Assembly: GCF_004364345.1 (NCBI RefSeq)
Contig: NZ_SOCA01000003.1
Location: forward strand, 124,001 to 188,000
Origin: Prosthecobacter fusiformis
GTDB taxonomy: Bacteria; Verrucomicrobiota; Verrucomicrobiia; Verrucomicrobiales; Verrucomicrobiaceae
Reading direction: 5' to 3'
DNA length: 64,000 bases
The notes beneath the pieces were generated by a model, which saw nothing but the letters and a program-made list of their open reading frames with translations, was not told the origin of the DNA and did not search any database. How positions within the stretch are numbered: position 1 is the first letter of the stretch; each line of letters starts with the position of its first letter. Both the position numbers and the translations under genes were made by a program. Below, one piece after another: positions 1-64,000 of the stretch.

Positions 1-359
1 TTTTCGGTCTGCTCCGGTGACACTCCGCGCAGGCCGTCGTTGCCGCCCAGGGCGATGACCAGCACGTCCGCACCGCGCTGGCCCAGCGCCCAGTCGATCC
101 GTCTTAAGCCGCCCGCTGTGGTGTCGCCGCTGACGCCGGCATTCACCACTTCATAGGCCAGGCCCTCGGCATCGGCTTTCTTTTGCAGCAGGGCGGGATA
201 GGCCTCGTCACGCTCCAGCCCGTAGCCGGCGGTGATGCTGTCGCCCAGAATGACGATTCTTTTCTTTCCTTCGCCTGCGGCTTGCGCCAGCAGCGTAGCT
301 TTTCCGCCGAATGATGCGGCCATCAGCAGTCCGAACACCAGCCATTTCATCCATGTCAT
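1..359 (-). CDS. tesA: GDSL-family arylesterase / acyl-CoA thioesterase I (TesA-like), 3' end outside window
   Basis: Secreted SGNH hydrolase that cleaves short acyl esters or thioesters in the periplasm. Reading the minus strand from ATG at 359 gives a short hydrophobic signal segment (MTWMKWLVFGLLMA...), then the block I motif ILGDSITAGYGLE with the nucleophilic Ser, and the block III motif LALGGND with the oxyanion Asn. The C-terminal Asp/His block lies beyond the window edge, so the gene is partial here. Its start overlaps the start of the divergent ybbA by 7 bp. A tesA gene divergent from ybbA-ybbP is a well-known arrangement in proteobacteria, which supports both calls. Confidence 0.85.
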   Translation of the reverse strand, partial: MTWMKWLVFGLLMAASFGGKATLLAQAAGEGKKRIVILGDSITAGYGLERDEAYPALLQKKADAEGLAYEVVNAGVSGDTTAGGLRRIDWALGQRGADVLVIALGGNDGLRGVSPEQTE

Positions 360-1078
360 CTGCCAGACTAGAATCTTCCCCTCCGGCTGTCAAACGGGCC
401 ATCCTGGAGATCCAGGGGCTGACCAAGGTGCACCGCACCCCGCGCCATGACCTGACGGTGCTGCGCGACATCCACCTGACGCTGGAGGCGGGCGATACGC
501 TGGCGATCACGGGCCCCTCCGGCAGTGGCAAGACCACGTTGTTAGGCCTGTGTGCGGGCCTGGACGATGCCACGTCCGGCTCGATGAAACTGGACGGTCA
601 CGCTTTTGAAAACCTGTCCCAGGATGCGCGGGCGGCGCTGCGTAACCAATTGGTGGGTTTCGTTTTCCAAAACTTCCAGCTCATCCCGACCCTGACGGCG
701 GTGGAGAATGTCCTGGTCCCGCTGGAGCTGCGCGGTGAACGAGGCCAGCAAAAGGTGGCCGAGGCGCTTCTGCGCGAGGTGGGCCTGGGCGACCGCCTGG
801 ATCATTATCCTGCCCAGCTTTCAGGTGGCGAGCAGCAGCGCGTGGCCCTGGCGCGGGCCTTCATTCATCGCCCGAAAATCCTCTTTGCCGATGAACCCAC
901 GGGCAACCTGGATGCGGCCACCAGCCTGCCGATCGTGGACATGCTGTTCCGGCTGAACCGGGAGGCGGGCACGGCCCTGGTGCTGGTGACTCACGATCCC
1001 AGCCTGGCCGCCAAGGCCCGGCGTGTGATCAAAATGGCCGGTGGGACGATCATCGCGGAGGAAGAAAATGCCGTCTGA
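353..1078 (+). CDS. ybbA: ABC transporter ATP-binding protein, YbbA/LolD type
   Basis: ATPase subunit of a type VII (MacB/LolCDE-like) ABC system; it drives the mechanotransmission permease encoded by the next gene. In the 241-residue product the Walker A motif GPSGSGKT is at about 54-61, the signature LSGGEQQ at about 156-162, Walker B ILFADEPTGNLD at about 176-187, and a switch His in LVTHD near 218. I chose ATG 353 because it removes a non-conserved leader; a start further upstream at 311 would overlap tesA far more. The last 11 bp overlap ybbP, so the two are probably translationally coupled. Confidence 0.9.
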   Translation: MSSARLESSPPAVKRAILEIQGLTKVHRTPRHDLTVLRDIHLTLEAGDTLAITGPSGSGKTTLLGLCAGLDDATSGSMKLDGHAFENLSQDARAALRNQLVGFVFQNFQLIPTLTAVENVLVPLELRGERGQQKVAEALLREVGLGDRLDHYPAQLSGGEQQRVALARAFIHRPKILFADEPTGNLDAATSLPIVDMLFRLNREAGTALVLVTHDPSLAAKARRVIKMAGGTIIAEEENAV

Positions 1079-3614
1079 TCCCCGCCCGCTGCCCGCCGGT
1101 CTGGTGCCCGCCCTGCTGCATCCCTGGACCTGGAAAATGGCCTGGCGTGACAGCCGCACGCAGCGCCTGCGCCTGCTCATCTTTTCCCTCGCCATCGTCT
1201 CCGGCATCGCCTCGCTGGTCGCCATTCACTCGCTGAAGGCCAGTGTGGAAAGCGGCATCCGGGCGCAGGCCAAGGAACTGCTCGGCTCCGATCTCCAGGT
1301 GTCTTCCTCCCAGCCGCTCTCGCCCGACGAGACCAACGGCCTAACAAAACGTTCGACACGTGTCACCCGCGAGGTGGCTTTCCCCTCGATGATGACCTTT
1401 CCCAATGGCGGGACCCGGCTGGTGCACGTGCGCGCTTTGGACGGGGACTATCCGTACTATGGGCAGGTGAAAACGGTGCCCGCGGAGGCCTGGCAGCGCC
1501 GGTCCGGCGAAACAGGCATTTTGTTAGACGAGTCCCTTTTGGAGCAGTTCCAGGTGAAGCCGGGCGATGAAATCGAGCTCGGCCGCCTGCGGTTAAAAAT
1601 CCTCGGCGCCCTGCACAGCAGCGCGCCGCGTGCCAGCCGTTTCAGCGCCCTCGCTCCGGAGGCTTACGTGCGGCTGGCCGATGTGCAGCAGAGCGGGCTC
1701 ATCGGGGCTAACAGCATGGTCACGCATCTGCTCCATTTGGAGATCCCGCAGGGGCCGCCTTCGGCCGAGCTAAAGGAGAGCGTGCGCCGCGATTTCCCCA
1801 CAGCCTCCTGGCGGCTGGAGACCCCGGAGGACCGGCAGGAAAGCCTGGGCGATGCGCTGGCTTTGTTTCAGCGCTATCTCGGCATTTTGGCGCTGGCTTC
1901 CCTCGCGCTCGGTGCGCTGGGGGTGGCGGGGGCCGTGCAGTCCCACATCAACCGTCGCGTGGCCACCATCGCCATCCTGCGCTGTCTCGGTGCGCCGCGC
2001 CAGCTCGCGGCGGCGGTTTACATCGCCCAGAGCGCAGCCCTGGGCCTGCTTGGCGCCATCTTGGGCGCGGGCATTGGCATCGGTTTGCAAACGGGCCTGC
2101 TGAGCCTGTTTCGTGACAGCCTGCCCATTGCCGTCACACCCGCGCCGGAGTGGGCCGTCGTCTTCCGCACCACGCTGGCGGGCTTTGCGGTGTGCTGCGG
2201 ATTTGCGCTCATCCCCATCCTGAAAATTCACCGCATCTCCCCGGCCATCACCCTGCGCAGCGGCGGCCTGCTGCCTGGCAGCGTGCTCCGTACGGTGCCC
2301 GTGTACCTGCTGCTCACCGCGCTGCTCCTGCTGCTGGCCCTAACCAACGATGCTGACTGGAAACGGGCGTGCATTCTGGTCGGCGGGCTGGCTGCGGCCT
2401 TCGCCCTGGTCCTTGGGGTGGCTCGTGGACTCATGGCCGTCACGCGGCGCATCGTCCGGCCTGGCTGGCCTTACCTTTTGCGGCAGGGCATTTCCAACCT
2501 GCATCGTCCTGGCAACCAGACCCTGCTGTTTCTGCTTTCATTGGGGCTCGGTACTTTTCTGCTGCTCACCATCCTGCTGGCCGGGGATCTTTTGCAGCAG
2601 CGCCTGCACATCACCCAGACCAAGGAAAATCCGAATCTCTACCTCATCGATGTGCAGCCCGATCAAGTGGAGGGCGTGATGGCGCTGGTGAAAGGCCAGG
2701 GCCTGCCGGTTTTGGAAACTGCCCCCATGGTCACCATGCGCATCCAGGCCCTGCGCGGCGTGCCCATCGCCAAGGCGGAAGGCGTGCCCCGCTGGATCGC
2801 CAACCGTGAATTCCGCTCCAGCTACCGGGCCCGGCTGAATGCCAGCGAAACCTTGATCGCCGGCGAGTGGCATGAGACCGTGCCGGATCCCCAGGGGCCC
2901 ATCCCGGTCTCGCTGGAAGAAAAGATCGCCGCGGACATGCATCTCACCGTTGGCGACACCTTGACTCTGGATGTTCAGGGCGTCACCCTGGAGGCCCGTG
3001 TCACCAGCCTGCGCCAGGTGGACTGGAGCCGGTTTAACCTGAACTTCTTCATGGTTTTCCGACCCGGCGCTCTGGAGGGCGCACCAGGCTTTCACGTGGT
3101 GACCACCCGCACCCCGGATGCGGCGGCGGTGGGGCGGCTGCAGCACGATCTCACCCGCGACTTCGCCAACGTGTCTTCCATCGACCTGGCGCAGATTTTG
3201 GAAACCGTGCGCGACATCCTTTCGAAGATCTCCCAGGTCGTCACCCTCCTGGGCGGCCTGACGCTCATCGCCGCGCTGCCCATCGTCACCGGCACGCTGC
3301 TCAACGGGCGCGATGTCCGCCTGCGGGAAAGCGTGCTGCTGCGCACGCTGGGGGCCTCGGCCCGGCAGGTGCAGGCCATCCTCATCCTCGAGTTCGCCGC
3401 GCTCGGTATCCTCGCCGCCCTGACCGGGACGCTGCTGGCCGCAGCCGCGAGTTCCGCCCTGGCCGTGTACGTTTTCGACACGTCACCCTCGCTGGATGTG
3501 ACGGTCATCATGGTCACCTTCCTCAGCACCACCGCCCTTTCCATCCTGGGTGGCCTCGCCCTCAGCCGCGGCGTGACGAACCATCCGCCGCTGGAGATTC
3601 TGCGGAATGCCTGA
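1068..3614 (+). CDS. ybbP: ABC transporter permease with two FtsX domains (YbbP-like)
   Basis: Inner-membrane permease of 848 residues that pairs with YbbA. After an N-terminal membrane segment (LLIFSLAIVSGIASLVAI, about residues 30-47) comes a large MacB-type periplasmic domain. A first FtsX core lies around residues 265-410, further hydrophobic segments around 415-520, a second periplasmic part, and a second FtsX core at the C-terminus (about 715-848). That is the duplicated YbbP architecture. ATG 1068 is preceded by GAGGAAG, a good ribosome-binding site. A GTG at 1041 is also open in frame but lies deep in ybbA. The exact substrate is unknown; E. coli ybbAP sits next to tesA, suggesting a lipid-related role. 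Confidence 0.88.
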   Translation: MPSDPRPLPAGLVPALLHPWTWKMAWRDSRTQRLRLLIFSLAIVSGIASLVAIHSLKASVESGIRAQAKELLGSDLQVSSSQPLSPDETNGLTKRSTRVTREVAFPSMMTFPNGGTRLVHVRALDGDYPYYGQVKTVPAEAWQRRSGETGILLDESLLEQFQVKPGDEIELGRLRLKILGALHSSAPRASRFSALAPEAYVRLADVQQSGLIGANSMVTHLLHLEIPQGPPSAELKESVRRDFPTASWRLETPEDRQESLGDALALFQRYLGILALASLALGALGVAGAVQSHINRRVATIAILRCLGAPRQLAAAVYIAQSAALGLLGAILGAGIGIGLQTGLLSLFRDSLPIAVTPAPEWAVVFRTTLAGFAVCCGFALIPILKIHRISPAITLRSGGLLPGSVLRTVPVYLLLTALLLLLALTNDADWKRACILVGGLAAAFALVLGVARGLMAVTRRIVRPGWPYLLRQGISNLHRPGNQTLLFLLSLGLGTFLLLTILLAGDLLQQRLHITQTKENPNLYLIDVQPDQVEGVMALVKGQGLPVLETAPMVTMRIQALRGVPIAKAEGVPRWIANREFRSSYRARLNASETLIAGEWHETVPDPQGPIPVSLEEKIAADMHLTVGDTLTLDVQGVTLEARVTSLRQVDWSRFNLNFFMVFRPGALEGAPGFHVVTTRTPDAAAVGRLQHDLTRDFANVSSIDLAQILETVRDILSKISQVVTLLGGLTLIAALPIVTGTLLNGRDVRLRESVLLRTLGASARQVQAILILEFAALGILAALTGTLLAAAASSALAVYVFDTSPSLDVTVIMVTFLSTTALSILGGLALSRGVTNHPPLEILRNA

Positions 3615-3627
3615 GGAGGCAACTCTA

Positions 3628-4653
3628 TCAAATTCCGGCAGCGATCCCAAAGGCAGTCACTTCGTTCTTGTTCGCGCAGAGGCGATTGAGGCGGAAGTCC
3701 TGGCAAAGAGGCGGGGCCAGTTCTTTAAGCTGATCCATCAGGGCGTATTCATCGGTACCTTTGAATTTGAGCGTCACGATGAAACGACGCATCTGGCGTT
3801 CGCGCAGCCACTCCAGTAGCAGATCAATGCTGCGTTGTGGGGCGGCGATGATGTCGCAGATGAGCCAATCCACGGGTTGCTCAGGCCGGAACTTGAAGGC
3901 ATCCGCCTGGATGAAATCGAGGCGGGGATTGCGCATGAGGTCATCACGCAAAGGGCTGCGGTCAATGGCAGTGACCCTGGCTCCGCGTTGGATGGCCACA
4001 TAGCTCCAACTTCCGGGGGAGGCACCCAGGTCCACGCAGGTCTGGCCACGCTCGATTTGCTGGCCAAGCCGCAACTCCGCCTCGATGACCTTGGCAAAAG
4101 CGCGGCTGGGGGCGGCCTTGTCCTCGGCATGGGGGATGTTACCGCCAATGAAGGGTGAAAGGATGGCCCGCAGGGCCAGAGTTTGCGGGGCTGAACTGAC
4201 GGAGATGTATCCTGCATCTGGGCCTGTCAGCACCGCCTGCACCAAGGAAGTTTCCTGAGTGAAAGGGGCCGTTCCATCTTCCAGGGAACGCAGCAATGCA
4301 CGGCGACGTTTCTTCAACCGCTCATTCAAGGCAGCACGGATGAGCGAGCAGCGGTGTAGCCCTGCGCGGCCTTCGCCATACGCGGTCCAAAGGTGGAGCC
4401 GCCAGGGCTGGGCATCTGGCAGCACCCCGGCGATGCGCGTGATGATCTGATCCGCCCAGCCGTTGATGGATGCATCTTTGACTTCGGTGCTCTCCGGCAG
4501 AGACTGACGGGCAAAGGCAAGGTAAGGCAGCGCCGGGAGGGTATCCGCAAAGACAAAACCGGTGGCCTCATCTGCCTGGGCCTTGGCACCTGAGCGCTCC
4601 AGTTCAGCCGCCAGGAAGGGGGCACAATCAACAGCAGGCAGAAAGGCGTGCAT
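3628..4653 (-). CDS. SAM-dependent methyltransferase, RlmM/FtsJ-like (23S rRNA 2'-O-methyltransferase candidate)
   Basis: Product of 341 residues with a Rossmann-fold methyltransferase in the C-terminal half. The SAM-binding motif CVDLGASPGSWSYVAIQRGA is at about residues 205-224, followed by an acidic strand end (TAIDRSPL), DAFKFRP and a motif IV-like WLICDI. A C-terminal FIVTLKFKG strand carries the lysine expected in FtsJ/RrmJ-type enzymes. The N-terminal 170 residues resemble the THUMP-containing half of RlmM, which methylates C2498 of 23S rRNA, but are shorter and diverged. The ATG shares one base with the stop codon of the upstream phosphotransferase gene (TAATG), so the two form an operon. 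Confidence 0.72.
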   Translation of the reverse strand: MHAFLPAVDCAPFLAAELERSGAKAQADEATGFVFADTLPALPYLAFARQSLPESTEVKDASINGWADQIITRIAGVLPDAQPWRLHLWTAYGEGRAGLHRCSLIRAALNERLKKRRRALLRSLEDGTAPFTQETSLVQAVLTGPDAGYISVSSAPQTLALRAILSPFIGGNIPHAEDKAAPSRAFAKVIEAELRLGQQIERGQTCVDLGASPGSWSYVAIQRGARVTAIDRSPLRDDLMRNPRLDFIQADAFKFRPEQPVDWLICDIIAAPQRSIDLLLEWLRERQMRRFIVTLKFKGTDEYALMDQLKELAPPLCQDFRLNRLCANKNEVTAFGIAAGI

Positions 4654-5636
4654 TAAAGGAAGAGGCTGCGCAGGGGTGCCAGCTCAGGGGCCTCATCACA
4701 CACAGCGGTGAGGTTGCGTACACCGGCAGGGATGTGTTGTTCAAAGGACGCCTTCCCTTGGTTGCGACTGAGGTTGCCGTAGGCTCCCAGGGCCTGCATC
4801 AGGCGCTGCGCGGCACATTGATAAACGACAGTACGCAGCTCAGGCAGAGGCAGGTTGCGAAGGTTCGCATAGTATTGCAGCAGCTCACCCCGTTCACTTC
4901 GGCTCAGGGTCACATACGGGTCAAAAAGAAGGGAGGCCAGATCGTATTCCGCCAGTCCGGGACGCAGGCCCTGATAATCCACCAGCCAGGCTTGGCCATC
5001 TCTCAAGAGCACATTTTGACTTTGAAAATCACGGTGCACGAGGCAGCGGGGGAGGCGGGCGAGCCGCTGGCGGAGTTCCATGAGCACGGTGCGTGCAGGC
5101 GCATGGGCTGGGGCATCCGCATCACGGCGGAGCACGCCCCGAACAAAGTGTTCGATGAAGTAATTCTGCTCCCATTCGTAGAGACCTTCATTGAACTCAG
5201 GCTCCATGCTGCTGAGATCCGCCGCACTCAGACTTGCAGATTTAATGGAGTGAAGTTTCGCCGCTTCCACCAGGGTGGATTCATAGTAGGCGCGCCGGAT
5301 TTCCCAGGGATCCTCGCGATGCGCATGCAGGTCGTCCCTTCCCAGATCCTCCAGCCAGACGCAGAGACGCTGTTCATCGAAGGCATAGATGGCCGGAACA
5401 TTGACGCCGAGGGCTGCAAGGCGGCGGGTTGCAGGGACAAACTTTGGATTATCCCGCCTGGCCATCGTATAGACCATGAGGATCATCGTCGGATGAACAT
5501 TCCCGGCCCAGGTAAATCGATAGAAATGCCGATCTGAGCCGCCTTTGACGATGGGCTCCACCTCGCAAGCCACATCCCTCAGTGCAGGAAATTGCTGGCG
5601 TGTCAGGATAAGGAGGGCCTCGTGTTCAGGTGGCAT
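4653..5636 (-). CDS. Aminoglycoside-phosphotransferase-fold kinase, AmgK-like
   Basis: Cytoplasmic small-molecule kinase of 327 residues. The catalytic loop LVHRDFQSQNVLL (Brenner motif HxDxxxxN) is followed by the metal-binding Asp in WLVDYQGLRPGLAEYDLASL. The DYQGL..G...YDLASLL arrangement is the one seen in AmgK, the anomeric N-acetylmuramate/N-acetylglucosamine kinase of cell-wall recycling, rather than in antibiotic-resistance enzymes. The usual partner murU is not adjacent; the gene overlaps a methyltransferase instead, so the substrate remains inferred. ATG 5636 is the only reasonable start and has no obvious Shine-Dalgarno sequence. Confidence 0.7.
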   Translation of the reverse strand: MPPEHEALLILTRQQFPALRDVACEVEPIVKGGSDRHFYRFTWAGNVHPTMILMVYTMARRDNPKFVPATRRLAALGVNVPAIYAFDEQRLCVWLEDLGRDDLHAHREDPWEIRRAYYESTLVEAAKLHSIKSASLSAADLSSMEPEFNEGLYEWEQNYFIEHFVRGVLRRDADAPAHAPARTVLMELRQRLARLPRCLVHRDFQSQNVLLRDGQAWLVDYQGLRPGLAEYDLASLLFDPYVTLSRSERGELLQYYANLRNLPLPELRTVVYQCAAQRLMQALGAYGNLSRNQGKASFEQHIPAGVRNLTAVCDEAPELAPLRSLFL

Positions 5637-5769
5637 GGGAAATACAAATTAAAGCCACGACCGCCTCCGCTGCAACCAGTAGGTGGGAGGATACGCACAG
5701 CACCAAAAGCCCAGTCTTGAGCACAACCGCGTATTTGGCAATCAAGGGAATCCGTATAGACTTCAGGAT

Positions 5770-6636
5770 ATGAAGCCTGTCTTTGAGAAAGTCCCGCGCA
5801 GGGACTGGGAGTCCTTTCACTGTGAACTCGTGCATGGACCCGACTACGGTACACGCTGGCATTTTCACCCGGAATTCCAGATCACCCTGGCCATCCGCAG
5901 TCGGGGCCACCGGGTCGTGGGGGATAACATCGCGCCCATCAGCGACGGAGACTTGGTGCTGGTGGGGTCCAATCTGCCCCACGTCTGGCATCAGGAGGAG
6001 GGTGCGGGCATCGTGGATGCTATCATCATTCGCTTTGAGGAAAACTTTCTCGGCAAGGATATGATGGCCCTGCCGGAGCTGGAGTCTGTCCGCCGTCTGC
6101 TGCGCCGGGCCAGCCGGGGGCTGGAAATCAAGGGGGCAGTCCGCAAAGAAGTTTCGCTGCGCCTGCGCCATCTTGCGGAGAGTGATGGGCTGACCCGTGT
6201 CGTGGACTTGTTGGCGGTGCTGGACGTCATGTCTCGTGCCAAGGACCTCAAGCCCCTGGCCAGCGCTGCTTATGAGCCAACACTCCATGCCACGGACCAA
6301 GGCCGCATGGAGCGCGTCTGCGACTACATCCACCAGCACCTCACGGAGGATATCGACCGGGCGCAGCTCGCCAAGCTGGCCCACCTGAGCGAGGGGGCCT
6401 TCAGCCGCTTCTTCCGCTCCCGTACCGGCAAGACGGTGCCTGAATACATCAACGAAGTCCGCATTGGCCGTGCCTGCCGGATGATCGCCGAAGACCAGAA
6501 CAACATCACGGACATTGCCCTGGACTGCGGATACCGGAACTTGGCCAACTTCAACCGCCGCTTCCGCGAAGTGGTCGGCAGCACGCCCCGTGAATACCGC
6601 ACCCAAATGCGTACGTTGGGTGGCAAGCCAGGCTGA
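5770..6636 (+). CDS. AraC-family transcriptional regulator with N-terminal cupin
   Basis: Product of 288 residues. The N-terminal AraC-type cupin has the metal- or ligand-site pattern RWHFHPEFQI (about residues 31-40) and a glycine-rich GDLVLVGSNLPHVW strand (about 60-73). The C-terminal double helix-turn-helix spans roughly 185-285, with the diagnostic second-HTH text DIALDCGYRNLANFNRRFR. It probably senses a sugar or sugar acid, as most cupin AraC proteins do. ATG 5770 is preceded by AGGA; the longer open frame from 5683 adds sequence without cupin similarity. It is divergent from the kinase/methyltransferase pair, so those genes are one candidate target. Confidence 0.88.
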   Translation: MKPVFEKVPRRDWESFHCELVHGPDYGTRWHFHPEFQITLAIRSRGHRVVGDNIAPISDGDLVLVGSNLPHVWHQEEGAGIVDAIIIRFEENFLGKDMMALPELESVRRLLRRASRGLEIKGAVRKEVSLRLRHLAESDGLTRVVDLLAVLDVMSRAKDLKPLASAAYEPTLHATDQGRMERVCDYIHQHLTEDIDRAQLAKLAHLSEGAFSRFFRSRTGKTVPEYINEVRIGRACRMIAEDQNNITDIALDCGYRNLANFNRRFREVVGSTPREYRTQMRTLGGKPG

Positions 6637-6684
6637 TCTGCCATTCTCCCTTGCCACTTGGAAAACCCGGCCTAAGGCAGGTGC

Positions 6685-7158
6685 ATGAACCGCGTTGGCA
6701 TTGGCTATGATGTGCACCCCTTTGAAGAAGGCCGCCCCCTGATCCTGGGCGGTATTGAGATCCCCCATACCCGTGGCTTGAAAGGCCATTCGGATGCCGA
6801 TGTGCTCTGCCATGCCATTGCCGATGCTATCCTCGGCTCGATGGGCCTGCCGGACATCGGTTTCTACTTCCCGCCCACGGATGCCAGCATCGAAGGCATC
6901 TGTAGCCTGCGCATCCTGGAAAAGTGCGCCGCCCTGGCCATTGAGAAAGGCTATGCGATCACCAATGTGGACTCCACCCTCATCGCGGAAGCTCCCAAGG
7001 TGATGAAGCATGCGGCGGCGATGAAGGAGAAGATAGCGGAGGCACTGGGCATCAAGCCAGACGAGGTCGGCATTAAGGCGACCACCAACGAGCGCATGGG
7101 TTTTGTCGGCCGCGAAGAAGGCATCGCGGCGATGGCCGTGGCTTGTGTGGAGAAGTGA
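6685..7158 (+). CDS. ispF: 2-C-methyl-D-erythritol 2,4-cyclodiphosphate synthase
   Basis: Fifth enzyme of the non-mevalonate isoprenoid pathway; converts CDP-methylerythritol 2-phosphate to the cyclic 2,4-diphosphate with loss of CMP. The 157-residue length is standard. Metal ligands are visible as DVHPF (Asp 8, His 10) and GHSDADVLCHA (His about 34, histidine of the active site), with the substrate loop DIGFYFPPTD and C-terminal KATTNERMGFVGREEGI. The gene stands alone, 48 bp after the AraC gene, and is convergent with the DUF1592 gene. The usual partner ispD is not in the window. Confidence 0.96.
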   Translation: MNRVGIGYDVHPFEEGRPLILGGIEIPHTRGLKGHSDADVLCHAIADAILGSMGLPDIGFYFPPTDASIEGICSLRILEKCAALAIEKGYAITNVDSTLIAEAPKVMKHAAAMKEKIAEALGIKPDEVGIKATTNERMGFVGREEGIAAMAVACVEK

Positions 7159-7264
7159 TGGAGTAAAGTACACCGCAGCTTTAACTCGCGAAGATATTGT
7201 TAGGTCATTTGACGCCGAATGTTGAAGCGGAGTTGGGGCGAGCTAAAGCTCTGGAGTACGTTCT

Positions 7265-10200
7265 TCAGAGGCGTTTGCTGGTGAACTGGCGGCTTTGGAC
7301 AACGGCGAGTACAGCGGCGGAAAAGTGGCCGTCATTGTCGGCCAGATCGGTCTTGATCTTTTGCATCAGGAGCTTGTCGGTGGGCAGGAGCTGACGGCCG
7401 AGGGCGAAGCCGATGAGCTTGCGGGAAAAGTGGTGGGTGAGCTGGTCTTCCTGAGTTTTCAGGTAGTCGCGCAGACCTTCGAAACCGACAAACTTGGCAC
7501 CGCCTTTGACCTGGCCGGAGGTATCCAGGGGCAGGCCGGCATCGTCCTTTTCACGGAAGCGGCCAATGGCGTCGAAGCCTTCCAGGGCAAAGCCGAGGGG
7601 GTCAATGCGGTCATGGCAGCCGGAGCAGGATTTGGAGGCGCGGTGCTGCTCCAGCATCTCGCGGACGGTGGCGGGTTTGGGGCCGTGTTCCTTAAGTTCG
7701 GGCACGTCGGCGGGCGGCGGCGGGACGGGGGTGCCAAGCACCGCCTGAAGCAGCCAGTTGCCCCGAAGCACGGGGCTGGTGCGGTGACTGCGGGAGGTCT
7801 TGGTGAGCATGCTGCCCTGGCCTAACAAACCTCCGCGATGGTGGTTCTTCACATTGACTTTGCGAAACTCCTCACCCTTCACATCCGGCACTCCGTAGTG
7901 CTTGGCCAGGCGTTCATTGAGGAAGGTGTAATCCGCGCCGATGATCTCTTGCACAGGGCGGTCTTCACGGATCAGGCTGGTGAAAAAGAGGGTGGTTTCA
8001 CGGTCGAGATCGCGGCGCAGTTCGGGGGTGAATTCCGGGAATTTTTTGTCATCCACGGCAGCGTGTTTGTCGAAGCCCTTGAACTCCAGCCACTGGCCGG
8101 CGAATTCCTTGGCCATGGCCTCGGCTTTCGGGTCCTTGAGCATGCGCTTCACCTGGGCGGTGAGGACTTCAGGCTTCAAAAGGGTGCCATCGGTGGCTGC
8201 TTTGCGCAGTTGCCAGTCGGGTTGGGAGGACCAGAGGAAGTAGCTGAGGCGGGAAGCGAGTTCCCAGGCATTGAGGGTGACTTCCGTGGTGGAGGGTTTT
8301 GGAGTATTGGCTTCAGCCGGGGTTTGGGCTGAGGCCTTTTCTGAACCGGCTGAAGCCGGGACTACAGAGCGGGGAGGGATTTCAGCGCTGCCGTGGGTTT
8401 TTGCGGGGGTGGAGGTTTTAGGGGCAAGGTTTGCGGTTTGGGCTGCGGCTTTTCCTGAACCGGCTGAAGCCGGGACTACAGAGCGGGGAGGGGTGGCCGC
8501 TGTATTTTCGGTGCCGATCTCGGTTTTATACAGAAAGTTAGGCGAGACGAGGATGAGGGTGACGACTTCGCGGGCGGCGGATTCACGATCCAAATCCTTG
8601 GTTAGGCCAGCCTGATAAAGTTTCGAAAGCTGAGTGCGCTCAGCATGGGTGGTGGGGCGGCGCCAGGCCTGGCTGGCGAAGCGGTGCAGGTGCTGGCGCA
8701 TGAGGTCGTCATACTGGATCTGCTGCTCTTTTTTGAGACCGTCGCGGACGAGGAAACTCCAGTCGAGGCGCATCTGTTCCAGGCGTTTCTTTTCGGTTTC
8801 CGGGATGATGGGTTTGAGTTGCTCATCGCTGAAATAATAGACACCAGGGCCGGGTTTTTCACTGTAGAGGTTGCGTGCCACCTCTTCCAGACGACGCTCG
8901 AGCATGTCTGGGAAGACGGCCTTCATGCGGCTGAAATCTGACATGGTTCTGCGATGGGCATCAGTGTTGCGTTTCCAGACGGTGAGGACCCCCGGGATGA
9001 TGTCTTTGGGATTTGGCGGTGTGTCCACGGCCAGGGTCCATTGCACGGTGGCCAAGTCCACTTCGGGTGTTTGCATGTCCAGGCGACCGGAGCCAAAGAC
9101 TTCCTTGGAGTCCTCAGGCAGGGGCAGGGTGATGATGACGGGAGCTTTGGCGGCAAGGATGTTTTCACCGATCCGGTTTTTGCCCAAAGGATCCTTGCCA
9201 AAATAAGACAGGGCTTTTTCAGACTCGGCGATGCGCTTCTTCAGCAGGTCTGCGGTGATGTCTTTGGGCGCAGGTTTACCCGATTCGATTTCTTTGATCA
9301 GCTTTTTATCCGCGTCCCGGCGCTGGCGCATGAAAGGTGCGTATTCGTGATTTTTTCCGTTTTTGAGCCGGACGGTGAGGCCTGTGAAGTTGACATAGTC
9401 ACCGCCATTGCCATCGCCAATATCACCGACGACGACATGGAATTCACTTTTGCCCAGGGTCACCACGCGGTTGCCGCCATAGGTGCGGAGACCGTCGGCG
9501 TCCTGCTGGCGGCGCTGCACTCCGGTGCCGGGCTTGTCTGGGTTTTCTGGGTTGTTCCAGGAATGACGTTGTTTTTGGATGGCCTGTAGGCTGGCCAGGA
9601 CTGGGGCGGGAACTTCTTTGGGTTTTGCGGAATCCGGCGGTGGCAGATTGCGCCAAGGCACTTTGGTCAGGTCCAGGAAACGGGACTGGGTCTTGGTGTC
9701 ATTGAGCATGGTCCACCAGTTGGTCAGGAAGGCGATGGAGAGATTCGCGTCTTTGGCGAGCTGCTCGAGGGAAGCGGCTCCAGTGAGATCCTTGTGCTTC
9801 CATTTCCAGCAGGCCAGCATGTAATCAGCTTCCCGCAGTTCCCGGTCATAGGTGGGCAGATGCGGGCCGGACATTTTCTGGTACCACACATAAAGAGCCT
9901 GCTGGGCCTGGCCTTTGACTTGGGCATTGCCGCGCATGCCGACGCGTTGTGGATGAAAGGTGACACCGGTGCCGGGCAGGATGGTGGCGTGGTCCGCCAG
10001 CTTGCGGGCGGCAGAGAGGTATTTGTCGAGCTGGGCCGGATTAACAAAAAGCGTGTCACCGGTGTTGGCGAAACCTTCGCCGCCGCCGCCATCCGGCTGG
10101 AACTCTTTAGCGAGGCCGTAGTTCACCCCCGTGAGATCACGGATGGTGTAGTCATATTCGGCATTGGTCAGGCGGCGGAGGGTGACGGCTCCGGGATCGC

Positions 10201-10546
10201 CCGCATTGGCGGTGGCCACGGCATCCATGGAGGCGGTGGCCCATGTGAGGAGGTTCTTTTTTTCGTCGGCGGAAAGCTGGGTTTCGTCTTCAGGTGGCAT
10301 TTCACCTTTGGCGATGACGTCCTTCACCTTTTCCCAGAGGGCGTATTCCTTTTCCACGGAGGGGTCCGTTTCCAGTCGCTCCAGATCCACTCCCCCTTTG
10401 GTCTTTTTGCCGTTGTGGCAGTCGTAGCAGGATTCGGCGAGCACCGGCTGTACAGATTTCCATTCGGGGGCCGCCTGGAGCGACGCCGCGAAAGACGTGA
10501 GGATGAAAAGACGAACGGAAGGGGGCATCCGGTGAAGCATGGGCAA
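7265..10546 (-). CDS. Exported DUF1587/DUF1592/DUF1588/DUF1585 cytochrome-c-type protein
   Basis: Large PVC-specific exported protein of 1093 residues. A signal peptide (SVRLFILTSFAASLQA) is followed by a haem-c site CYDCH at 40-44. DUF1587 (LRRLTNAEYDYTIRDL) and DUF1592 regions follow, then a second CxxCH in SCSGCHDRIDPLGFALEGFD (DUF1588) and a C-terminal DUF1585 segment ending HHFSRKLIGFALGR. Such proteins are thought to work with exported DUF1552/DUF1501 proteins in polymer degradation, but the reaction is unproven. Between SPNFLYKTEIG and ELASRLSYFLWSSQPD, which are usually close together, lies a low-complexity insert (about residues 680-755) built from two copies of a palindromic DNA repeat. 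ATG codons at 10546, 10540 and 10531 are all possible starts. Confidence 0.85.
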   Translation of the reverse strand: MPMLHRMPPSVRLFILTSFAASLQAAPEWKSVQPVLAESCYDCHNGKKTKGGVDLERLETDPSVEKEYALWEKVKDVIAKGEMPPEDETQLSADEKKNLLTWATASMDAVATANAGDPGAVTLRRLTNAEYDYTIRDLTGVNYGLAKEFQPDGGGGEGFANTGDTLFVNPAQLDKYLSAARKLADHATILPGTGVTFHPQRVGMRGNAQVKGQAQQALYVWYQKMSGPHLPTYDRELREADYMLACWKWKHKDLTGAASLEQLAKDANLSIAFLTNWWTMLNDTKTQSRFLDLTKVPWRNLPPPDSAKPKEVPAPVLASLQAIQKQRHSWNNPENPDKPGTGVQRRQQDADGLRTYGGNRVVTLGKSEFHVVVGDIGDGNGGDYVNFTGLTVRLKNGKNHEYAPFMRQRRDADKKLIKEIESGKPAPKDITADLLKKRIAESEKALSYFGKDPLGKNRIGENILAAKAPVIITLPLPEDSKEVFGSGRLDMQTPEVDLATVQWTLAVDTPPNPKDIIPGVLTVWKRNTDAHRRTMSDFSRMKAVFPDMLERRLEEVARNLYSEKPGPGVYYFSDEQLKPIIPETEKKRLEQMRLDWSFLVRDGLKKEQQIQYDDLMRQHLHRFASQAWRRPTTHAERTQLSKLYQAGLTKDLDRESAAREVVTLILVSPNFLYKTEIGTENTAATPPRSVVPASAGSGKAAAQTANLAPKTSTPAKTHGSAEIPPRSVVPASAGSEKASAQTPAEANTPKPSTTEVTLNAWELASRLSYFLWSSQPDWQLRKAATDGTLLKPEVLTAQVKRMLKDPKAEAMAKEFAGQWLEFKGFDKHAAVDDKKFPEFTPELRRDLDRETTLFFTSLIREDRPVQEIIGADYTFLNERLAKHYGVPDVKGEEFRKVNVKNHHRGGLLGQGSMLTKTSRSHRTSPVLRGNWLLQAVLGTPVPPPPADVPELKEHGPKPATVREMLEQHRASKSCSGCHDRIDPLGFALEGFDAIGRFREKDDAGLPLDTSGQVKGGAKFVGFEGLRDYLKTQEDQLTHHFSRKLIGFALGRQLLPTDKLLMQKIKTDLADNDGHFSAAVLAVVQSRQFTSKRL
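8322..8378. repeat. Palindromic repeat copy A inside the DUF1592 gene
   Basis: A 57-bp unit centred on the palindrome CCGGCTGAAGCCGG, ending in GGGACTACAGAGCGGGGAGGG. It matches 8436-8492 almost exactly, with a period of 114 bp (38 codons). It is translated on the minus strand as PPRSVVPASAGS. The palindromic core looks like an extragenic REP-type element, but here it is inside an open reading frame. Confidence 0.85.
8436..8492. repeat. Palindromic repeat copy B inside the DUF1592 gene
   Basis: Second copy of the 57-bp unit, differing from copy A only at a few positions near its left end (gaggccttttctg against gcggcttttcctg). The 114-bp spacing keeps the reading frame, so copy number change adds or removes whole blocks of linker residues. 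Confidence 0.85.
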
Positions 10547-10960
10547 GGCCAGAGTTTGGGGGGCAAAAAGGATACGCCGCCAGAAGGCGGGTTTATGATT
10601 TATGCCTTAGGATTTACGATTTGAAAGGATCGAAGCTGGGTTGTTGTTGGCGGATGTTGGGCGAAATTGGGGAATGGGGATGATTTTCAAATTTTCCCCA
10701 TCTGGGGATGACGGGAGCTAATGCATTGTAAATGAACGTATTGTGATGGGAAAATGATTCCCCATGAAATCCCCATTGTTCCCCAAACATCCCCATGGGG
10801 AAATGCATATCCCCATGGGCTGGAAACGATGGAAAGTGAAGCGCATGGCCAGGCCGGTAACGTCTGCGAGACGCCATGCCAGTGCAAGGAGGTGCGACCC
10901 CGAGTTGGGGTAAGTGGGGAATAAAGTTTGAGGCGCAGGACTGCGTCTTTACCTGCGGCC
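10547..10960. other. Intergenic region of 414 bp with a CCCCAT/ATGGGG-rich element
   Basis: No conserved gene is recognisable. The middle part (10689-10823) is rich in CCCCAT and ATGGGG words and is related to a second element upstream of apt (38375-38528). The part nearest the DUF1592 gene (10560-10630) is a nondescript leader. Confidence 0.6.
10689..10823 (-). repeat. Dispersed CCCCAT-rich element, copy 1
   Basis: The core 10689-10775, read on the minus strand, aligns without gaps to 38442-38528: 63 of 87 bases are identical by hand count. In one frame both copies read WGFHGE, then H, FI, NAL, IP and WGK at identical spacing, with synonymous changes such as TTT/TTC, ATT/ATC and TTA/TTG. 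Just upstream both have a hairpin-forming GGGGA...TCCCC around an ATG (here ATG at 10808, followed by CATTTCCCCAT). It lies 5' of and co-directional with the DUF1592 gene. It could be a structured RNA leader, a micropeptide gene (about 65 residues, 10808 to 10614) or a decayed repeat. Confidence 0.65.
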
Positions 10961-11761
10961 TTACTTCTTTGCGGGGGCAGCGGGGCCGGTGCCTTGTGGG
11001 TTTTTGGTGCCGGGGCGGTCGATCTTTTGGGCTCCGGCAGGTATGCTGGCCTGATCAAAGACGAGGGTAGGGGTTGGGCTGAGGGTTTTGATGCGCAGGT
11101 CCTTGATCTGGACGGTGTTGGCATTACCCCGATGAAGCTGGATGGCGAGGAGGCCTTCCAGGCTGCGGGCTTTTTCGTTGTGGTCGGTAAATTCGGAAGT
11201 GGTCTGTCCGTTGATCTGGTGGATGAGGTGGTTGCCACGGGCGATGATGGTGTACTCGTTCCACTTGGAGACATCCGCTTTGATGGGATCGTGCTCGGCG
11301 ACGAGCCAGCGGACACCGTCGGGACTCATGACGACATTTTTGCCGTTGAGGCCGAAGATGCCGCGACCTTTTTCCTCATAGGTCATGCCGGTGTGTTCAA
11401 TGGCGGGATGAATGTCGATTTGATACCCGGTGATGCCCCAGGGACCGGCCTCGGGGAGCGGACGGCTGCGATACTGGATGCCCGAGTTGTTATCGCCGAT
11501 GACGCGGACGGTGGCGCGCAGTTCGAAGTCTTTCACCTGACCGCCACGCCAGATGAGAAAGGTATTGTTCACCGGACTGTCCGGTCCCGTGCAGATGCCG
11601 GTGATGAGGCCGTCTTCCGCCTTCCAAAGTTTGGGGTCGCCGTCCCAGCCGCTGAGGTCCTGGCCATTGAAGAGCGGGGTGAAGCCGTCCGCGTCTTTGT
11701 CCTGGGCGAAGCCGGTGTGAAGGATGGTGAGGGAGGCGAGGAAGAGAAGGAGACGTTTCAT
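10961..11761 (-). CDS. Exported DUF1080 protein (3-keto-disaccharide hydrolase family)
   Basis: Secreted jelly-roll (LamG/concanavalin-like) protein of 266 residues. Signal peptide MKRLLLFLASLTILHTGFA is followed by the family's opening motif GFTPLFNGQDLSGWDG, then GLITG, an NSGIQYRSR strand, GYQIDIHPA and WNEYTIIARG. Members hydrolyse or bind 3-keto-glycosides and are abundant in Verrucomicrobiota and Planctomycetota. ATG 11761 is chosen because the signal peptide starts there; the open frame continues upstream to 11830 without family similarity. The C-terminus is Pro/Ala/Lys-rich. It faces the same direction as the DUF1592 gene but is separated from it by 414 bp. Confidence 0.87.
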   Translation of the reverse strand: MKRLLLFLASLTILHTGFAQDKDADGFTPLFNGQDLSGWDGDPKLWKAEDGLITGICTGPDSPVNNTFLIWRGGQVKDFELRATVRVIGDNNSGIQYRSRPLPEAGPWGITGYQIDIHPAIEHTGMTYEEKGRGIFGLNGKNVVMSPDGVRWLVAEHDPIKADVSKWNEYTIIARGNHLIHQINGQTTSEFTDHNEKARSLEGLLAIQLHRGNANTVQIKDLRIKTLSPTPTLVFDQASIPAGAQKIDRPGTKNPQGTGPAAPAKK

Positions 11762-11885
11762 GGTGGGTGCGGGAGATGTGAAACGGGGAGAACAGACCGA
11801 TCTCTTGCAGCGTTGCTTCATGGATTCCATGAAGGAAAGCCTGTTTTAAGTCCTGACATAACTTCAAGTTATGAACACAGAGCTC

Positions 11886-12218
11886 TTAAACAGCCCCCGG
11901 TTCTTCAATCAACCTTCTAGGCAAGTCTCGTGCTCCATGAATGATCCGCTCAATGCTCAAGACATCTGTCACCCTATAAAAAATAAGGTGGCGGTCAAAG
12001 GACCCATGGACCTGGCTGCTGCGGATGCCTTGCAACTCGCTGGATTTAAAATGTCTTATTAAACCCAAGTCTGGTTGCTCTGCTAAACGGTGAATTGTCC
12101 TGTCCACACTCTTTAAATACCGCTCTGCGACTTCGAGGTCAGCATGTTTGGCATACCACTCGTATTGAAGTGACATGTCCTGTTCCGCTCGCTGAGCAAT
12201 GACAACAGGCAGGCTCAT
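11886..12218 (-). CDS. parE: RelE/ParE-family toxin
   Basis: Toxin of a type II toxin-antitoxin module, 110 residues. The pattern is ParE-like: an N-terminal AEQDMSLQYEWY helix, then LAEQPDLGLIRHF, GIRSSQVHGSFDRHLIFYRV, and a C-terminal strand with IERIIHGARDLPRRL, which corresponds to the I.RI.H..RD motif of the family. ParE proteins poison DNA gyrase and RelE proteins cleave mRNA on the ribosome; the ending favours ParE. The start overlaps the antitoxin stop by 4 bp, giving coupled translation with the antitoxin first. Confidence 0.88.
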   Translation of the reverse strand: MSLPVVIAQRAEQDMSLQYEWYAKHADLEVAERYLKSVDRTIHRLAEQPDLGLIRHFKSSELQGIRSSQVHGSFDRHLIFYRVTDVLSIERIIHGARDLPRRLIEEPGAV

Positions 12219-12451
12219 GACAACACCTGTGCAGACTGACGGATGGAATCAAGTACTGCGGGGCCGTAAGGCCGATGTGGGGAGCGGACGCCTTCAAGCA
12301 AGGCGGACTCCAACGCTGGAGACTCGTCGAATTCCTGACGCTCTAGCACACGCAGAGCCGTTCTGACGACATCGCCTTCATCCGCATAGCGTCCGGCCTG
12401 AACCAAGTGTTGGACAAACTGGTCTAGTCCTGGGGGAAGGGTGATTTCCAT
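12215..12451 (-). CDS. parD: ParD-like ribbon-helix-helix antitoxin
   Basis: Antitoxin of 78 residues. The N-terminal strand MEITLPPGLDQFVQHLV followed by AGRYADEGDVVRTALRVLE is the ParD/CC2985-type ribbon-helix-helix DNA-binding fold; the C-terminal half (from about residue 40) should wrap the toxin. Such antitoxins repress their own operon. GGAG lies just upstream of the ATG. The pair sits between the DUF1080 gene and a divergent sugar-acid dehydratase. Confidence 0.87.
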   Translation of the reverse strand: MEITLPPGLDQFVQHLVQAGRYADEGDVVRTALRVLERQEFDESPALESALLEGVRSPHRPYGPAVLDSIRQSAQVLS

Positions 12452-12583
12452 ACTCCAATATGCCCTTATCTGGTCAAAATGAAAAACAGAAAAAGAAAGT
12501 GGGCTCAGGCGCTCTGAATCCTGGCAATTTTTTTTGGGCTGGGCATGATCGAGGGTTTAGTCTTTCGTTTCTTCTTTTTCCAT

Positions 12584-14356
12584 ATGAGCACCCCTTCGCA
12601 ATCGCATCACTCGGAGAGTGATGAATACTGTACCCGTAAGACTCCTGAAGAACTGCGCTCCTGGCGCTGGTATGGCCGCGATGAACTCCGTTCCTTTGGG
12701 CATCGCTCACGGGCAAAGCAATCGGGCTGGGGAGCGGAGGATTATGTGGGCAAGCCGGTGATCGGCATCCTCAATACTTGGTCGGAACAGAACTCCTGCC
12801 ACATGCACCTGAAGCTGACGGCGGATGCGGTGCGGCGGGGCATTTTACAGGCAGGCGGGCATCCGATGGAAATCCCCGTGCTGTCCGCAGGGGAGATGCT
12901 GACGAAACCGACGGCGATGTTTCACCGCAACCTGCTGGCGATGGAGGCGGAGGAGGTGCTGCGTGGCAATCCGCTGGATGGTGCGGTGCTGCTGGGCGGC
13001 TGTGACAAGTCCACTCCGGGCTTGCTGATGGGTGCTTTTAGCATGGACATCCCGGTGATCTACATGCCGTGCGGGCCGATGATCAAAGGCAACTGGCGGG
13101 GCGAGACGCTGGGGTCCGGTAGCGATGTGTGGAAATATTGGGATGAGAAACGCGCGGGAAATCTGAGCTGGGAACAGTGGTGCGAGATCGAGGACGGCAT
13201 CGCCCGCAGCCCGGGTCACTGCATGACGATGGGCACGGCCTCCACGATGACGGCGCTGGCGGAAACACTGGGGCTGGTGATTCCAGGAGCCTCGTCAGTT
13301 CCGGCAGTGGATGCGGCGCATGTGCGGCTGGCGGCAGTGGCGGGGCGGCAGATCGTGGAGAATGCGTGGAATGACCTGCGGCCTTCGAAGATTGTCACGG
13401 AGCGCTCATTTGAAAATGCGATCGCGGTGGACATGGCGCTGGGAGGCAGCACGAATGCGATCGTCCACCTGGTGGCGATGGCGGGCCGTCTGGGCATCAA
13501 GCTGCCTTTGGAAAAGTTTGACGAGATCAGCCGACGCATCCCGCTGCTGGCGAACATGCGTCCTGCGGGCAAGTACCTGATGGACGAGTTCTTTGTGGCA
13601 GGCGGTCTGCGGGCGCTGCTGAATGGCATGCGCGAGCTGCTGCATACGGAAGAGCTGACCATCACTGGCAAGACGCTGGGTGAGAATGTGGAGGGCTGCG
13701 AGATCTACCAGCCAGACGTGATCCGCACCCCGGCGGACCCGATCCAGCCGGATGGCGGCACTGCGATCCTGCGTGGCAATCTTTGCCCGGACGGTGCGGT
13801 GATCAAACATGCGGCGGCGACACCGGAACTGTGCCAGCACACGGGTCCTGCGCTGGTCTTTGACAGCTATCCGGACATGAAGGCCCAGATTGACAATATG
13901 GACCTGGATGTGACCAAAGACACCGTTTTGATCCTGCGCAATGCGGGGCCAGTGGGTGCACCGGGGATGCCGGAATGGGGGCAGCTACCGATCCCGAAGA
14001 AGCTGATCATGCAGGGCATCCGCGACATGGTGCGCCTGTCCGACTGCCGCATGAGCGGGACGAGCTATGGGGCCTGCGCCCTGCACATCGCCCCAGAGAG
14101 CGCAGTGGGCGGTCCACTGGCGCTGGTGAAAAATGGCGATCTCATCGAGCTGGATGTGCCTAACCGGAAGTTGCACCTGCACGTGAGTGATGAGGAGCTG
14201 GCGAAGCGTAAGGCCGAGTGGAAACCGGCGGCTCCGCGTTATCATCGCGGGTATGCGAAGCTGTTTGTGGATCATGTCACCCAAGCGAATGAAGGCGCGG
14301 ATTTTGACTTCCTGCAGCATCATCCGGAAGGTGTGCCGGAGCCGGAGATTTATTGA
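12584..14356 (+). CDS. IlvD/Edd-family sugar-acid dehydratase (L-arabinonate/xylonate type)
   Basis: Fe-S dehydratase of 590 residues that removes water from an aldonic acid to give a 2-keto-3-deoxy acid. Cluster ligands fit Cys 72 (NTWSEQNSCH), Cys 140 (GGCDKSTPGL) and Cys 213 (GHCMTMGTAST). The NTW opening, ELRSWRWYG start and C-terminal ISDARMSGT-like DCRMSGTSYG motif resemble L-arabinonate dehydratases more than dihydroxy-acid dehydratase IlvD of branched-chain synthesis. ATG 12584 precedes a REP-like repeat (12605-12633) that is translated as residues 8-17, so the N-terminal extension appears to be repeat-derived; no in-frame Met exists between the repeat and conserved sequence. No other pentose-pathway gene is adjacent. 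Confidence 0.82.
   Translation: MSTPSQSHHSESDEYCTRKTPEELRSWRWYGRDELRSFGHRSRAKQSGWGAEDYVGKPVIGILNTWSEQNSCHMHLKLTADAVRRGILQAGGHPMEIPVLSAGEMLTKPTAMFHRNLLAMEAEEVLRGNPLDGAVLLGGCDKSTPGLLMGAFSMDIPVIYMPCGPMIKGNWRGETLGSGSDVWKYWDEKRAGNLSWEQWCEIEDGIARSPGHCMTMGTASTMTALAETLGLVIPGASSVPAVDAAHVRLAAVAGRQIVENAWNDLRPSKIVTERSFENAIAVDMALGGSTNAIVHLVAMAGRLGIKLPLEKFDEISRRIPLLANMRPAGKYLMDEFFVAGGLRALLNGMRELLHTEELTITGKTLGENVEGCEIYQPDVIRTPADPIQPDGGTAILRGNLCPDGAVIKHAAATPELCQHTGPALVFDSYPDMKAQIDNMDLDVTKDTVLILRNAGPVGAPGMPEWGQLPIPKKLIMQGIRDMVRLSDCRMSGTSYGACALHIAPESAVGGPLALVKNGDLIELDVPNRKLHLHVSDEELAKRKAEWKPAAPRYHRGYAKLFVDHVTQANEGADFDFLQHHPEGVPEPEIY
12605..12633. repeat. REP-like hairpin, copy 1 (inside dehydratase 5' end)
   Basis: 29 bp with the hairpin ATCACTC-gga-GAGTGAT followed by an ACTGTAC end. 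It matches the reverse complement of 32300-32328 at 28 of 29 bases and 32401-32429 at 26 of 29. Two of the three differences from the latter are a matched A-T/T-A swap across the stem. Confidence 0.85.
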
Positions 14357-14421
14357 GATCAGAATGATGGAAGTGACAAACCCAGGGGTGACAGACCTGG
14401 GCAGAGGGTTATCGTGAAAGC

Positions 14422-15924
14422 ATGCCGAAAGTCCCCCCCGCTATCCTTTTGCTCGTCCTTGTCGTGATAGGGGCAGTAGTGGGACTATTTGTTTCAAATC
14501 AACCGGCCCAGTCCACTATCGAGGCAGGTAAGGTAGATATTCAGCCAGTCGTGAATGGGCTGCCCCTGACGGAACAGGAAGACCTGCCCGCACAGATTAC
14601 TTTGCTGGAAGGCCAGGTGGAGTACCTCCAGGGGCAGGTGAATGCGCTGCAGGAGGAGAATGCACTACTGATCCAGAAGCTGGGCACGCTGGGCATGAAG
14701 GGTATCCCGAAGATGGACCCAGCCACGGCCACGGATACAGAAGATGATCCGCCTGACTTCGTGGGCATGGGGATCGAGCTGATGAAATTTCGCCAGATCC
14801 AAGCCCTGCCAACACCGACGGTGGGGGCGACCCTGGCGGAGGTGGAGGCAGCCATCCTGACCTGGATGCGCAAGCAGCAGCCGGAGGATGAGGGGCCACG
14901 CTTTGCCCTGGCACTGACGGCACTGGGGTGGATCGATAAACCGGTGGACCCGCTTCCCGTGCGGGCTGCACTGTGGGCACGGCAGCTCGGTGGATGGTAT
15001 AACCAAGAGAGTGGTACGCTGCTGATCATGGAGGATAATCCTGAACCCGGAAAACCTGCGCCGGACCGGCCCCTGGCGATCACTTTTGGGCAACTCTTGC
15101 GGGAATACGGCAGCACACTTTTTCCTGAAGAACGTACCAGTCCGCTGACCACGGATGAAAGACTGGCGCGGGAATCCCTGCTGGCGGGGGATGCGGGACT
15201 GACACGATTTTTATACAGCCTGCAAAATCCTGACGCCGCCCCGAAGAGTGACCTGCCTGCGGAGGACCCAGACCATCCGCTGAACGAGGTGCAGGCACCC
15301 GCGTTCCTGCGTGAGCTGGCGATGTTTCCCTTCCGCCCAGGTTTTGAATTTGCGCAGACGCTGCACAGCGCGGGGAACTTTGCCCAGCTGAATGCGGCCT
15401 ATTCGCGTCCACCTCGGGACTGTGCAGAGATCATCGAGGCGGAGCGTTATCTAGACAATACGGCACTGCCACCCAGCCGCCCGGAGTTTCCGAATGTGAA
15501 GGTGGGTGAGAGTGAACCCTACTGGGACGACAGCCTGGGCCGGTTTGCCATCTTCAATGCGCTGCGCACTTACAACAGTGATGAGGAAGCGGGGCAGGCG
15601 GCGCGCGGGTGGCAGTCGGATCGTTTGTTAGCCTATGCGGCACCTGATCAGCCACGTGATCATGCGGCCTGGCAGACACAATGGCTGACGCCTGAGCACG
15701 CGACGGCGTTTTTCAAAGCCATGCGCAACTGCCTGCTCCAGCGCTATGATGTGGAGGCGAAAACGGATAGTGCTGATGTGGTAAGCCTAGAAGCAGGCGG
15801 GCGGTACATCCTGCTGCTGCGCAACCGCAACGGGCAGGGGGTGCTGCTGGTGGATGCAGCCACGGCCGAGTTCGCTCAGGGCTTGCGCTCGACGCTGGAC
15901 TCTGTATCCAAAGGCGCTCAATGA
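14422..15924 (+). CDS. Hypothetical membrane-anchored protein with coiled coil
   Basis: Not recognised. The 500-residue product begins with one membrane-spanning segment (AILLLVLVVIGAVVGLFV, about residues 6-23). A predicted coiled coil follows (ITLLEGQVEYLQGQVNALQEE, about 53-80), then a soluble region rich in Trp, Pro and acidic residues without a known motif. It is probably anchored in the inner membrane and faces the periplasm. Its TGA overlaps the ATG of the acylphosphatase gene (ATGA), so the two are co-translated. A GAAAG stretch just upstream of ATG 14422 may serve as ribosome-binding site. Confidence 0.7.
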   Translation: MPKVPPAILLLVLVVIGAVVGLFVSNQPAQSTIEAGKVDIQPVVNGLPLTEQEDLPAQITLLEGQVEYLQGQVNALQEENALLIQKLGTLGMKGIPKMDPATATDTEDDPPDFVGMGIELMKFRQIQALPTPTVGATLAEVEAAILTWMRKQQPEDEGPRFALALTALGWIDKPVDPLPVRAALWARQLGGWYNQESGTLLIMEDNPEPGKPAPDRPLAITFGQLLREYGSTLFPEERTSPLTTDERLARESLLAGDAGLTRFLYSLQNPDAAPKSDLPAEDPDHPLNEVQAPAFLRELAMFPFRPGFEFAQTLHSAGNFAQLNAAYSRPPRDCAEIIEAERYLDNTALPPSRPEFPNVKVGESEPYWDDSLGRFAIFNALRTYNSDEEAGQAARGWQSDRLLAYAAPDQPRDHAAWQTQWLTPEHATAFFKAMRNCLLQRYDVEAKTDSADVVSLEAGGRYILLLRNRNGQGVLLVDAATAEFAQGLRSTLDSVSKGAQ

Positions 15925-16196
15925 TCGCTAAACAAGTGCTCTATACTGGCCGTGTACAAGGGGTCGGCTTCCGATATTCCACCAAACAGATTGCCTCGGG
16001 TTACGAGGTAACGGGTTCGGTGAAGAATCTGCCGGATGGGCGTGTGCAGTTACAAGCGATGTCTTACGATGTGGAGGAACTGGATGCTTTTCTGGCGGCG
16101 ATTGACGAGAGCAATCTGGGATCTCTGATCAAAGAGCGGGAGGTCTCAGTGATCCCGGTTCTGGTGGGACAGCGGAGCTTTGTGATCGAGAAGTGA
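15921..16196 (+). CDS. acyP: Acylphosphatase
   Basis: Small cytoplasmic enzyme of 91 residues that hydrolyses acyl phosphates. The phosphate-binding loop GRVQGVGFR supplies the catalytic Arg (about residue 18), and SVKNLPDGRVQL supplies the catalytic Asn (about 36). Length and both motifs are canonical. It is translated directly after the upstream membrane protein through a 4-bp overlap and is convergent with the histidine kinase gene. Confidence 0.93.
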   Translation: MIAKQVLYTGRVQGVGFRYSTKQIASGYEVTGSVKNLPDGRVQLQAMSYDVEELDAFLAAIDESNLGSLIKEREVSVIPVLVGQRSFVIEK

Positions 16197-16207
16197 AGGG
16201 GACTTTT

Positions 16208-17413
16208 CTATTCTTGCGAAGTTTCCTCGATATCCAATGACGAAGGCCGGACCGCAGGCGGTGCCTCAATGAATTTCAGGGGTAGAAGCACCTCAAAACG
16301 GCTGCCTTCGCCCAAGGTGGATACAACTCGGAGCTCTCCGCGCAGAAGCTCAACCAGACGGCAAGAAATGGCCAGCCCCAGACCGACTCCACGGGCTTGT
16401 GAGGTGCTTTTGGCACGGTAGAACTCTGAAAAGATCTCCTTTTGATCTTCTTTGGAAATGCCTGAACCGGTGTCTGAGACAGACAGGCTCCAGCGGTCCT
16501 CCTCGATAGGATGAAAGGAGAGCCTGATTTCACCTTTGGCGGTGTATTTGATGGCATTGGAAAGGAGATTGATCACCACCTGCTCGATCTTCCTTTCATC
16601 CCCATGGACGGTCTCTAGTTCAGGGGCGCACTCAGCATGAAAAGTGAGACCTTTGGCCTCGGCCATGGGTCGATAAACAGCCTGCACATGCCTGAGCAAT
16701 CCGGCGGGCCTGAAAGCCGCTGGCCGCACCACCTGCTGGCCATTGACCAGGGCGGAAAGATCCAGAAGATCATCCAGCAATTCCCTCATGTGGCTGACGC
16801 TGCGGGAGAGCGTCACCTGCATTTCTTGAACGGGCTCAGAAGGCTCATCGTCGATTAATTCGGCAGCCAGGCTGAGGCCGTTCAGCAGGTTGCGCAGCTC
16901 ATGCGACATATTGTGAAGCAGGCGGGCTCTGGAGGCGCTGGCGTGAACCAGATTCCGCTGCTGTTCATGGATGAACTGCTGGGTAGAGCTCCAGCCCAGT
17001 TCATCGAGCAACTCATGAATACGCTCTGTCATCAGCAGCCGTACCTCGGGCGAGAGCGGGCCATGCTGCTCTTCAATGTGGAAGATATGACGGATCATCA
17101 CCGTGCGGAAGAGGGTGAGCTCCCGGACAACTTCTTCCAGCTTATAACCTTGCTCCCAGCGGTAGCTGCCATGCTTGCGGGCATCTTCAGTAATGACCTC
17201 TGTATTGTCTCCGCTTTCACAGCGGAGAAGCTCTGCCACGGAATCCAGAAGCTGGGGAAGATGGTCTTCCAGGCCGGATCTGGAAATGTATTCAGATGCC
17301 TGGATGCTATGGTCTTCATGCACGGCCTGGATCCAGTCGTTCATGATGGCCTTCTTCGAATGCGATAAGGTCTGCGAGAGCTTTAGAAGGAGGGCACGGT
17401 CAGCTTGAGTCAC
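16208..17413 (-). CDS. Orphan sensor histidine kinase
   Basis: Soluble histidine kinase of 401 residues; no membrane segment is visible. The N-terminal 140 residues are a helical region resembling the RsbR/RsbD N-terminal sensor family (WIQAVHEDHSIQ, YRWEQGYKLEEVVRELTLFR). The dimerisation helix holds the phospho-acceptor His in HNMSHELRNLLNGLSL (about residue 170). The ATPase domain shows the N box NLLSNAIKYT, G1 DTGSGI and G2 GVGLGLAI. Translation appears to begin at GTG 17413. No response regulator is adjacent, so its partner lies elsewhere. Confidence 0.88.
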   Translation of the reverse strand: MTQADRALLLKLSQTLSHSKKAIMNDWIQAVHEDHSIQASEYISRSGLEDHLPQLLDSVAELLRCESGDNTEVITEDARKHGSYRWEQGYKLEEVVRELTLFRTVMIRHIFHIEEQHGPLSPEVRLLMTERIHELLDELGWSSTQQFIHEQQRNLVHASASRARLLHNMSHELRNLLNGLSLAAELIDDEPSEPVQEMQVTLSRSVSHMRELLDDLLDLSALVNGQQVVRPAAFRPAGLLRHVQAVYRPMAEAKGLTFHAECAPELETVHGDERKIEQVVINLLSNAIKYTAKGEIRLSFHPIEEDRWSLSVSDTGSGISKEDQKEIFSEFYRAKSTSQARGVGLGLAISCRLVELLRGELRVVSTLGEGSRFEVLLPLKFIEAPPAVRPSSLDIEETSQE

Positions 17414-17478
17414 GATAGCATAGTCGCACGCCCTCGCCCAACTACTAGCAAGATCGTCTTATCGTGCCGAATGCATCC

Positions 17479-18549
17479 TCAAGGCTTCATTGGGTAAGGG
17501 GCGCTGAATTGATGCTCAGCCCGTTCTTTCACATGAAGAGTACTTTCGGTGAGTTCATGGAGCGTCGTATCGTAGGTAATCACCTGGACGCGGTCTTCAG
17601 CGGGCAGGAAGCGATAAAGTCGCATGGGGCCGGAGGAGGTATAATCTGAAAGAAAGGCGTGAACCGTATTGCCGTGGTCGCCCACAGTATCCAGCTTGAG
17701 GGCGGTGCAGCGGCTCTGATCACCGCAGAAGATGAAGCCCAGGTTCGCATGCTTGCGATAAAGTTTTTCCCACATCTGCTGAGCTGTGTTGCCACGGCTG
17801 CCATGGTTTTTCGTCCAGTTCATACGGCCCTTGGGATCTTTAACGAAGCCTTCTTCGGTCTTGGGATGCTCCAGCACGCCCAGGTCCATGTGCGTGGTGA
17901 TGATGGCACGGCGGGTGGCATACTGAGTCAGCAACGCATCCGCCCAGGCCAGTACATCATCCGGCGCATTGCACTCGAGGCTGATGTGGATGAAGTCCAT
18001 GCCGCCGGCGCTGAAAAGCTGATGGCTGTTGGCATTGTTGCCGGAGAATTCAGGTGTGGGCCGGGCTGGCTCAAAGGGACCGCCATACCAAGCGAAGTCA
18101 CGGAAGCGTTCGGCACCGAAGTATTTCTGAAAGAGGGATGAATCACCACTGCCTTTCATGTCATGATTACCCACCGTGACGCTGTAGGGGATGACCCCGT
18201 GCAACCGGTCCATGCAGCGGCGGGCGACCTCCCATTCCTGGGGATTGCTGCGGTCCACAATGTCCCCGACATGGGAGACGAAGACGATGTTCTGCTTTTG
18301 GATGTTGGCGGTGATCCAGTTCACGTGATTTTCGAACACCGCATTGGTGACGACAGGGTCTGTACTATCGGGTGTCTTTTTGGTCCCTTTGCCGATATAC
18401 CACTGGGTGTCTGGGATGACGGCAATGGTGAAGCTGTCTTTGGGGGCGGCATCGAGATCGGCAGCAGAGGCCGATGGCACGAAGGTCATCAGTGTGGCAA
18501 AAACTGGCAGAAGCAGATAGCGTGCGAGGGAAGAAAGGACGGGAAACAT
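17479..18549 (-). CDS. Secreted calcineurin-like metallophosphoesterase
   Basis: Exported phosphoesterase of 356 residues. The signal peptide ends near SASA, then the dinuclear-metal motifs appear in order: VIPDTQWY (first Asp; DxQ replaces the usual DxH), HVGDIVDRSN, TVGNHDMKG and a C-terminal ITTHMDLG. The substrate cannot be read from sequence; this family includes cyclic-nucleotide and phospholipid phosphodiesterases. It is transcribed in the direction of the histidine kinase gene, 65 bp upstream of it, so the two could form one unit. Confidence 0.87.
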   Translation of the reverse strand: MFPVLSSLARYLLLPVFATLMTFVPSASAADLDAAPKDSFTIAVIPDTQWYIGKGTKKTPDSTDPVVTNAVFENHVNWITANIQKQNIVFVSHVGDIVDRSNPQEWEVARRCMDRLHGVIPYSVTVGNHDMKGSGDSSLFQKYFGAERFRDFAWYGGPFEPARPTPEFSGNNANSHQLFSAGGMDFIHISLECNAPDDVLAWADALLTQYATRRAIITTHMDLGVLEHPKTEEGFVKDPKGRMNWTKNHGSRGNTAQQMWEKLYRKHANLGFIFCGDQSRCTALKLDTVGDHGNTVHAFLSDYTSSGPMRLYRFLPAEDRVQVITYDTTLHELTESTLHVKERAEHQFSAPYPMKP

Positions 18550-18628
18550 ACGTGGTGAAGACTGTACGTGAGCGGAGAGATGATCTTTTTAAGCTTCCGT
18601 TTTCCCCCAACTCTGTAACTCTAAGTCC

Positions 18629-20053
18629 ATGAACACCCGTATCGAAAAAGACAGCCTGGGTGAGATGCCCGTGCCTGCGGAGGCCCTCTATGGAGCCTCC
18701 ACCCAGCGTGCCGTCTTAAACTTTCCTGTCAGTGGGCAGCCGGTGCCTTATCCCATCATCCATGCGTATGGACTAATCAAATGGGCGGCGGCACGGGTGC
18801 ACCAGGACCTGGGTCTGCTGGCAGAAGACAAGGCTGCACTCATCGAAGAAGCAGCCCTCGAGGTGGCCGCAGGAAAGCTAGATGACCACTTCGTTGTGGA
18901 CATCTATCAGACGGGCTCAGGCACGAGCACCAATATGAATGTGAATGAGGTCATCGCCAACCGTGCCTGTCAGATCGCGGGCAGAGCTATCGGTTCCAAG
19001 GACCCTGTGCACCCGAATGACCACGTGAACATGGGGCAGTCCTCCAATGACACCTTTCCCACCGCCATTCATCTGGCCGTGGCGCAGGAGCTGCAAAATG
19101 GTCTGCTGCCTGTTTTGAAAAACCTCCAGTTAGGCCTGGCGCAGAAGGCTGAGGAATTTTGGGAGGTGCTCAAAATCGGACGCACTCATCTGATGGATGC
19201 CACTCCCGTACGGCTGGGCCAGGAATTTAAAGGTTATGCCCGGCAGATGGAGCATGGGGTGGACCGGGTACACAAGGCGCTGAAGACCCTTGCGGAGCTG
19301 CCGCTAGGCGGGACCGCTGTCGGCACCGGGTTGAATTGTCATCCGGAGTTTGCCATCCGGGCCATCGCCTTGCTCACGGATAAAACGGGGCTGCCTTTCC
19401 GCGAGGCGGGGGACCACTTCGAGGCCCAGGCTGCCAAGGATGCCCTGGTGGAGGTGAGCGGCCAGCTCAAGGTCATCGCGACGAGCCTCTTCAAAATCGC
19501 CAATGACATCCGCTGGTTAGGCTCAGGGCCGCAGTGCGCGATTGGGGAGATCAGCCTGCCTGCCACGCAGCCGGGCAGCAGCATCATGCCGGGGAAGGTG
19601 AACCCGGTCATGTGCGAAAGCCTGATGCAGGTCTGCGCTCGCGTCTTTGGCAATGATGCAACCGTGACGTGGTGCGCGGCGAGCGGCAACTTTGAACTCA
19701 ATGTCATGATGCCAGCGCTGGCTGCGGCCTTGCTGGAAAGCATCACGCTGATGGCGAATGCGGGGCGTCTTTTCCAGGAGCGTTGCATCCAGGGCATTGA
19801 GGCGCGGACGCAGCGATGCAACGAGATGATCGAGCAAAGCCTGGCGCTGGTGACAGGGCTGAATTCAAAAATTGGTTATGACAAGGCCAGCGTGATCGCC
19901 AAAGAAAGCGCACGGACAGGCACCCCCGTGAGGCAGCTTTGCCTGCAGCGGCTGGCAGAACTGGGCATCACGGAAGAGGAGCTGAATGAGGCGCTGGATC
20001 CGGCACGGATGTGCGCACCGGATGCGGCCATGGTGGGCGCGGGCGGAGGGTAG
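18629..20053 (+). CDS. fumC: Class II fumarate hydratase
   Basis: Citric-acid-cycle enzyme that interconverts fumarate and (S)-malate without an Fe-S cluster. The 474-residue length is normal. Conserved blocks include TGSGTSTNMNVNEV, PNDHVNMGQSSNDTFPTA, GRTHLMDATPV, and the superfamily signature GSSIMPGKVNP at about residue 315, whose loop carries the catalytic Ser. The C-terminal KIGYDKA is also typical. It is convergent with rnr; only 40 bp separate the two stop codons. Confidence 0.96.
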   Translation: MNTRIEKDSLGEMPVPAEALYGASTQRAVLNFPVSGQPVPYPIIHAYGLIKWAAARVHQDLGLLAEDKAALIEEAALEVAAGKLDDHFVVDIYQTGSGTSTNMNVNEVIANRACQIAGRAIGSKDPVHPNDHVNMGQSSNDTFPTAIHLAVAQELQNGLLPVLKNLQLGLAQKAEEFWEVLKIGRTHLMDATPVRLGQEFKGYARQMEHGVDRVHKALKTLAELPLGGTAVGTGLNCHPEFAIRAIALLTDKTGLPFREAGDHFEAQAAKDALVEVSGQLKVIATSLFKIANDIRWLGSGPQCAIGEISLPATQPGSSIMPGKVNPVMCESLMQVCARVFGNDATVTWCAASGNFELNVMMPALAAALLESITLMANAGRLFQERCIQGIEARTQRCNEMIEQSLALVTGLNSKIGYDKASVIAKESARTGTPVRQLCLQRLAELGITEEELNEALDPARMCAPDAAMVGAGGG

Positions 20054-20093
20054 GAGATGCCAAATCCCCGCCCCTCAGCGCCTGATGAGGTGG

Positions 20094-22661
20094 CTAAGAC
20101 TTCTTCTTTTTGGGCGCTGCCGCAGCGGCAGGCTTCTTCTTGCCGAAGCCGAGACGGTGGTACCATTTTTTCGCGGCCTCGGGTGCCTCGGCAGCGGGTT
20201 TTTCTTCCTTTCGGGACCCTGCTTTTCCACGCTTCGGCCGCTCATCGCGGGACTTTTCCTGACGAGGTTCGGCCTTGCGTGAACCCCGTGGTTTCTCCTC
20301 CCGCTGGGGGGCGGCATCCTGAGATCTGTCACCGCGTTTGGGCGCCGTTTTTGTGGAGGGTATGCTACGGCGGGGTGTTTCTTGGCGATGCTCCGGCATC
20401 GGCGGTACATCCTGCTCCGCACCACGTCGGCCAGCGCCTCTGGAGGAGGGGCGTTCACGACGCGGCTCGTCCATGCGGGCTCTTTCCTGGCGGGGCCGCT
20501 CACGGCGGAAATCGTCGTCACGGTCCCGCGATGGGCGCACGGATTCCCCCTTCTCGACGGCCAGTTGAAAGTCCACCTGCTTTTTAAAGCGGTCCAGTTT
20601 ATAAATCTGCACCGTCACCCGGTCGCCCAGCTTGATCACCCGGCGGGTGTGGCGGCCGATGAGGTGGTTGCGCGTCGGCTCCAGGATGAAAAAATCATCC
20701 TTGATGGAGGACAGCGGCACCACGCCACTGAGGCCAAGATCCGGCACATCCACGAAGAAACCGAAGTTGCGCGTGTCCGTGACCAGCGCCGCATAACGGA
20801 CGGGATCACCGGATTCCAATTGCGCTTCCAGGTAGGCATAGAGCTTGACCTCCTTGCTGTCGCGTTCGGCATCGGCGGAGTTTTTTTCCGTCTCCGTGAT
20901 GTGCTCGGCGATCTGTTTCAGCACCGGGATGGGAGCTTCCACTTTATCAAACAGCACGCGATGCACGACCAGGTCCGCATACCGCCGGATGGGGGAGGTG
21001 AAATGGGTGTACTTCGTTTTCGCCAGGCCATAATGGCCGAGTGGCTCCACCGCATAGCGTGCCCGCATCAGCGATCGCAGAAAGCCAATTTTGAGCGCCT
21101 GGCCGATGGGCAGCGTGCCCAGCTTGGCCAGCAGCTTTTGCACTTCAGGCCGGTGGGAAAGGTCACCGCAGGGGATGCGGTGGCTGAGCACATCTTCACG
21201 ATAGTCCTGCAGCTTCTTGTCCTTCGGCGCCTCATGGATGCGGTACACCGCCGGGCGGTTGCGCTTCATCAGGTCTGCGGCCACGGCTTCATTGGCCAGC
21301 AGCATGTATTCTTCGATGAGCTGGTGGGACTCGTCATTTTCGATGCGCTCGATGCGCAGCACCTTTCCCTGCGGATCCAGGCGGATTTTGTTCTCCGGGA
21401 AATCCAGGTCCAGGGAGCCGTTGTCAAAGCGGGCCTTGCGGATCCTCTGCGCCATGTCATGCGCATCATGCAGCATGGATTCGATCTCTCCCACCGGCCG
21501 GCGTTGGATGACCTCAAACGCCTGTTTGTAAGTGAAACGTTTCTTGGAACGGATGACGGCGGAGTAAAACTTGGTCGAGATGACCTCGCCTGTTTTGGAC
21601 AGCAGAAATTCCGAACATTTGGTTAACCGGTCCACATCGGGCTTCAGCGAGCACAGCTCATTGCTCAGCGCCTCCGGCAGCATCGGGATGACCCGGTCCA
21701 CCAGGTAGGTGGAGTTGCCGCGCTTCTTCGCCTCCACATCCAGCGGGCTGCCAGGACGGACATAATGGGACACATCCGCGATGTGCACCCACACCTTCCA
21801 TTTGTCACCCGGCGCCGGGACGATGCAGATGGCATCATCAAAGTCACGCGCATCATCCGGGTCAATGGTGATGACATTGTGGCTGCGGCAGTCCACACGT
21901 CCGGTGCATTCCTCTTCGGAGGGCTGGTTGTCCGGGCGGGATTTGGCGATGGTCGTCGCCTCCGCCAGCACTTCTTTGGGGAAATGCAGGGGCAGGGCGT
22001 AATGACGCAGCACGGACAGCATGTCCACCCCTTCGGCATTCGGCTCGCCCAGCACCTCGATGACCTCGCCTTCCGGCGGAGTCTGACGGTTTTCCCAGGC
22101 GGTGATTTCCACCACCACCTTGTCCCCTGGATTGGCCGGGCGACCCACATCGCGTGGCTCCGGCACATAGATGTTATGCGGGATGCGCGGATCATCCGGG
22201 ATCACGTAGAGGAATTTTTTGCTGACCTGCAAGGTGCCCACGAACTGGGTGCGCTTGCGCTCCAGGACCCGCACCACGGAGCCCGCATTCGTCTCCGGCA
22301 CGCCTTTGCGCAGGCCGATGGGTTTCACGTCCCGCCGCACCAGCACCCGGTCCCCATGCAGGGCGGTGGAGGTATTGCTTTCAGAGATGCTCAGCTCGCC
22401 GATGCCAGCTTCATCCGGTTGTACAAAACCGCGTCCGCCACGGGTGATCTGGATGACGCCAGGGATCAAATCTGCCTCGCTGGAGCCGATGTAACGGTTG
22501 CCCTTGGTGCGTACGATGAGGCCTTTTTTCACCAGGTCGGCCAGGACCTCCTGCAGTTCTTGCTGTTGAGCGGGCTTGAGCCGGAGATGGCTGATCAGCT
22601 CGGGAACATTCGAAGGCGTATAATCGGCCTGTCCGAGCAGTTTAAGAATTTTCGATTCCAT
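20094..22661 (-). CDS. rnr: Ribonuclease R
   Basis: 3'-5' exoribonuclease of 855 residues that degrades structured RNA. An N-terminal winged-helix/cold-shock region (about residues 1-230) precedes the RNB catalytic domain with the acidic cluster TIDPDDARDFDDAI near 265-279. Other RNB motifs are YLVDRVIPMLPEALSNELCSL and YTHFTSPIRRYADLVVHR. An S1 domain spans about 615-700. The C-terminal 150 residues form a strongly basic, low-complexity tail (Arg/Lys/Pro/Glu, ending AAAAAPKKKKS), longer than in E. coli RNase R and probably RNA- or ribosome-binding. Confidence 0.96.
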   Translation of the reverse strand: MESKILKLLGQADYTPSNVPELISHLRLKPAQQQELQEVLADLVKKGLIVRTKGNRYIGSSEADLIPGVIQITRGGRGFVQPDEAGIGELSISESNTSTALHGDRVLVRRDVKPIGLRKGVPETNAGSVVRVLERKRTQFVGTLQVSKKFLYVIPDDPRIPHNIYVPEPRDVGRPANPGDKVVVEITAWENRQTPPEGEVIEVLGEPNAEGVDMLSVLRHYALPLHFPKEVLAEATTIAKSRPDNQPSEEECTGRVDCRSHNVITIDPDDARDFDDAICIVPAPGDKWKVWVHIADVSHYVRPGSPLDVEAKKRGNSTYLVDRVIPMLPEALSNELCSLKPDVDRLTKCSEFLLSKTGEVISTKFYSAVIRSKKRFTYKQAFEVIQRRPVGEIESMLHDAHDMAQRIRKARFDNGSLDLDFPENKIRLDPQGKVLRIERIENDESHQLIEEYMLLANEAVAADLMKRNRPAVYRIHEAPKDKKLQDYREDVLSHRIPCGDLSHRPEVQKLLAKLGTLPIGQALKIGFLRSLMRARYAVEPLGHYGLAKTKYTHFTSPIRRYADLVVHRVLFDKVEAPIPVLKQIAEHITETEKNSADAERDSKEVKLYAYLEAQLESGDPVRYAALVTDTRNFGFFVDVPDLGLSGVVPLSSIKDDFFILEPTRNHLIGRHTRRVIKLGDRVTVQIYKLDRFKKQVDFQLAVEKGESVRPSRDRDDDFRRERPRQERARMDEPRRERPSSRGAGRRGAEQDVPPMPEHRQETPRRSIPSTKTAPKRGDRSQDAAPQREEKPRGSRKAEPRQEKSRDERPKRGKAGSRKEEKPAAEAPEAAKKWYHRLGFGKKKPAAAAAPKKKKS

Positions 22662-22692
22662 AAAAGGATGCTACACAGATTCCGCATGAAGA

Positions 22693-22714
22693 GTCATCCC
22701 TGTTTGTGGATGAC
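22693..22714. other. Short hairpin in the rnr upstream region
   Basis: GTCATCC and GGATGAC form a 7-bp stem with an 8-base loop, about 30 bp upstream of rnr on the minus strand. It could lie in the rnr leader or simply be chance; no U-run follows on either strand. Confidence 0.3.
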
Positions 22715-22773
22715 ACGCGTCCAGAGCGGAAAACTCTGCGTTATTTAATTGAGGTGTTACTTTGTATAATCGC

Positions 22774-23076
22774 ATGAATCCCCGAGGCTTTCATTTCCAG
22801 CTCCAAGGTGTGCGCGGCTTTCGGGCCGTGCTGACCTTGATCTTTATGGCGGCTGTCGCCCTCGGGATCATTGCATTGTTTGTGTTTGTCGGCCTTGCTG
22901 TCGCAGTGGTTGGCCTAGGATTGTCGGCGTGCGCGGCACTGTATTTTGCGGTGCGTCGTAAGCTGACAGGCACCACTTATCGCTCATCTCCCCTCCAGGA
23001 TCAAGCACATCGTGAAAATCCGCCCGCTGACGTCAAGGTCATCGAGGTGGAATCCGTGCGCGTGGAGCGGGAGTAA
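22774..23076 (+). CDS. Small hypothetical membrane protein
   Basis: Not recognised. The product of 100 residues has two adjacent hydrophobic segments (VLTLIFMAAVALGIIALFVFVG and LAVAVVGLGLSACAALYF, about residues 19-60), so it should be an inner-membrane hairpin. A hydrophilic C-terminal tail is rich in charged residues (VKVIEVESVRVERE). ATG 22774 is preferred over TTG 22762, which the frame also allows. It is divergent from rnr. Confidence 0.6.
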   Translation: MNPRGFHFQLQGVRGFRAVLTLIFMAAVALGIIALFVFVGLAVAVVGLGLSACAALYFAVRRKLTGTTYRSSPLQDQAHRENPPADVKVIEVESVRVERE

Positions 23077-23091
23077 ACAGCCCATTCACGG

Positions 23092-23397
23092 CTACCACCG
23101 CGCCACTTCTTCAGGCAGTTCCTGCCCGTAAAAACGCTGGTAAAAAACCTTTCGTCGCGTTGGCATGTCCAGATCCGCAGGCAGGCTGCCCCAGACGATC
23201 GCCCGGGAAGTCTCCAGCATGGAAAGGCCCATCAACAAACGTTCCTCGTTCGTCAGCGCCATGACGCGCTGGAACATTATCGCATTGATTTCAGGCGAGG
23301 TGTCCCTCACGGAGAAACCCGTGTCAGCATATCTGTCAGGTTCAACTTTGCTGACCCTGCTGCCCCGAGGCTTGGCCCCCACCGGCGCATCAATCAT
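23092..23397 (-). CDS. Hypothetical small soluble protein
   Basis: Not recognised. The product of 101 residues is hydrophilic, with a C-terminal half (MFQRVMALTNEERLLMGLSM then RRKVFYQRFYGQEL) that looks like a conserved helical module. Its ATG lies inside the end of the DedA gene (8-bp overlap), so it is translated with DedA and may act with it. Confidence 0.65.
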   Translation of the reverse strand: MIDAPVGAKPRGSRVSKVEPDRYADTGFSVRDTSPEINAIMFQRVMALTNEERLLMGLSMLETSRAIVWGSLPADLDMPTRRKVFYQRFYGQELPEEVARW

Positions 23398-24031
23398 GAG
23401 GCTGCTTCTTCGCCGCCAGCTTGTGCTTGATCACCTCGATCACGATCGGCAGCACAGAGACGAAGATGATCAGGACGAACACCAGTTTCAGGTTGTTCTT
23501 GATGAAAGGGATGCTGCCCAGGAAATAACCCGCTAGGGTGAAGCTGATCACCCAGATGAATCCGCCGCCCAGGCTGTATCCCAGGAAGCGTGTGTAATGC
23601 ATCTGGCCAAAGCCCGCCGTGAAGGGGGCAAACGTCCGCACGATGGGCACAAAACGCGCCAGGATGATGGCCTTGCCGCCATGTTTCACAAAGAACGACT
23701 CCGTCTTGGAAAGGTACTCTCGTTTGAACCACTTCTGCGTCACCATCCAGGACCCCGCCTTGCGGCCGATCCAGTAGTTCAGGTTGTCCCCGATGATCGC
23801 CGCCGCAATCAGCAGCGGGATGATGTATTCCAGCCGCACAAACCCCTGCACCGAAAGCGCCCCCACCGCGAACAGCAGCGAATCCCCCGGCAAAAACGGC
23901 GTCACCACCAGCCCCGTCTCACAAAACACAATGGCAAACAGCAGCACGTAAATGAGCGTGCCATAGTTCTGCGCAAACGTGAGCAGGTGCTTGTCCACAT
24001 GCAGGATGAGATCGAGAAAGTCGCCAATCAT
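23390..24031 (-). CDS. DedA/VTT-family membrane protein
   Basis: Inner-membrane protein of 213 residues. Family features are FLPGDSLLFAVGAL, a re-entrant GDNLNYWIGRKAG loop and the ARFVPIVRTFAPFTAGFGQM motif with its conserved Arg residues. DedA proteins act as lipid flippases or scramblases, recycling undecaprenyl phosphate and phosphatidylethanolamine, and need the proton-motive force. It overlaps the next small gene by 8 bp. Confidence 0.9.
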   Translation of the reverse strand: MIGDFLDLILHVDKHLLTFAQNYGTLIYVLLFAIVFCETGLVVTPFLPGDSLLFAVGALSVQGFVRLEYIIPLLIAAAIIGDNLNYWIGRKAGSWMVTQKWFKREYLSKTESFFVKHGGKAIILARFVPIVRTFAPFTAGFGQMHYTRFLGYSLGGGFIWVISFTLAGYFLGSIPFIKNNLKLVFVLIIFVSVLPIVIEVIKHKLAAKKQPHD

Positions 24032-24309
24032 GAGGCGCTGACATTCCAGCCTCCGCGCCAGGGGGCAAACGAAATGTCAGGCAGATATGGTTCGCCAGCC
24101 GATCACGATGCCAGACGGTAGGACGGGTTTGTTCTGCGCCACCAGACATCGCCATCACTTTGGGCTCACTCGCAGAATTACCCGTCTATTCGCGAGCCTC
24201 GACCGGTCAAAAGCGACCACCCATGGCCCGATCACCATCCAAGAAGACGGGCTATCCGGCGTCGACACGAGTCGCTGATCCGCCCCCTTTACTTCCGGAC
24301 AAACCGATC

Positions 24310-24900
24310 CTAAGCCTCTGCTCCTGCTTCAAGATTCCTCTGCGAACGCAACTCCCACTCCCGTCTCAGCAGCGCAAAGACAAACTCGCTCTCCCAATGC
24401 CCTTTGTACCAACGGTGCTCGATGTGGTGGGCCTCCTGCCGGAACCCGAGCCGCCTGAATAGGGAGGCCGCAGCCTGATTTTGATCGCCCGTGATCGCTA
24501 AAACCCGATGCATGCCCAGGGTGGCAAACGCAAAATGAATGAGGCACTCCAGTGCCTCCGCCGCATAACCCAGGCCCTGATGACTCGGCGCCAGGGTGAC
24601 CCCAAACTCCATTTGCTGCGGTTCGTCCGCCAGGCAGTGCAGCCCGCAATCGCCGATCACGACGTTCGTCGCGCGCTCGACCACCGCCACCTGAAACCAG
24701 GTCCCCGGGATCCCCGGCTCCGCGTCCTTTTGGTCCTCAATGAGACGCCGTGCATCCTCCGGCCCATACGATTCCCACCCCTGATACCGCGCCACCTCCG
24801 GCAGCGACCGGTAGCCGCAAAGCGCGTCCCCATCATCACGTCGCAACCGACGCAGGAGCAGACGCGGCGTGGCTAAAAATCTGGGGAAAATCTGGCTCAT
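24310..24900 (-). CDS. GNAT-family N-acetyltransferase (RimJ/RimL type)
   Basis: Acetyl-CoA-dependent acyltransferase of 196 residues. The RimJ/RimL opening TPRLLLRRLRRDDGDAL is at the N-terminus. The acetyl-CoA site appears as FGVTLAPSHQGLGYAAEALECL (Q/RxxGxG/A as HQGLGYA, about residues 100-115), followed by ITGDQNQAAASLFRRLGFRQEA. The substrate, a protein N-terminus or a small amine, cannot be told. A gene-free stretch of 278 bp separates it from DedA. Confidence 0.88.
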   Translation of the reverse strand: MSQIFPRFLATPRLLLRRLRRDDGDALCGYRSLPEVARYQGWESYGPEDARRLIEDQKDAEPGIPGTWFQVAVVERATNVVIGDCGLHCLADEPQQMEFGVTLAPSHQGLGYAAEALECLIHFAFATLGMHRVLAITGDQNQAAASLFRRLGFRQEAHHIEHRWYKGHWESEFVFALLRREWELRSQRNLEAGAEA

Positions 24901-24960
24901 CGTGTTCGAACGGCCTCAGGTTTTTAAATTACTGCTAGGTATCAATCAGCCCGTCAGGGT

Positions 24961-25500
24961 TCACGGCGGTGGTGTATAGAAAGCCTGGCTACGGTCATGG
25001 GAATTGAATTCAGTGATGATCTTTTCAACCCAGCTCTTTTGCTCATCCCCTGCCTTGAGCTTCAGGGGAGTCTGGCGCAACTTTTCCGGGAGGCATCGCC
25101 GAAGGCACTCCAGGCTGGCTCGGATGATGTCCTCCTTTGCATGACCACCCCTCTCAGGTAAAGCAAATCGGGTTACATCCATCGTCAGCTCCAGCGGAGC
25201 CTGGAACGCACCCAGATCACTGGTGGAAAAGGTCACTCCACACACCGAGGCCAGATTCAGATCTCGGTTTGCCTGCTGGCAGTTGTTTGTGGGCGGTACA
25301 TTAACCGCCGTAATGAGACTGACCTCCGTCGCCTGTCCGCTGTGTGCATACCAGTCATGACAAGTCACGGCGGCAATAACGATCCGCCCGGATCCCAGCC
25401 CGTCCAGAGGCTGAAAAGTTGAGGTCAAGAAAGACTCACTTGCCATCGCGGGGTGCGCCCAAATTCCCAGAAAGCTAAGGATGATCAGGTGCAATTTCAT
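24961..25500 (-). CDS. Hypothetical secreted protein
   Basis: Not recognised. The product of 179 residues begins with the signal peptide MKLHLIILSFLGIWAHPAMA. The mature part has four Cys residues, which could form disulfides, and a Lys-rich C-terminal helix. ATG 25500 is preferred because the signal peptide begins there. It marks the left end of a more variable region that runs to the ABC-F gene. Confidence 0.6.
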   Translation of the reverse strand: MKLHLIILSFLGIWAHPAMASESFLTSTFQPLDGLGSGRIVIAAVTCHDWYAHSGQATEVSLITAVNVPPTNNCQQANRDLNLASVCGVTFSTSDLGAFQAPLELTMDVTRFALPERGGHAKEDIIRASLECLRRCLPEKLRQTPLKLKAGDEQKSWVEKIITEFNSHDRSQAFYTPPP

Positions 25501-25896
25501 GGCCTGTATTGAAGCGGATTTCCCAGGCCGTGGCAATCCTGAAGAGCGCCCATATTGTCCCTCGCGAGGCGTTGGAAAGTGGGCCGCTCAGTCCCTTGAG
25601 CGGGAACGATGGCCCACAGACACAGAAAAAATCTAAAGAGCATCGCTGACAACCTGGATAGTTTGGCAATCTGCGGGCTCCGCAGCGGCTTTCCGCACTG
25701 GGATTCGCTTCGCGGCGCTACGCTAGGTGCGGGCCACATTCGCTCTAATCTCCACCTAACCAACCCCCCCTTGGGCATGATCCCTGATCTCCGCGTCTGT
25801 CAACCCCATCCACCCCAGCGGTTTCGGTGTCGGCGGCTTCCAGTCGCTCTGCGGATCAGGCCCCTGCTGCACCCTCCCATCCGCGCAATTGATGCG
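25501..25896. other. Gene-free stretch of 396 bp with palindromes
   Basis: No supported gene. It contains the palindrome CTGCGG-gct-CCGCAG (25671-25685) followed by GCGGctttCCGC and a GC-rich block to about 25740. Short open frames here have no recognisable motif. It may be remnant sequence or a further repeat family; only one copy was seen in this window. Confidence 0.5.
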
Positions 25897-26490
25897 CTAA
25901 GTGATGGACACCGCATGGACGGGAACAGTCGGGGGAAGTGTGCCCAACCAGTTTGAATAGGCCGCCGCTGAGAACCTGCTTCCACCGCAAAACTCAGGAT
26001 TGAGGACAAAGGTTAATGTCGTGCCAGACTTTTCAGCTGCGCCAACAAGCGTCAGTGCCGCTTCCGGCTCCCCATGCCGGTAAATCTGCTGCCAGTGCTC
26101 CCCTTCCCGATGGATATCCAAAGTGAAAATCTCCGACAGAGCGACCACCACCGGCAGGCTGATGCGGCAAAGCGCTTTTCCCAGTTCCGCATGCTGCTTA
26201 TGGTCACGGCAAGAGTTCAACGTGCATAACCATCTTTCCGCAAACCTCTTTCCGCCCGGCACTTCATGCACAGGCCAGCCCTGACCATCATCTGCAATGG
26301 TGACCGCCAATTTGTCCAGTGTGACCCAGACCCGGCTGGCCGTACCGCAGCTTAATTCCGCCAGCGGATGGCACATGGCGGCTTGAAGCAACTGATCGGC
26401 AACTGAACCCGATTCATCCCCCCTGACATACATCTCAGGGCGGCCCCGGATCGCCTGCAAGGCCGTCAATTCGGAAAGTTCTTCGATCAT
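25897..26490 (-). CDS. Stand-alone GyrB-like (GHKL) ATPase-domain protein, catalytically degenerate
   Basis: The 197-residue product aligns by eye with the N-terminal ATPase domain of GyrB/ParE. ALQAIRGRPEMYV corresponds to LEAVRKRPGMYIG, VTIADDGQGWPVHE to the D-N/D-GRGIPV motif, and SGTTLTFVLNPEFC to GTTVTFWPDPEIF. The segment that should hold the catalytic Glu and Mg-binding Asn (ExxxDN) reads QLLQAAMCHPLAEL, so both residues are replaced. There is no transducer, TOPRIM or other domain. I start at ATG 26490; GTG 26514 is also open. It lies 40 bp downstream of a methyltransferase gene on the same strand. Role unknown; a gyrase decoy or structural ATPase remnant are possibilities. Confidence 0.6.
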   Translation of the reverse strand: MIEELSELTALQAIRGRPEMYVRGDESGSVADQLLQAAMCHPLAELSCGTASRVWVTLDKLAVTIADDGQGWPVHEVPGGKRFAERWLCTLNSCRDHKQHAELGKALCRISLPVVVALSEIFTLDIHREGEHWQQIYRHGEPEAALTLVGAAEKSGTTLTFVLNPEFCGGSRFSAAAYSNWLGTLPPTVPVHAVSIT

Positions 26491-26530
26491 TGCAATAATA
26501 GTTATGGGTGTCACATGCTACCAGCCGTTG

Positions 26531-27163
26531 TTATTCAGAATGACACTCCCCGGATTTCTGCACAATGAAATACATATGCAGCTCTGGATGCTGGTCATAC
26601 TCTAGATGCCGGCAAATGCAGCCCGCGCGGGCGACGATCTCCAGCAGCCGGGGCAGGCCCAGCGTCGCATGATACAACGGCTCGCCCATCAGGTCATTGC
26701 ACCGCTCCTCCGGAGCATCTAGCCCGCCACAGGTAAAAATCAGCACCCCACCCGGATTCAGTCCCCCGCACAGCTTGTGCAGGATGCCCTCATGCTCCGC
26801 CAGCGGCGCATGCCAGATGCTGTCCCAGGCCGAAATGAAATCATACCGCTGCGGCAGCTCCCAGGTGCAGATGTCCGCCAGATGAAACATCACCCCCGGA
26901 TGCCGCTCCCGCGCCAGCCGCACCATCTCCGCCGAAACATCCAGCCCCTCCACCTCAAACCCCTCCGCCAGCAGCAGCTCCACCATCCTTCCGCTGCTCC
27001 CACATCCAGCGTCCAGGGCCCGCCTCGCCATTTCCTCCTTGGCCCCAGCCACAAACCGCAGCGCCCGCCGATGCTGCGCGATACCATTCGTCCGGCAGAA
27101 CTCCTCGCCGCTCCAGAAAGTAGCGATCTTATCGTATGTCTCAGCGGTCTGGCGGGATGTCAT
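26531..27163 (-). CDS. Class I SAM-dependent methyltransferase
   Basis: Cytoplasmic methyltransferase of 210 residues. Motif I is ALDAGCGSSGRMVELLL (about residues 50-66), then the acidic strand end EGLDVSAEM, motif II-like FHLADICTWELP and FISAWDSIWHAPL, and GGVLIFTCGG as motif IV. It resembles Methyltransf_11/25 enzymes acting on small molecules; the substrate is not evident. It precedes the GyrB-like gene in the same direction and is divergent from the SMEK/NB-ARC/TPR gene. Confidence 0.83.
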   Translation of the reverse strand: MTSRQTAETYDKIATFWSGEEFCRTNGIAQHRRALRFVAGAKEEMARRALDAGCGSSGRMVELLLAEGFEVEGLDVSAEMVRLARERHPGVMFHLADICTWELPQRYDFISAWDSIWHAPLAEHEGILHKLCGGLNPGGVLIFTCGGLDAPEERCNDLMGEPLYHATLGLPRLLEIVARAGCICRHLEYDQHPELHMYFIVQKSGECHSE

Positions 27164-27370
27164 GAATGTCAGGCGGATCGGCGTATCATCATTTTCTTAT
27201 CCCCTCAATTCAAGGCGTGTGGGTCATCCCAGCTTCTCTTTCCTTTCCAGCAAGGGCTACGCATCGAAAGGGATGCAAATCAGTTCCACGAGCACGCAAA
27301 ATTTCAGTAAAGGATGAAACTTTCCAAATGCTTGTCATCCCACGCCATTATATTAAAGAACTTTCCCCAT

Positions 27371-30319
27371 ATGTTTAAATCAAAAATCCTGCGTGATGAA
27401 ATAATTTTCCGCCTTTCCATTATGGAAACGTGTTTAAATTGGCATAGCACGCGTGGTCATAACGACCTTTGCAAGGAAGTAGAAAGGGTGATTGGGCAAT
27501 TCCTAGCACCCATTTGCGGATGGAATCTGGAGGTTTTGGAAGAAAGGCAAAAAAACTATCCAGCCGTTGACCTTGGAGATTTTACAGCGCGTGTTGCTAT
27601 ACAAGTAACTGTAAATGACACGACAGAGAAAATCCGTGATGTTCACAACAAAGCACGAACCCACAATTTAGGAGCAGATTTTGATCGCATTATCATTCTT
27701 TTTCTAAACGAAAAAACTCCCAAAGCGCCCAACGCTTCAAACAGTTTTTCTCCCTATACAGATTTGCAAATCGAATGTTGGGCTCGTCCTCATCTCGATC
27801 AGCAGCTCGATGCTGTCACAGATGCACAATTGGAGGCGGCTCTCAAGGTCTTGCATGATAAAATGCCCGGCATAAAAGCAATTTTAAATCCCAGCATGGA
27901 TTATCGCCCGTCCAACCTTCCTTACACTTCACTTGGGACACTATTCAAAGGCAGGGAAACATTCATATCCGACCTGCGTTCCGCCCTCACAAATAAATCC
28001 GCTGCTGTGATCAAAGGTCACGCAATCCATGGTATGGGCGGAGTGGGCAAAACACGCGCAGCCATCGAATATGGGTGGCGTTATTTTTTCGAGTATAGAG
28101 CTATCCTTTTTGTTACAGCAGATAGCCCTGACGCATTTCGAACCAGCCTTGCGAGCCTGTGTGATGCGAGTATTTTGGATCTCCCTGAAAAGTCTTCTAC
28201 CGACCATAACACACAAGTACAATCCGTACTCCAATGGTTACAAAGACAACAAGGCTGGCTCCTCATAGTGGATAATGCAGATACCCGAGAAGCTCTTGAG
28301 ACGGTTCGTGGGAACTTAAATAAACTTTCGTCAGGCCATGTTATTATTACCACGCGGCAAGATAGACGAAGTGGAGATCTGGAAACTCTTGATCTTGATG
28401 TCCTGACCCAGCTCCAATCGGCTGAATTCCTTATGGAGTGGACTGAGAAACATCGTAGCCACCTTTTTGACGATGAGGAAGCAGCCAAGGAGCTAGCTAC
28501 TTTACTAGACGGTCTAGCACTCGCGTTACAACAGGCTGCGGCCTATATTAGCGAATGCCGAATCTCTTTTCATGAGTATTTAGTTCGCTGGAAAAATCAT
28601 ACCGCTGACGCATTGGCTTGGCACGACAAAGACTCCATGAATTATCCGGTTAGTCTGGCCATCACCTACGAAACAAGCGTGTCTCAACTTTCAAAGCCAG
28701 CCAATAAACTTCTCCAGGTTCTTTCATGGCTTTCTCCTGATCCATTTCCATTTTCCGCATTGAATGTTCTGAACCATTCTGCTGATCAGAAAATCTGCAT
28801 AGCCGAATTGGAGAATTTACATCTTGCTCGCCGCCGCAACGACGGAATTGCTTTCTCCATCCACCGACTAGTGCAAGAGATAACTCGTCAGCAGCAAGTC
28901 AGCGACAACCATCCCCCAGCTCTAATCAACGCAGCAAAGTGGATCGACCATGAAATTGGGGAAGATCCGTCAAATGTGGCGAATTGGCCCAGCTACAATA
29001 TCCTTGTCCCTCACGCCCAAGCTGTTGCATCTAGCTGCGAGGCGAGAAAGTTATATACTGAATCAATGTGCCTCTTTAATCAAGTGGGCCTTATTTATCG
29101 TAGCCAAGCTAAATACAAGGAGGCTGAGCCATTATTGAGGAAAGTGGTCGAGTTAGAGTATATCCGCGCGGGTAACCCATCTCCTATTTCACTTAATAAT
29201 CTCGCTTTGCTGCTAGTAGATATGAATAGCTTCTCGGAAGCAGAATCTCTTTATCAGCAATCATTATCGCTATTGGATCCACAGGCGCCAAAGGACCAAG
29301 AAATTGTAACTATCATTCTTCGTCATTTTGGGAAACTTCTTTATTCAACCGAACGTTTTGAAGAAGCTGAGAGAACATTCCGTAAAGTTCTTTCAAAAGT
29401 CGAACATATTCGGGGGCATAATGATTACTTTTTTAGCTCTCAGTTAAACGATCTCGGTGAACTTCTTTTGAAAGTAAATCGGCTGATTGAAGCTGAGGAA
29501 GTAATTACCAGAGCGTTGGAAATTTTAAAAGACTCTGACAGTGAAGCTCCTGGCCTGCTGGCAGGTGCTTTAAACAATCTAGGGCAAGTTCTCGAAGCCA
29601 CAGAGAGGCTTAATGAAGCGGAAGTTCAATATCGAAAGGCTTTGCACATCAATGAAAAACAATACCCTGATGGACATCCAACACTAGCTGTTGGTCTAAA
29701 TAACTTAGCAGGTATCTTAGACAAGCTTGGGCGGCCCGGCGAAGCCGAGCCATTGCTCCGCAGAGCCCTTGCAATTGACGAATTTTTTCATGGCCCCTAC
29801 CACTCAGAAGTCGCTACCGACCTTCTTAATTTAGGGTCTCTTTTATCGTCATTGGAACGCGGAACGGAAGCAGAACTTCTTAAACGTAGAGCCCTCCAAA
29901 TCAAAGAGTTGGTTTTTGGTGAGAATCATTCCGATGTGGCAATGACATGTAATAATCTGGGAGTTACACTACAACAATTGGGGAAAATTGAAGAGGCTGA
30001 AATACTCTACCGTCGCGCCGTAAATATATATCATTCGTCTCTGGGAGAAGAACACCCAGAAGTGGCTTGCGCTCTCACAAATTTAGCTGGAGTTTTGGGA
30101 GAAGGTAACAGGCTTCATGAGGCTGATAGTTGCATGCGCCGAGCAATTCGAATTTTAGTTCAAGATTCAATATTGAATAAACGTCAGGCCGGTAAACTTA
30201 CAGAATGTGTGAACTCATATGCCACGCTTCGGAAGCAAATGGGTGACTCGCCGCAAGAATTACGATTCCGGATTAACAAGCTCATCAAGAGATTTGGTTA
30301 TGCTGAGCACCAAGGCTGA
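27371..30319 (+). CDS. SMEK domain - STAND NTPase (NB-ARC-like) - TPR protein, probable NLR-type defence protein
   Basis: Large regulator of 982 residues. The N-terminal 165 residues match the SMEK domain: NYPAVDLGD then ARVAIQVT (Asp 67, Gln 78), a pattern like the acidic/QxT core of restriction-endonuclease folds. A STAND NTPase follows with Walker A GMGGVGKT (221-228), Walker B WLLIVDNAD (296-304), sensor HVIITTR and a GLALALQQAA motif like the plant GLPLA. From about 560 on there are kinesin-light-chain-type TPRs (LNNLA..L....R..EAE). Such proteins sense phage or invader products and trigger an effector. The gene is clearly AT-richer than its neighbours, a sign of horizontal transfer. ATG 27371 fits the SMEK start; ATG 27314 is also possible. 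Confidence 0.82.
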   Translation: MFKSKILRDEIIFRLSIMETCLNWHSTRGHNDLCKEVERVIGQFLAPICGWNLEVLEERQKNYPAVDLGDFTARVAIQVTVNDTTEKIRDVHNKARTHNLGADFDRIIILFLNEKTPKAPNASNSFSPYTDLQIECWARPHLDQQLDAVTDAQLEAALKVLHDKMPGIKAILNPSMDYRPSNLPYTSLGTLFKGRETFISDLRSALTNKSAAVIKGHAIHGMGGVGKTRAAIEYGWRYFFEYRAILFVTADSPDAFRTSLASLCDASILDLPEKSSTDHNTQVQSVLQWLQRQQGWLLIVDNADTREALETVRGNLNKLSSGHVIITTRQDRRSGDLETLDLDVLTQLQSAEFLMEWTEKHRSHLFDDEEAAKELATLLDGLALALQQAAAYISECRISFHEYLVRWKNHTADALAWHDKDSMNYPVSLAITYETSVSQLSKPANKLLQVLSWLSPDPFPFSALNVLNHSADQKICIAELENLHLARRRNDGIAFSIHRLVQEITRQQQVSDNHPPALINAAKWIDHEIGEDPSNVANWPSYNILVPHAQAVASSCEARKLYTESMCLFNQVGLIYRSQAKYKEAEPLLRKVVELEYIRAGNPSPISLNNLALLLVDMNSFSEAESLYQQSLSLLDPQAPKDQEIVTIILRHFGKLLYSTERFEEAERTFRKVLSKVEHIRGHNDYFFSSQLNDLGELLLKVNRLIEAEEVITRALEILKDSDSEAPGLLAGALNNLGQVLEATERLNEAEVQYRKALHINEKQYPDGHPTLAVGLNNLAGILDKLGRPGEAEPLLRRALAIDEFFHGPYHSEVATDLLNLGSLLSSLERGTEAELLKRRALQIKELVFGENHSDVAMTCNNLGVTLQQLGKIEEAEILYRRAVNIYHSSLGEEHPEVACALTNLAGVLGEGNRLHEADSCMRRAIRILVQDSILNKRQAGKLTECVNSYATLRKQMGDSPQELRFRINKLIKRFGYAEHQG

Positions 30320-30689
30320 CGAAGCTTGCCCGATCTTGATATTTAAACTAGAGTCAGGGCTAGGTTCACCGGGTGTCCAACAGGCCTTATCTGAGGCTTG
30401 TTTGACGAACAGGCCGTTGCTCGGCCTACCTCTGTTACACTGAGAGGCAAAAGAAAATTATTCCCGAAAGGCGAAATTGGACATAGCTCAGAGCATCATC
30501 TAAGGCAGGCCATCGTCGTCGTCTTTCAAGCTGAAAACCCTGTTCACTGGTTGAATAATGTGTATCTAGATGTAAAATCTTCGCGGCGGTTTCTAGTGCC
30601 TCAATTTCGTAGCGCGCTTCAAATGAATCGCGCCCCTGCACAAAACAAGCTGCAAAGCGCCCCTAACGGTGCTAAAGGCATCGCCCCAC
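30320..30689. other. Gene-free stretch of 370 bp
   Basis: I see no gene here. Composition shifts back from AT-rich (end of the TPR gene) to GC-rich (start of the ABC-F gene), so it is probably the right border of the acquired island. No att-like direct repeat to the left border was found by eye. Confidence 0.5.
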
Positions 30690-32300
30690 ATGCTTACCCT
30701 TCGCGACGTCACCAAGACTTTCAATGCCCGGACGCTTTTCACCGGGGCCAACATGACCGTGAACTACGCCGAACGCGTGGCTCTCGTCGGGCCCAACGGA
30801 GCGGGCAAATCGACGCTGTTTTCTCTGATCCTCAAGGAGGATGAGCCGGATGCGGGCGAGGTGGTGCGCGATGAGTGGACCACCCTGGGCTACCTGCCCC
30901 AGGAGAGCGAGCCGGTGGGTGAGGAAACCATCCTGGACGTGGCCACGGGCAAGGCGGGCCTGATCGAAAAGTTGGAAAAGACTCTCCGCGAATACGAGGA
31001 GCGCGGCGATGTGGCGGCCCCGGAATACAATGAGGCACACGCCCAGCACGATGCGCTGAACGATCCCCAGGCCGAGGCCAAGGCGAAGAAGATCCTGAAG
31101 GGTTTCGGTTTCAAGGAAGCGGACTTCAACAAACCCGCCCGCGAGTACTCCGGTGGCTGGGTGATGCGCGCGCACCTGGCCCGCATCCTGGTCATCGAGC
31201 CGGACCTTTTGCTGCTGGATGAGCCGACCAACCACCTGGACCTGCTGTCCCTGATGTGGTTTAAGAATTACCTGAAGAACTATCCGGGCGCGATCCTGCT
31301 GATTTCCCATGACCGTGACTTCATGGACGAGCTTATCGAGACGGTCTATGAGATCGAGGAGAGCAAGCTGGTGCAGTATCAGGGCAACTACAGCGAGTAC
31401 CTGAAGCAGAAGGAAGCCAACTGGGAGCGCGCGTACCAGTCCTGGAAAAACCAGCAGAAGGAGATCGAGGCGATCCAGGAATTCATCGACCGGTTCCGCT
31501 CCGTGACCTCCAAGGCGGCGCAGGCGCAGAGCCGCGAGCGCCAGCTTGAAAAGATGGACAAGCTGGACCGACCCCGTCCGCTGCGGAAGGCCTTCCGGTT
31601 CAACTTCCCGCAGCCTCCCCGCGGTGGCCAGCGTGTGGTGGCTCTCACGGACATTCATCAGGCCTACGGCGAAAAGAAGATCTACCAGGGCCTGGACCTG
31701 GAAGTGGAAAAGGGCGAGCGCACCGTGCTGGTGGGCCCCAACGGCGCGGGCAAGTCCACGCTGATCAAGATCATGGCTGGCGAGGTGCCTTTCCAGAAAG
31801 GCGAGCGCCGCTTCGGCACGAACATCAAGATGGGCTATTTCTCCCAGCACCGGGCCGATACCCTGGACCCGGAGTGCACCATCCTGGAAGAGCTGAAACG
31901 CTGCGCCCCCGAGCTGCGCGAAGACGATGCCCGCAGCATCCTGGGCAGCTTCCTGTTCAAGCGGGAAGACGTTTACAAGAAGTGCAAGGTCCTCAGCGGC
32001 GGTGAAAAGAGCCGCCTGAACCTGGTGAAGTTCCTGGTGGATCCGCCGAACCTCCTGCTCATGGATGAGCCGACGACGCACTTGGACATCTGGGCCATCG
32101 AGGGTCTGATCCTGGCGCTGCAGAAGTTCGAAGGCACGCTCGTCTTCATTTCGCATGACGTGCACTTCATCCGCAGCCTGGCCACCAAGGTCCTGCACAT
32201 CAATGCCGGTGTGGTCACGCCTTTCAGCGGCGGTTATGACTACTACCTGGAGAAGACCGGTGCCGAGGAAAACGCCCGGGCTGCGGTGATCGCCGGTTAG
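30690..32300 (+). CDS. ABC-F family ATP-binding protein (translation factor type)
   Basis: Soluble duplicated ATPase of 536 residues acting on the ribosome, not a transporter. Each half has Walker A GPNGAGKSTL (near residues 37 and 350) and Walker B (LLLLDEPTNHLDL, LLLMDEPTTHLDI). Signatures are YSGGWVMRAHLARI in the first half and LSGGEKSRLNL in the second. Between them is the ABC-F linker with AQSRERQLEKMDKLD. The set resembles Uup/YdiF-type ABC-F ATPases. ATG 30690 aligns with the conserved MLTLRDVTKTF start. Its TAG is directly followed by an inverted pair of REP-like hairpins. Confidence 0.9.
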   Translation: MLTLRDVTKTFNARTLFTGANMTVNYAERVALVGPNGAGKSTLFSLILKEDEPDAGEVVRDEWTTLGYLPQESEPVGEETILDVATGKAGLIEKLEKTLREYEERGDVAAPEYNEAHAQHDALNDPQAEAKAKKILKGFGFKEADFNKPAREYSGGWVMRAHLARILVIEPDLLLLDEPTNHLDLLSLMWFKNYLKNYPGAILLISHDRDFMDELIETVYEIEESKLVQYQGNYSEYLKQKEANWERAYQSWKNQQKEIEAIQEFIDRFRSVTSKAAQAQSRERQLEKMDKLDRPRPLRKAFRFNFPQPPRGGQRVVALTDIHQAYGEKKIYQGLDLEVEKGERTVLVGPNGAGKSTLIKIMAGEVPFQKGERRFGTNIKMGYFSQHRADTLDPECTILEELKRCAPELREDDARSILGSFLFKREDVYKKCKVLSGGEKSRLNLVKFLVDPPNLLLMDEPTTHLDIWAIEGLILALQKFEGTLVFISHDVHFIRSLATKVLHINAGVVTPFSGGYDYYLEKTGAEENARAAVIAG

Positions 32301-32328
32301 TACAGTACTCATCACTCTCCGAGTGATG
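32300..32328. repeat. REP-like hairpin, copy 2 (left arm of inverted pair)
   Basis: Begins at the last base of the ABC-F stop codon. Hairpin ATCACTC-tcc-GAGTGAT with a GTACAGTA lead. It is inverted relative to copies 1 and 3. Confidence 0.88.
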
Positions 32329-32400
32329 TTCTGGGAGGTTGCTTGTGGGAAAGGTGCCGTTTCAGGTTCAGTATCCTGGGGCGGTTCCACCTTCCCAAAA

Positions 32401-32429
32401 CATCTCTCGGAGAGAGATGACTACTGTAC
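32401..32429. repeat. REP-like hairpin, copy 3 (right arm of inverted pair)
   Basis: Hairpin ATCTCTC-gga-GAGAGAT with the ACTGTAC end. Compared with copies 1 and 2 the stem has a compensating change (A-T pair to T-A pair), which keeps pairing intact. Confidence 0.88.
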
Positions 32430-32876
32430 TCAATCAATCAAATCCAGATCATGCCGCACCCGGCAGGCGGGCTCCTGGGTTTCCCGTCCAGTCACGGCGA
32501 CCAGCTCAGCATCGCTCTTGAAACCCATTAGCCGCGACAGGCCGATGCGGTTTTGAGAGATCCAGTGTACCACCTGCCGGGCCATGCCCTGCATAACCGG
32601 TGTGGCCAGCCGGGCCGACCAAGCGCGGTATTCCCGCAGCGCCCACAGGCACATGACCCACGCGCCAGCCCCTTGCCATACCTCACCCGTATCCGCCAGG
32701 ATTACGATCTCCTCATCCGCCCGCAGGTGCTGGATGCCCGGCAGACGTCGCGCTGCCTCTGGGGAGTCATAGGGGATAAACTCCAGCCGCACATACGACG
32801 GTTGATTGCTAAGCCAATGCCTGACCTGCGAACAAAGCCCGCAGCGGGCATCATAAAAGAGTGTGAGGGTATTCAT
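32430..32876 (-). CDS. DCC-family (DUF393) thioredoxin-like protein
   Basis: Product of 148 residues with the family's N-terminal FYDARCGLCSQ (D-x-x-CxxC) motif at about residues 8-18, a predicted thiol-disulfide oxidoreductase fold. Other family features are FIPYDSPEAA and a GAWVMCLWAL helix. The in vivo partner is unknown. Its ATG overlaps the stop of the upstream membrane gene by 4 bp, so it belongs to the membrane cluster controlled from upstream. The stop codon abuts the REP pair. Confidence 0.86.
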   Translation of the reverse strand: MNTLTLFYDARCGLCSQVRHWLSNQPSYVRLEFIPYDSPEAARRLPGIQHLRADEEIVILADTGEVWQGAGAWVMCLWALREYRAWSARLATPVMQGMARQVVHWISQNRIGLSRLMGFKSDAELVAVTGRETQEPACRVRHDLDLID

Positions 32877-33370
32877 AAATCATTGGGTTTGGGTTCTTCA
32901 AGTGAAGCGGGCACTCTCCCGTCCCGCGACTGGGGCGATGGCTGCTCTTTGCGAGGATGATGCAGCACCAAGTGAAGGCTGGCCGTGAGACCGCAGATGG
33001 CGGCGAGGAATGCCAGGAGAATGATCGAGCTAAAATCCCCGTCGCCGTATCTGTCTTCAGACAAGATAAAGGGCAGATAAACGGACATAAAACCTGCCAT
33101 GCAACCACATGCTCCCGCCCATTCAGGCGAGCGTAAAAATGAGGATTCCTTCACCCATAAATCGGCCGGTAGGAATATAAAAAGCCACACGCCCAGGATG
33201 ACAAAGGCGCTGCCTAGAAGCCAGTAAATCATCCAGAACAAACTCATCAAGCCGATGCCTCCTAATGACACTTCATATCCAAGCATCACAAGGAAGATGA
33301 CGACAATACACACCGCCCACCCCCAGAACATGGCGATGAATGAGCGGCGGACGATGCATGCAGTTTTCAT
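32873..33370 (-). CDS. Hypothetical membrane protein, four predicted segments
   Basis: Not recognised. The product of 165 residues has four hydrophobic stretches (FWGWAVCIVVIFLVML, FWMIYWLLGSAFVILGVWLF, a Gly/Cys-rich CGCMAGFMSVYLPFIL and IILLAFLAAICGLTASL) and a hydrophilic, Pro-rich C-terminal tail. It is translated just before the DCC-family gene through an ATGA overlap, suggesting a membrane partner for that thiol protein. Confidence 0.68.
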   Translation of the reverse strand: MKTACIVRRSFIAMFWGWAVCIVVIFLVMLGYEVSLGGIGLMSLFWMIYWLLGSAFVILGVWLFIFLPADLWVKESSFLRSPEWAGACGCMAGFMSVYLPFILSEDRYGDGDFSSIILLAFLAAICGLTASLHLVLHHPRKEQPSPQSRDGRVPASLEEPKPNDL

Positions 33371-33400
33371 GGGAACAAGGTGGCGTTGATTAGCTTTTAG

Positions 33401-33793
33401 TTAGGCTCCCACTCTCAGCACCGGTGGCACTGGCGGGGGCATGGTGGCGAGCTGGCCGCGTTTGCGCATCTTGGTGAAGATCACCAGGTTGAAGAAATGC
33501 ATGCCGCCCAGGGCCAGCAACACGACGCCCATTTTTCCGCTCAGCGCTTCAAACACCCCCTGGGCACCGATGATGCTTTCCGATGTTTTAAGATAGAGCG
33601 AGACGAAGCCGATGTTGATCAGGTAAAAGCCCACGACCAGGAGATGGTTCACGCTGTCTGCCAGCTCCGTGTTCCCCTGGAAACATTCGACCAGGAAGAT
33701 GCGGCCGTTTTTATAAAGCGTGCGTGCGACCCAGATGGTCATCGTGATGGCGAGCACAAGGTACAGGGCGTAGCTGAGGGTGGTTTCATTCAT
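33401..33793 (-). CDS. Hypothetical membrane protein, three predicted segments
   Basis: Not recognised. The product of 130 residues has three hydrophobic segments (YALYLVLAITMTIWVA, HLLVVGFYLINIGFVSLYL and MGVVLLALGGMHFFNLVIF) and a Pro-rich end. ATG 33793 is preferred because the upstream extension to 33850 is not membrane-like. It is the first gene of the membrane/DCC cluster and follows the GbsR-type regulator after a 216-bp AT-rich gap. Confidence 0.7.
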   Translation of the reverse strand: MNETTLSYALYLVLAITMTIWVARTLYKNGRIFLVECFQGNTELADSVNHLLVVGFYLINIGFVSLYLKTSESIIGAQGVFEALSGKMGVVLLALGGMHFFNLVIFTKMRKRGQLATMPPPVPPVLRVGA

Positions 33794-33963
33794 AATGTTA
33801 GTTAGGTTTGAGGTTAAGAAAGGATCAGAGGGTGAAGAAGGCAGTGGCACGATGTTTCGTCCTGAGTGGCGGCGGCTTGCTCAAGAGCATGAGCTGTAGC
33901 GATTTCAGAACTCTCACTGCTGTGAGCAAGTAGGTATATAAGGCTCTCATGGTTTTGTTTTGA

Positions 33964-33979
33964 TATTGAACTTTCGATA
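33964..33979. promoter_or_regulatory. Imperfect palindrome upstream of the membrane/DCC cluster
   Basis: TATTGAA-ct-TTCGATA is a 7-bp dyad with one mismatch, in an AT-rich stretch between the GbsR-type regulator and the membrane genes. It shares only the TTTC/GAAA core with the perfect dyad at 34535, so its role as an operator is a guess. Confidence 0.3.
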
Positions 33980-34009
33980 AACACAGAAACATAATGGCAA
34001 AAAAAGAGA

Positions 34010-34531
34010 TCAGCTCAGCAGGCGCATGGCCCATTGCAGAGCGGAGGAATGCTTCATACCGGACACGGTATCGGAGACTTTCATGCCGAATTCGACGAAC
34101 TCCTGAAGCTCCTTCATCTGCTTGTGGAAGTCCTTCCCTGGGCCAGCAGGTTCCTCTTTGGTCTGCTCGGCACAGTTTTTCAGCACGCTCAGGGCGGGGT
34201 CCAGTTCACGCCGTTTCCGTTCGCGGGCGATGGTGATGAACATCTTCCAGACGTCCTTTTCAGCTTCGAAATACTCACGGCGCTCGCCCTTTTTAACCAC
34301 CCCGCGCACCAGTCCCCAGCCGACGAGTTCCCGCAGGTTGGTATTGGCATTGCCACGGCTGACCTGGAGCCGCTCCATGATTTCCTCCGTATGCATGCTC
34401 TCAGGAGCGGTCATCAGCAGAGCGTGGATCTGCGCCATCGTGCGGTTGATGCCCCAGTTGCTGCCGAGCGCTCCCCATTGGGCGATGAATTCCTCTCGTG
34501 AGGTTTCCCAAGTGGCGGTTTCATCCTTCAT
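34010..34531 (-). CDS. GbsR/MarR-family transcriptional regulator
   Basis: Winged-helix DNA-binding protein of 173 residues. The GbsR layout is visible: REEFIAQWGALGSNWGINRTMAQIHALLM (about residues 12-40), recognition region HTEEIMERLQVSRGNANTNLREL (about 47-69), and wing GVVKKGERREYFEAEKDVWKMF. GbsR-type proteins sense choline, metal or cell-envelope signals. The gene lies between cobB and the membrane/DCC cluster on the same strand. A perfect dyad immediately upstream of its ATG would let it repress itself. Confidence 0.88.
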   Translation of the reverse strand: MKDETATWETSREEFIAQWGALGSNWGINRTMAQIHALLMTAPESMHTEEIMERLQVSRGNANTNLRELVGWGLVRGVVKKGERREYFEAEKDVWKMFITIARERKRRELDPALSVLKNCAEQTKEEPAGPGKDFHKQMKELQEFVEFGMKVSDTVSGMKHSSALQWAMRLLS

Positions 34532-34534
34532 CTT

Positions 34535-34556
34535 ACTTTCAGATTATTCTGAAAGT
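34535..34556. promoter_or_regulatory. Perfect dyad operator over the gbsR-type leader
   Basis: ACTTTCAGA-ttat-TCTGAAAGT: 9-bp arms, 4-bp spacer, ending 4 bp before the start codon and so covering the ribosome-binding region. Its position and symmetry are those of an autoregulatory site for the dimeric regulator at 34010-34531. The contact is inferred. Confidence 0.65.
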
Positions 34557-34581
34557 TGAGTTTGGCAACTACATTCGTGAG

Positions 34582-35301
34582 TTACTTCACTTGAGCCAAA
34601 AGCTCCTCCACCAGCCGGGGGACCTCGACTCCGGCCGTGCCCTGGCGCTGCTCTGTGAAGTGTCCGCTGATCTCCGTAGGCTCCAGATTTACCTCAATGA
34701 GGCGCTTGGCTCCTTTCGTCGCCGCCTGACGGGCAAAACCGGCGGCGGGATAAACGACACCGGAGGTGCCGATGCACACGAAGATGTCCACCGTTTCCAG
34801 TGCCTGGCTGACTTCTTCAATGTGATAAGGCATCTCGCCAAACCAGACGATGTCAGGCCGCAGCTTGCCCGTGGTGGCGCATTCTGGGCAGGCGGTGGTC
34901 ACATCCAAATCTGCCTCCCAGTCCATCACATTGCGGCACCAGACACAGCGTATTTTTTTGAGCTGACCATGCATGTGCAGGAGTTTTTTCGCCCCGGCAC
35001 GTTCATTCAGATCATCCACATTCTGGGTCACGTGCAGGAAAGCTCCCGGCCACTCCTTTTCCAACCGCACCAAGGCGTAATGAGCCGCATTCGGCTCCAC
35101 CGTTTTCAAAGCCGCCCGGCGCAGATTATAAAAACGGTGCACCAGATGAGGGGTCTGCTTATAGGCCTCCGGGGAGGCCACCTCTTCGATGCGATGCCCT
35201 TCCCACAGACCATCCACCCCACGAAAAGTAGGCACGCCGGACTCAGCCGAGAGTCCGGCGCCTGTCAGTACAATGAGGTTAGGATGGGTCAGACCAGCCA
35301 T
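34582..35301 (-). CDS. cobB: Sirtuin NAD-dependent protein deacylase
   Basis: NAD+-dependent lysine deacylase of 239 residues. Motifs in order: NAD-binding LTGAGLSAESGVPTFRG (about residues 11-27); a YxxR pair in HRFYNLRRAAL, typical of enzymes that also remove succinyl groups; TQNVDDLNERAG (NID motif variant); catalytic His in LLHMHG; and four zinc Cys in CVWCRN and ACPECA. LRPDIVWFGE follows. It regulates metabolic enzymes such as acetyl-CoA synthetase in other bacteria. It is followed by the gbsR-type gene 50 bp downstream and preceded by a small membrane gene 3 bp away. Confidence 0.94.
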   Translation of the reverse strand: MAGLTHPNLIVLTGAGLSAESGVPTFRGVDGLWEGHRIEEVASPEAYKQTPHLVHRFYNLRRAALKTVEPNAAHYALVRLEKEWPGAFLHVTQNVDDLNERAGAKKLLHMHGQLKKIRCVWCRNVMDWEADLDVTTACPECATTGKLRPDIVWFGEMPYHIEEVSQALETVDIFVCIGTSGVVYPAAGFARQAATKGAKRLIEVNLEPTEISGHFTEQRQGTAGVEVPRLVEELLAQVK

Positions 35302-35304
35302 GGC

Positions 35305-35706
35305 TTAAGGGTTAGCGGGAGGCGCTGGCGGGGCTATTTGAGGTGGAGCCGGAGCTTCCTCAGCAGGAATGACTTCTTTATTGTCGGGCTTCATTTTGCC
35401 TTGGGCCAGATCCTCATAGCTCACGGTGACGACTTCGCCAGTGGACTTGGTTTTGTAAGTGATCTCGCGCTTCACATCATCCTTCTTGATCACTTCAATG
35501 TCCGGATTTTTCTCCAGCGCCCAGATGACCATCTTCGATGGATCTTCGGCCATCTCTTTCAGCTGCGGCATAAACTTGGCCACCACGAAACCTCCGCCCA
35601 GGAAGATGACGATGAGAAGGCCGAGGCAGCCGATGCCGGCGATGGCGAAACCTGAAAGACCTTTTTTCTTCTGCGGATGCTGGGGTGTGCTCATGGGTTG
35701 ATTCAT
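35305..35706 (-). CDS. Hypothetical single-span membrane protein
   Basis: Not recognised. The product of 133 residues has a basic N-terminus (PQKKKGLSG), one membrane segment (FAIAGIGCLGLLIVIFLGGGFVVA, about residues 20-43) and a soluble part ending in a Pro/Ala-rich tail (APAPPQIAPPAPPANP). Its stop lies 3 bp before the cobB start, so the two are co-transcribed. ATG 35694 is an alternative start. No Shine-Dalgarno is visible. Confidence 0.7.
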   Translation of the reverse strand: MNQPMSTPQHPQKKKGLSGFAIAGIGCLGLLIVIFLGGGFVVAKFMPQLKEMAEDPSKMVIWALEKNPDIEVIKKDDVKREITYKTKSTGEVVTVSYEDLAQGKMKPDNKEVIPAEEAPAPPQIAPPAPPANP

Positions 35707-35855
35707 TGCGTTAGTTTGTTAGCCGGATAGACCGACTAAGATTTCATACGAAATACCCCGCAAAGTGTCCAGCTCAAGCCTTGTCTTAACACGATCTTGA
35801 CAATTCTCCCGGATCTATCCTGGCAGTCCTTTGAGACTCCACAGTAGTATGCGGG

Positions 35856-37178
35856 ATGAAACTTATGCGGCTCTGTCTCTTTCTCAGCTTGAGTGCCCAG
35901 GCTTTCGCAGGATCACCAAACATCCTCTTCATCCTGGCAGATGACCAAGCGTGGAATGGCACCTCCGTAGCCATGATTCCAGGGGATACCGCCAGCCGCA
36001 GCCAGACCTTCCGCACGCCCAATCTGGATCGTCTCGCCTCCCAGGGAATGACCTTTTCCCAGGCCTACGCCGCCCATTGTAAATGCGAATGCTCACGAGC
36101 CTCCCTCCAGATGGGCCGCAGCACTACCACCCTCAATGCGCCGGACAAAACCGCCCGCAACTGGAGCGCCCCCGTGAGCGAATCCATCACCAATCTGCTC
36201 AAACGCGCCCACCCCGCCTACCGCACGGCTCACCTGGGCAAATGGCAGTGGTTTCACACCCCGGAATCCATGGGTTATGACGTCAGCGATGGCATCACCA
36301 CCAACGAAGATGGAAACTCCCCGGACCCCGTAGACCCCAAGCTCTCCTTCAGCATGACACGCCGTGCCATGACCTTCATGGAGACTCAGGTCAAGTCAGG
36401 CCACCCCTTCTTCATCCAGCTCTCTTATTACGCCGTGCATCCAGAGGCCCAGGCGCTCGCCGCCACCGTCAAAAAATACCAGTCCATGGGCGTGGGTGGC
36501 GGCCGGGGAGACCGCGCCGTGATGGCAGGCATGACGGAGGATCTCGATACCTGCGTCGGTGGGTTGATGAAAAAGCTGCATGAACTCCGCATCGCTGAAA
36601 ACACCCTTGTTATTTATACCTCAGACAATGGTGGCCGCACAGGAGTGCTCAATGGTGGCAAAGGTGACCTGGGGGAAGGCGGCCTGCGCGTCCCCCTCAT
36701 CATTCGCGGCCCCGGCATCAAGGGCGGCAGCCACTGTGACGAGCCCGTCATCAGCTACGATCTCACCGCCACTCTACTCGATTTCGTACAACCCGGCACC
36801 GTCCTCCCCAAAGGAAGCGAAGGCGGCAGTTGGAAGCCAGTTTTGCTCAATGGCGGCAAAGGCAAGATCCAGCGTCCCATCCCACGCTTCGTCTGGCATC
36901 AGGCCGTCGAGGTGGAGCATCCGCAGTCCGCCATCCGCATGGGGGACTATAAACTTCTGTACTTCTGGGATACCCGCGAAGGCCTGCTCTTCGACCTCGC
37001 CCAGGACAAGGGAGAAACGAAAGACCTCGCCCGTGAGAAACCGGAGCTCACCGCCCAAATGACGGCGGCCCTCAAGTCCCACATCCAGGCCGGTCTCGGC
37101 ACAGCAGCTTTCGCAGCTCTTGAGCAGGGGCAGTTCTCTGCCAGCAAGAAAGGCGCACCCAAGAAAAAGAAAAAATAG
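35856..37178 (+). CDS. Secreted sulfatase with variant active-site signature
   Basis: Exported sulfatase (type I) of 440 residues. Signal peptide MKLMRLCLFLSLSAQAFA, then SPNILFILADDQAWNGTS with the metal-binding Asp pair (29, 30), and the signature region CKCECSRASLQMGR. In the alignment Cys 77 is the residue to be converted to formylglycine, but the motif reads C-E-C-S-R, with Cys instead of Pro/Ala at the third position. Later motifs include HLGKWQWF, VIYTSDNGG and GGLRVPLIIRGPG. The C-terminus is Lys-rich. It probably desulfates polysaccharides, a common lifestyle trait of this phylum. An anaerobic maturase is not in the window. Confidence 0.88.
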   Translation: MKLMRLCLFLSLSAQAFAGSPNILFILADDQAWNGTSVAMIPGDTASRSQTFRTPNLDRLASQGMTFSQAYAAHCKCECSRASLQMGRSTTTLNAPDKTARNWSAPVSESITNLLKRAHPAYRTAHLGKWQWFHTPESMGYDVSDGITTNEDGNSPDPVDPKLSFSMTRRAMTFMETQVKSGHPFFIQLSYYAVHPEAQALAATVKKYQSMGVGGGRGDRAVMAGMTEDLDTCVGGLMKKLHELRIAENTLVIYTSDNGGRTGVLNGGKGDLGEGGLRVPLIIRGPGIKGGSHCDEPVISYDLTATLLDFVQPGTVLPKGSEGGSWKPVLLNGGKGKIQRPIPRFVWHQAVEVEHPQSAIRMGDYKLLYFWDTREGLLFDLAQDKGETKDLAREKPELTAQMTAALKSHIQAGLGTAAFAALEQGQFSASKKGAPKKKKK

Positions 37179-37248
37179 CCCCGCCCTGCAGCCAAAAGAG
37201 GAGGACCATTGACGGACCCGCCGATCCTCCCCATAGCTCAGGCTGCAC

Positions 37249-38244
37249 ATGTCAAAGCCCCTCATCGCCATCACCATGGGAGACCCGGCCGGGGTCGGCC
37301 CAGAGATCTGTCTGCAATTGCTGGCCAATGAAACCGTGCGCAGCATCGCCACCCCGGTCATCTTTGGGGATGCCCGGCTGCTCTCCCGCTGTGCGCGCCA
37401 GACCGGTCTCCCCGCGCCCCGGCGCATCGTTTCAGAGATCGAGTGGGCAGAAAAATGCCAGACTCTCGATGAGCCTGCTGTGCTGGACCTCTTCGGTTTT
37501 GATGCGGAAGGTTTCACCCCAGGCACCGTCAGCGCCAGCACCGGCTCCGCCGCTTATCGTTACATTGAAAAAAGCATCGCCGCCGCCCTTGCCGGACAGG
37601 TCGCCGCCGTCGCCACCGCCCCCATCAATAAGGAGGCCCTGCGTGCCGCGGGCATCCTTTACCCTGGGCATACGGAGATGTTTGCGGAAAAAATGCAGGC
37701 TCCCCGCTCCTGCATGGCCTTCTTTTCGGAGGTGATGATCTGCAGCCTCGTCACCGTTCACATCGGCTATCAGGACGTCGTGCCCGCCCTCAGCACCCCA
37801 CGCATTTTGGAGGTGATCGAACTCACCGCCGATGCAGTCCAGCGTCACCTGGGTCGCAAGCCACGCCTCGCCGTCTGCGGATTGAATCCCCACGCAGGCG
37901 AGCATGGCCTCTTTGGCCAGAGGGAGGAGGAAACCCTCATCCTCCCCGCCATCGAAGCCGCCCGCGCCAAGGGCATGACCATTGAGGGACCGCTACCCCC
38001 AGACACCGCTTTCATTCCCGCCAAGCGCAAGACCGTGGATGCTTACATCTGCATGTATCATGACCAGGCCCTCATCCCTTTGAAAGCCCTGGCCTTCGAT
38101 TCTGCGGTGAATACCACCCTCGGCCTTTCCGTTCCCCGCACCAGTGTGGACCACGGCACCGCCTGCGATATCGCCTGGCAGGGCAAGGCGAATGGCAACA
38201 GCCTCGTGGAAGCAGTCCTCCTCGCCGCCAAGCTGGCCCGCTAA
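37249..38244 (+). CDS. pdxA: 4-hydroxythreonine-4-phosphate dehydrogenase
   Basis: NAD-dependent enzyme of pyridoxal-5'-phosphate synthesis (DXP-dependent branch), 331 residues. It opens with ITMGDPAGVGPEI. Substrate and metal sites appear in PINKEAL, YPGHTEMFAEK (His), CGLNPHAGEHGLFGQRE (His) and YICMYHDQALIPLKAL (His), with the ending GLSVPRTSVDHGTACDIAW. The length is canonical. No other pdx gene is near; apt lies about 390 bp downstream. Confidence 0.96.
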   Translation: MSKPLIAITMGDPAGVGPEICLQLLANETVRSIATPVIFGDARLLSRCARQTGLPAPRRIVSEIEWAEKCQTLDEPAVLDLFGFDAEGFTPGTVSASTGSAAYRYIEKSIAAALAGQVAAVATAPINKEALRAAGILYPGHTEMFAEKMQAPRSCMAFFSEVMICSLVTVHIGYQDVVPALSTPRILEVIELTADAVQRHLGRKPRLAVCGLNPHAGEHGLFGQREEETLILPAIEAARAKGMTIEGPLPPDTAFIPAKRKTVDAYICMYHDQALIPLKALAFDSAVNTTLGLSVPRTSVDHGTACDIAWQGKANGNSLVEAVLLAAKLAR

Positions 38245-38630
38245 GACCCCCATCCTTTTTATCCCACTTGGGCCAAGTCGGGGGCGCATCCCCTTGCGCT
38301 CCAGCCGCCTGTTTCGGAGATTGCTCCGTGCGAGCTGACCTTGAGCCTGAATCCTATAGCCATGGGGCCTCACCAGTCCGCATTTTCCCCAGGGGGATGG
38401 ATTTCCCCATTCTCCCCACAGACCATCTTAAAATCCCCGCCTGGGGATTCCATGGGGAACGTTATCCCCATCGGAAAGCGTTCATCATCAATGCATTGCG
38501 CCTTATGATCCCCCCATGGGGAAAAATTTCGTTTTCTTCCCCATCCCCATCGGAAACGCGCCCACCAGCATCCTCCACCTTCAGGAGATCCCCCTTGCAT
38601 CTCCGTATCGGTCCCGCACACTGGCGGGCC
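38245..38630. other. Intergenic region of 386 bp upstream of apt with a CCCCAT-rich element
   Basis: The stretch has no independent gene. Its centre (38375-38528) is the second copy of the dispersed CCCCAT/ATGGGG element. The frame that contains the WGFHGE...WGK text runs in phase into apt without a stop, but the apt family starts at 38631. Confidence 0.6.
38375..38528 (+). repeat. Dispersed CCCCAT-rich element, copy 2
   Basis: The core 38442-38528 aligns without gaps to the minus-strand core of copy 1 (10689-10775). An ATG at 38397 preceded by GGGGG and followed by GATTTCCCCAT matches the ATG and hairpin region of copy 1. The ATG-to-WGF distance is 15 codons here against 11 in copy 1. It is 5' of apt and on the same strand, about 100 bp from the apt start codon. 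Confidence 0.65.
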
Positions 38631-39164
38631 ATGTCGCCTGACTCCCTTGAACGCCTCCGCTCGACCATCCGCGATGTACCGGATTTTCCTCAACCGGGTA
38701 TCCTTTTCAAAGACATCACCCCCGTCCTGGCGGATGCCGAATTGATGAAGGCCGCCATCGAAGGCATGGCCGAAAACTTCGTCGGACAAAAGGTGGACAA
38801 GGTCGTCGGTATCGATGCCCGTGGATTCATCTTTGGGGCCTTGATCGCCCAGCACCTCGGGGCCGGTTTTGTGCCTGTGCGTAAAAAGGGCAAGCTGCCG
38901 TGGAAAACACGCGGCGTGGATTACAGCCTGGAATACGGCACCAACAGTGTGGAGATGCACCTCGACGCCCTGGCTCCTGGGGAGCGTGTCGTCCTAGCGG
39001 ATGACCTCCTGGCCACCGGTGGCACCGCCGGGGCAGCGCTGGAGCTGATCCGTGAATCCGGTGCGGAACTGCTCGGCTCCGTGTTTTTCATTGAACTGGC
39101 TTTCCTCTGCGGCCGGGAAAAGCTGGAAAACTGCGGCCCCATCCATTCATTGCTGACTTTTTGA
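38631..39164 (+). CDS. apt: Adenine phosphoribosyltransferase
   Basis: Purine-salvage enzyme of 177 residues: adenine + PRPP to AMP + pyrophosphate. It has the APRT opening IRDVPDFPQPGILFKDITPVL, VVGIDARGFIFGALIA, the flexible loop RKKGKLPWKT, and the PRPP motif VVLADDLLATGGTA. ATG 38631 matches the family start; the open frame further upstream is the repeat element. glnD follows after 12 bp, so the two may be co-transcribed. Confidence 0.95.
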   Translation: MSPDSLERLRSTIRDVPDFPQPGILFKDITPVLADAELMKAAIEGMAENFVGQKVDKVVGIDARGFIFGALIAQHLGAGFVPVRKKGKLPWKTRGVDYSLEYGTNSVEMHLDALAPGERVVLADDLLATGGTAGAALELIRESGAELLGSVFFIELAFLCGREKLENCGPIHSLLTF

Positions 39165-39176
39165 CCTGGCCCCAGC

Positions 39177-41951
39177 ATGACTGAACTCGAGTATCAACGC
39201 CGCCTTGAAGCGGCGGGCCAAAAGGTCTTTGGCAAGGACGTCACCTACCCTCGTGGCCGCACGGAAACGCTGAAACTCTGCAAGCGCTTCCTGCGCCTGA
39301 AAGAGCAGCGCATCAAGCAGAGGCACCGTGCAGGTGGCGGCGGCGTGGAGATCTGCCGCATGCGCTCGGACGTCATGGATTACATCGTCCGTTTGATCTG
39401 GCAGGAGTGCATCGCCTCCCTGGATCCCGCCGTGAGAAATAAGCTCAACATCAGCGTCGTCGCCCATGGTGGTTACGGACGCCAGGTGATGAGTCCAGGC
39501 AGTGATGTGGACCTGACTTTCATGCTCCCGGGGAACAGTTCCAATGTCTCCACGGAGGTGGCCAAGCTCATCGGTGATTACCTGCTGTTTTTTTATGACA
39601 TGAAGCTCAAGGTGGGCCACGGCACCCGCAGTGTGGGGGATTGCCTGAAGCTGTCGAATGAAAGCATGGAGACCAAGACAGCTCTCATGGAGGCCCGTTT
39701 CCTGTGTGGCCATGAGGAAGCCATCAAAGAGTTTCGCAGCCGCTTTGACAAAGAATGCATGGAAGGGCGTGAGGCTGAATTCCTCAAGCTCCGTCAGCAG
39801 GATCTGGCCAGCCGCCATGGCAAATACGGCGGCACCAATTGTGTGCAGGAGCCGAATGTGAAAAACGGCTGCGGTGGCCTGCGCGATTACCAGAACCTCA
39901 TCTGGATGACCTATGCCAAGCTAGGCACGCTCAATCCTCAGGACCTGGTGAAAAATGAGATGCTCACCCCCGCTGGCTGGCGGGAGATCCAGCAGGCTTA
40001 TGATTTCATTCTGCGCACGCGCAATGAAATGCACTACACGGAAAAGCGCGCCAGTGACATCCTGACGCTACGCCTCCAAGGATTCGTCGCCAGCAACCTC
40101 GGCTACCGGCACAAACGCATCCTCCGCCGGATCGAGGCCTTCATGCGCGAATACTACACCGCCACGCGTGACATCCTTCAGCGCAGCAGCGAGGTCATGG
40201 ACCGGTTTCACCTTCAGTCCCTGGAGGATGAAAGCACCCGCAAGGGCCTGCTTAGCTTCATGGTCCGGCGCAAGACCGCACTCAACCGGGCCGAAAAATT
40301 CGATGGCTTCATCGCCAAAAACGAACGCCTGTTTGCAGAGGATAAAAGCATCTTTAAAACCGACCCTGCGCGGCTCATGCGTGTGTTTTTACATACTCAG
40401 CAGCGCCATCTGCGGTTGAGCCCGGAGCTCTTCCAGATCATGCAGGAAAGCTTCCGCCTGGTGAACGTCAGCTACCGGTATAACAAAGGAGTGCGGGAAA
40501 CGTTTGAGGCCATCCTGTCCCGCAAGGGCGATGTCGCCCGCGTCATGCGCCAGATGCACCGCCTCGGTTTCCTGGGCCGTTACATGCCGGAGTTTGGCGC
40601 CCTGACCTGTCTGGTTCAGCATGAATTTTTCCACCGCTACACGGCGGATGAGCACACCCTCCGCACCCTGGACATGCTGGATGAGCTCAGCGGCCCGCCC
40701 AAGGCGGGGCTGAGCTTGTATCAAAGCTTGTTTCACGAACTCCAGCAGCCGTTCATCCTTTATCTGGCCCTGCTCCTTCACGATGCCGGCCGCGCTGCCA
40801 ATGCTAAGGCGCACGATGCGGAAAGCACCCTGATGGCGGATGCCGTCAGCCGCCGCCTGCAAATCAAAGGGGAACGTCGCAAGCTGCTGCTCTTCCTGGT
40901 GGATAACCACCTGCTCATGTACCGCACCGCCACCACGACCAATTTGGACGATCCCAAGGTCATCGGTGAATTCGCGAGCATCGTGCGCACCAAGGAGTAC
41001 CTGGATACGTTGTTAGTGATGACCTATGCGGATTCCAAGGGCACCAGCGAGGCAAGCTGGTCCGGGTATAAAGAAGCCTCCATCCGCCAGCTTTATCACA
41101 ATACCCTTCAGTTCATGGATGCGCCTGCGGACTTCATGCGCCGCGCCGCCGTGCCATTGGATGAGATCCGCACCGGGGTGACCAAGGAACTGGGAGGTGA
41201 ATACGATCTGGAAATCAGCGCCCATTTCCAATACATGCCGCGCAGTTATTTCAACTTCCGTGAGCCCTCCCAGATTGCCGGTCACATCCGCCAGTTCCGC
41301 CAGTTCTTTACCCAGCTCATGCAGGAAGAGGCCGAAGCTGGCCTGCTGCCCGTGATGACCTGGACGGATCATGTGGAGCAGGGCTATAGCGAGCTGACAG
41401 TGACTTGCTGGGACCGTCATCAGCTCCTGGCACGCATCTCCGGTGCCCTGTCTGCGGAAAGTATCAACATTCTCAGTGCCGACCTCTATCAGCGCGGGGA
41501 CAACGTCGTGCTAGATATGTTCCGTGTCTGCAATACCAACTTCGCCGCCGTCACCAGCAAGACATCCCGCCAGCGGGTGGAGGCTTCCGTGCGGCAGGCA
41601 TTCCTGGCCCAGAAATTCGACTTTGGTCCGGCCATCGCCAAATCACGCAAGGCCATTCCCGGCTACGATGAAGTGATGTCTGAGATTCCGCAGCGGGTGC
41701 TCATCAACAATGAGCTGTCTCCAGACCAGACCATCATTGAGCTCCAGGTGGTGGACCGCCTCGGTCTCTTGTATGACATATTTATGGCCATCGGTAAGCT
41801 CGGCCACAACATCACGCATGCGCGCATCGGCACGGAAAAGGGCGTCGCCATTGACTCCATTTACGTACAGGATGAAAACGGCCGCAAGCTGTCTGAGCGT
41901 GCCGTGCTGGATGCCTTGCAGCAAAAGATCGAAGAAGCCGTGTTTGGATGA
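39177..41951 (+). CDS. glnD: [Protein-PII] uridylyltransferase / uridylyl-removing enzyme (GlnD-like)
   Basis: Bifunctional nitrogen sensor of 924 residues. It modifies PII with UMP when glutamine is low and removes it when glutamine is high. The nucleotidyltransferase motif HGGYGRQVMSPGSDVD (98-112) holds the catalytic Asp pair. The GlnD linker follows, then an HD hydrolase around 530-600 (LLHDAGR...AHDAE), and two ACT domains near 740-815 and 850-920 (VTCWDRHQLLARISGAL; LQVVDRLGLLYDI). The order NT-HD-ACT-ACT is canonical. No glnB or amtB is adjacent. Confidence 0.93.
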   Translation: MTELEYQRRLEAAGQKVFGKDVTYPRGRTETLKLCKRFLRLKEQRIKQRHRAGGGGVEICRMRSDVMDYIVRLIWQECIASLDPAVRNKLNISVVAHGGYGRQVMSPGSDVDLTFMLPGNSSNVSTEVAKLIGDYLLFFYDMKLKVGHGTRSVGDCLKLSNESMETKTALMEARFLCGHEEAIKEFRSRFDKECMEGREAEFLKLRQQDLASRHGKYGGTNCVQEPNVKNGCGGLRDYQNLIWMTYAKLGTLNPQDLVKNEMLTPAGWREIQQAYDFILRTRNEMHYTEKRASDILTLRLQGFVASNLGYRHKRILRRIEAFMREYYTATRDILQRSSEVMDRFHLQSLEDESTRKGLLSFMVRRKTALNRAEKFDGFIAKNERLFAEDKSIFKTDPARLMRVFLHTQQRHLRLSPELFQIMQESFRLVNVSYRYNKGVRETFEAILSRKGDVARVMRQMHRLGFLGRYMPEFGALTCLVQHEFFHRYTADEHTLRTLDMLDELSGPPKAGLSLYQSLFHELQQPFILYLALLLHDAGRAANAKAHDAESTLMADAVSRRLQIKGERRKLLLFLVDNHLLMYRTATTTNLDDPKVIGEFASIVRTKEYLDTLLVMTYADSKGTSEASWSGYKEASIRQLYHNTLQFMDAPADFMRRAAVPLDEIRTGVTKELGGEYDLEISAHFQYMPRSYFNFREPSQIAGHIRQFRQFFTQLMQEEAEAGLLPVMTWTDHVEQGYSELTVTCWDRHQLLARISGALSAESINILSADLYQRGDNVVLDMFRVCNTNFAAVTSKTSRQRVEASVRQAFLAQKFDFGPAIAKSRKAIPGYDEVMSEIPQRVLINNELSPDQTIIELQVVDRLGLLYDIFMAIGKLGHNITHARIGTEKGVAIDSIYVQDENGRKLSERAVLDALQQKIEEAVFG

Positions 41952-41979
41952 AAGAAACCGTTTTAATTCTAAGCCCGGA

Positions 41980-42005
41980 CGGGATGAGAAATAATCTTCA
42001 TCCCG
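41980..42005. terminator. Hairpin after glnD
   Basis: CGGGATGA and TCATCCCG form a perfect 8-bp stem with a 10-base AT-rich loop, 28 bp after the glnD stop. There is no following U-run, so it may terminate with Rho or protect the mRNA end rather than be an intrinsic terminator. Confidence 0.4.
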
Positions 42006-42054
42006 CTACACAAAATCCTCGTATCCTTTCAGCCTCTCGCTAACCTTGCCAACC

Positions 42055-43041
42055 GTGATCATAAATAGGACCAGGGGCTTTTGGAGCGCGCTCATCATCA
42101 GCGTCGCAGGAACTGCCGTCTTCGCTGCGGAGCCGGTAAAAGTGACCCTCAAAAACGGTGCCCAGGTGCAGGGTGAAATCCTGCGTGAGCGGGATGATGT
42201 GGTCATGCTGGACCTAGGCTTTACAATCCTGAACATCCCCAGTGCTGAAATCGCTCTCAAGGAAAAAGCCGGAGAGCAAAAGCAGGCCCGTGCCAGCAAG
42301 GCTGAAGGGGAGGACATGTATTTCGTGGAGCCAGGACGTGAGCCGTTGGCCATGGATAAGAATGTCCTGCGTGTGGGAGAGGCCGTGGTTCAGATCCAGA
42401 CTTCCTCCGGCCTCGGGTCCGGTTTCATCATCAATAAGCTGGGTCACGTCGTGACCAACCAGCACGTCATCGCCGGGGAGCGGGAAATCTCCGTGGTGGT
42501 CTATCGCATGAAGAATGGCGGCCTGGAAAAGCAGGTCTTCCCCAAGGTGAAAATCATCGCCATGAACGGCTTCCTGGATCTGGCCATTTTGCAGATTGAT
42601 GATCCGGCGGCGAAGAAGTTGCCTTTCGTCCCGCTTGGTGATTCGGACATTCTCACCCAGGGGCAGGCGGTGTTTGCCATCGGCAGTCCGCTGGGCCTGG
42701 AACGTTCCGTTTCCCAGGGCATCGTCAGCGTGCGTGCCCGTGAGACGCGCGGTGCTTGGTCCATCCAGAGCACCACCCAGATCAATCCCGGAAACTCCGG
42801 TGGCCCCCTCTTCAATGCCCGGGGGGAAGTGGTCGGTGTGAACAACATGAAGCTGGCCGGCGTCGGAGTCGAGGGCCTTGGTTTCTCCATACCGGCCAAC
42901 CTTCTGAAACTATTCCTCAAAAACCGGGATGCTTTTGCTTTCGACCCACGCAATCCGAACAGCGGCTTCCGCTACCTGAGTCCGCCGGCTCCGGCCAAAA
43001 CCCAATCTCAATCTCCTGCCACCCCCAGCCTCCAGCCATGA
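42055..43041 (+). CDS. Exported trypsin-like serine protease (HtrA/DegP catalytic domain, no PDZ)
   Basis: Periplasmic or secreted protease of about 328 residues. A signal segment (GFWSALIISVAGTAVFA) precedes a small N-terminal beta domain (VKVTLKNGAQVQGEILRERD). The S1C catalytic triad follows: His in VVTNQHVIAGE, Asp in GFLDLAILQID and Ser in NPGNSGGPLFN. PDZ domains, usual in DegP, are absent; the C-terminus is Pro/Ser/Gln-rich. No ATG begins the frame, so GTG 42055 or TTG 42046 must be used. Its stop overlaps the next ATG (ATGA), making it the first gene of a three-gene operon. Confidence 0.86.
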   Translation: MIINRTRGFWSALIISVAGTAVFAAEPVKVTLKNGAQVQGEILRERDDVVMLDLGFTILNIPSAEIALKEKAGEQKQARASKAEGEDMYFVEPGREPLAMDKNVLRVGEAVVQIQTSSGLGSGFIINKLGHVVTNQHVIAGEREISVVVYRMKNGGLEKQVFPKVKIIAMNGFLDLAILQIDDPAAKKLPFVPLGDSDILTQGQAVFAIGSPLGLERSVSQGIVSVRARETRGAWSIQSTTQINPGNSGGPLFNARGEVVGVNNMKLAGVGVEGLGFSIPANLLKLFLKNRDAFAFDPRNPNSGFRYLSPPAPAKTQSQSPATPSLQP

Positions 43042-44870
43042 AATCCCCACGCTTTTTTACCCTTTTCACGCTGCTCAGCCTGACGAGCGCTTTCACCGTC
43101 CGTGCTGAAAAGCTGGATGATTGGTTTAAGCTGCTGCCGAAGAACACCGTCGGCGTCATTGCCATCAAAAACACCCCGGAACTGCTGGCGGATTGGGACA
43201 AGTCCAGCTTTGCCAAACTGCTGGAGGATGAGGACTTCAAAAAATGGACCGCCCCCATGATGAAGAATGGCGAAGCCCCCTGGGACAAGGCTTCCAAGGA
43301 AAGCAGCGGAGAGGGCCTGCATGACAATTTGAAGCGCTATCCCGGTGCCAGCATGGCTGTTTTCACGGGCGATGGCCCGGAAGATTTCGAGGGGGATACC
43401 CCTCCTATCTGTGCCCTCAGCGAGGCTGGCGGTCAGGAAAAGGCGCTGGAAGAGATGAAGGCCAAAGAGTTTGAACTGGCCATCAAAAATGATGAAAACC
43501 TGAAGCAAACCACTCAGGAGATCGAAGGCGTCACCGTTCATGTGCTCGCACCTGCCGGTAGTGAGGATGGCTGGGAAAAAGGCTATGCCTTTGTGGATGA
43601 TGTCTTGGTGGAGGCTTCAAATCTCAAGCAGATGGTTTATTTCATCACCGCGCTGAAAAGCGGCTCAGGTGAAGGCGCAGATGTCGTCACCAATCACCTT
43701 AGCCGCCTGGCGCAGCTCACGGAAGGTCATACCGATGTTCTGGTTTACCTCAATGGTGAAACCCTCGTTCAGTGGGGTCTGACGGCTGCCAAGACTGCTG
43801 CTTCTGAAAATGCCCAGGCGCAGGCCATGCCAGTCACCCCGGACAGCATCATTGCCGCCCTCGGAGTGGAAGAACTCCAGTCCATGGCGCTGATGCTGGA
43901 CATCACCGATGAGCAGTCCCGCATGGAGGTCGCCCTGCTGCATCCTGAAAAGCCCGTCGGCCTGGTCACCCTCATGCGCGGCACTTCGGGGGAAGTGATC
44001 TTGCCCTCTTTCATTCCTGCGGATGTGATCAGCGGCAGTGTGATGCGTTACAGCATGTTGGACCTGTGGGACAACCTGCTGGGCATGATCAATAAACTGG
44101 GCCCCATGGCTGCCATGGCCACCATGCAACTGGGCGGTGCAGAAGCGCAGGCCGGAGTCAAAATCCGTGACGATCTCTTCGCCAGCCTGGATGATGAATA
44201 CATCGAGATGACCGACGGTACGTTGGATAAGCAGAGCCAGGTCCTGGCTTTTAAAGTGAAGGACAAGGAACGCCTCGGCGGTGCCATCGACGGAATCAAG
44301 CGCTTCGCGGGCGGTGGCTTTGCCGCTTTCGAAGAAAGCGAGTTCTTAGGCTACCAGATCAGCATGATCAAATCCGCCAATGCCCAGCCCGGCGCGACTG
44401 AAGTCGGCTTCTGCCTAACCGAAGATTATCTCATTTTCAGCACTGGCCCACAGGCTCTTTTGAAGAAAGTGCTCTCCCGCATGAAGGAGCCTTCCGGCCC
44501 TAGCGTCTGGGAAAACGATCGCGTGCAGGACCTGCTCACCCGCCTGCCTGCGGGCTACATCGGCGCCGGTGTGGCGGATGGTGGCAAGCTGATGAAGGTC
44601 TTTGTGGATGCCATGGGCATGGTCCAGGGACAGGCTGCCAAAACCGCCAAGAAAAAAGGTAAGGGCAAAGGCAAAAAAGGCCCCGGTGAAGGAAGTGGCC
44701 TGGGTGGCCTTGTCGAGGAAGAGGCTAAGGAAGACACTTGGTTTGATCCCAATGCGATTCCTCCAGATGCCATGTGGAAGCGCTACTTCGGCACCAATGT
44801 CAGCGGTTATTATAACCCGGCTGATGCCATCTATTATCGCAGTGTCACGACCCCGGTCGCGGCCCAGTAA
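43038..44870 (+). CDS. Hypothetical large exported protein
   Basis: Not recognised by function. The product of 610 residues has a signal peptide (FFTLFTLLSLTSAFTVRA) and opens LDDWFKLLPKNTVGVIAIKN, a pattern seen in DUF3352-like surface proteins. The rest has alternating strands and helices without catalytic motifs. Near the C-terminus is a Lys/Gly low-complexity stretch (AKKKGKGKGKKGPGEG). It is translated from the ATGA overlap with the protease gene and might be its partner or substrate. Confidence 0.72.
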   Translation: MKSPRFFTLFTLLSLTSAFTVRAEKLDDWFKLLPKNTVGVIAIKNTPELLADWDKSSFAKLLEDEDFKKWTAPMMKNGEAPWDKASKESSGEGLHDNLKRYPGASMAVFTGDGPEDFEGDTPPICALSEAGGQEKALEEMKAKEFELAIKNDENLKQTTQEIEGVTVHVLAPAGSEDGWEKGYAFVDDVLVEASNLKQMVYFITALKSGSGEGADVVTNHLSRLAQLTEGHTDVLVYLNGETLVQWGLTAAKTAASENAQAQAMPVTPDSIIAALGVEELQSMALMLDITDEQSRMEVALLHPEKPVGLVTLMRGTSGEVILPSFIPADVISGSVMRYSMLDLWDNLLGMINKLGPMAAMATMQLGGAEAQAGVKIRDDLFASLDDEYIEMTDGTLDKQSQVLAFKVKDKERLGGAIDGIKRFAGGGFAAFEESEFLGYQISMIKSANAQPGATEVGFCLTEDYLIFSTGPQALLKKVLSRMKEPSGPSVWENDRVQDLLTRLPAGYIGAGVADGGKLMKVFVDAMGMVQGQAAKTAKKKGKGKGKKGPGEGSGLGGLVEEEAKEDTWFDPNAIPPDAMWKRYFGTNVSGYYNPADAIYYRSVTTPVAAQ

Positions 44871-44885
44871 CCGATCTTATTCGTC

Positions 44886-47153
44886 ATGCGCTCCCTGCTC
44901 CTCCTTGCCGCCATCACCGTCCAGGCTGCTGAGCCTTCGGGCATCTATTTTGACGGCCCGGAGGTAGTTAAGCTGGACTGGAATACATCCAGTCCACGAG
45001 CGGGTGATTTTAATGACGACGGCCTGCAGGATCTGGTGGTGCTGAATCAGGACCGGGCGCGGATTGAGTTCCTTTTTCAGCGCAAGGAAGGTGTCAAACC
45101 CGGTGAGCCGGAGCGCACCTCCCGCGCGGATCGCTGGAATCCCATTCTGGAAATTTCCCGGTTGGAAAAGCAGCCTCTCGTCATCGGCCATAGTGCCTGG
45201 TCTTTGGCTGTGGGCGATTGGAATGGCGATGCCCGGCCTGATATCGCTTATACCACCGATGAGGATAAACTGGTCCTCCGCACTCAGGGGAAACCGGGAG
45301 ACTGGAGCCAGAAAAAGGAGTTTATACTCGATTCCACCGCAGAGGATTCCGAGGTCCTCCTGGCCGTGGATTTAAATCAGGATACCATTCCGGATCTGGC
45401 GCTGCTCACGGATACCCGCCTGATGGTCTGGCTACAGAAAACTCCAGGTAACTGGAGCGAGCCGAAAACCTATGTCCTCGGCCAGAGCGGCTGCGGCGGC
45501 TTGCATTGCAGCGACCTCAATGGCGATGGCAAAGCGGACCTCTTTTATACGGCACCGGATGCGGATGCTCTGTTGGTTAGGCTTCAGCAAGAGGATACCG
45601 GTTTTGGTGAAGAATGGCGGCTGGAAATGCCCGAAAGCCGTTGCTGGGTACACCCCGTGAAACTCGGGAAGGAAACCGGTCTGGCCTGGATCCGCAGTGA
45701 TACCGGGATGGTGGAGATTGCCCGTCTGGCAGCCGCCGCTGCTGAGCCGGATTCAGACCTCGCTGCCACCATCCGCCACGCCATGCCGTCCACGGATAGC
45801 AAAGGCGGCGCAACGGCTTATGGTGACCTCAATGGAGACAAGATCCCCGACGTCGTCCTCGCTGAACCGAAGAATGCCCGCCTGTGGTTTTTTGCCGGTC
45901 GCCAAGGCGGCAGCTTTGCTGAAGGACGCGAATTTCCTGCCCTTAGTGGTATCGAAAGTTTGGTCATCAGCGATTTGGATGCGGACGGCAAAGCTGATCT
46001 GCTGATCTTAAGCCCGGCAGAAAAGAGCATTGGTCTCGCCCGCTGGCAGAAGAACCGTCTGACTTATCCTGAGGTGATTCACCAGACCGCCGATACCTTG
46101 CTCAGCCTCCAGGCTGGCCTTGTGGGCACAGCCACGGAACCTGCCGTGCTGGCTCTGACCGAGGTCAAAAGCAAAGTCTCACTCCTGACCCTGCGTTGGG
46201 TGGCCGCTGAAAAGAAATTCGTCTCCTCCGTTCAGGACCTGCCTAGCTCACCCACCAAGCCCAACGCCCTGCGCATCGTGGATGCCAACCAGGATGGCTT
46301 GGGAGATCTGGCCCTCTTTTCCAACCTGGCCTCCATGCAGATCCTGCTCAGTCAGAAAGATGCAAAAGCACCTTTCAAACGCGCCGAAGGTCTTCCCGAC
46401 AACCTGCTCAACAAGATCTCTCCCACCGCCATGACCACTGCGGACCTGGATGGTGATGGCAAGGCGGAAATCATCGTGGCCAAGGACCAGATCGCCCGTG
46501 CCCTCCGCATCGGGACCGATGGCAAAGCCGTCACAGTGGAGCAGTTCAATGCCCCGGAATCCAGTGCCCAGATCAGCGCCGTTATCGTTGTTCCTGGTAA
46601 AGACAAACCCAATGTCCTGCTGGCGGATACTTCCAAGGGTAAACTCTATGAGATGACCCCTGGCAGCGATGCGGTCTATCGCTCCTCCCATACCCACCCT
46701 CTCTCCAGCCTCACCCCGGACGAATGCCATCTTATTGCCACGGGCAAAGGCAGGAGTCTGCTTCTCATCGGAAAAACCAGCTTTGAGATCAGCCCGCTGA
46801 CGGGCGCGGCACTGAAGCTGGAAACCATCACCACCGTGGACAGCGAGCTCAAGGACACTTCTGCTACAGATCTCCTCATTGCTTCCTTTACCGGTGGCAG
46901 CACCGATGACCTCATCCTGGTGGATTCTGGGAAAAGCCGGGTGCTTGAATTCCTTCAGGCCGGTGCCGAAACACCTCCTGTCTGGACCAGTGCACTGCAT
47001 TTCCGCGTCTTCGAGATCGACCCTCAATACCGTGGTAAAACCGGCCTCGCCAGTGAACCTCACGACTATACGGCCATTGATCTTAATGGTGACGGCCGGC
47101 TGGATCTCGCCTTGCTGGTACATGATCGGCTGCTGCTCTATGTCAGAAAATAA
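44886..47153 (+). CDS. Exported VCBS/FG-GAP repeat protein
   Basis: Secreted beta-propeller-type protein of 755 residues. A short signal peptide (MRSLLLLAAITVQA) is followed by at least eight calcium-binding-like repeats of the form D-x-N/D-x-D-G-x-x-D-L, for example DFNDDGLQDL, DLNGDGKADL, DLDADGKADL, DLDGDGKAEI and DLNGDGRLDL. Such repeats bind Ca2+ and serve adhesion or polymer binding. It lies 15 bp after the previous gene and so is the third member of the protease-led operon. Confidence 0.85.
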   Translation: MRSLLLLAAITVQAAEPSGIYFDGPEVVKLDWNTSSPRAGDFNDDGLQDLVVLNQDRARIEFLFQRKEGVKPGEPERTSRADRWNPILEISRLEKQPLVIGHSAWSLAVGDWNGDARPDIAYTTDEDKLVLRTQGKPGDWSQKKEFILDSTAEDSEVLLAVDLNQDTIPDLALLTDTRLMVWLQKTPGNWSEPKTYVLGQSGCGGLHCSDLNGDGKADLFYTAPDADALLVRLQQEDTGFGEEWRLEMPESRCWVHPVKLGKETGLAWIRSDTGMVEIARLAAAAAEPDSDLAATIRHAMPSTDSKGGATAYGDLNGDKIPDVVLAEPKNARLWFFAGRQGGSFAEGREFPALSGIESLVISDLDADGKADLLILSPAEKSIGLARWQKNRLTYPEVIHQTADTLLSLQAGLVGTATEPAVLALTEVKSKVSLLTLRWVAAEKKFVSSVQDLPSSPTKPNALRIVDANQDGLGDLALFSNLASMQILLSQKDAKAPFKRAEGLPDNLLNKISPTAMTTADLDGDGKAEIIVAKDQIARALRIGTDGKAVTVEQFNAPESSAQISAVIVVPGKDKPNVLLADTSKGKLYEMTPGSDAVYRSSHTHPLSSLTPDECHLIATGKGRSLLLIGKTSFEISPLTGAALKLETITTVDSELKDTSATDLLIASFTGGSTDDLILVDSGKSRVLEFLQAGAETPPVWTSALHFRVFEIDPQYRGKTGLASEPHDYTAIDLNGDGRLDLALLVHDRLLLYVRK

Positions 47154-47264
47154 GTCCATTGCAATATGCACGTCACGTCGGCAGTGTCGGCATTTGGCAT
47201 CGGTATTGCTACTTGACGGAAGTGAACCGGCAGTGATTGGTCCACCCCGACATCCGGGCTCCCT

Positions 47265-48800
47265 ATGATCGAGTGGGAAAAGCTTCTCTGGTTAACCAGC
47301 TATATTATTGTTTCTGCCGGATTGTCCGCCTTTGGGGCGCACAAAGTCAAAGTGCTGTACACCTACTGGAAGCACCGGAAGAATCGCCCGCAACCCTTGC
47401 GTGAGTTCACTGAACTGCCTTCAGTGACCATCCAGTTGCCCCTGTTCAACGAGGCAGATGTCATGGAGCAGCTCATCACCTCCATCAGTGCACTGGACTA
47501 CCCCAAGGACCGGCTTCAGATCCAGTTCCTGGATGATTCCACGGATGAAACCGCCCAGGCCTGTGAGCAGTATGCCCGCGACTTGAGCCAGCAGGGCTTC
47601 GATGTAGAATACCGCCACCGGACCAACCGCACGGGTTTCAAAGCCGGTGCACTGGATGCCGCCATGGCGACCGTAAAAGGCGAGTTCATCTGCATTTTTG
47701 ATGCCGACTTCCAACCTGCGCCGGATTACCTGAAGCAGACCATCCATTACTTCACGGACCCAAAAGTGGGCATCGTCCAGGCACGATGGGGGCACAGCAA
47801 TCTGAAGTTCTCCCTGCTCACTCGTCTTCAGGGCATCCTGCTGGATGGTCACCTGATGATGGAGCAGACCTCCCGCAGTCGGCAGGGGGAGTTTTGCAAC
47901 TTCAACGGCACGGCTGGCCTCTGGCGCCGCAATGTCATTGATGAAGCAGGTGGCTGGAAGCATGACACCCTGACGGAAGACCTGGACCTGAGCTATCGTG
48001 CTCAGCTCCTCGGCTGGCGCTTTATCTATCTCAATGACGTGATCGTTCCTGCGGAGTTGCCTCCAGACATGGATGGCTTCAAGTCCCAGCAGCATCGCTG
48101 GACCAAGGGCTCCGTTCAGGTATGCAAGAAAGTCTTGAGCCGCGTCTGGCGCAGTGATGAACCCTTCATGAAGAAGGTGGAAGCCACAGCTCACCTGACC
48201 TCCAACTTTGCCAATCTGCTAACCCTCGGCACTTTGGTGCTGCTGTATCCCGTGGACTTTATACCGGTGAATTCCTGGCAGAAGGCCGTATTCGTGGACC
48301 TGCCGGTATTCCTCTTTGCCACCGTGGCGGTGATCGCCTTTTACCTGACGGCTCAAGGAGCGCAGACCCGTTGGGGCTGGCTAAAGACAATCCCGTATAT
48401 CCCCTGTTTCATGGCTCTCGGTATCGGTATGTCCATCAACAATGGCAAGGCGGTCATTGAAGCATTGCTGGGCCAGGAGTCCGATTTTGTACGGACACCG
48501 AAGTATGGGGTCAACAGCAAAGCCCAGGCACAGTCGTCAAAGAAGTCCTTCAGGTATAAGGCGGGCAAGTCGCTCTGCCTATGGATTGAACTGGCCCTAG
48601 TGGGCTACTTTGGCCACCTGCTCTGGCTGGCAGTGCAGCGCGAGCAGTGGGGTTCCCTGCCATTCCTGGCCTTGTTCCTGGCGGGATTCCTATACGTCTC
48701 ATTGAGCTCACTACTGAAACGCTTTTCGATGGCCACCTTCACTCCTCAGCCTGTGACCGGCACACGGGAAACGGAAGAGGCTGAAGTGGTGGTGGCATAG
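47265..48800 (+). CDS. Family 2 glycosyltransferase, cellulose/mannan synthase-like
   Basis: Processive inner-membrane glycosyltransferase of 511 residues. An N-terminal membrane segment (LTSYIIVSAGLSAFGAH) precedes a GT-A domain: VTIQLPLFNEADV, FLDDSTDET, the DxD-type CIFDADFQPAP, the TEDLDL motif and the processivity motif QQHRW. At least four membrane segments follow (about residues 305-480). The pattern resembles CslA/CslC-type (gluco)mannan or cellulose-like synthases, so it probably extrudes a beta-glycan. No c-di-GMP-binding PilZ domain is visible. Confidence 0.88.
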   Translation: MIEWEKLLWLTSYIIVSAGLSAFGAHKVKVLYTYWKHRKNRPQPLREFTELPSVTIQLPLFNEADVMEQLITSISALDYPKDRLQIQFLDDSTDETAQACEQYARDLSQQGFDVEYRHRTNRTGFKAGALDAAMATVKGEFICIFDADFQPAPDYLKQTIHYFTDPKVGIVQARWGHSNLKFSLLTRLQGILLDGHLMMEQTSRSRQGEFCNFNGTAGLWRRNVIDEAGGWKHDTLTEDLDLSYRAQLLGWRFIYLNDVIVPAELPPDMDGFKSQQHRWTKGSVQVCKKVLSRVWRSDEPFMKKVEATAHLTSNFANLLTLGTLVLLYPVDFIPVNSWQKAVFVDLPVFLFATVAVIAFYLTAQGAQTRWGWLKTIPYIPCFMALGIGMSINNGKAVIEALLGQESDFVRTPKYGVNSKAQAQSSKKSFRYKAGKSLCLWIELALVGYFGHLLWLAVQREQWGSLPFLALFLAGFLYVSLSSLLKRFSMATFTPQPVTGTRETEEAEVVVA

Positions 48801-48910
48801 ACCAGGAGTGCTCGCGACAGCAGGTCCACGAAATGATGGGCCTGGTGGTTGCGTTTAAGTAAGTGACTGGCGCGGCAGCCAACCCTCTGCCCGCTGATGT
48901 CCACCCAACT

Positions 48911-51007
48911 ATGAAGCGCATTTCCTTGGTTCCTCTATCCTTGGTCGTCTGGTTATCCATCACGGTTTATACATGTGCCGAGCCTTCAGCCGCTGTGGTG
49001 GGACTCATCCAGCGAGCGGGCAATACGGAAGATGAGCTGGAAAGACAACGGCTTCTAAATGAGCTAGCTGCTCTACCAGGACTGGAGGAGGGGCTGAAAA
49101 AGGAGGCTGTGGCGCTGGCAGGATTTGCTCGCAGTTGGAATGAAGGGGCCTTGAAGTTATATAACGGGTTCACCCGTGGCAAGCCGCCGGAGACCATCGG
49201 CGACTATGAGTTTGGAGTGGGCCGTGAGTCGCCTTTGTTTCCTATCACTGCCCTCTATCGAGGCCGGATGCTGGCGTGGAATTTGATTGAGAATAGCACG
49301 GTGCGCAGCAGCCCGAAGTCCGGCCCCTGGTTCAAGGATGAAGCGGTAAAATCCTTCCGCATCGCAGCGGAGGCTTTCCCTGAAAACAGGCTGCCACGCA
49401 TGTATCTGGGAGAGGCTATACCATGGCCGAAAGAGCTGAGCGAATCTCCGGATGCGCCAGTTTGGGCAAACTTGCAGCGTGAGCAGATTGAGCGGCTGCG
49501 GGAGATCATTGAATGGTGGATTGATCATCGCCAAAAGCCGGACGGACAGTTTGGCGGGGGCTGGGGAGATGACTGCGAGATGTGGCGCTGGTGGTCAGCG
49601 GTGCTGCTTGGTTTTAACGACCCCAAGATCACAGCAGCGCAGTTAAAGTTCTCCAAGGCGGCAGTGAACCGTCCGCATCTCAAGGGAGGTTTTTACACAG
49701 AGATCACCGATGTGGAACATGCCGCTGAAGACACGACGGATAATCTGGTGCCCCTGCTCGTTTTGGAGCCGGAGGAGAAGCGCTGGCAGGACTGGAGCCG
49801 TGGGCTGACAGGCTTCATGGGGAATGTATGGACTGGGCGCAATGAGCGTGGGGGGCTTCAGTTTAAAAGTTTTTACTTCAGTGCCACCGCCGTCGCACCG
49901 CAGCCGCAGCGGGGGCTGGATGTCATCGCCAATGTGGCGGCCATTCATCCGGCGATGATGATGTGGCGGCGATCTGGGGAGGATGAAATGAGCAAACCTA
50001 TTCTCGCCTGGCTGGATACCTGGGTGGAGGCCACGGCCCGTGCGGAGAATGGAAAACCGGCGGGTATCCTGCCTGCGGCTATTCGCTGGCCTGATGGAGT
50101 GGTAGCCGGTGCGGATAATAAGAACTGGTGGGAGCCTGTGAAAAAAGGCGGGTTCATGCATACCTATTACATTTGGCCCAGTGTGATCACGGAGATGACG
50201 GATGCTCTGGTTGTGGCCTATTTGAAGACGGATAACCAAAAGTATCTTGATCCTATCCGCTCCATGGCGGCTATACGTCTGAAGCATCTGAAGGCTCCAT
50301 CTGCGGAGGCAGCAAAACCGGGTAGTGAAGCCTGGTGTGCGGAGCAACTAGGTCCAAGGCCCAATGCCAACAGCAATGTGGGATCTCTGGTGAAGACATT
50401 GGCGAGGCTGAAGGCACTGACTGGAACGGCAGAATTCGATGAACTGCTGGCGCTAGAAGGTGGCGAGTTTGTTTTGCGCACGGATACGGAGGGGCGCACT
50501 CAGATGGAGCAGGCTCTGAAGGAAAGTGCGGAAGCTCTGCGGATAAACTTTCCTGGTTATACCAGCGAGGTCAGGTCCACTGACCGGGTGATGCGATTTA
50601 TCCAATTCCTGTCCAAGGATTATGCCTTCGACGAATACCGGGGCGTGATGCAGCCGAAGCATGAGTTGCTTTATCGCATGGTGACGGGGGATACGAATGC
50701 ACCGCGCTTCCCACAAATGGCCGTGCGCTGGCATACCCCGCCGAAGGACATCGCGGCATGGGTGACGGAAGCCAGCACCGGACGTTTTGGTGCGGAACTC
50801 TTTCATTTCGGTCATGAGGAACGTGCGGTAACGGCGGAACTGTTTCTGCTGAAGCCCGGCACATATGAGGTGAGCTTGACGCGAAAAGGCAAGCCAGCGG
50901 AGATGCTGGAACCTTTAGAAGTAAAGGCGAGAAGCAGGACACAGTTTGCGCTGAAGCTGCCTCCTGGAGAACTGGCGGTACTGAAAGTGACGCCTAACAA
51001 TAAGTAA
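48911..51007 (+). CDS. Hypothetical exported protein with glycoside-hydrolase-like helical region
   Basis: Not recognised with certainty. The product of 698 residues starts with a signal peptide (ISLVPLSLVVWLSITVYTCA). A helical region rich in Trp (INEWWID-like EIIEWWIDHRQKP, GGGWGDDCEMWRWWSAVLLG, MHTYYIWPSVITEMTDAL) resembles alpha/alpha-toroid glycosidases. The C-terminus has beta-rich sequence. ATG 48911 is chosen for the signal peptide; GTG 48863 is upstream in frame. It follows the GT2 gene after 110 bp. Confidence 0.68.
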   Translation: MKRISLVPLSLVVWLSITVYTCAEPSAAVVGLIQRAGNTEDELERQRLLNELAALPGLEEGLKKEAVALAGFARSWNEGALKLYNGFTRGKPPETIGDYEFGVGRESPLFPITALYRGRMLAWNLIENSTVRSSPKSGPWFKDEAVKSFRIAAEAFPENRLPRMYLGEAIPWPKELSESPDAPVWANLQREQIERLREIIEWWIDHRQKPDGQFGGGWGDDCEMWRWWSAVLLGFNDPKITAAQLKFSKAAVNRPHLKGGFYTEITDVEHAAEDTTDNLVPLLVLEPEEKRWQDWSRGLTGFMGNVWTGRNERGGLQFKSFYFSATAVAPQPQRGLDVIANVAAIHPAMMMWRRSGEDEMSKPILAWLDTWVEATARAENGKPAGILPAAIRWPDGVVAGADNKNWWEPVKKGGFMHTYYIWPSVITEMTDALVVAYLKTDNQKYLDPIRSMAAIRLKHLKAPSAEAAKPGSEAWCAEQLGPRPNANSNVGSLVKTLARLKALTGTAEFDELLALEGGEFVLRTDTEGRTQMEQALKESAEALRINFPGYTSEVRSTDRVMRFIQFLSKDYAFDEYRGVMQPKHELLYRMVTGDTNAPRFPQMAVRWHTPPKDIAAWVTEASTGRFGAELFHFGHEERAVTAELFLLKPGTYEVSLTRKGKPAEMLEPLEVKARSRTQFALKLPPGELAVLKVTPNNK

Positions 51008-51016
51008 TAATGTCCA

Positions 51017-52435
51017 TCAGGCGAGTATCTTTTTGACCACATGGCCGTGGACATCGGTGAGGCGATAGTCGCGGCCCTGGGTATGGAAAGTCAGGCGTTC
51101 GTGATCGAAGCCCATGAGATGGAGCATGGTGGCCTGGACATCGTGAACGTGGACGGGATCCTCAATGACGTTGAAACCGAGCTCATCGGTAGCACCGATG
51201 GTCTGGCCTCCTTTGACGCCGCCTCCGGCCATCCAGATGGTGAAGGCTTGTGGATGGTGGTCACGACCCAGGGCACGGCCTAACGCAGGATTGGTTTCGA
51301 CCATGGGCGTGCGGCCAAATTCGCCACCCCAGACGACGAGGGTGTCATCAAAGAGACCGCGTTGCTTGAGGTCTTTGATCAAAGCCGCGCTGGCCTGATC
51401 TGTCTCTTTGCAGTTTTTAGTCACGTTGCCTTCGACGTTGGAATGGGCATCCCAGCCTTCGTGGTAGATGTTCACAAAACGGACGCCGCGCTCGATCATG
51501 CGGCGGGCGAGGAGGCAGGCACGGGCGAAGTCGGGCTTGGCGGGGTCACAGCCATACATCTCGAGGGTTTCCTTGCTTTCGCTGCTGAGGTCCGTGAGCT
51601 CCGGTGCGCTGGTCTGCATGCGGAAGGCCATTTCATAAGAGGCGATGCGAGTGGCGATCTCGGGATCACCGACGACACCGAGGCGCTTTTGGTTGAGGGC
51701 GCTGACGAGGTCCAGGGTATCGCGCTGAGCACGGGCATCAATGCCTGCCGGGCTGGAGACATTGAGGATGGGATCGCCACTGTTGCGGAAGCGGACGCCA
51801 TTGTAGATGGTGGGAAGGAAGCCGCTGGACATCAGGGCGGTGCCGCCGCTGAGGCCGGAGCCAGTGGACATAACCACAAAAGCGGGAAGGTTTTGCGTGT
51901 CTGAACCGAGTCCATAAAGTGCCCAGGAGCCAATGCAGGGCCGGCCGGGCTGGCCAAAACCGGTCTGGAAAAAGAGCTGAGCGGGGGCGTGATTGAACTG
52001 GTCCGTTTTGACGGAACGGACGATGCAAAGGTCATCGGCAACCTTGGCGATGTGGGGCATGATTTCGGAAATCCAGGCTCCGCTCTGACCATGCTGGGCA
52101 AATTTGAACCGAGGACCTAGAGCAGCGGCATCCGGGCGGATGAAGGCATACCGCTGGCCGCCGATGACCTCGGGCGGAATGGGCCGGCCCTCATACTTGG
52201 TGAGCATGGGCTTGGGATCAAAGGTCTCAAGCTGACTGGGGGCACCGGCCATGAAGAGATGAATGACACGCTTGGCCTTGGGGGCGTAATGCGGGCCACG
52301 GGCTTGGAGGGGATCGATGCCCGCAGCCTGGGCTAGGGAATCCGTGAGCAGACTGGCGGCAGCCACCTTGCCCAAGCCATAGGTACAGTCGCGCAGGAAG
52401 TGGCGACGGGAGTAGAAGGTGGGGGTGGGGAGCAT
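51017..52435 (-). CDS. Tat-exported DUF1501 protein
   Basis: Exported sulfatase-like protein of 472 residues. The twin-arginine motif SRRHFLRD (residues 9-16) leads a Tat signal. The mature part has RVIHLFMAGAPSQLETFDPKP, a Ser/metal region GGTALMSSGFLPTIYNG, and WGGEFGRTPMVE followed by GRDHHPQAFTIWMAGGG, which are hallmarks of DUF1501. It is co-directional with, and 94 bp downstream of, the DUF1549/DUF1553 gene, the standard pair in Planctomycetota and Verrucomicrobiota. The biochemical activity is unproven; a role in polymer breakdown is assumed in the literature. Confidence 0.9.
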   Translation of the reverse strand: MLPTPTFYSRRHFLRDCTYGLGKVAAASLLTDSLAQAAGIDPLQARGPHYAPKAKRVIHLFMAGAPSQLETFDPKPMLTKYEGRPIPPEVIGGQRYAFIRPDAAALGPRFKFAQHGQSGAWISEIMPHIAKVADDLCIVRSVKTDQFNHAPAQLFFQTGFGQPGRPCIGSWALYGLGSDTQNLPAFVVMSTGSGLSGGTALMSSGFLPTIYNGVRFRNSGDPILNVSSPAGIDARAQRDTLDLVSALNQKRLGVVGDPEIATRIASYEMAFRMQTSAPELTDLSSESKETLEMYGCDPAKPDFARACLLARRMIERGVRFVNIYHEGWDAHSNVEGNVTKNCKETDQASAALIKDLKQRGLFDDTLVVWGGEFGRTPMVETNPALGRALGRDHHPQAFTIWMAGGGVKGGQTIGATDELGFNVIEDPVHVHDVQATMLHLMGFDHERLTFHTQGRDYRLTDVHGHVVKKILA

Positions 52436-52529
52436 GGGGATGGGCGGTAAGTAGTGCTGAGTGCTCAGTTCGCAGTGCTCAGTTATTTGAAGAAGGGTAA
52501 AAAGATTGGGGGTAGAAAGATTTTTTCTT

Positions 52530-55508
52530 TTAGTTTTTGGTGATGAACTCGTCGAGGTTGAAGAGGACGCGAGAGGCGAGGGTCCAGGGGGCGGATGGGA
52601 TGGCGAGGTCGTCTTTGAGATTGGTGATTTCCTGGGCGTTGAGGTCGTTGGATTTTAGGCGGGCGCGCTGGGTATCGAGGAAGGTCTGCATGAGCTGGAT
52701 TTCCTGGGCATCGGGGGGGCGGGAGAGGATGCGGAGGTAGAGGTGGCGGATGGTGGTTACGTCATCGGTTCCGGCTTTGGCGAGAAGGGTGCCGAGGGCC
52801 TGAGCACCTTCGGTGAAGATGACGTCGTTCATGATGGTGAGGGCCTGGAGGGCGGAGTTGGAAGACTCGCGTTTGACCAGGCAGGACTCCCCGGTGGGGG
52901 CATCGAAGGTGGTGTAGAGGGCGAAAGGAGCGGTGCGCTTGCTGAAAGTGTAGAGACTGCGCCGGTAGCGGTCAGCGCCGGTGCTGGGAGTCCACTGGAA
53001 TTTGCCATAAGCGACCTCGGTAACGCTGTCGGGCTGAGGAGGATAGACGCTGGGTCCGCCTAACTTTGTGTTTAACAATCCAGCGGCCTTGAGCATGGAG
53101 TCGCGGATGATCTCGGCCTCCAGGCGGACGCGTGGGAAATGAGAATACAGTTCGTTTTCAGGATCTTTTTGAAGACTGGAAACTGAAGGCTGGACGCTCT
53201 GACGATAAACGGCACTGGTAACAAGGAGGCGATGGAGTTTCTTCATGGACCAGCCTTGCCTAACAAATTCCACCGCTAGGAAATCTAGCAGTTCGGGGTG
53301 TGATGGAAGGGAGCCTTGGTAGCCGAAGTCATCCACGGTTTTGACAATGCCTTTGCCAAACAGGGTGGCCCACTGGCGATTGACGATGACGCGGGCAGTG
53401 AGGGGATTTTCTGGGGACATGAGCCAGCGGGCAAACTCCAGGCGTGTCTTGGGAGCCTGTTGTGGGAAGGGGTGCAGGACGGCCAGGGTGACTGGTTCTA
53501 CACGTTCCTTCGGCTGGGTGAATTCACCGCGATGATGGCGGAAGGTGGGGCGGGTGTGGTCGGCAGGTCGCTCGCGCATGACCAAGCTGATGGGAAAGGC
53601 GGGCGGGGTGCGGAGCTGGTGGACGGTTTTGGAATGAGCGGCTAGCTCCGGGGTAGTTAGGAGGAAGTACTCCCACAAAGGTTGCTTCTCAGCTTCCGTA
53701 AGCTCGGGCTTGAGCAGCAGTGCCGTGATGGAGTTGTCCATGTCTCGAGCGATGGCTTTGGCATCTGAAGAGGCAGACAAGCGGAAGTGGCCGAGCGGGC
53801 AGGCGTAATGGCGGCCAAAGAACATCCGGATGCGGATCTCTGCCCCTGTGGGAATGGGTTCTGAGAGAATAAAGACCGCTTCGTTGCGCTCGCCATAACG
53901 GGCAGCGCAGCTCCAGCCTGTCTGGGGATCGCCATCGGTGGCTTGCATGGCATTGGCAGGATTTTTGCCAAAATTGTTTTTGGAATAGCTCTCGGTGGCA
54001 GAGGCGATTTTGACGGGCTTGTCATTCACGAGGACCTGGAACTCTCCCATGAAAAAGTCGCCTTTAGGGCCTTCGTAATTGCACATGCCGGGGCCATGGG
54101 CGGGGAGACTTTCGTGAGGCAGGGCCTCCAGGCGTATGGCGGAGATGGGCTGCTCAGAAGTAGTCAGAGTGAGATCGTAGGTGTCGGATTTGGTGATGTC
54201 CCCCGAAGCCAGGACGGAGCCGTCAGGCTGGATTTTGAGCAGCGGCATATTGGACGATGCCTTTTGCGGTTTCAGCGTCTGCCAGGCGACGGTGCGGGCA
54301 CGTTCGGTTTCCAGCCATTTGGCGAAGGCGGTCTCCGCATTGTTTTCAGGCGTGGCGTTCGGCCATTTGAAGGGGAGTCTTTTGAGAAAATTGGCGGCAC
54401 GGGCGAGATTGGCTTTTTCTTGGGTGGCAATTTTTGGGTCAGGCAGATCGAGATCCGGCTCGTCCGCATTATTCAGGAAGGCCATCATTCCATAATATTC
54501 GGTGTGGGTGATGGGATCGAACTTATGCGTGTGGCACTGGGTGCACTGCATGGTTAGGCCCAGCCACGTGGCACCGGTGGTGGCAACGCGGTCCGTCATG
54601 GCATGAAAACGAAACTCCAGGGGGTCAATGCCGCCTTCTTCATTGAGCATGGTGTTCCGATGGAAACCGGTGGCGATGCGTTGATCCAGGGTGGCTCCGG
54701 GGATCATGTCACCAGCGAGCTGCTCAATGCTGAATTGGTCAAAAGGCATGTCGTCATTGAGCGCCTTGATGACCCAATCGCGATAAGGCCAGATGCTGCG
54801 CTCCCGGTCTTTTTCATAACCGTTGGTATCGGCATAACGGGCGAGGTCCAGCCAGCGACGAGCCCAGCGCTCACCATAGGCGGGTGAGGCCAGAAGGGCG
54901 TCCACCAGGCGTTCATAGACTTCCTGGGATTTGGGAGACTGGTAATCCTGGACAAAGGTTGTGACATCCTCGGGAGTCGGAGGCAGGCCGGTGAGGTCCA
55001 GATAAACGCGGCGGATGAGAGCTTCAGGGGAGGACTCCGGGGCGAGGGTGAGACCGGCAGTGTGGAGTTTTGCCTCAATGAAGTGGTCCACGGGATGGCG
55101 TCCCTCGGGGACTGGGCTGGCGACTGGTTTGGCAAAGGCCCAGTGAGGGGAGTATTCGGCTCCTTCAGCGACCCAGCGTTTTAGGATGTCCTTTTGGGCA
55201 TCGGTGATGGGTTTTTTGGCCTCGGGTGGCGGCATGATTTCATCTTCATCGTGGCTGAAGATGCGGTGGATGATCTCGCTGCTGTCCGCTTGGCCTGGGA
55301 TAATGGCGACTTCGCCGGATTTCCCGGCTTTAAGGGCGTCTTCACGGACATCCAGGCGGAGCTGGCCTTTGCGGGATTGCTCATCGGGGCCGTGGCAATG
55401 GTAGCAATGATTGGAGAGGATGGGACGCACATCGCGTTGAAAATCGAGCGATGCGGCGGAAAGCGACGCTGGCAGGGCAAGGGCGAAGAAGGCAAACAGG
55501 CGAGGCAT
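52530..55508 (-). CDS. Exported cytochrome-c / DUF1549 / DUF1553 protein
   Basis: Large exported protein of 992 residues. A signal peptide (LFAFFALALPASLSAAS) is followed by a planctomycete-type cytochrome-c domain with CYHCH and GQLRLDVREDALKAG. DUF1549 begins at HPVDHFIEAKLHTAGL and contains RVYLDLTGLPPTPEDV. A central concanavalin-like insert precedes DUF1553 (FARWLMSPENPLTARVIVNR, then NRQWATLFGKGIV, and LYLRILSRPPDAQEI). It pairs with the DUF1501 gene. ATG 55508 is chosen at the signal peptide; an open frame continues to 55571. Confidence 0.9.
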   Translation of the reverse strand: MPRLFAFFALALPASLSAASLDFQRDVRPILSNHCYHCHGPDEQSRKGQLRLDVREDALKAGKSGEVAIIPGQADSSEIIHRIFSHDEDEIMPPPEAKKPITDAQKDILKRWVAEGAEYSPHWAFAKPVASPVPEGRHPVDHFIEAKLHTAGLTLAPESSPEALIRRVYLDLTGLPPTPEDVTTFVQDYQSPKSQEVYERLVDALLASPAYGERWARRWLDLARYADTNGYEKDRERSIWPYRDWVIKALNDDMPFDQFSIEQLAGDMIPGATLDQRIATGFHRNTMLNEEGGIDPLEFRFHAMTDRVATTGATWLGLTMQCTQCHTHKFDPITHTEYYGMMAFLNNADEPDLDLPDPKIATQEKANLARAANFLKRLPFKWPNATPENNAETAFAKWLETERARTVAWQTLKPQKASSNMPLLKIQPDGSVLASGDITKSDTYDLTLTTSEQPISAIRLEALPHESLPAHGPGMCNYEGPKGDFFMGEFQVLVNDKPVKIASATESYSKNNFGKNPANAMQATDGDPQTGWSCAARYGERNEAVFILSEPIPTGAEIRIRMFFGRHYACPLGHFRLSASSDAKAIARDMDNSITALLLKPELTEAEKQPLWEYFLLTTPELAAHSKTVHQLRTPPAFPISLVMRERPADHTRPTFRHHRGEFTQPKERVEPVTLAVLHPFPQQAPKTRLEFARWLMSPENPLTARVIVNRQWATLFGKGIVKTVDDFGYQGSLPSHPELLDFLAVEFVRQGWSMKKLHRLLVTSAVYRQSVQPSVSSLQKDPENELYSHFPRVRLEAEIIRDSMLKAAGLLNTKLGGPSVYPPQPDSVTEVAYGKFQWTPSTGADRYRRSLYTFSKRTAPFALYTTFDAPTGESCLVKRESSNSALQALTIMNDVIFTEGAQALGTLLAKAGTDDVTTIRHLYLRILSRPPDAQEIQLMQTFLDTQRARLKSNDLNAQEITNLKDDLAIPSAPWTLASRVLFNLDEFITKN

Positions 55509-55685
55509 GAGGATCTGGGAGGAGTAACGTCTGGCTAGGGGAGATTGTGCAAGGATCGCAGGATCATCCATGGTTTTACAGGACGTAAAGTGGCCGCATC
55601 GGGTGTGCTAAGGGGGGCTGGTTTATTCGTTGCCGAGGGCGCAACTTGTCCGCCTAACCAGCGTTTCAGGACGTTAATCTTTCAT

Positions 55686-56744
55686 ATGTACACGCGACTT
55701 TTTTGTTTTTTGCTGGCTGGTTCATGCACCCTTGGTCATGCAGAGATCACCTCTGAAAACAACGAGCGTTTGAAACAAGGGCTGGCACTGTATCCGGCGG
55801 CGGATACGGACAAGGACGGCATCCTGACGATGGCTGAGGCGAAGGCCTTTCTAGCTCAGAAGAAGGCGGTGCCCGCCTCTCCCGTGAAAGCGGGTGCACT
55901 GAAGCCGGATGCGGCCGATGTAGCCTATGGCCCGCATGAGCGGAACAAGCTGGACATCTATCTGGCAAAAGGCGCGACCGGGCCGACCCCAGTGGTGGTC
56001 ATGATCCACGGGGGAGGATTCCGCAACGGAGACAAGAGCCGCTGGGCGGGCGAGAAGACGATGCAGGAGCTGCTAGGCAAGGGGATCTCCTGCGTGGCGA
56101 TCAACTACCCTTTTCTGACGGATAAGCCGGTGCAGGACATTCTGCGGGACTGTGGCCGTGCCGTGCAGTTTCTCCGTGCTCATGCGGATGAGTGGAAGCT
56201 GGACAAGACGCGCTTTGCAGCCATCGGCGGCTCAGCCGGTGCGGGTACATCTCTGTGGCTGGCCACTCGGGATGATCTGGCGGATCCGAAATCCGCCGAC
56301 CCGGTGCTGCGTGAATCCACACGCCTGAGCTGCGCGGTGTGCAATGCCACACAGGCCACGTATGATGTGTCACGCTGGGAATCCTTCATGGGGCCGACCA
56401 AGCCTGAATTTGGCACCAGTGAAATGGAGGCCGCGTTGTTTTATCATCTGCCTTCCATTGAGTCTTTTCAGACCGATTCCGGCAAGGCTATCTTAAAAGA
56501 GTGTGACATGCTGTCCTGGATCACTCGCGATGATCCTCCGCTACTGGTGAACAACAGCCAAGTTGTCGAAGCTCCTACCAACCGGGGGGAGTGGCTACAC
56601 TGCATCCACCATGCGCGGGAGGTCCACAAAGTCTGCGCTGCCGCAGAGGTGCCCTGCATCGTTTTGCAGGACCAGGAAGAGCCGAAGACGAACGCGGCGG
56701 ATTTCCTGGCGCAGCATCTGATCACTGCCGGGCCGAAGGGATGA
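55686..56744 (+). CDS. Secreted alpha/beta-hydrolase (BD-FAE-type esterase)
   Basis: Exported esterase of 352 residues. The signal peptide (LFCFLLAGSCTLGHA) is followed by an EF-hand-like loop DTDKDGILTMAEAKAF (about residues 36-51). The hydrolase domain has the oxyanion-hole MIHGGGFRNGDKS and the nucleophile elbow GGSAGAGTS. Similar enzymes are feruloyl or acetyl-xylan esterases, but the substrate is unknown. ATG 55686 begins at the signal peptide. It is divergent from the DUF1549 gene and convergent with the lipoprotein gene, only 1 bp away. Confidence 0.84.
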   Translation: MYTRLFCFLLAGSCTLGHAEITSENNERLKQGLALYPAADTDKDGILTMAEAKAFLAQKKAVPASPVKAGALKPDAADVAYGPHERNKLDIYLAKGATGPTPVVVMIHGGGFRNGDKSRWAGEKTMQELLGKGISCVAINYPFLTDKPVQDILRDCGRAVQFLRAHADEWKLDKTRFAAIGGSAGAGTSLWLATRDDLADPKSADPVLRESTRLSCAVCNATQATYDVSRWESFMGPTKPEFGTSEMEAALFYHLPSIESFQTDSGKAILKECDMLSWITRDDPPLLVNNSQVVEAPTNRGEWLHCIHHAREVHKVCAAAEVPCIVLQDQEEPKTNAADFLAQHLITAGPKG

Positions 56745-56745
56745 A

Positions 56746-58566
56746 TCACCACATGGGGCGGAACACTTCCCGGGCATCCTCGGTGGCGCTGAAAGCGGAC
56801 CAGGAATGGTTAAAGACATACTCTCTTTTTTCCTCCGCCGACCAGGCGATGCGCAACTTATTGTTAGCGAGTGTTTCCCATAATGCTGGTGTTTCAAGAC
56901 CGGGGCCGGTGAGGCTGCCGTCGGCATTGAACTGAACTTCACCTTTCTCACTCCGCCACCGGGAGGCGAGGATCCAGGAATGGAGTTCAGCCTTGTCCTG
57001 CGGGCCGTAGAAGCTATGGGGCAGGATGTGCTCATTTTCATTGCGATGCTGCTCGCGGCGCACGCCATCCTTCATGTAAACAATGTGCAGGCCTTTGTTC
57101 CAATAAGGGTTGGGATCAATGCCCAGGTCTGGAGGGCCGACGGTGAAGTCTCGTTGATGCACTTCCACATGCTCTTTCACAGCGGCGGTGACATCGGCAT
57201 TTTTTCCGCCTGTGCCGTAAGTGGCGGAGAGGATCTGAACGGGGCGGCGTATGAGGGGGGAGCCGAGGGTTGCCACCGCAGGTTTTGCAGGGACGGGAGG
57301 TGGTTGATGAAGTTTAAGTCCCTCCTCCACAGGCTTGCTTTTCCCCTGATTGAGGGCTGCGACGATAGTTGGCTGGGGGGATGCGGATGCGGCTACGTAT
57401 TTGATCCAGGTGGAAGAACCTGCGCCCCACAGGGGCTTGCCAGGAAAAGCGCTCCCGGCAAATTGGTGCATGAAGGCGTCTCCATCTGCCCAAGGCTTGG
57501 CGATGGCATTGGCGCGCTGGCCAATGCCGGAATCACGCTGAGTGATGAAATCTTTCGAACGGGCGGGATCGTCGCAAGTGCTCCATTCGGTGGAAAAGGG
57601 ATCAGACACGAAGCCGTATTGGTTAGGCCCGAGAATGCCTGCCACGGCAAAGTAACGGGAGCCACCCCAGCGCAGGCGGTTATGCACCACTTGGAACACG
57701 AGCCAGTCTCCAGGCCGCATATCCACGGCGATTCTTTCCACGGTGGCACCGAAGTGCTCATGCAGCAGGGTGCGCCTAGAATCGTGAATCTTCACCCCAT
57801 TGCGGTACGCCTCGACGATGTAATCGTTGGTGACGGTGATCAGTTCCATCGCACGCAGCCGGGGTGCAGGCTTGCTGCGGGAATCCTCCGTTTCCGTATG
57901 TGTCAAGGTGGTAGCTGGGGGAGTCGAGCTAGGTTGATTGTCCCAGAACAGATACGATGGAACCGGACCCAGCCCGGACCACCATAGCCTGGGTGCAGGT
58001 TTGATGGCGATGGGTGGTACCTCCGTCACTTCATGGGTGAGGAGATCCGGTGGGATAGGGCTTAATTCTAACTGGCCTGGAGGTTTCCATAGGATGTGAA
58101 TCCCGGAGTCCTGGCCGCGAGATTCCACCACGCCGATGGAGACAAATTTCACCCGGCCTTTTTTCAAAGGCAGCGAATTCACATTGCTATCTCCGTCGCG
58201 AAAGCCGCATACAATTTTGTCATTGATGAGGAGGATATCCCGGTCGTAAAAGCTGCGAGTGGAAAAGGCATAGTCGCCGTCTTTCTGGATCTCCAAAAAC
58301 CCGCTGGCGACTGCATTGCGGCTGGTGGTCCATTTCCAGGGATGCACAGACTCAGCAATATGCGGCTGGCCAATGGGTGGGCCGAGCTGGTCCAGCGACA
58401 CCTGAAACTGGTGTTGATTGTTCATCTGGGAACCGTGGCGCGGATATTCCTGCACGAGAAGACCTGGAGCGGATGAACGTGAGGTGGAGGATGGAGCCGC
58501 TGTCCCGGCCAGGAGGCACCCTGAAGCCAAGACGGCCAGGGTGATTGAGGAAATGATCGCTTTCAT
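56746..58566 (-). CDS. Hypothetical lipoprotein with PA14-like and DUF3395-like regions
   Basis: Exported protein of 606 residues. The N-terminus has a lipobox (TLAVLASGCLLAG), suggesting lipidation of the Cys near residue 17. A PA14-like beta region covers about 70-165 (GFLEIQKDGDYAFSTRSFYDRDILLIND). A second region around 445-540 (VQILSATYGTGGKNADVT then DPNPYWNKGLHIVYMKDG) resembles the C-terminal DUF3395 domain of some DnaJ proteins. The function is unknown. It is convergent with the esterase gene. Confidence 0.68.
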   Translation of the reverse strand: MKAIISSITLAVLASGCLLAGTAAPSSTSRSSAPGLLVQEYPRHGSQMNNQHQFQVSLDQLGPPIGQPHIAESVHPWKWTTSRNAVASGFLEIQKDGDYAFSTRSFYDRDILLINDKIVCGFRDGDSNVNSLPLKKGRVKFVSIGVVESRGQDSGIHILWKPPGQLELSPIPPDLLTHEVTEVPPIAIKPAPRLWWSGLGPVPSYLFWDNQPSSTPPATTLTHTETEDSRSKPAPRLRAMELITVTNDYIVEAYRNGVKIHDSRRTLLHEHFGATVERIAVDMRPGDWLVFQVVHNRLRWGGSRYFAVAGILGPNQYGFVSDPFSTEWSTCDDPARSKDFITQRDSGIGQRANAIAKPWADGDAFMHQFAGSAFPGKPLWGAGSSTWIKYVAASASPQPTIVAALNQGKSKPVEEGLKLHQPPPVPAKPAVATLGSPLIRRPVQILSATYGTGGKNADVTAAVKEHVEVHQRDFTVGPPDLGIDPNPYWNKGLHIVYMKDGVRREQHRNENEHILPHSFYGPQDKAELHSWILASRWRSEKGEVQFNADGSLTGPGLETPALWETLANNKLRIAWSAEEKREYVFNHSWSAFSATEDAREVFRPMW

Positions 58567-58647
58567 AAAGTGACACCTGACGATGGGGCAGTTTCACCTA
58601 ACCAGGATTGGTAAATCAAGCCTTAAATATGCGGAGTCAGGAATCAG

Positions 58648-58678
58648 CACGCCGCACCCTTTTGCGGGGTGCGGCGTG
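58648..58678 (-). terminator. Strong GC-rich hairpin after the SDR gene
   Basis: CACGCCGCACCC and GGGTGCGGCGTG make a perfect 12-bp stem around the 7-base loop ttttgcg. It lies 13 bp after the stop of the SDR gene (minus strand) and before the lipoprotein start. There is no U-run, so it is terminator-like rather than canonical. Confidence 0.65.
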
Positions 58679-58690
58679 AAAGACACTGGC

Positions 58691-59419
58691 TCATTGTGCT
58701 CCGGCGGTGGGACGGATGATGATCTCGTTCACATCCACATCCGCAGGCTGTCCGATGGTGTAGGCTATGGCGCGGGCGATTGCATCCGGCTTGAGGGCGA
58801 TTTGGCGAAACTCCGCCATGGCCTCCCTGGTGGCAGGATCCGAAATGGTATCGGCCAGCTCAGACTCCACCACTCCGGGGGAGATGATGGTCACGCGCAC
58901 GTCCTTGTTTTCCAGGCGCAGACCTTCTGAGATGGCGCGCACGGCAAATTTGGTGCCGCTGTAAACGGCGCAGGTGGCCCACACCTGGTGGCCACCAATG
59001 GAGGACACATTGATCACGTGGCCGCTTTTTCTGGCCTGCATGCCGGGGAGCACGGCGGCGATGCCGTGAAGCACACCGCGGATGTTGACATCAATCATGC
59101 GGTTCCACTCTCCCACTTTCAGTTCATGGAGGGGAGACAGTGGCATCACACCGGCATTGTTGATGATGACATCCGGCGGGCCAAATTTTTCTTCCGCATA
59201 GGCCGCGAAGGCCTGCATGTCTTCAAGGCTGGTGACATCCAGCGTGCGATAGGCAACGCTACCTCCTGAGTCCTGAATTTCCTGGGCGAGTTTTTCGAGA
59301 CGGTCGGTGCGTCGGGCGCCCATCACTACTTTATGGCCTTGCTGGGCGAGATGACGTGCGGTGGCTTCGCCAATGCCGCTGCTGGCTCCAGTGATCAGAA
59401 TAACTTTAGATGTGTTCAT
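58691..59419 (-). CDS. Short-chain dehydrogenase/reductase (classical SDR, YdfG-like)
   Basis: NAD(P)-dependent oxidoreductase of 242 residues. The cofactor motif ITGASSGIGEATA (about 8-20) is followed by GARRTDRLEKL (Arg pair suggests NADP), the NNAG motif, the catalytic Ser in INVSSIGGH and the YxxxK pair in VYSGTKFAV. The ending IIRPTAG is usual for YdfG-type 3-hydroxy-acid dehydrogenases. It is 47 bp downstream of another SDR gene and is probably controlled by the divergent AraC gene. Confidence 0.88.
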   Translation of the reverse strand: MNTSKVILITGASSGIGEATARHLAQQGHKVVMGARRTDRLEKLAQEIQDSGGSVAYRTLDVTSLEDMQAFAAYAEEKFGPPDVIINNAGVMPLSPLHELKVGEWNRMIDVNIRGVLHGIAAVLPGMQARKSGHVINVSSIGGHQVWATCAVYSGTKFAVRAISEGLRLENKDVRVTIISPGVVESELADTISDPATREAMAEFRQIALKPDAIARAIAYTIGQPADVDVNEIIIRPTAGAQ

Positions 59420-59466
59420 GGTGTTTAATGTGTGTTTTAAATAAGTGCTTGTTGTTAGGGTGAAGA

Positions 59467-60231
59467 TTAAAGAAACATGCCGCCGGAGGCTTCCAGGCGC
59501 TGGGCATTGACCCAACGGCCTTCTTCAGAACAGAGAAAGGCAACCACGCCGCCGATGTCATCGGGCACGCCGACACGGCCAAGGGCGATCTGGGAGGCGA
59601 GGAAGTCTTTCGCGCCTGGGCGTTCAAAGGTTTCCTTGGTAAAGTCGGTCTCAATGACGCCGGGTGCCACGGTGTTTGCCCGGATACGACGCGGCCCGAG
59701 TTCCTTGGCCAGGTAACGGGTAAATACCTCGATGGCACCCTTCATGGAAGCATACGCGGAATAACCAGGAATGCTAAAACGGGTGAGCCCTGTGGAGAGA
59801 TTGACGATGGAGCCGCCATCGGCGATGAGCGGCAGCAGCTTCTGGGTGAGAAAATAAACGCCTTTGAAGTGGACATTAAAAAGAGCATCGAAATTCTCCT
59901 CCGTGGTTTCAGCAAAGGGTGCAGAGGAATCAATGCCGGCATTGTTGACGAGGAAATCGAAGTGCTTCTGCTGCCAGGTGGTTTCCAGTGTCTGAGCCAA
60001 TGCGGAGACGAAGACCGGGAAGCCGGTGGTGTCGGCAGCTTCGAGTTGCAAGGCGGCGGCTTTTCGACCTAGCGCGGCGATCTCTGCGAGGACTGCATCG
60101 GCTTCACTTTTGCGGCTGCGATATGTGATGACAACGTCTGCGCCATTGCGGGCAAGTTGGAGGGCGATGTTGCGACCCAGACCGCGGCTGCCGCCGGTAA
60201 CCAATGCGATTTTTTGATTCAAGCCGTTCAT
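59467..60231 (-). CDS. Short-chain dehydrogenase/reductase (FabG-like)
   Basis: NAD(P)-dependent oxidoreductase of 254 residues: VTGGSRGLGRNIA cofactor site, ITYRSRKSEAD (NADP preference), NNAGID, catalytic Ser in VNLSTGLTRF and YxxxK as YASMKGAI. The C-terminal RWVNAQRLEASGGMFL is the usual dimerisation segment with a variant G. The substrate is unknown. It is the first gene of the two-SDR unit, divergent from the AraC gene. Confidence 0.88.
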   Translation of the reverse strand: MNGLNQKIALVTGGSRGLGRNIALQLARNGADVVITYRSRKSEADAVLAEIAALGRKAAALQLEAADTTGFPVFVSALAQTLETTWQQKHFDFLVNNAGIDSSAPFAETTEENFDALFNVHFKGVYFLTQKLLPLIADGGSIVNLSTGLTRFSIPGYSAYASMKGAIEVFTRYLAKELGPRRIRANTVAPGVIETDFTKETFERPGAKDFLASQIALGRVGVPDDIGGVVAFLCSEEGRWVNAQRLEASGGMFL

Positions 60232-60408
60232 GATGTTTTTCGTGCGTTGTGGATTTGAGGTGTCCTGTTTCGTGATTCAGAACTGTGGTGATCATGCCAC
60301 AACCGGCCTTTTGAAAACAAGGCACGTTCATCCAGAAAACTTGCCTGATTCTATGAGCGGATGTATCTTTGGTGGAAATATGCGCTTAAAGGTCGCCTGA
60401 TTCTCCAG

Positions 60409-61338
60409 ATGAAAAGCATCACTCAAAAAGCTAAACCAACGCCTAAGCATCGGGCTAATGAACCTCTGGCTACTGTGCTGGGTCAGCTTGTGCGTGAAGA
60501 GGGTTTTGGTGTTTCCAGCCTCCCAGATGTGCGCTTGATGTATTCTACGGAGACCTATCCCAGTGCACCGGTTTCGTATGACCCGAGCATTGTCATCATC
60601 GCGCAAGGGTACAAACATGGGCGACTGGCGGACCGCGCCTTTACTTATGATGCTAGCCATTACCTGGTGCTATCGCTGCCGCTGCCCTTCGAGTGCCAGA
60701 CGATTGGGTCCAAAGAGGAGCCGATGCTGGGGATGGCCGTGCGGGTGAATCCGGCGACGATTGCCGAGCTACTGTTGGAGATGGATACACCGCCTTCGGC
60801 GATTATGGCACCGGAGCAGGCCATTGATGCGATGCCTTTGACACCTGAGCTGGGGGATGCGGCATTGCGGCTGGCGCGTTGCCTTCAGTCACCTTTTGAA
60901 GCGCGTATCCTGGGGCCGCACATCATTCGTGAGATGACCTATCGTGCGCTGTGTGGCGGGCAGGGACCGGCCTTACGTGCGCTAGCGACGCCGCAGAGCA
61001 GCTTTGGCCAGATTGCCAGGGCGATGCGGCGCATCCATTTGGATTTTGGAAGCACGCTGGATGTGGCTTCGTTGGCGAGGGAGGCGGGCATGAGTGTCTC
61101 CACTTTTCATGCCCATTTTAAAGCGGTGACTTCGTATCCACCCTTGCGTTATTTGCAGACGATCCGCCTGCATAAAGCGCAGGTTTTTATGGTCAACGGC
61201 ATGGCGGTGGCGGAGGCGGCAAATAAGGTGGGATACGAAAGCCCATCGCAGTTTAGCCGCGAGTTCAAAAGGCTTTTTGGTGGCACGCCGAAGGAGATCA
61301 CCTCCAAGTCCAAGATCGCGCTGTCGATGTTTGCGTGA
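60409..61338 (+). CDS. AraC-family transcriptional regulator (AraC_N type)
   Basis: Product of 309 residues with an N-terminal AraC_N effector domain (PF06719-like: YDPSIVIIAQGYKHGRL, YLVLSLPLPFECQT) and a C-terminal double HTH with SVSTFHAHFKAVTSYPPLRYLQ and VGYESPSQFSREFKRLFGGTP. Regulators of this subfamily often sit beside and activate SDR or aldo-keto reductase genes, as here. ATG 60409 is preferred over 60361. The 178-bp divergent space probably contains both promoters. Confidence 0.88.
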   Translation: MKSITQKAKPTPKHRANEPLATVLGQLVREEGFGVSSLPDVRLMYSTETYPSAPVSYDPSIVIIAQGYKHGRLADRAFTYDASHYLVLSLPLPFECQTIGSKEEPMLGMAVRVNPATIAELLLEMDTPPSAIMAPEQAIDAMPLTPELGDAALRLARCLQSPFEARILGPHIIREMTYRALCGGQGPALRALATPQSSFGQIARAMRRIHLDFGSTLDVASLAREAGMSVSTFHAHFKAVTSYPPLRYLQTIRLHKAQVFMVNGMAVAEAANKVGYESPSQFSREFKRLFGGTPKEITSKSKIALSMFA

Positions 61339-61419
61339 CATCGGCCCAGGGGGCGGGCACAATGTCGAAAAGAATGTCCAAAGGCGATGCCGTACGGCCT
61401 TCTTTAGAACTTACTGACC

Positions 61420-62679
61420 ATGACCACACGCCGCCATTTTATCGCCTCCGTCACCGCCGCCTTGGGCGGTTCCGCCTTTGCTGCCTCTGGCAAGCCGAAG
61501 ACTGTCCTGCTGCAATCTGCATGGGATACGATCAACATTGGTGACATCGGTCACACTCCTGGTACGCTGAGAATTCTGGAGGAGCATCTACCCGAGGTGC
61601 GCGTGGTGCTGTGGGCATCGAAGCTGGATGAGCGGGTGGAGGCTTTGCTGCGCAAGCGTTTTCCTAAAGTGGAAATCGTGCAGGGTGGGCTGGCCGGGAA
61701 AAGTAAAAAGGATGCTGCGCTGCGGGAAGCCATCGCAGGATGTGACTTATTCATTCGCAATTCCGGGATGGGCCAGGGCACGGATTACATGGAATATTGC
61801 CGGGACGCGGCCAAGCCCTACGGTCTCTATGGACAGTCCTTTTTCCCCAACATGGTGGAAGGAAAAGGTGCGGAAGAACGCATCAAGCTGCTGAACAATG
61901 CGGCCTTCATTTACTGCCGTGAAACCAAGACGCTGGATATCCTGAAAAACGCGGGTGTGAAGACTCCCGTGCTGGAGTTTGGCCCGGATGGCTGCTTCGG
62001 CATTGATGTGCGCGATGAGGAACGCGGTCTCGCAACCATGAAAAAGCTGGGGCTGGAGGATCGGCAGTTCATCACTCTGCAACTGCGCACGCACACAGCT
62101 AAGCACCCAGGGGTGGACAATCCGCCGCTGAATCCTCTGAACCCGACGCCGCAGATGGTGGCCGATGATGAAAGGCGCGCGGCGAAGTATCGTGAACTGG
62201 TGACGATGTGGGTGCAGAAGACCGGCAAGAAGGTGCTCATCGCCCCCGAGGTAAAGAAGGAGATGGTGCATAACAAACGATTGATCTACGACCTGCTGCC
62301 GCCAGAGATCCAAAAGAACGTATTGAACCTGGAGACCTTCTGGAATGCGGATGAGGCGGCTTCCGTTTTCGCTCGTGCTCACACCATTGTCTGCCATGAA
62401 CCGCATTCGCCGATCATCGCACTGGCGAATGGTACGCCGATCATTCACACCTACTCGGAATTTCACAGCCCCAAGTGCTGGATGTTCAAGGACATCGGTT
62501 TGGGTGAATGGCTGCTGGAGTTTGATGAAACGCCCGTGGAAAAAATGGCGGAGACGTTGCTGGCCATTGATTCGGATTACCCGGCTGCGCTCGCCAAGGT
62601 GAAGAAGGCGATGGACTTTGTCCACGAGCGCCAGGGCGCGACAATGAAAGTGGTGGGCGAGATCACGGGCGCTGCCTGA
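61420..62679 (+). CDS. Polysaccharide pyruvyl transferase-family protein with Tat signal
   Basis: Product of 419 residues. The N-terminus TTRRHFIASVTAALGGSAFA is a Tat-type signal. The family opening INIGDIGHTPGTLRILE and later KTLDILKNAGV, FGPDGCFGIDV, VLIAPEVKKEM and HEPHSPIIALANGTPIIH fit PF04230, which adds ketal pyruvate to sugars or is related to GT-B transferases. These enzymes are normally cytoplasmic, so the export signal is unusual. It is a single gene following the AraC gene. Confidence 0.82.
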   Translation: MTTRRHFIASVTAALGGSAFAASGKPKTVLLQSAWDTINIGDIGHTPGTLRILEEHLPEVRVVLWASKLDERVEALLRKRFPKVEIVQGGLAGKSKKDAALREAIAGCDLFIRNSGMGQGTDYMEYCRDAAKPYGLYGQSFFPNMVEGKGAEERIKLLNNAAFIYCRETKTLDILKNAGVKTPVLEFGPDGCFGIDVRDEERGLATMKKLGLEDRQFITLQLRTHTAKHPGVDNPPLNPLNPTPQMVADDERRAAKYRELVTMWVQKTGKKVLIAPEVKKEMVHNKRLIYDLLPPEIQKNVLNLETFWNADEAASVFARAHTIVCHEPHSPIIALANGTPIIHTYSEFHSPKCWMFKDIGLGEWLLEFDETPVEKMAETLLAIDSDYPAALAKVKKAMDFVHERQGATMKVVGEITGAA

Positions 62680-62700
62680 TGATGAAGTGGCGATGATGGT

Positions 62701-62748
62701 TTTTCCCGATCAAGTTAGGATTGATGAAATCCAGCCTGATCGGGAAAA
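62701..62748. repeat. Inverted repeat upstream of tspO
   Basis: TTTTCCCGATCA (62701-62712) is the exact reverse complement of TGATCGGGAAAA (62737-62748). Between them is a smaller dyad (GGATT, AATCC). The U-run would precede, not follow, the stem, so it is not a standard terminator. It lies 40 bp before the tspO start and could be an operator. Confidence 0.65.
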
Positions 62749-62787
62749 CAGCCGCTGAGGGACTTTGCTACGTATAGTGAACGGTGT

Positions 62788-63273
62788 ATGAATTCCTCCT
62801 CCAAGCTCCGCTCTGTTCTGGCTCTGATAGGCTTCCTGGTGATCACCTTTTGTGCTCCGGCTTTCGGGGCTTTTGCGCCGCCGGGAGAATGGTATGCGGG
62901 TTTGGTAAAACCGTCGTGGAATCCGCCCGCGTGGGTCTTTGGGCCGGCCTGGACCCTGCTTTATACTCTGATGGCGGTTGCAGCCTGGTTGGTGTGGAAG
63001 CGGGGTGGGTTTGGCGGGCAGAAGGGGCCGCTGACGCTCTACTTTATTCAATTGGCACTGAATGCTGTGTGGACGCCTGTTTTCTTTGGCGCGCATGAGC
63101 TGGGATGGGCGCTCGTGGTCATCCTGATGCTCTGGCTGGCCATTTTTGCCACGCTGCTGAGCTTCTGGCGGGTGCGGCAGATGGCGGGGCTGCTTTTTGT
63201 GCCTTATCTGGCGTGGGTGAGCTTTGCGACGGCACTGAATTTCATGCTTTGGCGGCTGAATCCTGCGGCCTGA
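62788..63273 (+). CDS. tspO: TspO/MBR-family tryptophan-rich sensory protein
   Basis: Five-span membrane protein of 161 residues. Signature text: WYAGLVKPSWNPPAWVFGPAW, then TLLYTLMAVAAWLVWK, IQLALNAVWTPVFFGAHELG and a final LAWVSFATALNFMLWRLN. TspO binds porphyrins and cholesterol-like ligands and modulates stress or pigment responses in bacteria. It is convergent with yaeQ: the two stop codons abut. Confidence 0.93.
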   Translation: MNSSSKLRSVLALIGFLVITFCAPAFGAFAPPGEWYAGLVKPSWNPPAWVFGPAWTLLYTLMAVAAWLVWKRGGFGGQKGPLTLYFIQLALNAVWTPVFFGAHELGWALVVILMLWLAIFATLLSFWRVRQMAGLLFVPYLAWVSFATALNFMLWRLNPAA

Positions 63274-63837
63274 TCAGGCATCGGGATTTCCGTAAAGGCA
63301 GCTCAGGGTGATTTCGACAGAGTCCGTGCCATCGCCGACCCAGAGTGCGCCGTCTTGAAGAGTGAGTTGCAGGCTCATGGAGCGCTTGCACATCGCGGCG
63401 AGTTGCTGGCTTTGTTCGGCAGGCACCTGCCAGACGGTGAGGTTGCGCAGGCGCGTGAGCTTGCCTGCGATGCCACTCCACCAGGTGGCGGTGCTGGAAC
63501 TGAAGCTGTAAACGGAAACTCGGGCAGCGCGGCTGCACAGGCGGGTGATGCGTTTTTCATCCGGCTGACCTACTTCGATGACGTGCACCAACAGGCCAGT
63601 GAGGTCTTTTTGCACCAAGCAGGGCTCATCCGGCTCCCACATGTCCTTGCCAAATTCGAGCAGGCCCTGGTCATTGTTAGGCGGTGCATTGAGGGCAAAG
63701 GCGAGCAGGCGGATCATCATCCGCTCGTCCGTTTCAGAAGGGTGCCGTGCCAGGGTGAGGTTGTGATCGCTGTAGAGATTGCGATCAATGTCGGAGATAT
63801 TGAGACTGGCTTTGTGGATGGTGGCTTTGAGTGCCAT
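63274..63837 (-). CDS. yaeQ: YaeQ-family protein
   Basis: Product of 187 residues with a PD-(D/E)XK-nuclease-like fold. Family features: LKATIHKASLNISDIDRNLY at the start, LTLARHPSETDERMMIRLLAFAL, and the conserved EPDEPCLVQKDLTG with LLVHVIEVGQPDEKRI. E. coli YaeQ was once linked to compensation of RfaH loss, but its function is still unclear. ATG 63837 is the family start; the open frame continues to 63987 without similarity. The remaining bases to the window end hold no gene I can support. Confidence 0.88.
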   Translation of the reverse strand: MALKATIHKASLNISDIDRNLYSDHNLTLARHPSETDERMMIRLLAFALNAPPNNDQGLLEFGKDMWEPDEPCLVQKDLTGLLVHVIEVGQPDEKRITRLCSRAARVSVYSFSSSTATWWSGIAGKLTRLRNLTVWQVPAEQSQQLAAMCKRSMSLQLTLQDGALWVGDGTDSVEITLSCLYGNPDA

Positions 63838-64000
63838 AAGGGGATGAGACCTTACCGCATCTGGGAGCAGGAACAAGATGACGCTAAGGGTTTTGAGAAT
63901 TCTCTTTAAAGGTGATGGGAAAGGCGTTGCCAGATGAGGAATGGATTCGATGCTGGAAGGCGCTCTTTCCATTCTTATGAAATGCACTGCCTTATTCCTC

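Follow-up and report, generated by a model that had tools for sequence, protein, structure and literature searches.

The two copies in the window

The window, that is, the whole 64,000-nucleotide stretch of Prosthecobacter fusiformis DNA analyzed here, contains two copies of a repeated element. Each stands in front of a gene of its own orientation in our gene calls, as the first-pass annotation had claimed. Copy 1 lies on the minus strand in front of a gene for a protein of approximately 1088 amino acids that has a CxxCH motif near its N-terminus (7265-10528, minus strand; own codon-usage gene caller and translation). Copy 2 lies on the plus strand in front of a gene for an adenine phosphoribosyltransferase-like protein (38631-39164, plus strand; same gene caller), which we presume from its sequence to be apt.

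Copy 1 begins with a promoter-like module that lies beyond the array (10857-10916, minus strand). The module comprises a palindrome box, CACTTACCCCAACT, separated by 14 nt from CTTGC (10884-10916; pattern match with two mismatches, G000:C3:134884-134916 in contig coordinates), and an overlapping dyad, CTTGCA-N18-GACGTTAC (10857-10888), which scores highest in the window under a matrix whose training set left out both window copies. The array follows on the same strand with a left arm of phased TGGGGA/TCCCCA boxes (10759-10820) and a core that matches positions 2-99 of the family model R1 (10669-10766; E = 3.5e-22 in its own genome). An IHF-consensus-like site with two mismatches to WATCAANNNNTTR (10719-10731), the invariant palindrome TCCCCAGATGGGGA (10695-10708) and the right boxes TCCCCATTCCCCA (10668-10680) complete the copy.

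Copy 2 repeats this order on the plus strand. Its module (38265-38324) consists of the palindrome box CACTTGGGCCAAGT with CTTGC after 14 nt (38265-38297; one mismatch, G000:C3:162265-162297) and the dyad CTTGCG-N18-GAGATTGC (38293-38324), the second-best score in the window. The left arm of phased boxes (38385-38460) is followed by the core (38451-38548; E = 1.2e-20 in its own genome), the IHF-consensus-like site CATCAATGCATTG with one mismatch (38486-38498), the invariant palindrome TCCCCCCATGGGGA (38509-38522) and the right boxes TTCCCCATCCCCA (38537-38549). In both copies, the arms and right boxes were assigned from the sequence and the slot map, the IHF-like sites from the sequence and a family-wide match, and the palindromes from the sequence and the family alignment. 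Between the array and apt, a gene-proximal block, CTTGCA-N18-CACACTG (38595-38625, plus strand), appears to be native; by eye, a similar block precedes apt in the orthologous upstream regions of array-free relatives. Across the genus, a similar CTTGCA-N18 block is seen by eye near the apt start codon (38595-38630 in the window; orthologues L161-L174), so close to it that the transcript would be nearly leaderless.

The alignment of the two cores is exactly as previously described: 63 of 87 bases and 17 of 29 residues are identical between the minus strand of 10689-10775 and the plus strand of 38442-38528. No other ungapped place in the window does better than 39 of 87, and the best of 20 shuffled cores scores 41 of 87. 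The reported upstream GGGGA...TCCCC inverted repeat is also found in the sequence. The bounds of 10689-10823 given for copy 1 do locate the element but are too short, as the array covers at least 10668-10820; the copy-2 core is likewise too small for an array that spans approximately 38385-38550. The heptamer ATGGGGA is over-represented in the window, with 24 occurrences versus 13.3 expected.

Family size and distribution

The element belongs to a large dispersed family, one of the options that the first-pass annotation had raised, and its own genome (G000) holds far more than the two window copies, so that the two-copy outcome which that annotation had named as refuting its idea does not apply. 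A blastn search with the 151-base region finds 25 places in G000, itself included. A sequence-only family model built from 22 copies detects at least 75 copies at 71 loci at E < 1e-8, with 150 of 1598 first-look candidates scored, and at least nine weaker matches, partial or on the opposite strand and up to E = 0.1, bring the total to at least 84.

A model search of 56 relatives, own genome included, yields matches only in G000 (at least 73), G034 (at least 27) and G019 (at least 2). A second search of 38 genus genomes at E <= 0.01 finds at least 77 copies in G000, at least 30 in G034, at least 16 in G056 and at least 2 in G019, along with one weak partial match in G023 (E = 0.004) and no array in the 33 other genus genomes at 107 scored candidates per genome. 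Because only part of the first-look candidates was scored, these counts are lower bounds and the absences hold to the scored depth. An exact-pattern scan of GTDB genome contigs returns one locus, in a Prosthecobacter MAG, and gives no sign of wider spread, with a pattern that misses diverged copies and a contig set from which own-genome or near-identical records may be absent. A viral origin was rejected on the basis of zero exact pattern matches among viral contigs.

The copies analyzed below are the 103 that score above 30 bits (75 from G000, 26 from G034 and 2 from G019; 100 loci), 9 of 112 matches having been dropped below this score; G056 copies were counted only and stand outside the 103. 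Counts that depend on the alignment use the 91 or 97 copies with a clear central palindrome. Four loci (L089, L090, L094 and L108) carry two tandem arrays each, with starts approximately 180-400 bases apart, and the two arrays of L090 share 94% identity over 155 bases.

Array anatomy

TCCCCA/TGGGGA boxes occupy fixed slots with a spacing of approximately 10-11 bp on both sides of the IHF-consensus match. Relative to the invariant palindrome TCCCCNNNTGGGGA, the C-box slots lie at -94, -84, -74, -43, +1, +29 and approximately +36, and the G-box slots at -66, -55 and +9, with an inverted C box at -54 as the alternative to the -55 slot. The left-side boxes are periodic at 10-10.25 bp (326 C boxes and 170 G boxes). 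Of 97 copies, 60 have a G box in the -54/-55 slot, 36 have a C box and 1 has neither, and the two members of 4 of the 13 orthologous pairs differ in the orientation of this box. Such flipping fits a protein that reads double-stranded DNA.

The distance from the -43 box to the palindrome is 43-45 in 88 of 95 measured copies (43 in 8, 44 in 60 and 45 in 20), and only some of the columns within it are constrained. Columns 37-49 spell WATCAANNNNTTR, the E. coli IHF consensus, and the four middle positions of this site are weakly constrained. At model position 37, this consensus is matched with at most two mismatches in 68 of 97 copies, with at most one in 39 and exactly in 5, versus 23 of 97 copies within two mismatches at the next-best model position. 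Judged from its sequence, the array center is likely a bending site. Two HU/IHF genes are present in each of 10 genomes, whether or not the genome has arrays, and no dedicated bending protein is therefore visible; a dedicated IHF paralogue was considered and rejected on these counts.

Promoter-like module

Expectation-maximisation on the upstream flanks identifies a dyad, CTTGC[A/G]-N18-GATATT, on the coding strand of 67 of the 103 copies, at a threshold that 5% of shuffles pass; the matrix was trained and tested on the same copies. A clear dyad is absent from 36 copies, and of the 81 intervals that separate an array from its gene, only 1 contains a dyad. When the matrix is retrained with the two window copies, and only these, left out, the two best scores in 64 kb are those of both window modules (10.3 and 9.7; next 9.3). 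With this retrained matrix, scores above 10 are found in the 103 upstream flanks 51 times on the plus strand versus once on the minus strand. The same threshold gives one match in the window, none in 52 kb of own-genome DNA that is free of arrays and four in 212 kb of tgt/apt loci from other genomes. A lax threshold of 6 gives 26 matches in the window, and the dyad is thus distinctive at the strong end only.

The full module reads palindrome ACTTRGCCCAAGT, a fixed 14 nt, CTTGC, N18 and GATATT, is present whole or in part in many copies and precedes the array at a variable distance. This distance exhibits no helical phasing (p >= 0.15) and so gives no sign of a fixed contact with polymerase. 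The palindrome-CTTGC composite, with up to two mismatches, occurs 34 times in G000, 4 times in G034, once in G056 and not at all in the other 34 genomes searched, including G019 with its two arrays; a reversed control pattern gives 0-1 matches per genome. Among the 34 G000 modules, 25 lie less than 0.5 kb from an array and 3 more less than 1 kb (28 in total), and the other 6 have no array within 20 kb on the contig. Three of these six precede an O-like replication gene, and two are near contig ends.

Could the array serve replication instead of transcription? As an origin-like iteron/IHF site, it would be tied to a phage-type replication module of an O-like initiator and a DnaC-like loader. 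The O-like protein does track the array-rich genomes, as it is found in G000 (three copies), G034 (two) and G056 (one) and in no other of the 37 genomes searched, apart from a marginal match in G028 (E = 9e-4). Moreover, the G000 O-like genes have the same palindrome-CTTGC module upstream, and the phased boxes, the IHF site and the inward transcription are reminiscent of the lambda ori. However, the O-like genes have no array in their vicinity: the palindrome is missing from the G000 stretches examined, and by coordinates the nearest array is more than 20 kb away. These stretches are also without a strong CTTGC-N18-GATATT dyad (0 matches above 10). G019 has two arrays and no O-like match, the orientation of the arrays towards genes is left unexplained, and any accessory gene common to three relatives would give the same pattern. 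We consider an origin-like role very improbable.

Coding and RNA structure

The first-pass annotation had proposed a micropeptide gene or a formerly coding repeat, because the window copies have 17 of 29 residues in common. In the family, the proposed frame (model positions 14-76) is open in 60 of 91 copies, versus 55.0 (sd 3.2) for column shuffles (P ~0.07, not significant), and the 41 stops compare with 43.3 expected and fall in 31 of the 91 copies. Another forward frame behaves alike (56 open versus 51.7 expected). The 43/44/45 variation in box spacing puts many copies out of frame, and the residues are common to both window copies because the DNA boxes are. A coding role was rejected on these stop and spacing statistics and is extremely improbable. 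Instead, the element is probably a landing pad for proteins and encodes no small peptide.

A 5'-leader had been the second suggestion, and its positional part holds: the array lies between the promoter-like dyad and the start codon, with a same-strand gene downstream in 89 of 103 copies. A structured RNA leader, such as an attenuator, a thermosensor or a 5' UTR that binds a protein or sRNA, would act post-transcriptionally from this coding-strand position in a likely 5' UTR, and the folding energy of 52 of the 103 copies is indeed below that of shuffles (mean z = -2.23). The folded RNA itself is not supported, however. The opposite strand of the same 52 copies is just as favorable (z = -2.10), the only hairpin from RNAalifold has five predicted pairs (5 bp) and no compensatory changes, and a scan of column pairs over 91 copies detects no helix-like covariation and no excess at the central dyad. 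The column pairs with the highest scores are close to the diagonal and resemble register artefacts. A G/C flip of one box would remake any RNA fold. Rfam returns no match at the gathering threshold in the 64 kb and none at E <= 1 in 10500-10950. A hairpin leader was rejected for want of covariation and of strand asymmetry in folding, and regulation through a structured RNA in general appears rather improbable.

Position and downstream genes

The 89 of 103 copies that point at a same-strand downstream gene (binomial p = 1.6e-14) include three gene-overlapping copies and the copy without an upstream neighbor, with genes called by a home-made codon-usage script. By layout, 54 copies lie between same-strand genes and 31 between divergent genes. 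The remainder comprises two groups of 7 and 5 without a downstream same-strand gene, 2 without one neighbor and 4 that overlap predicted genes; 5 of the 103 copies lie between convergent genes. Re-inspection adds three same-strand downstream genes and leaves 11 of 103 copies without one. The median distance from the array to the predicted start codon is 147 nt.

The downstream genes are diverse. A Pfam scan of 30 of the 66 own-genome downstream proteins identifies two tRNA synthetases, the DNA polymerase beta clamp, a UvrD-type helicase, enzymes of histidine and purine synthesis, a Fur-family regulator, an Ada/AlkA-like protein, a type II/IV secretion ATPase and a Wadjet JetA protein, and no Pfam domain at E 1e-5 in 3 of the 30. 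No function common to these 30 proteins is obvious, and a common functional class was rejected on this diversity. Other gene names used here, such as tgt, apt, lepA, alaS and purH, are presumed from the sequence. The Wadjet JetA defense gene (L037:3-1379, minus strand) is preceded by an array, as is its orthologue in G019 (L070), where the JetA-linked array is one of only two arrays found.

Evolution and spread

Array-free relatives keep a block similar to the native one directly before the start codon of tgt, apt, lepA, alaS, pcrA, purH, gltB and other genes, as judged by eye. Where the upstream neighbor is common, the array-bearing intergenic stretch is longer, by approximately 277 bases at purH (versus G018), 388 bases at pheS (versus G034) and 187 bases at pcrA (versus G018). 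The inner ends of these three stretches are unalignable, with no readable target duplication and with gain versus loss not polarized. Copies stand beside the orthologue of an array-adjoining G000 gene in 12 of 26 cases in G034 and 1 of 2 in G019.

Identity within the 13 orthologous pairs is 84% for box columns and 39% for spacer columns, and the flanks of most pairs align poorly. Random paralogous pairs from the own genome give 83% for boxes and 38% for spacers. Saturated spacers between persisting boxes fit selection that would act on the boxes at each locus. Since paralogues are as identical as orthologues, independent gain at the same genes is inseparable from old conservation.

A few copies are near-duplicates. 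Two G034 copies at distant places (L073 and L079) share 88% identity over a 380-base stretch that extends into the flank on either side, and thus represent a duplicated cassette. Two distant G000 copies (L106 and L107) share 96% identity over 378 bases; they overlap predicted genes and may have arisen by segmental duplication. Between genomes, G034 L075 and G019 L068 are 93% identical over 510 bases. Near-duplicates that include flanks support spread of the element as a putative unit of some hundred bases.

These observations bear on a different account, namely that the array is a non-autonomous mobile repeat of the BIME or MITE kind, which persists chiefly because it spreads and has no real role in regulating the neighboring gene. 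Such a repeat would explain why copy number differs sharply among close relatives (at least 75, at least 27-30, at least 16, at least 2 and 0), why intergenic regions are longer where an array is present and why the L073/L079 and L106/L107 cassettes exist; its mosaic, invertible sub-parts and central IHF-like site also resemble BIME-1 as described in PMC2817692. It does not readily explain the strong orientation to same-strand genes (89 of 103), the promoter-like module upstream at a variable distance or the boxes kept while spacers are saturated. All 14 Y1 transposase matches in the genome are, in addition, at least 2.9 kb from the nearest array. We regard a purely self-spreading repeat as unlikely, although it deserves weight.

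Comparison with known systems

The nearest known counterpart is BIME-1/RIB of enterobacteria, in which REP pairs flank an IHF site; the array would work in a similar way but fails the tests for REP membership. RIBs reportedly lie at the 3' ends of transcription units, to judge by the title of the RIB paper, whereas the array stands 5' of genes, is co-oriented with them and often has a promoter-like module upstream. BIME-1 is described as a mosaic with an IHF-binding sequence between oppositely oriented arms (PMC2817692), and a REP unit carries a GTAG-type (or CGTC-type) head on an imperfect palindrome (PMC3733652, PMC2817692). The array is similar to that description in being a dispersed, intergenic and mosaic repeat with opposed arms around an IHF-consensus center. 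It differs in its arms, which are phased TCCCCA boxes and not GTAG-headed REPs. Column counts of 91 aligned copies contain no GTAG or CGTC head, the conserved unit being TCCCCA/TGGGGA, and only 12 of 103 cores contain one of these tetramers at any position.

A further difference from BIME-1 is that no Y1 transposase lies beside the array copies. The own genome has 14 Y1_Tnp matches, and the closest approaches to its 75 arrays are 2.9 kb and then 5.0 kb. Mobilization by a RAYT was rejected on this distance, Y1 transposases being present in the genome. However, only one third of known RAYTs are BIME-linked according to PMC2817692, and the absence of a flanking Y1 gene is thus a weak test. Some of the 14 IS200-like matches lie in open frames that are long or short, unlike a normal gene. 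With REPINs and RAYT-mobilized REPs, the array has in common that it is non-coding, is present in tens of copies with a genome-specific copy number and a few near-duplicates, and resides in a genome with Y1 genes. Unlike REPINs, it has no GTAG-type head in its consensus and no flanking Y1 transposase, and its core spacers are mostly diverged.

Two other systems resemble the element in part. Putative mobile promoters propagate a promoter as a promoter-bearing stretch before many genes, and the element similarly places such a stretch upstream of many unrelated genes in one genome. In contrast to them, most copies are highly diverged, the distance between promoter and array is variable, and the array is an ordered set of binding sites. 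Lambda attP and sigma-54 enhancers are nucleoprotein arrays shaped by IHF, and the array resembles them in how it would work, with short protein boxes lined up on either side of a bend. It differs from both in being dispersed over approximately 70 places and in having no obvious integrase core site or -24/-12 promoter.

Proposed function

We propose, with a probability of roughly one half, that the repeat is a clade-limited, dispersed cis-regulatory promoter-leader cassette in which a putative protein-binding array controls the downstream genes. A sequence-specific protein would bind the boxes on one face of the DNA, and an IHF/HU-type protein would bend the array center. The folded nucleoprotein complex in the leader would then gate transcription from the dedicated promoter into the gene, which would retain its own proximal promoter besides. 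Such a gating mechanism best accounts for the box phasing, a box slot that accepts either orientation, the IHF consensus at the center and the shared direction of array and gene. Against it stand the missing helical phasing between promoter and array, the lack of an array-specific HU/IHF paralogue, the diversity of the downstream genes, the 36 copies with no clear dyad and the 11 copies that have no same-strand gene. The cassette would have spread by insertion or duplication within one branch of the genus and would now be kept by selection on its boxes.

A broader claim, possible but doubtful, is that the element is an undescribed kind of cassette, a promoter joined to an IHF-centered phased array. 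At approximately 70 places in one branch of the genus, it would wire genes, including core genes of translation, replication and nucleotide synthesis, to a common DNA-binding protein on top of their native promoters. No description of the element is found in the literature searched, including the accessible parts of PMC3733652, PMC8049555 and PMC2817692, subscription papers being mostly beyond reach. If the proposed regulatory reading holds, a whole regulon arose as one control element dispersed through a single genus, and IHF-centered dispersed repeats, known at gene ends, would be linked to gene starts. Element-free close relatives would then be natural controls in which the rewiring of global regulation is directly testable.

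A second repeat family

The phage-type replication modules, recognized by PHROG matches to an O-like initiator and a DnaC-like helicase loader, lie at L254:5683-7597, L255:5939-6802 and L256:3-464 (all on the minus strand) and at L263, L267 and L264, and some copies have the O-like gene only. A second repeat family, with units such as CCCTGGCGGGCGCAGC...GCTCGCGCCAGCGAGTGGG, forms direct repeats that flank one O-like gene and recurs near the others (L254:6587-6730 and 7913-8062; L255:5677-5864; L256:784-893 and 6303-6419).
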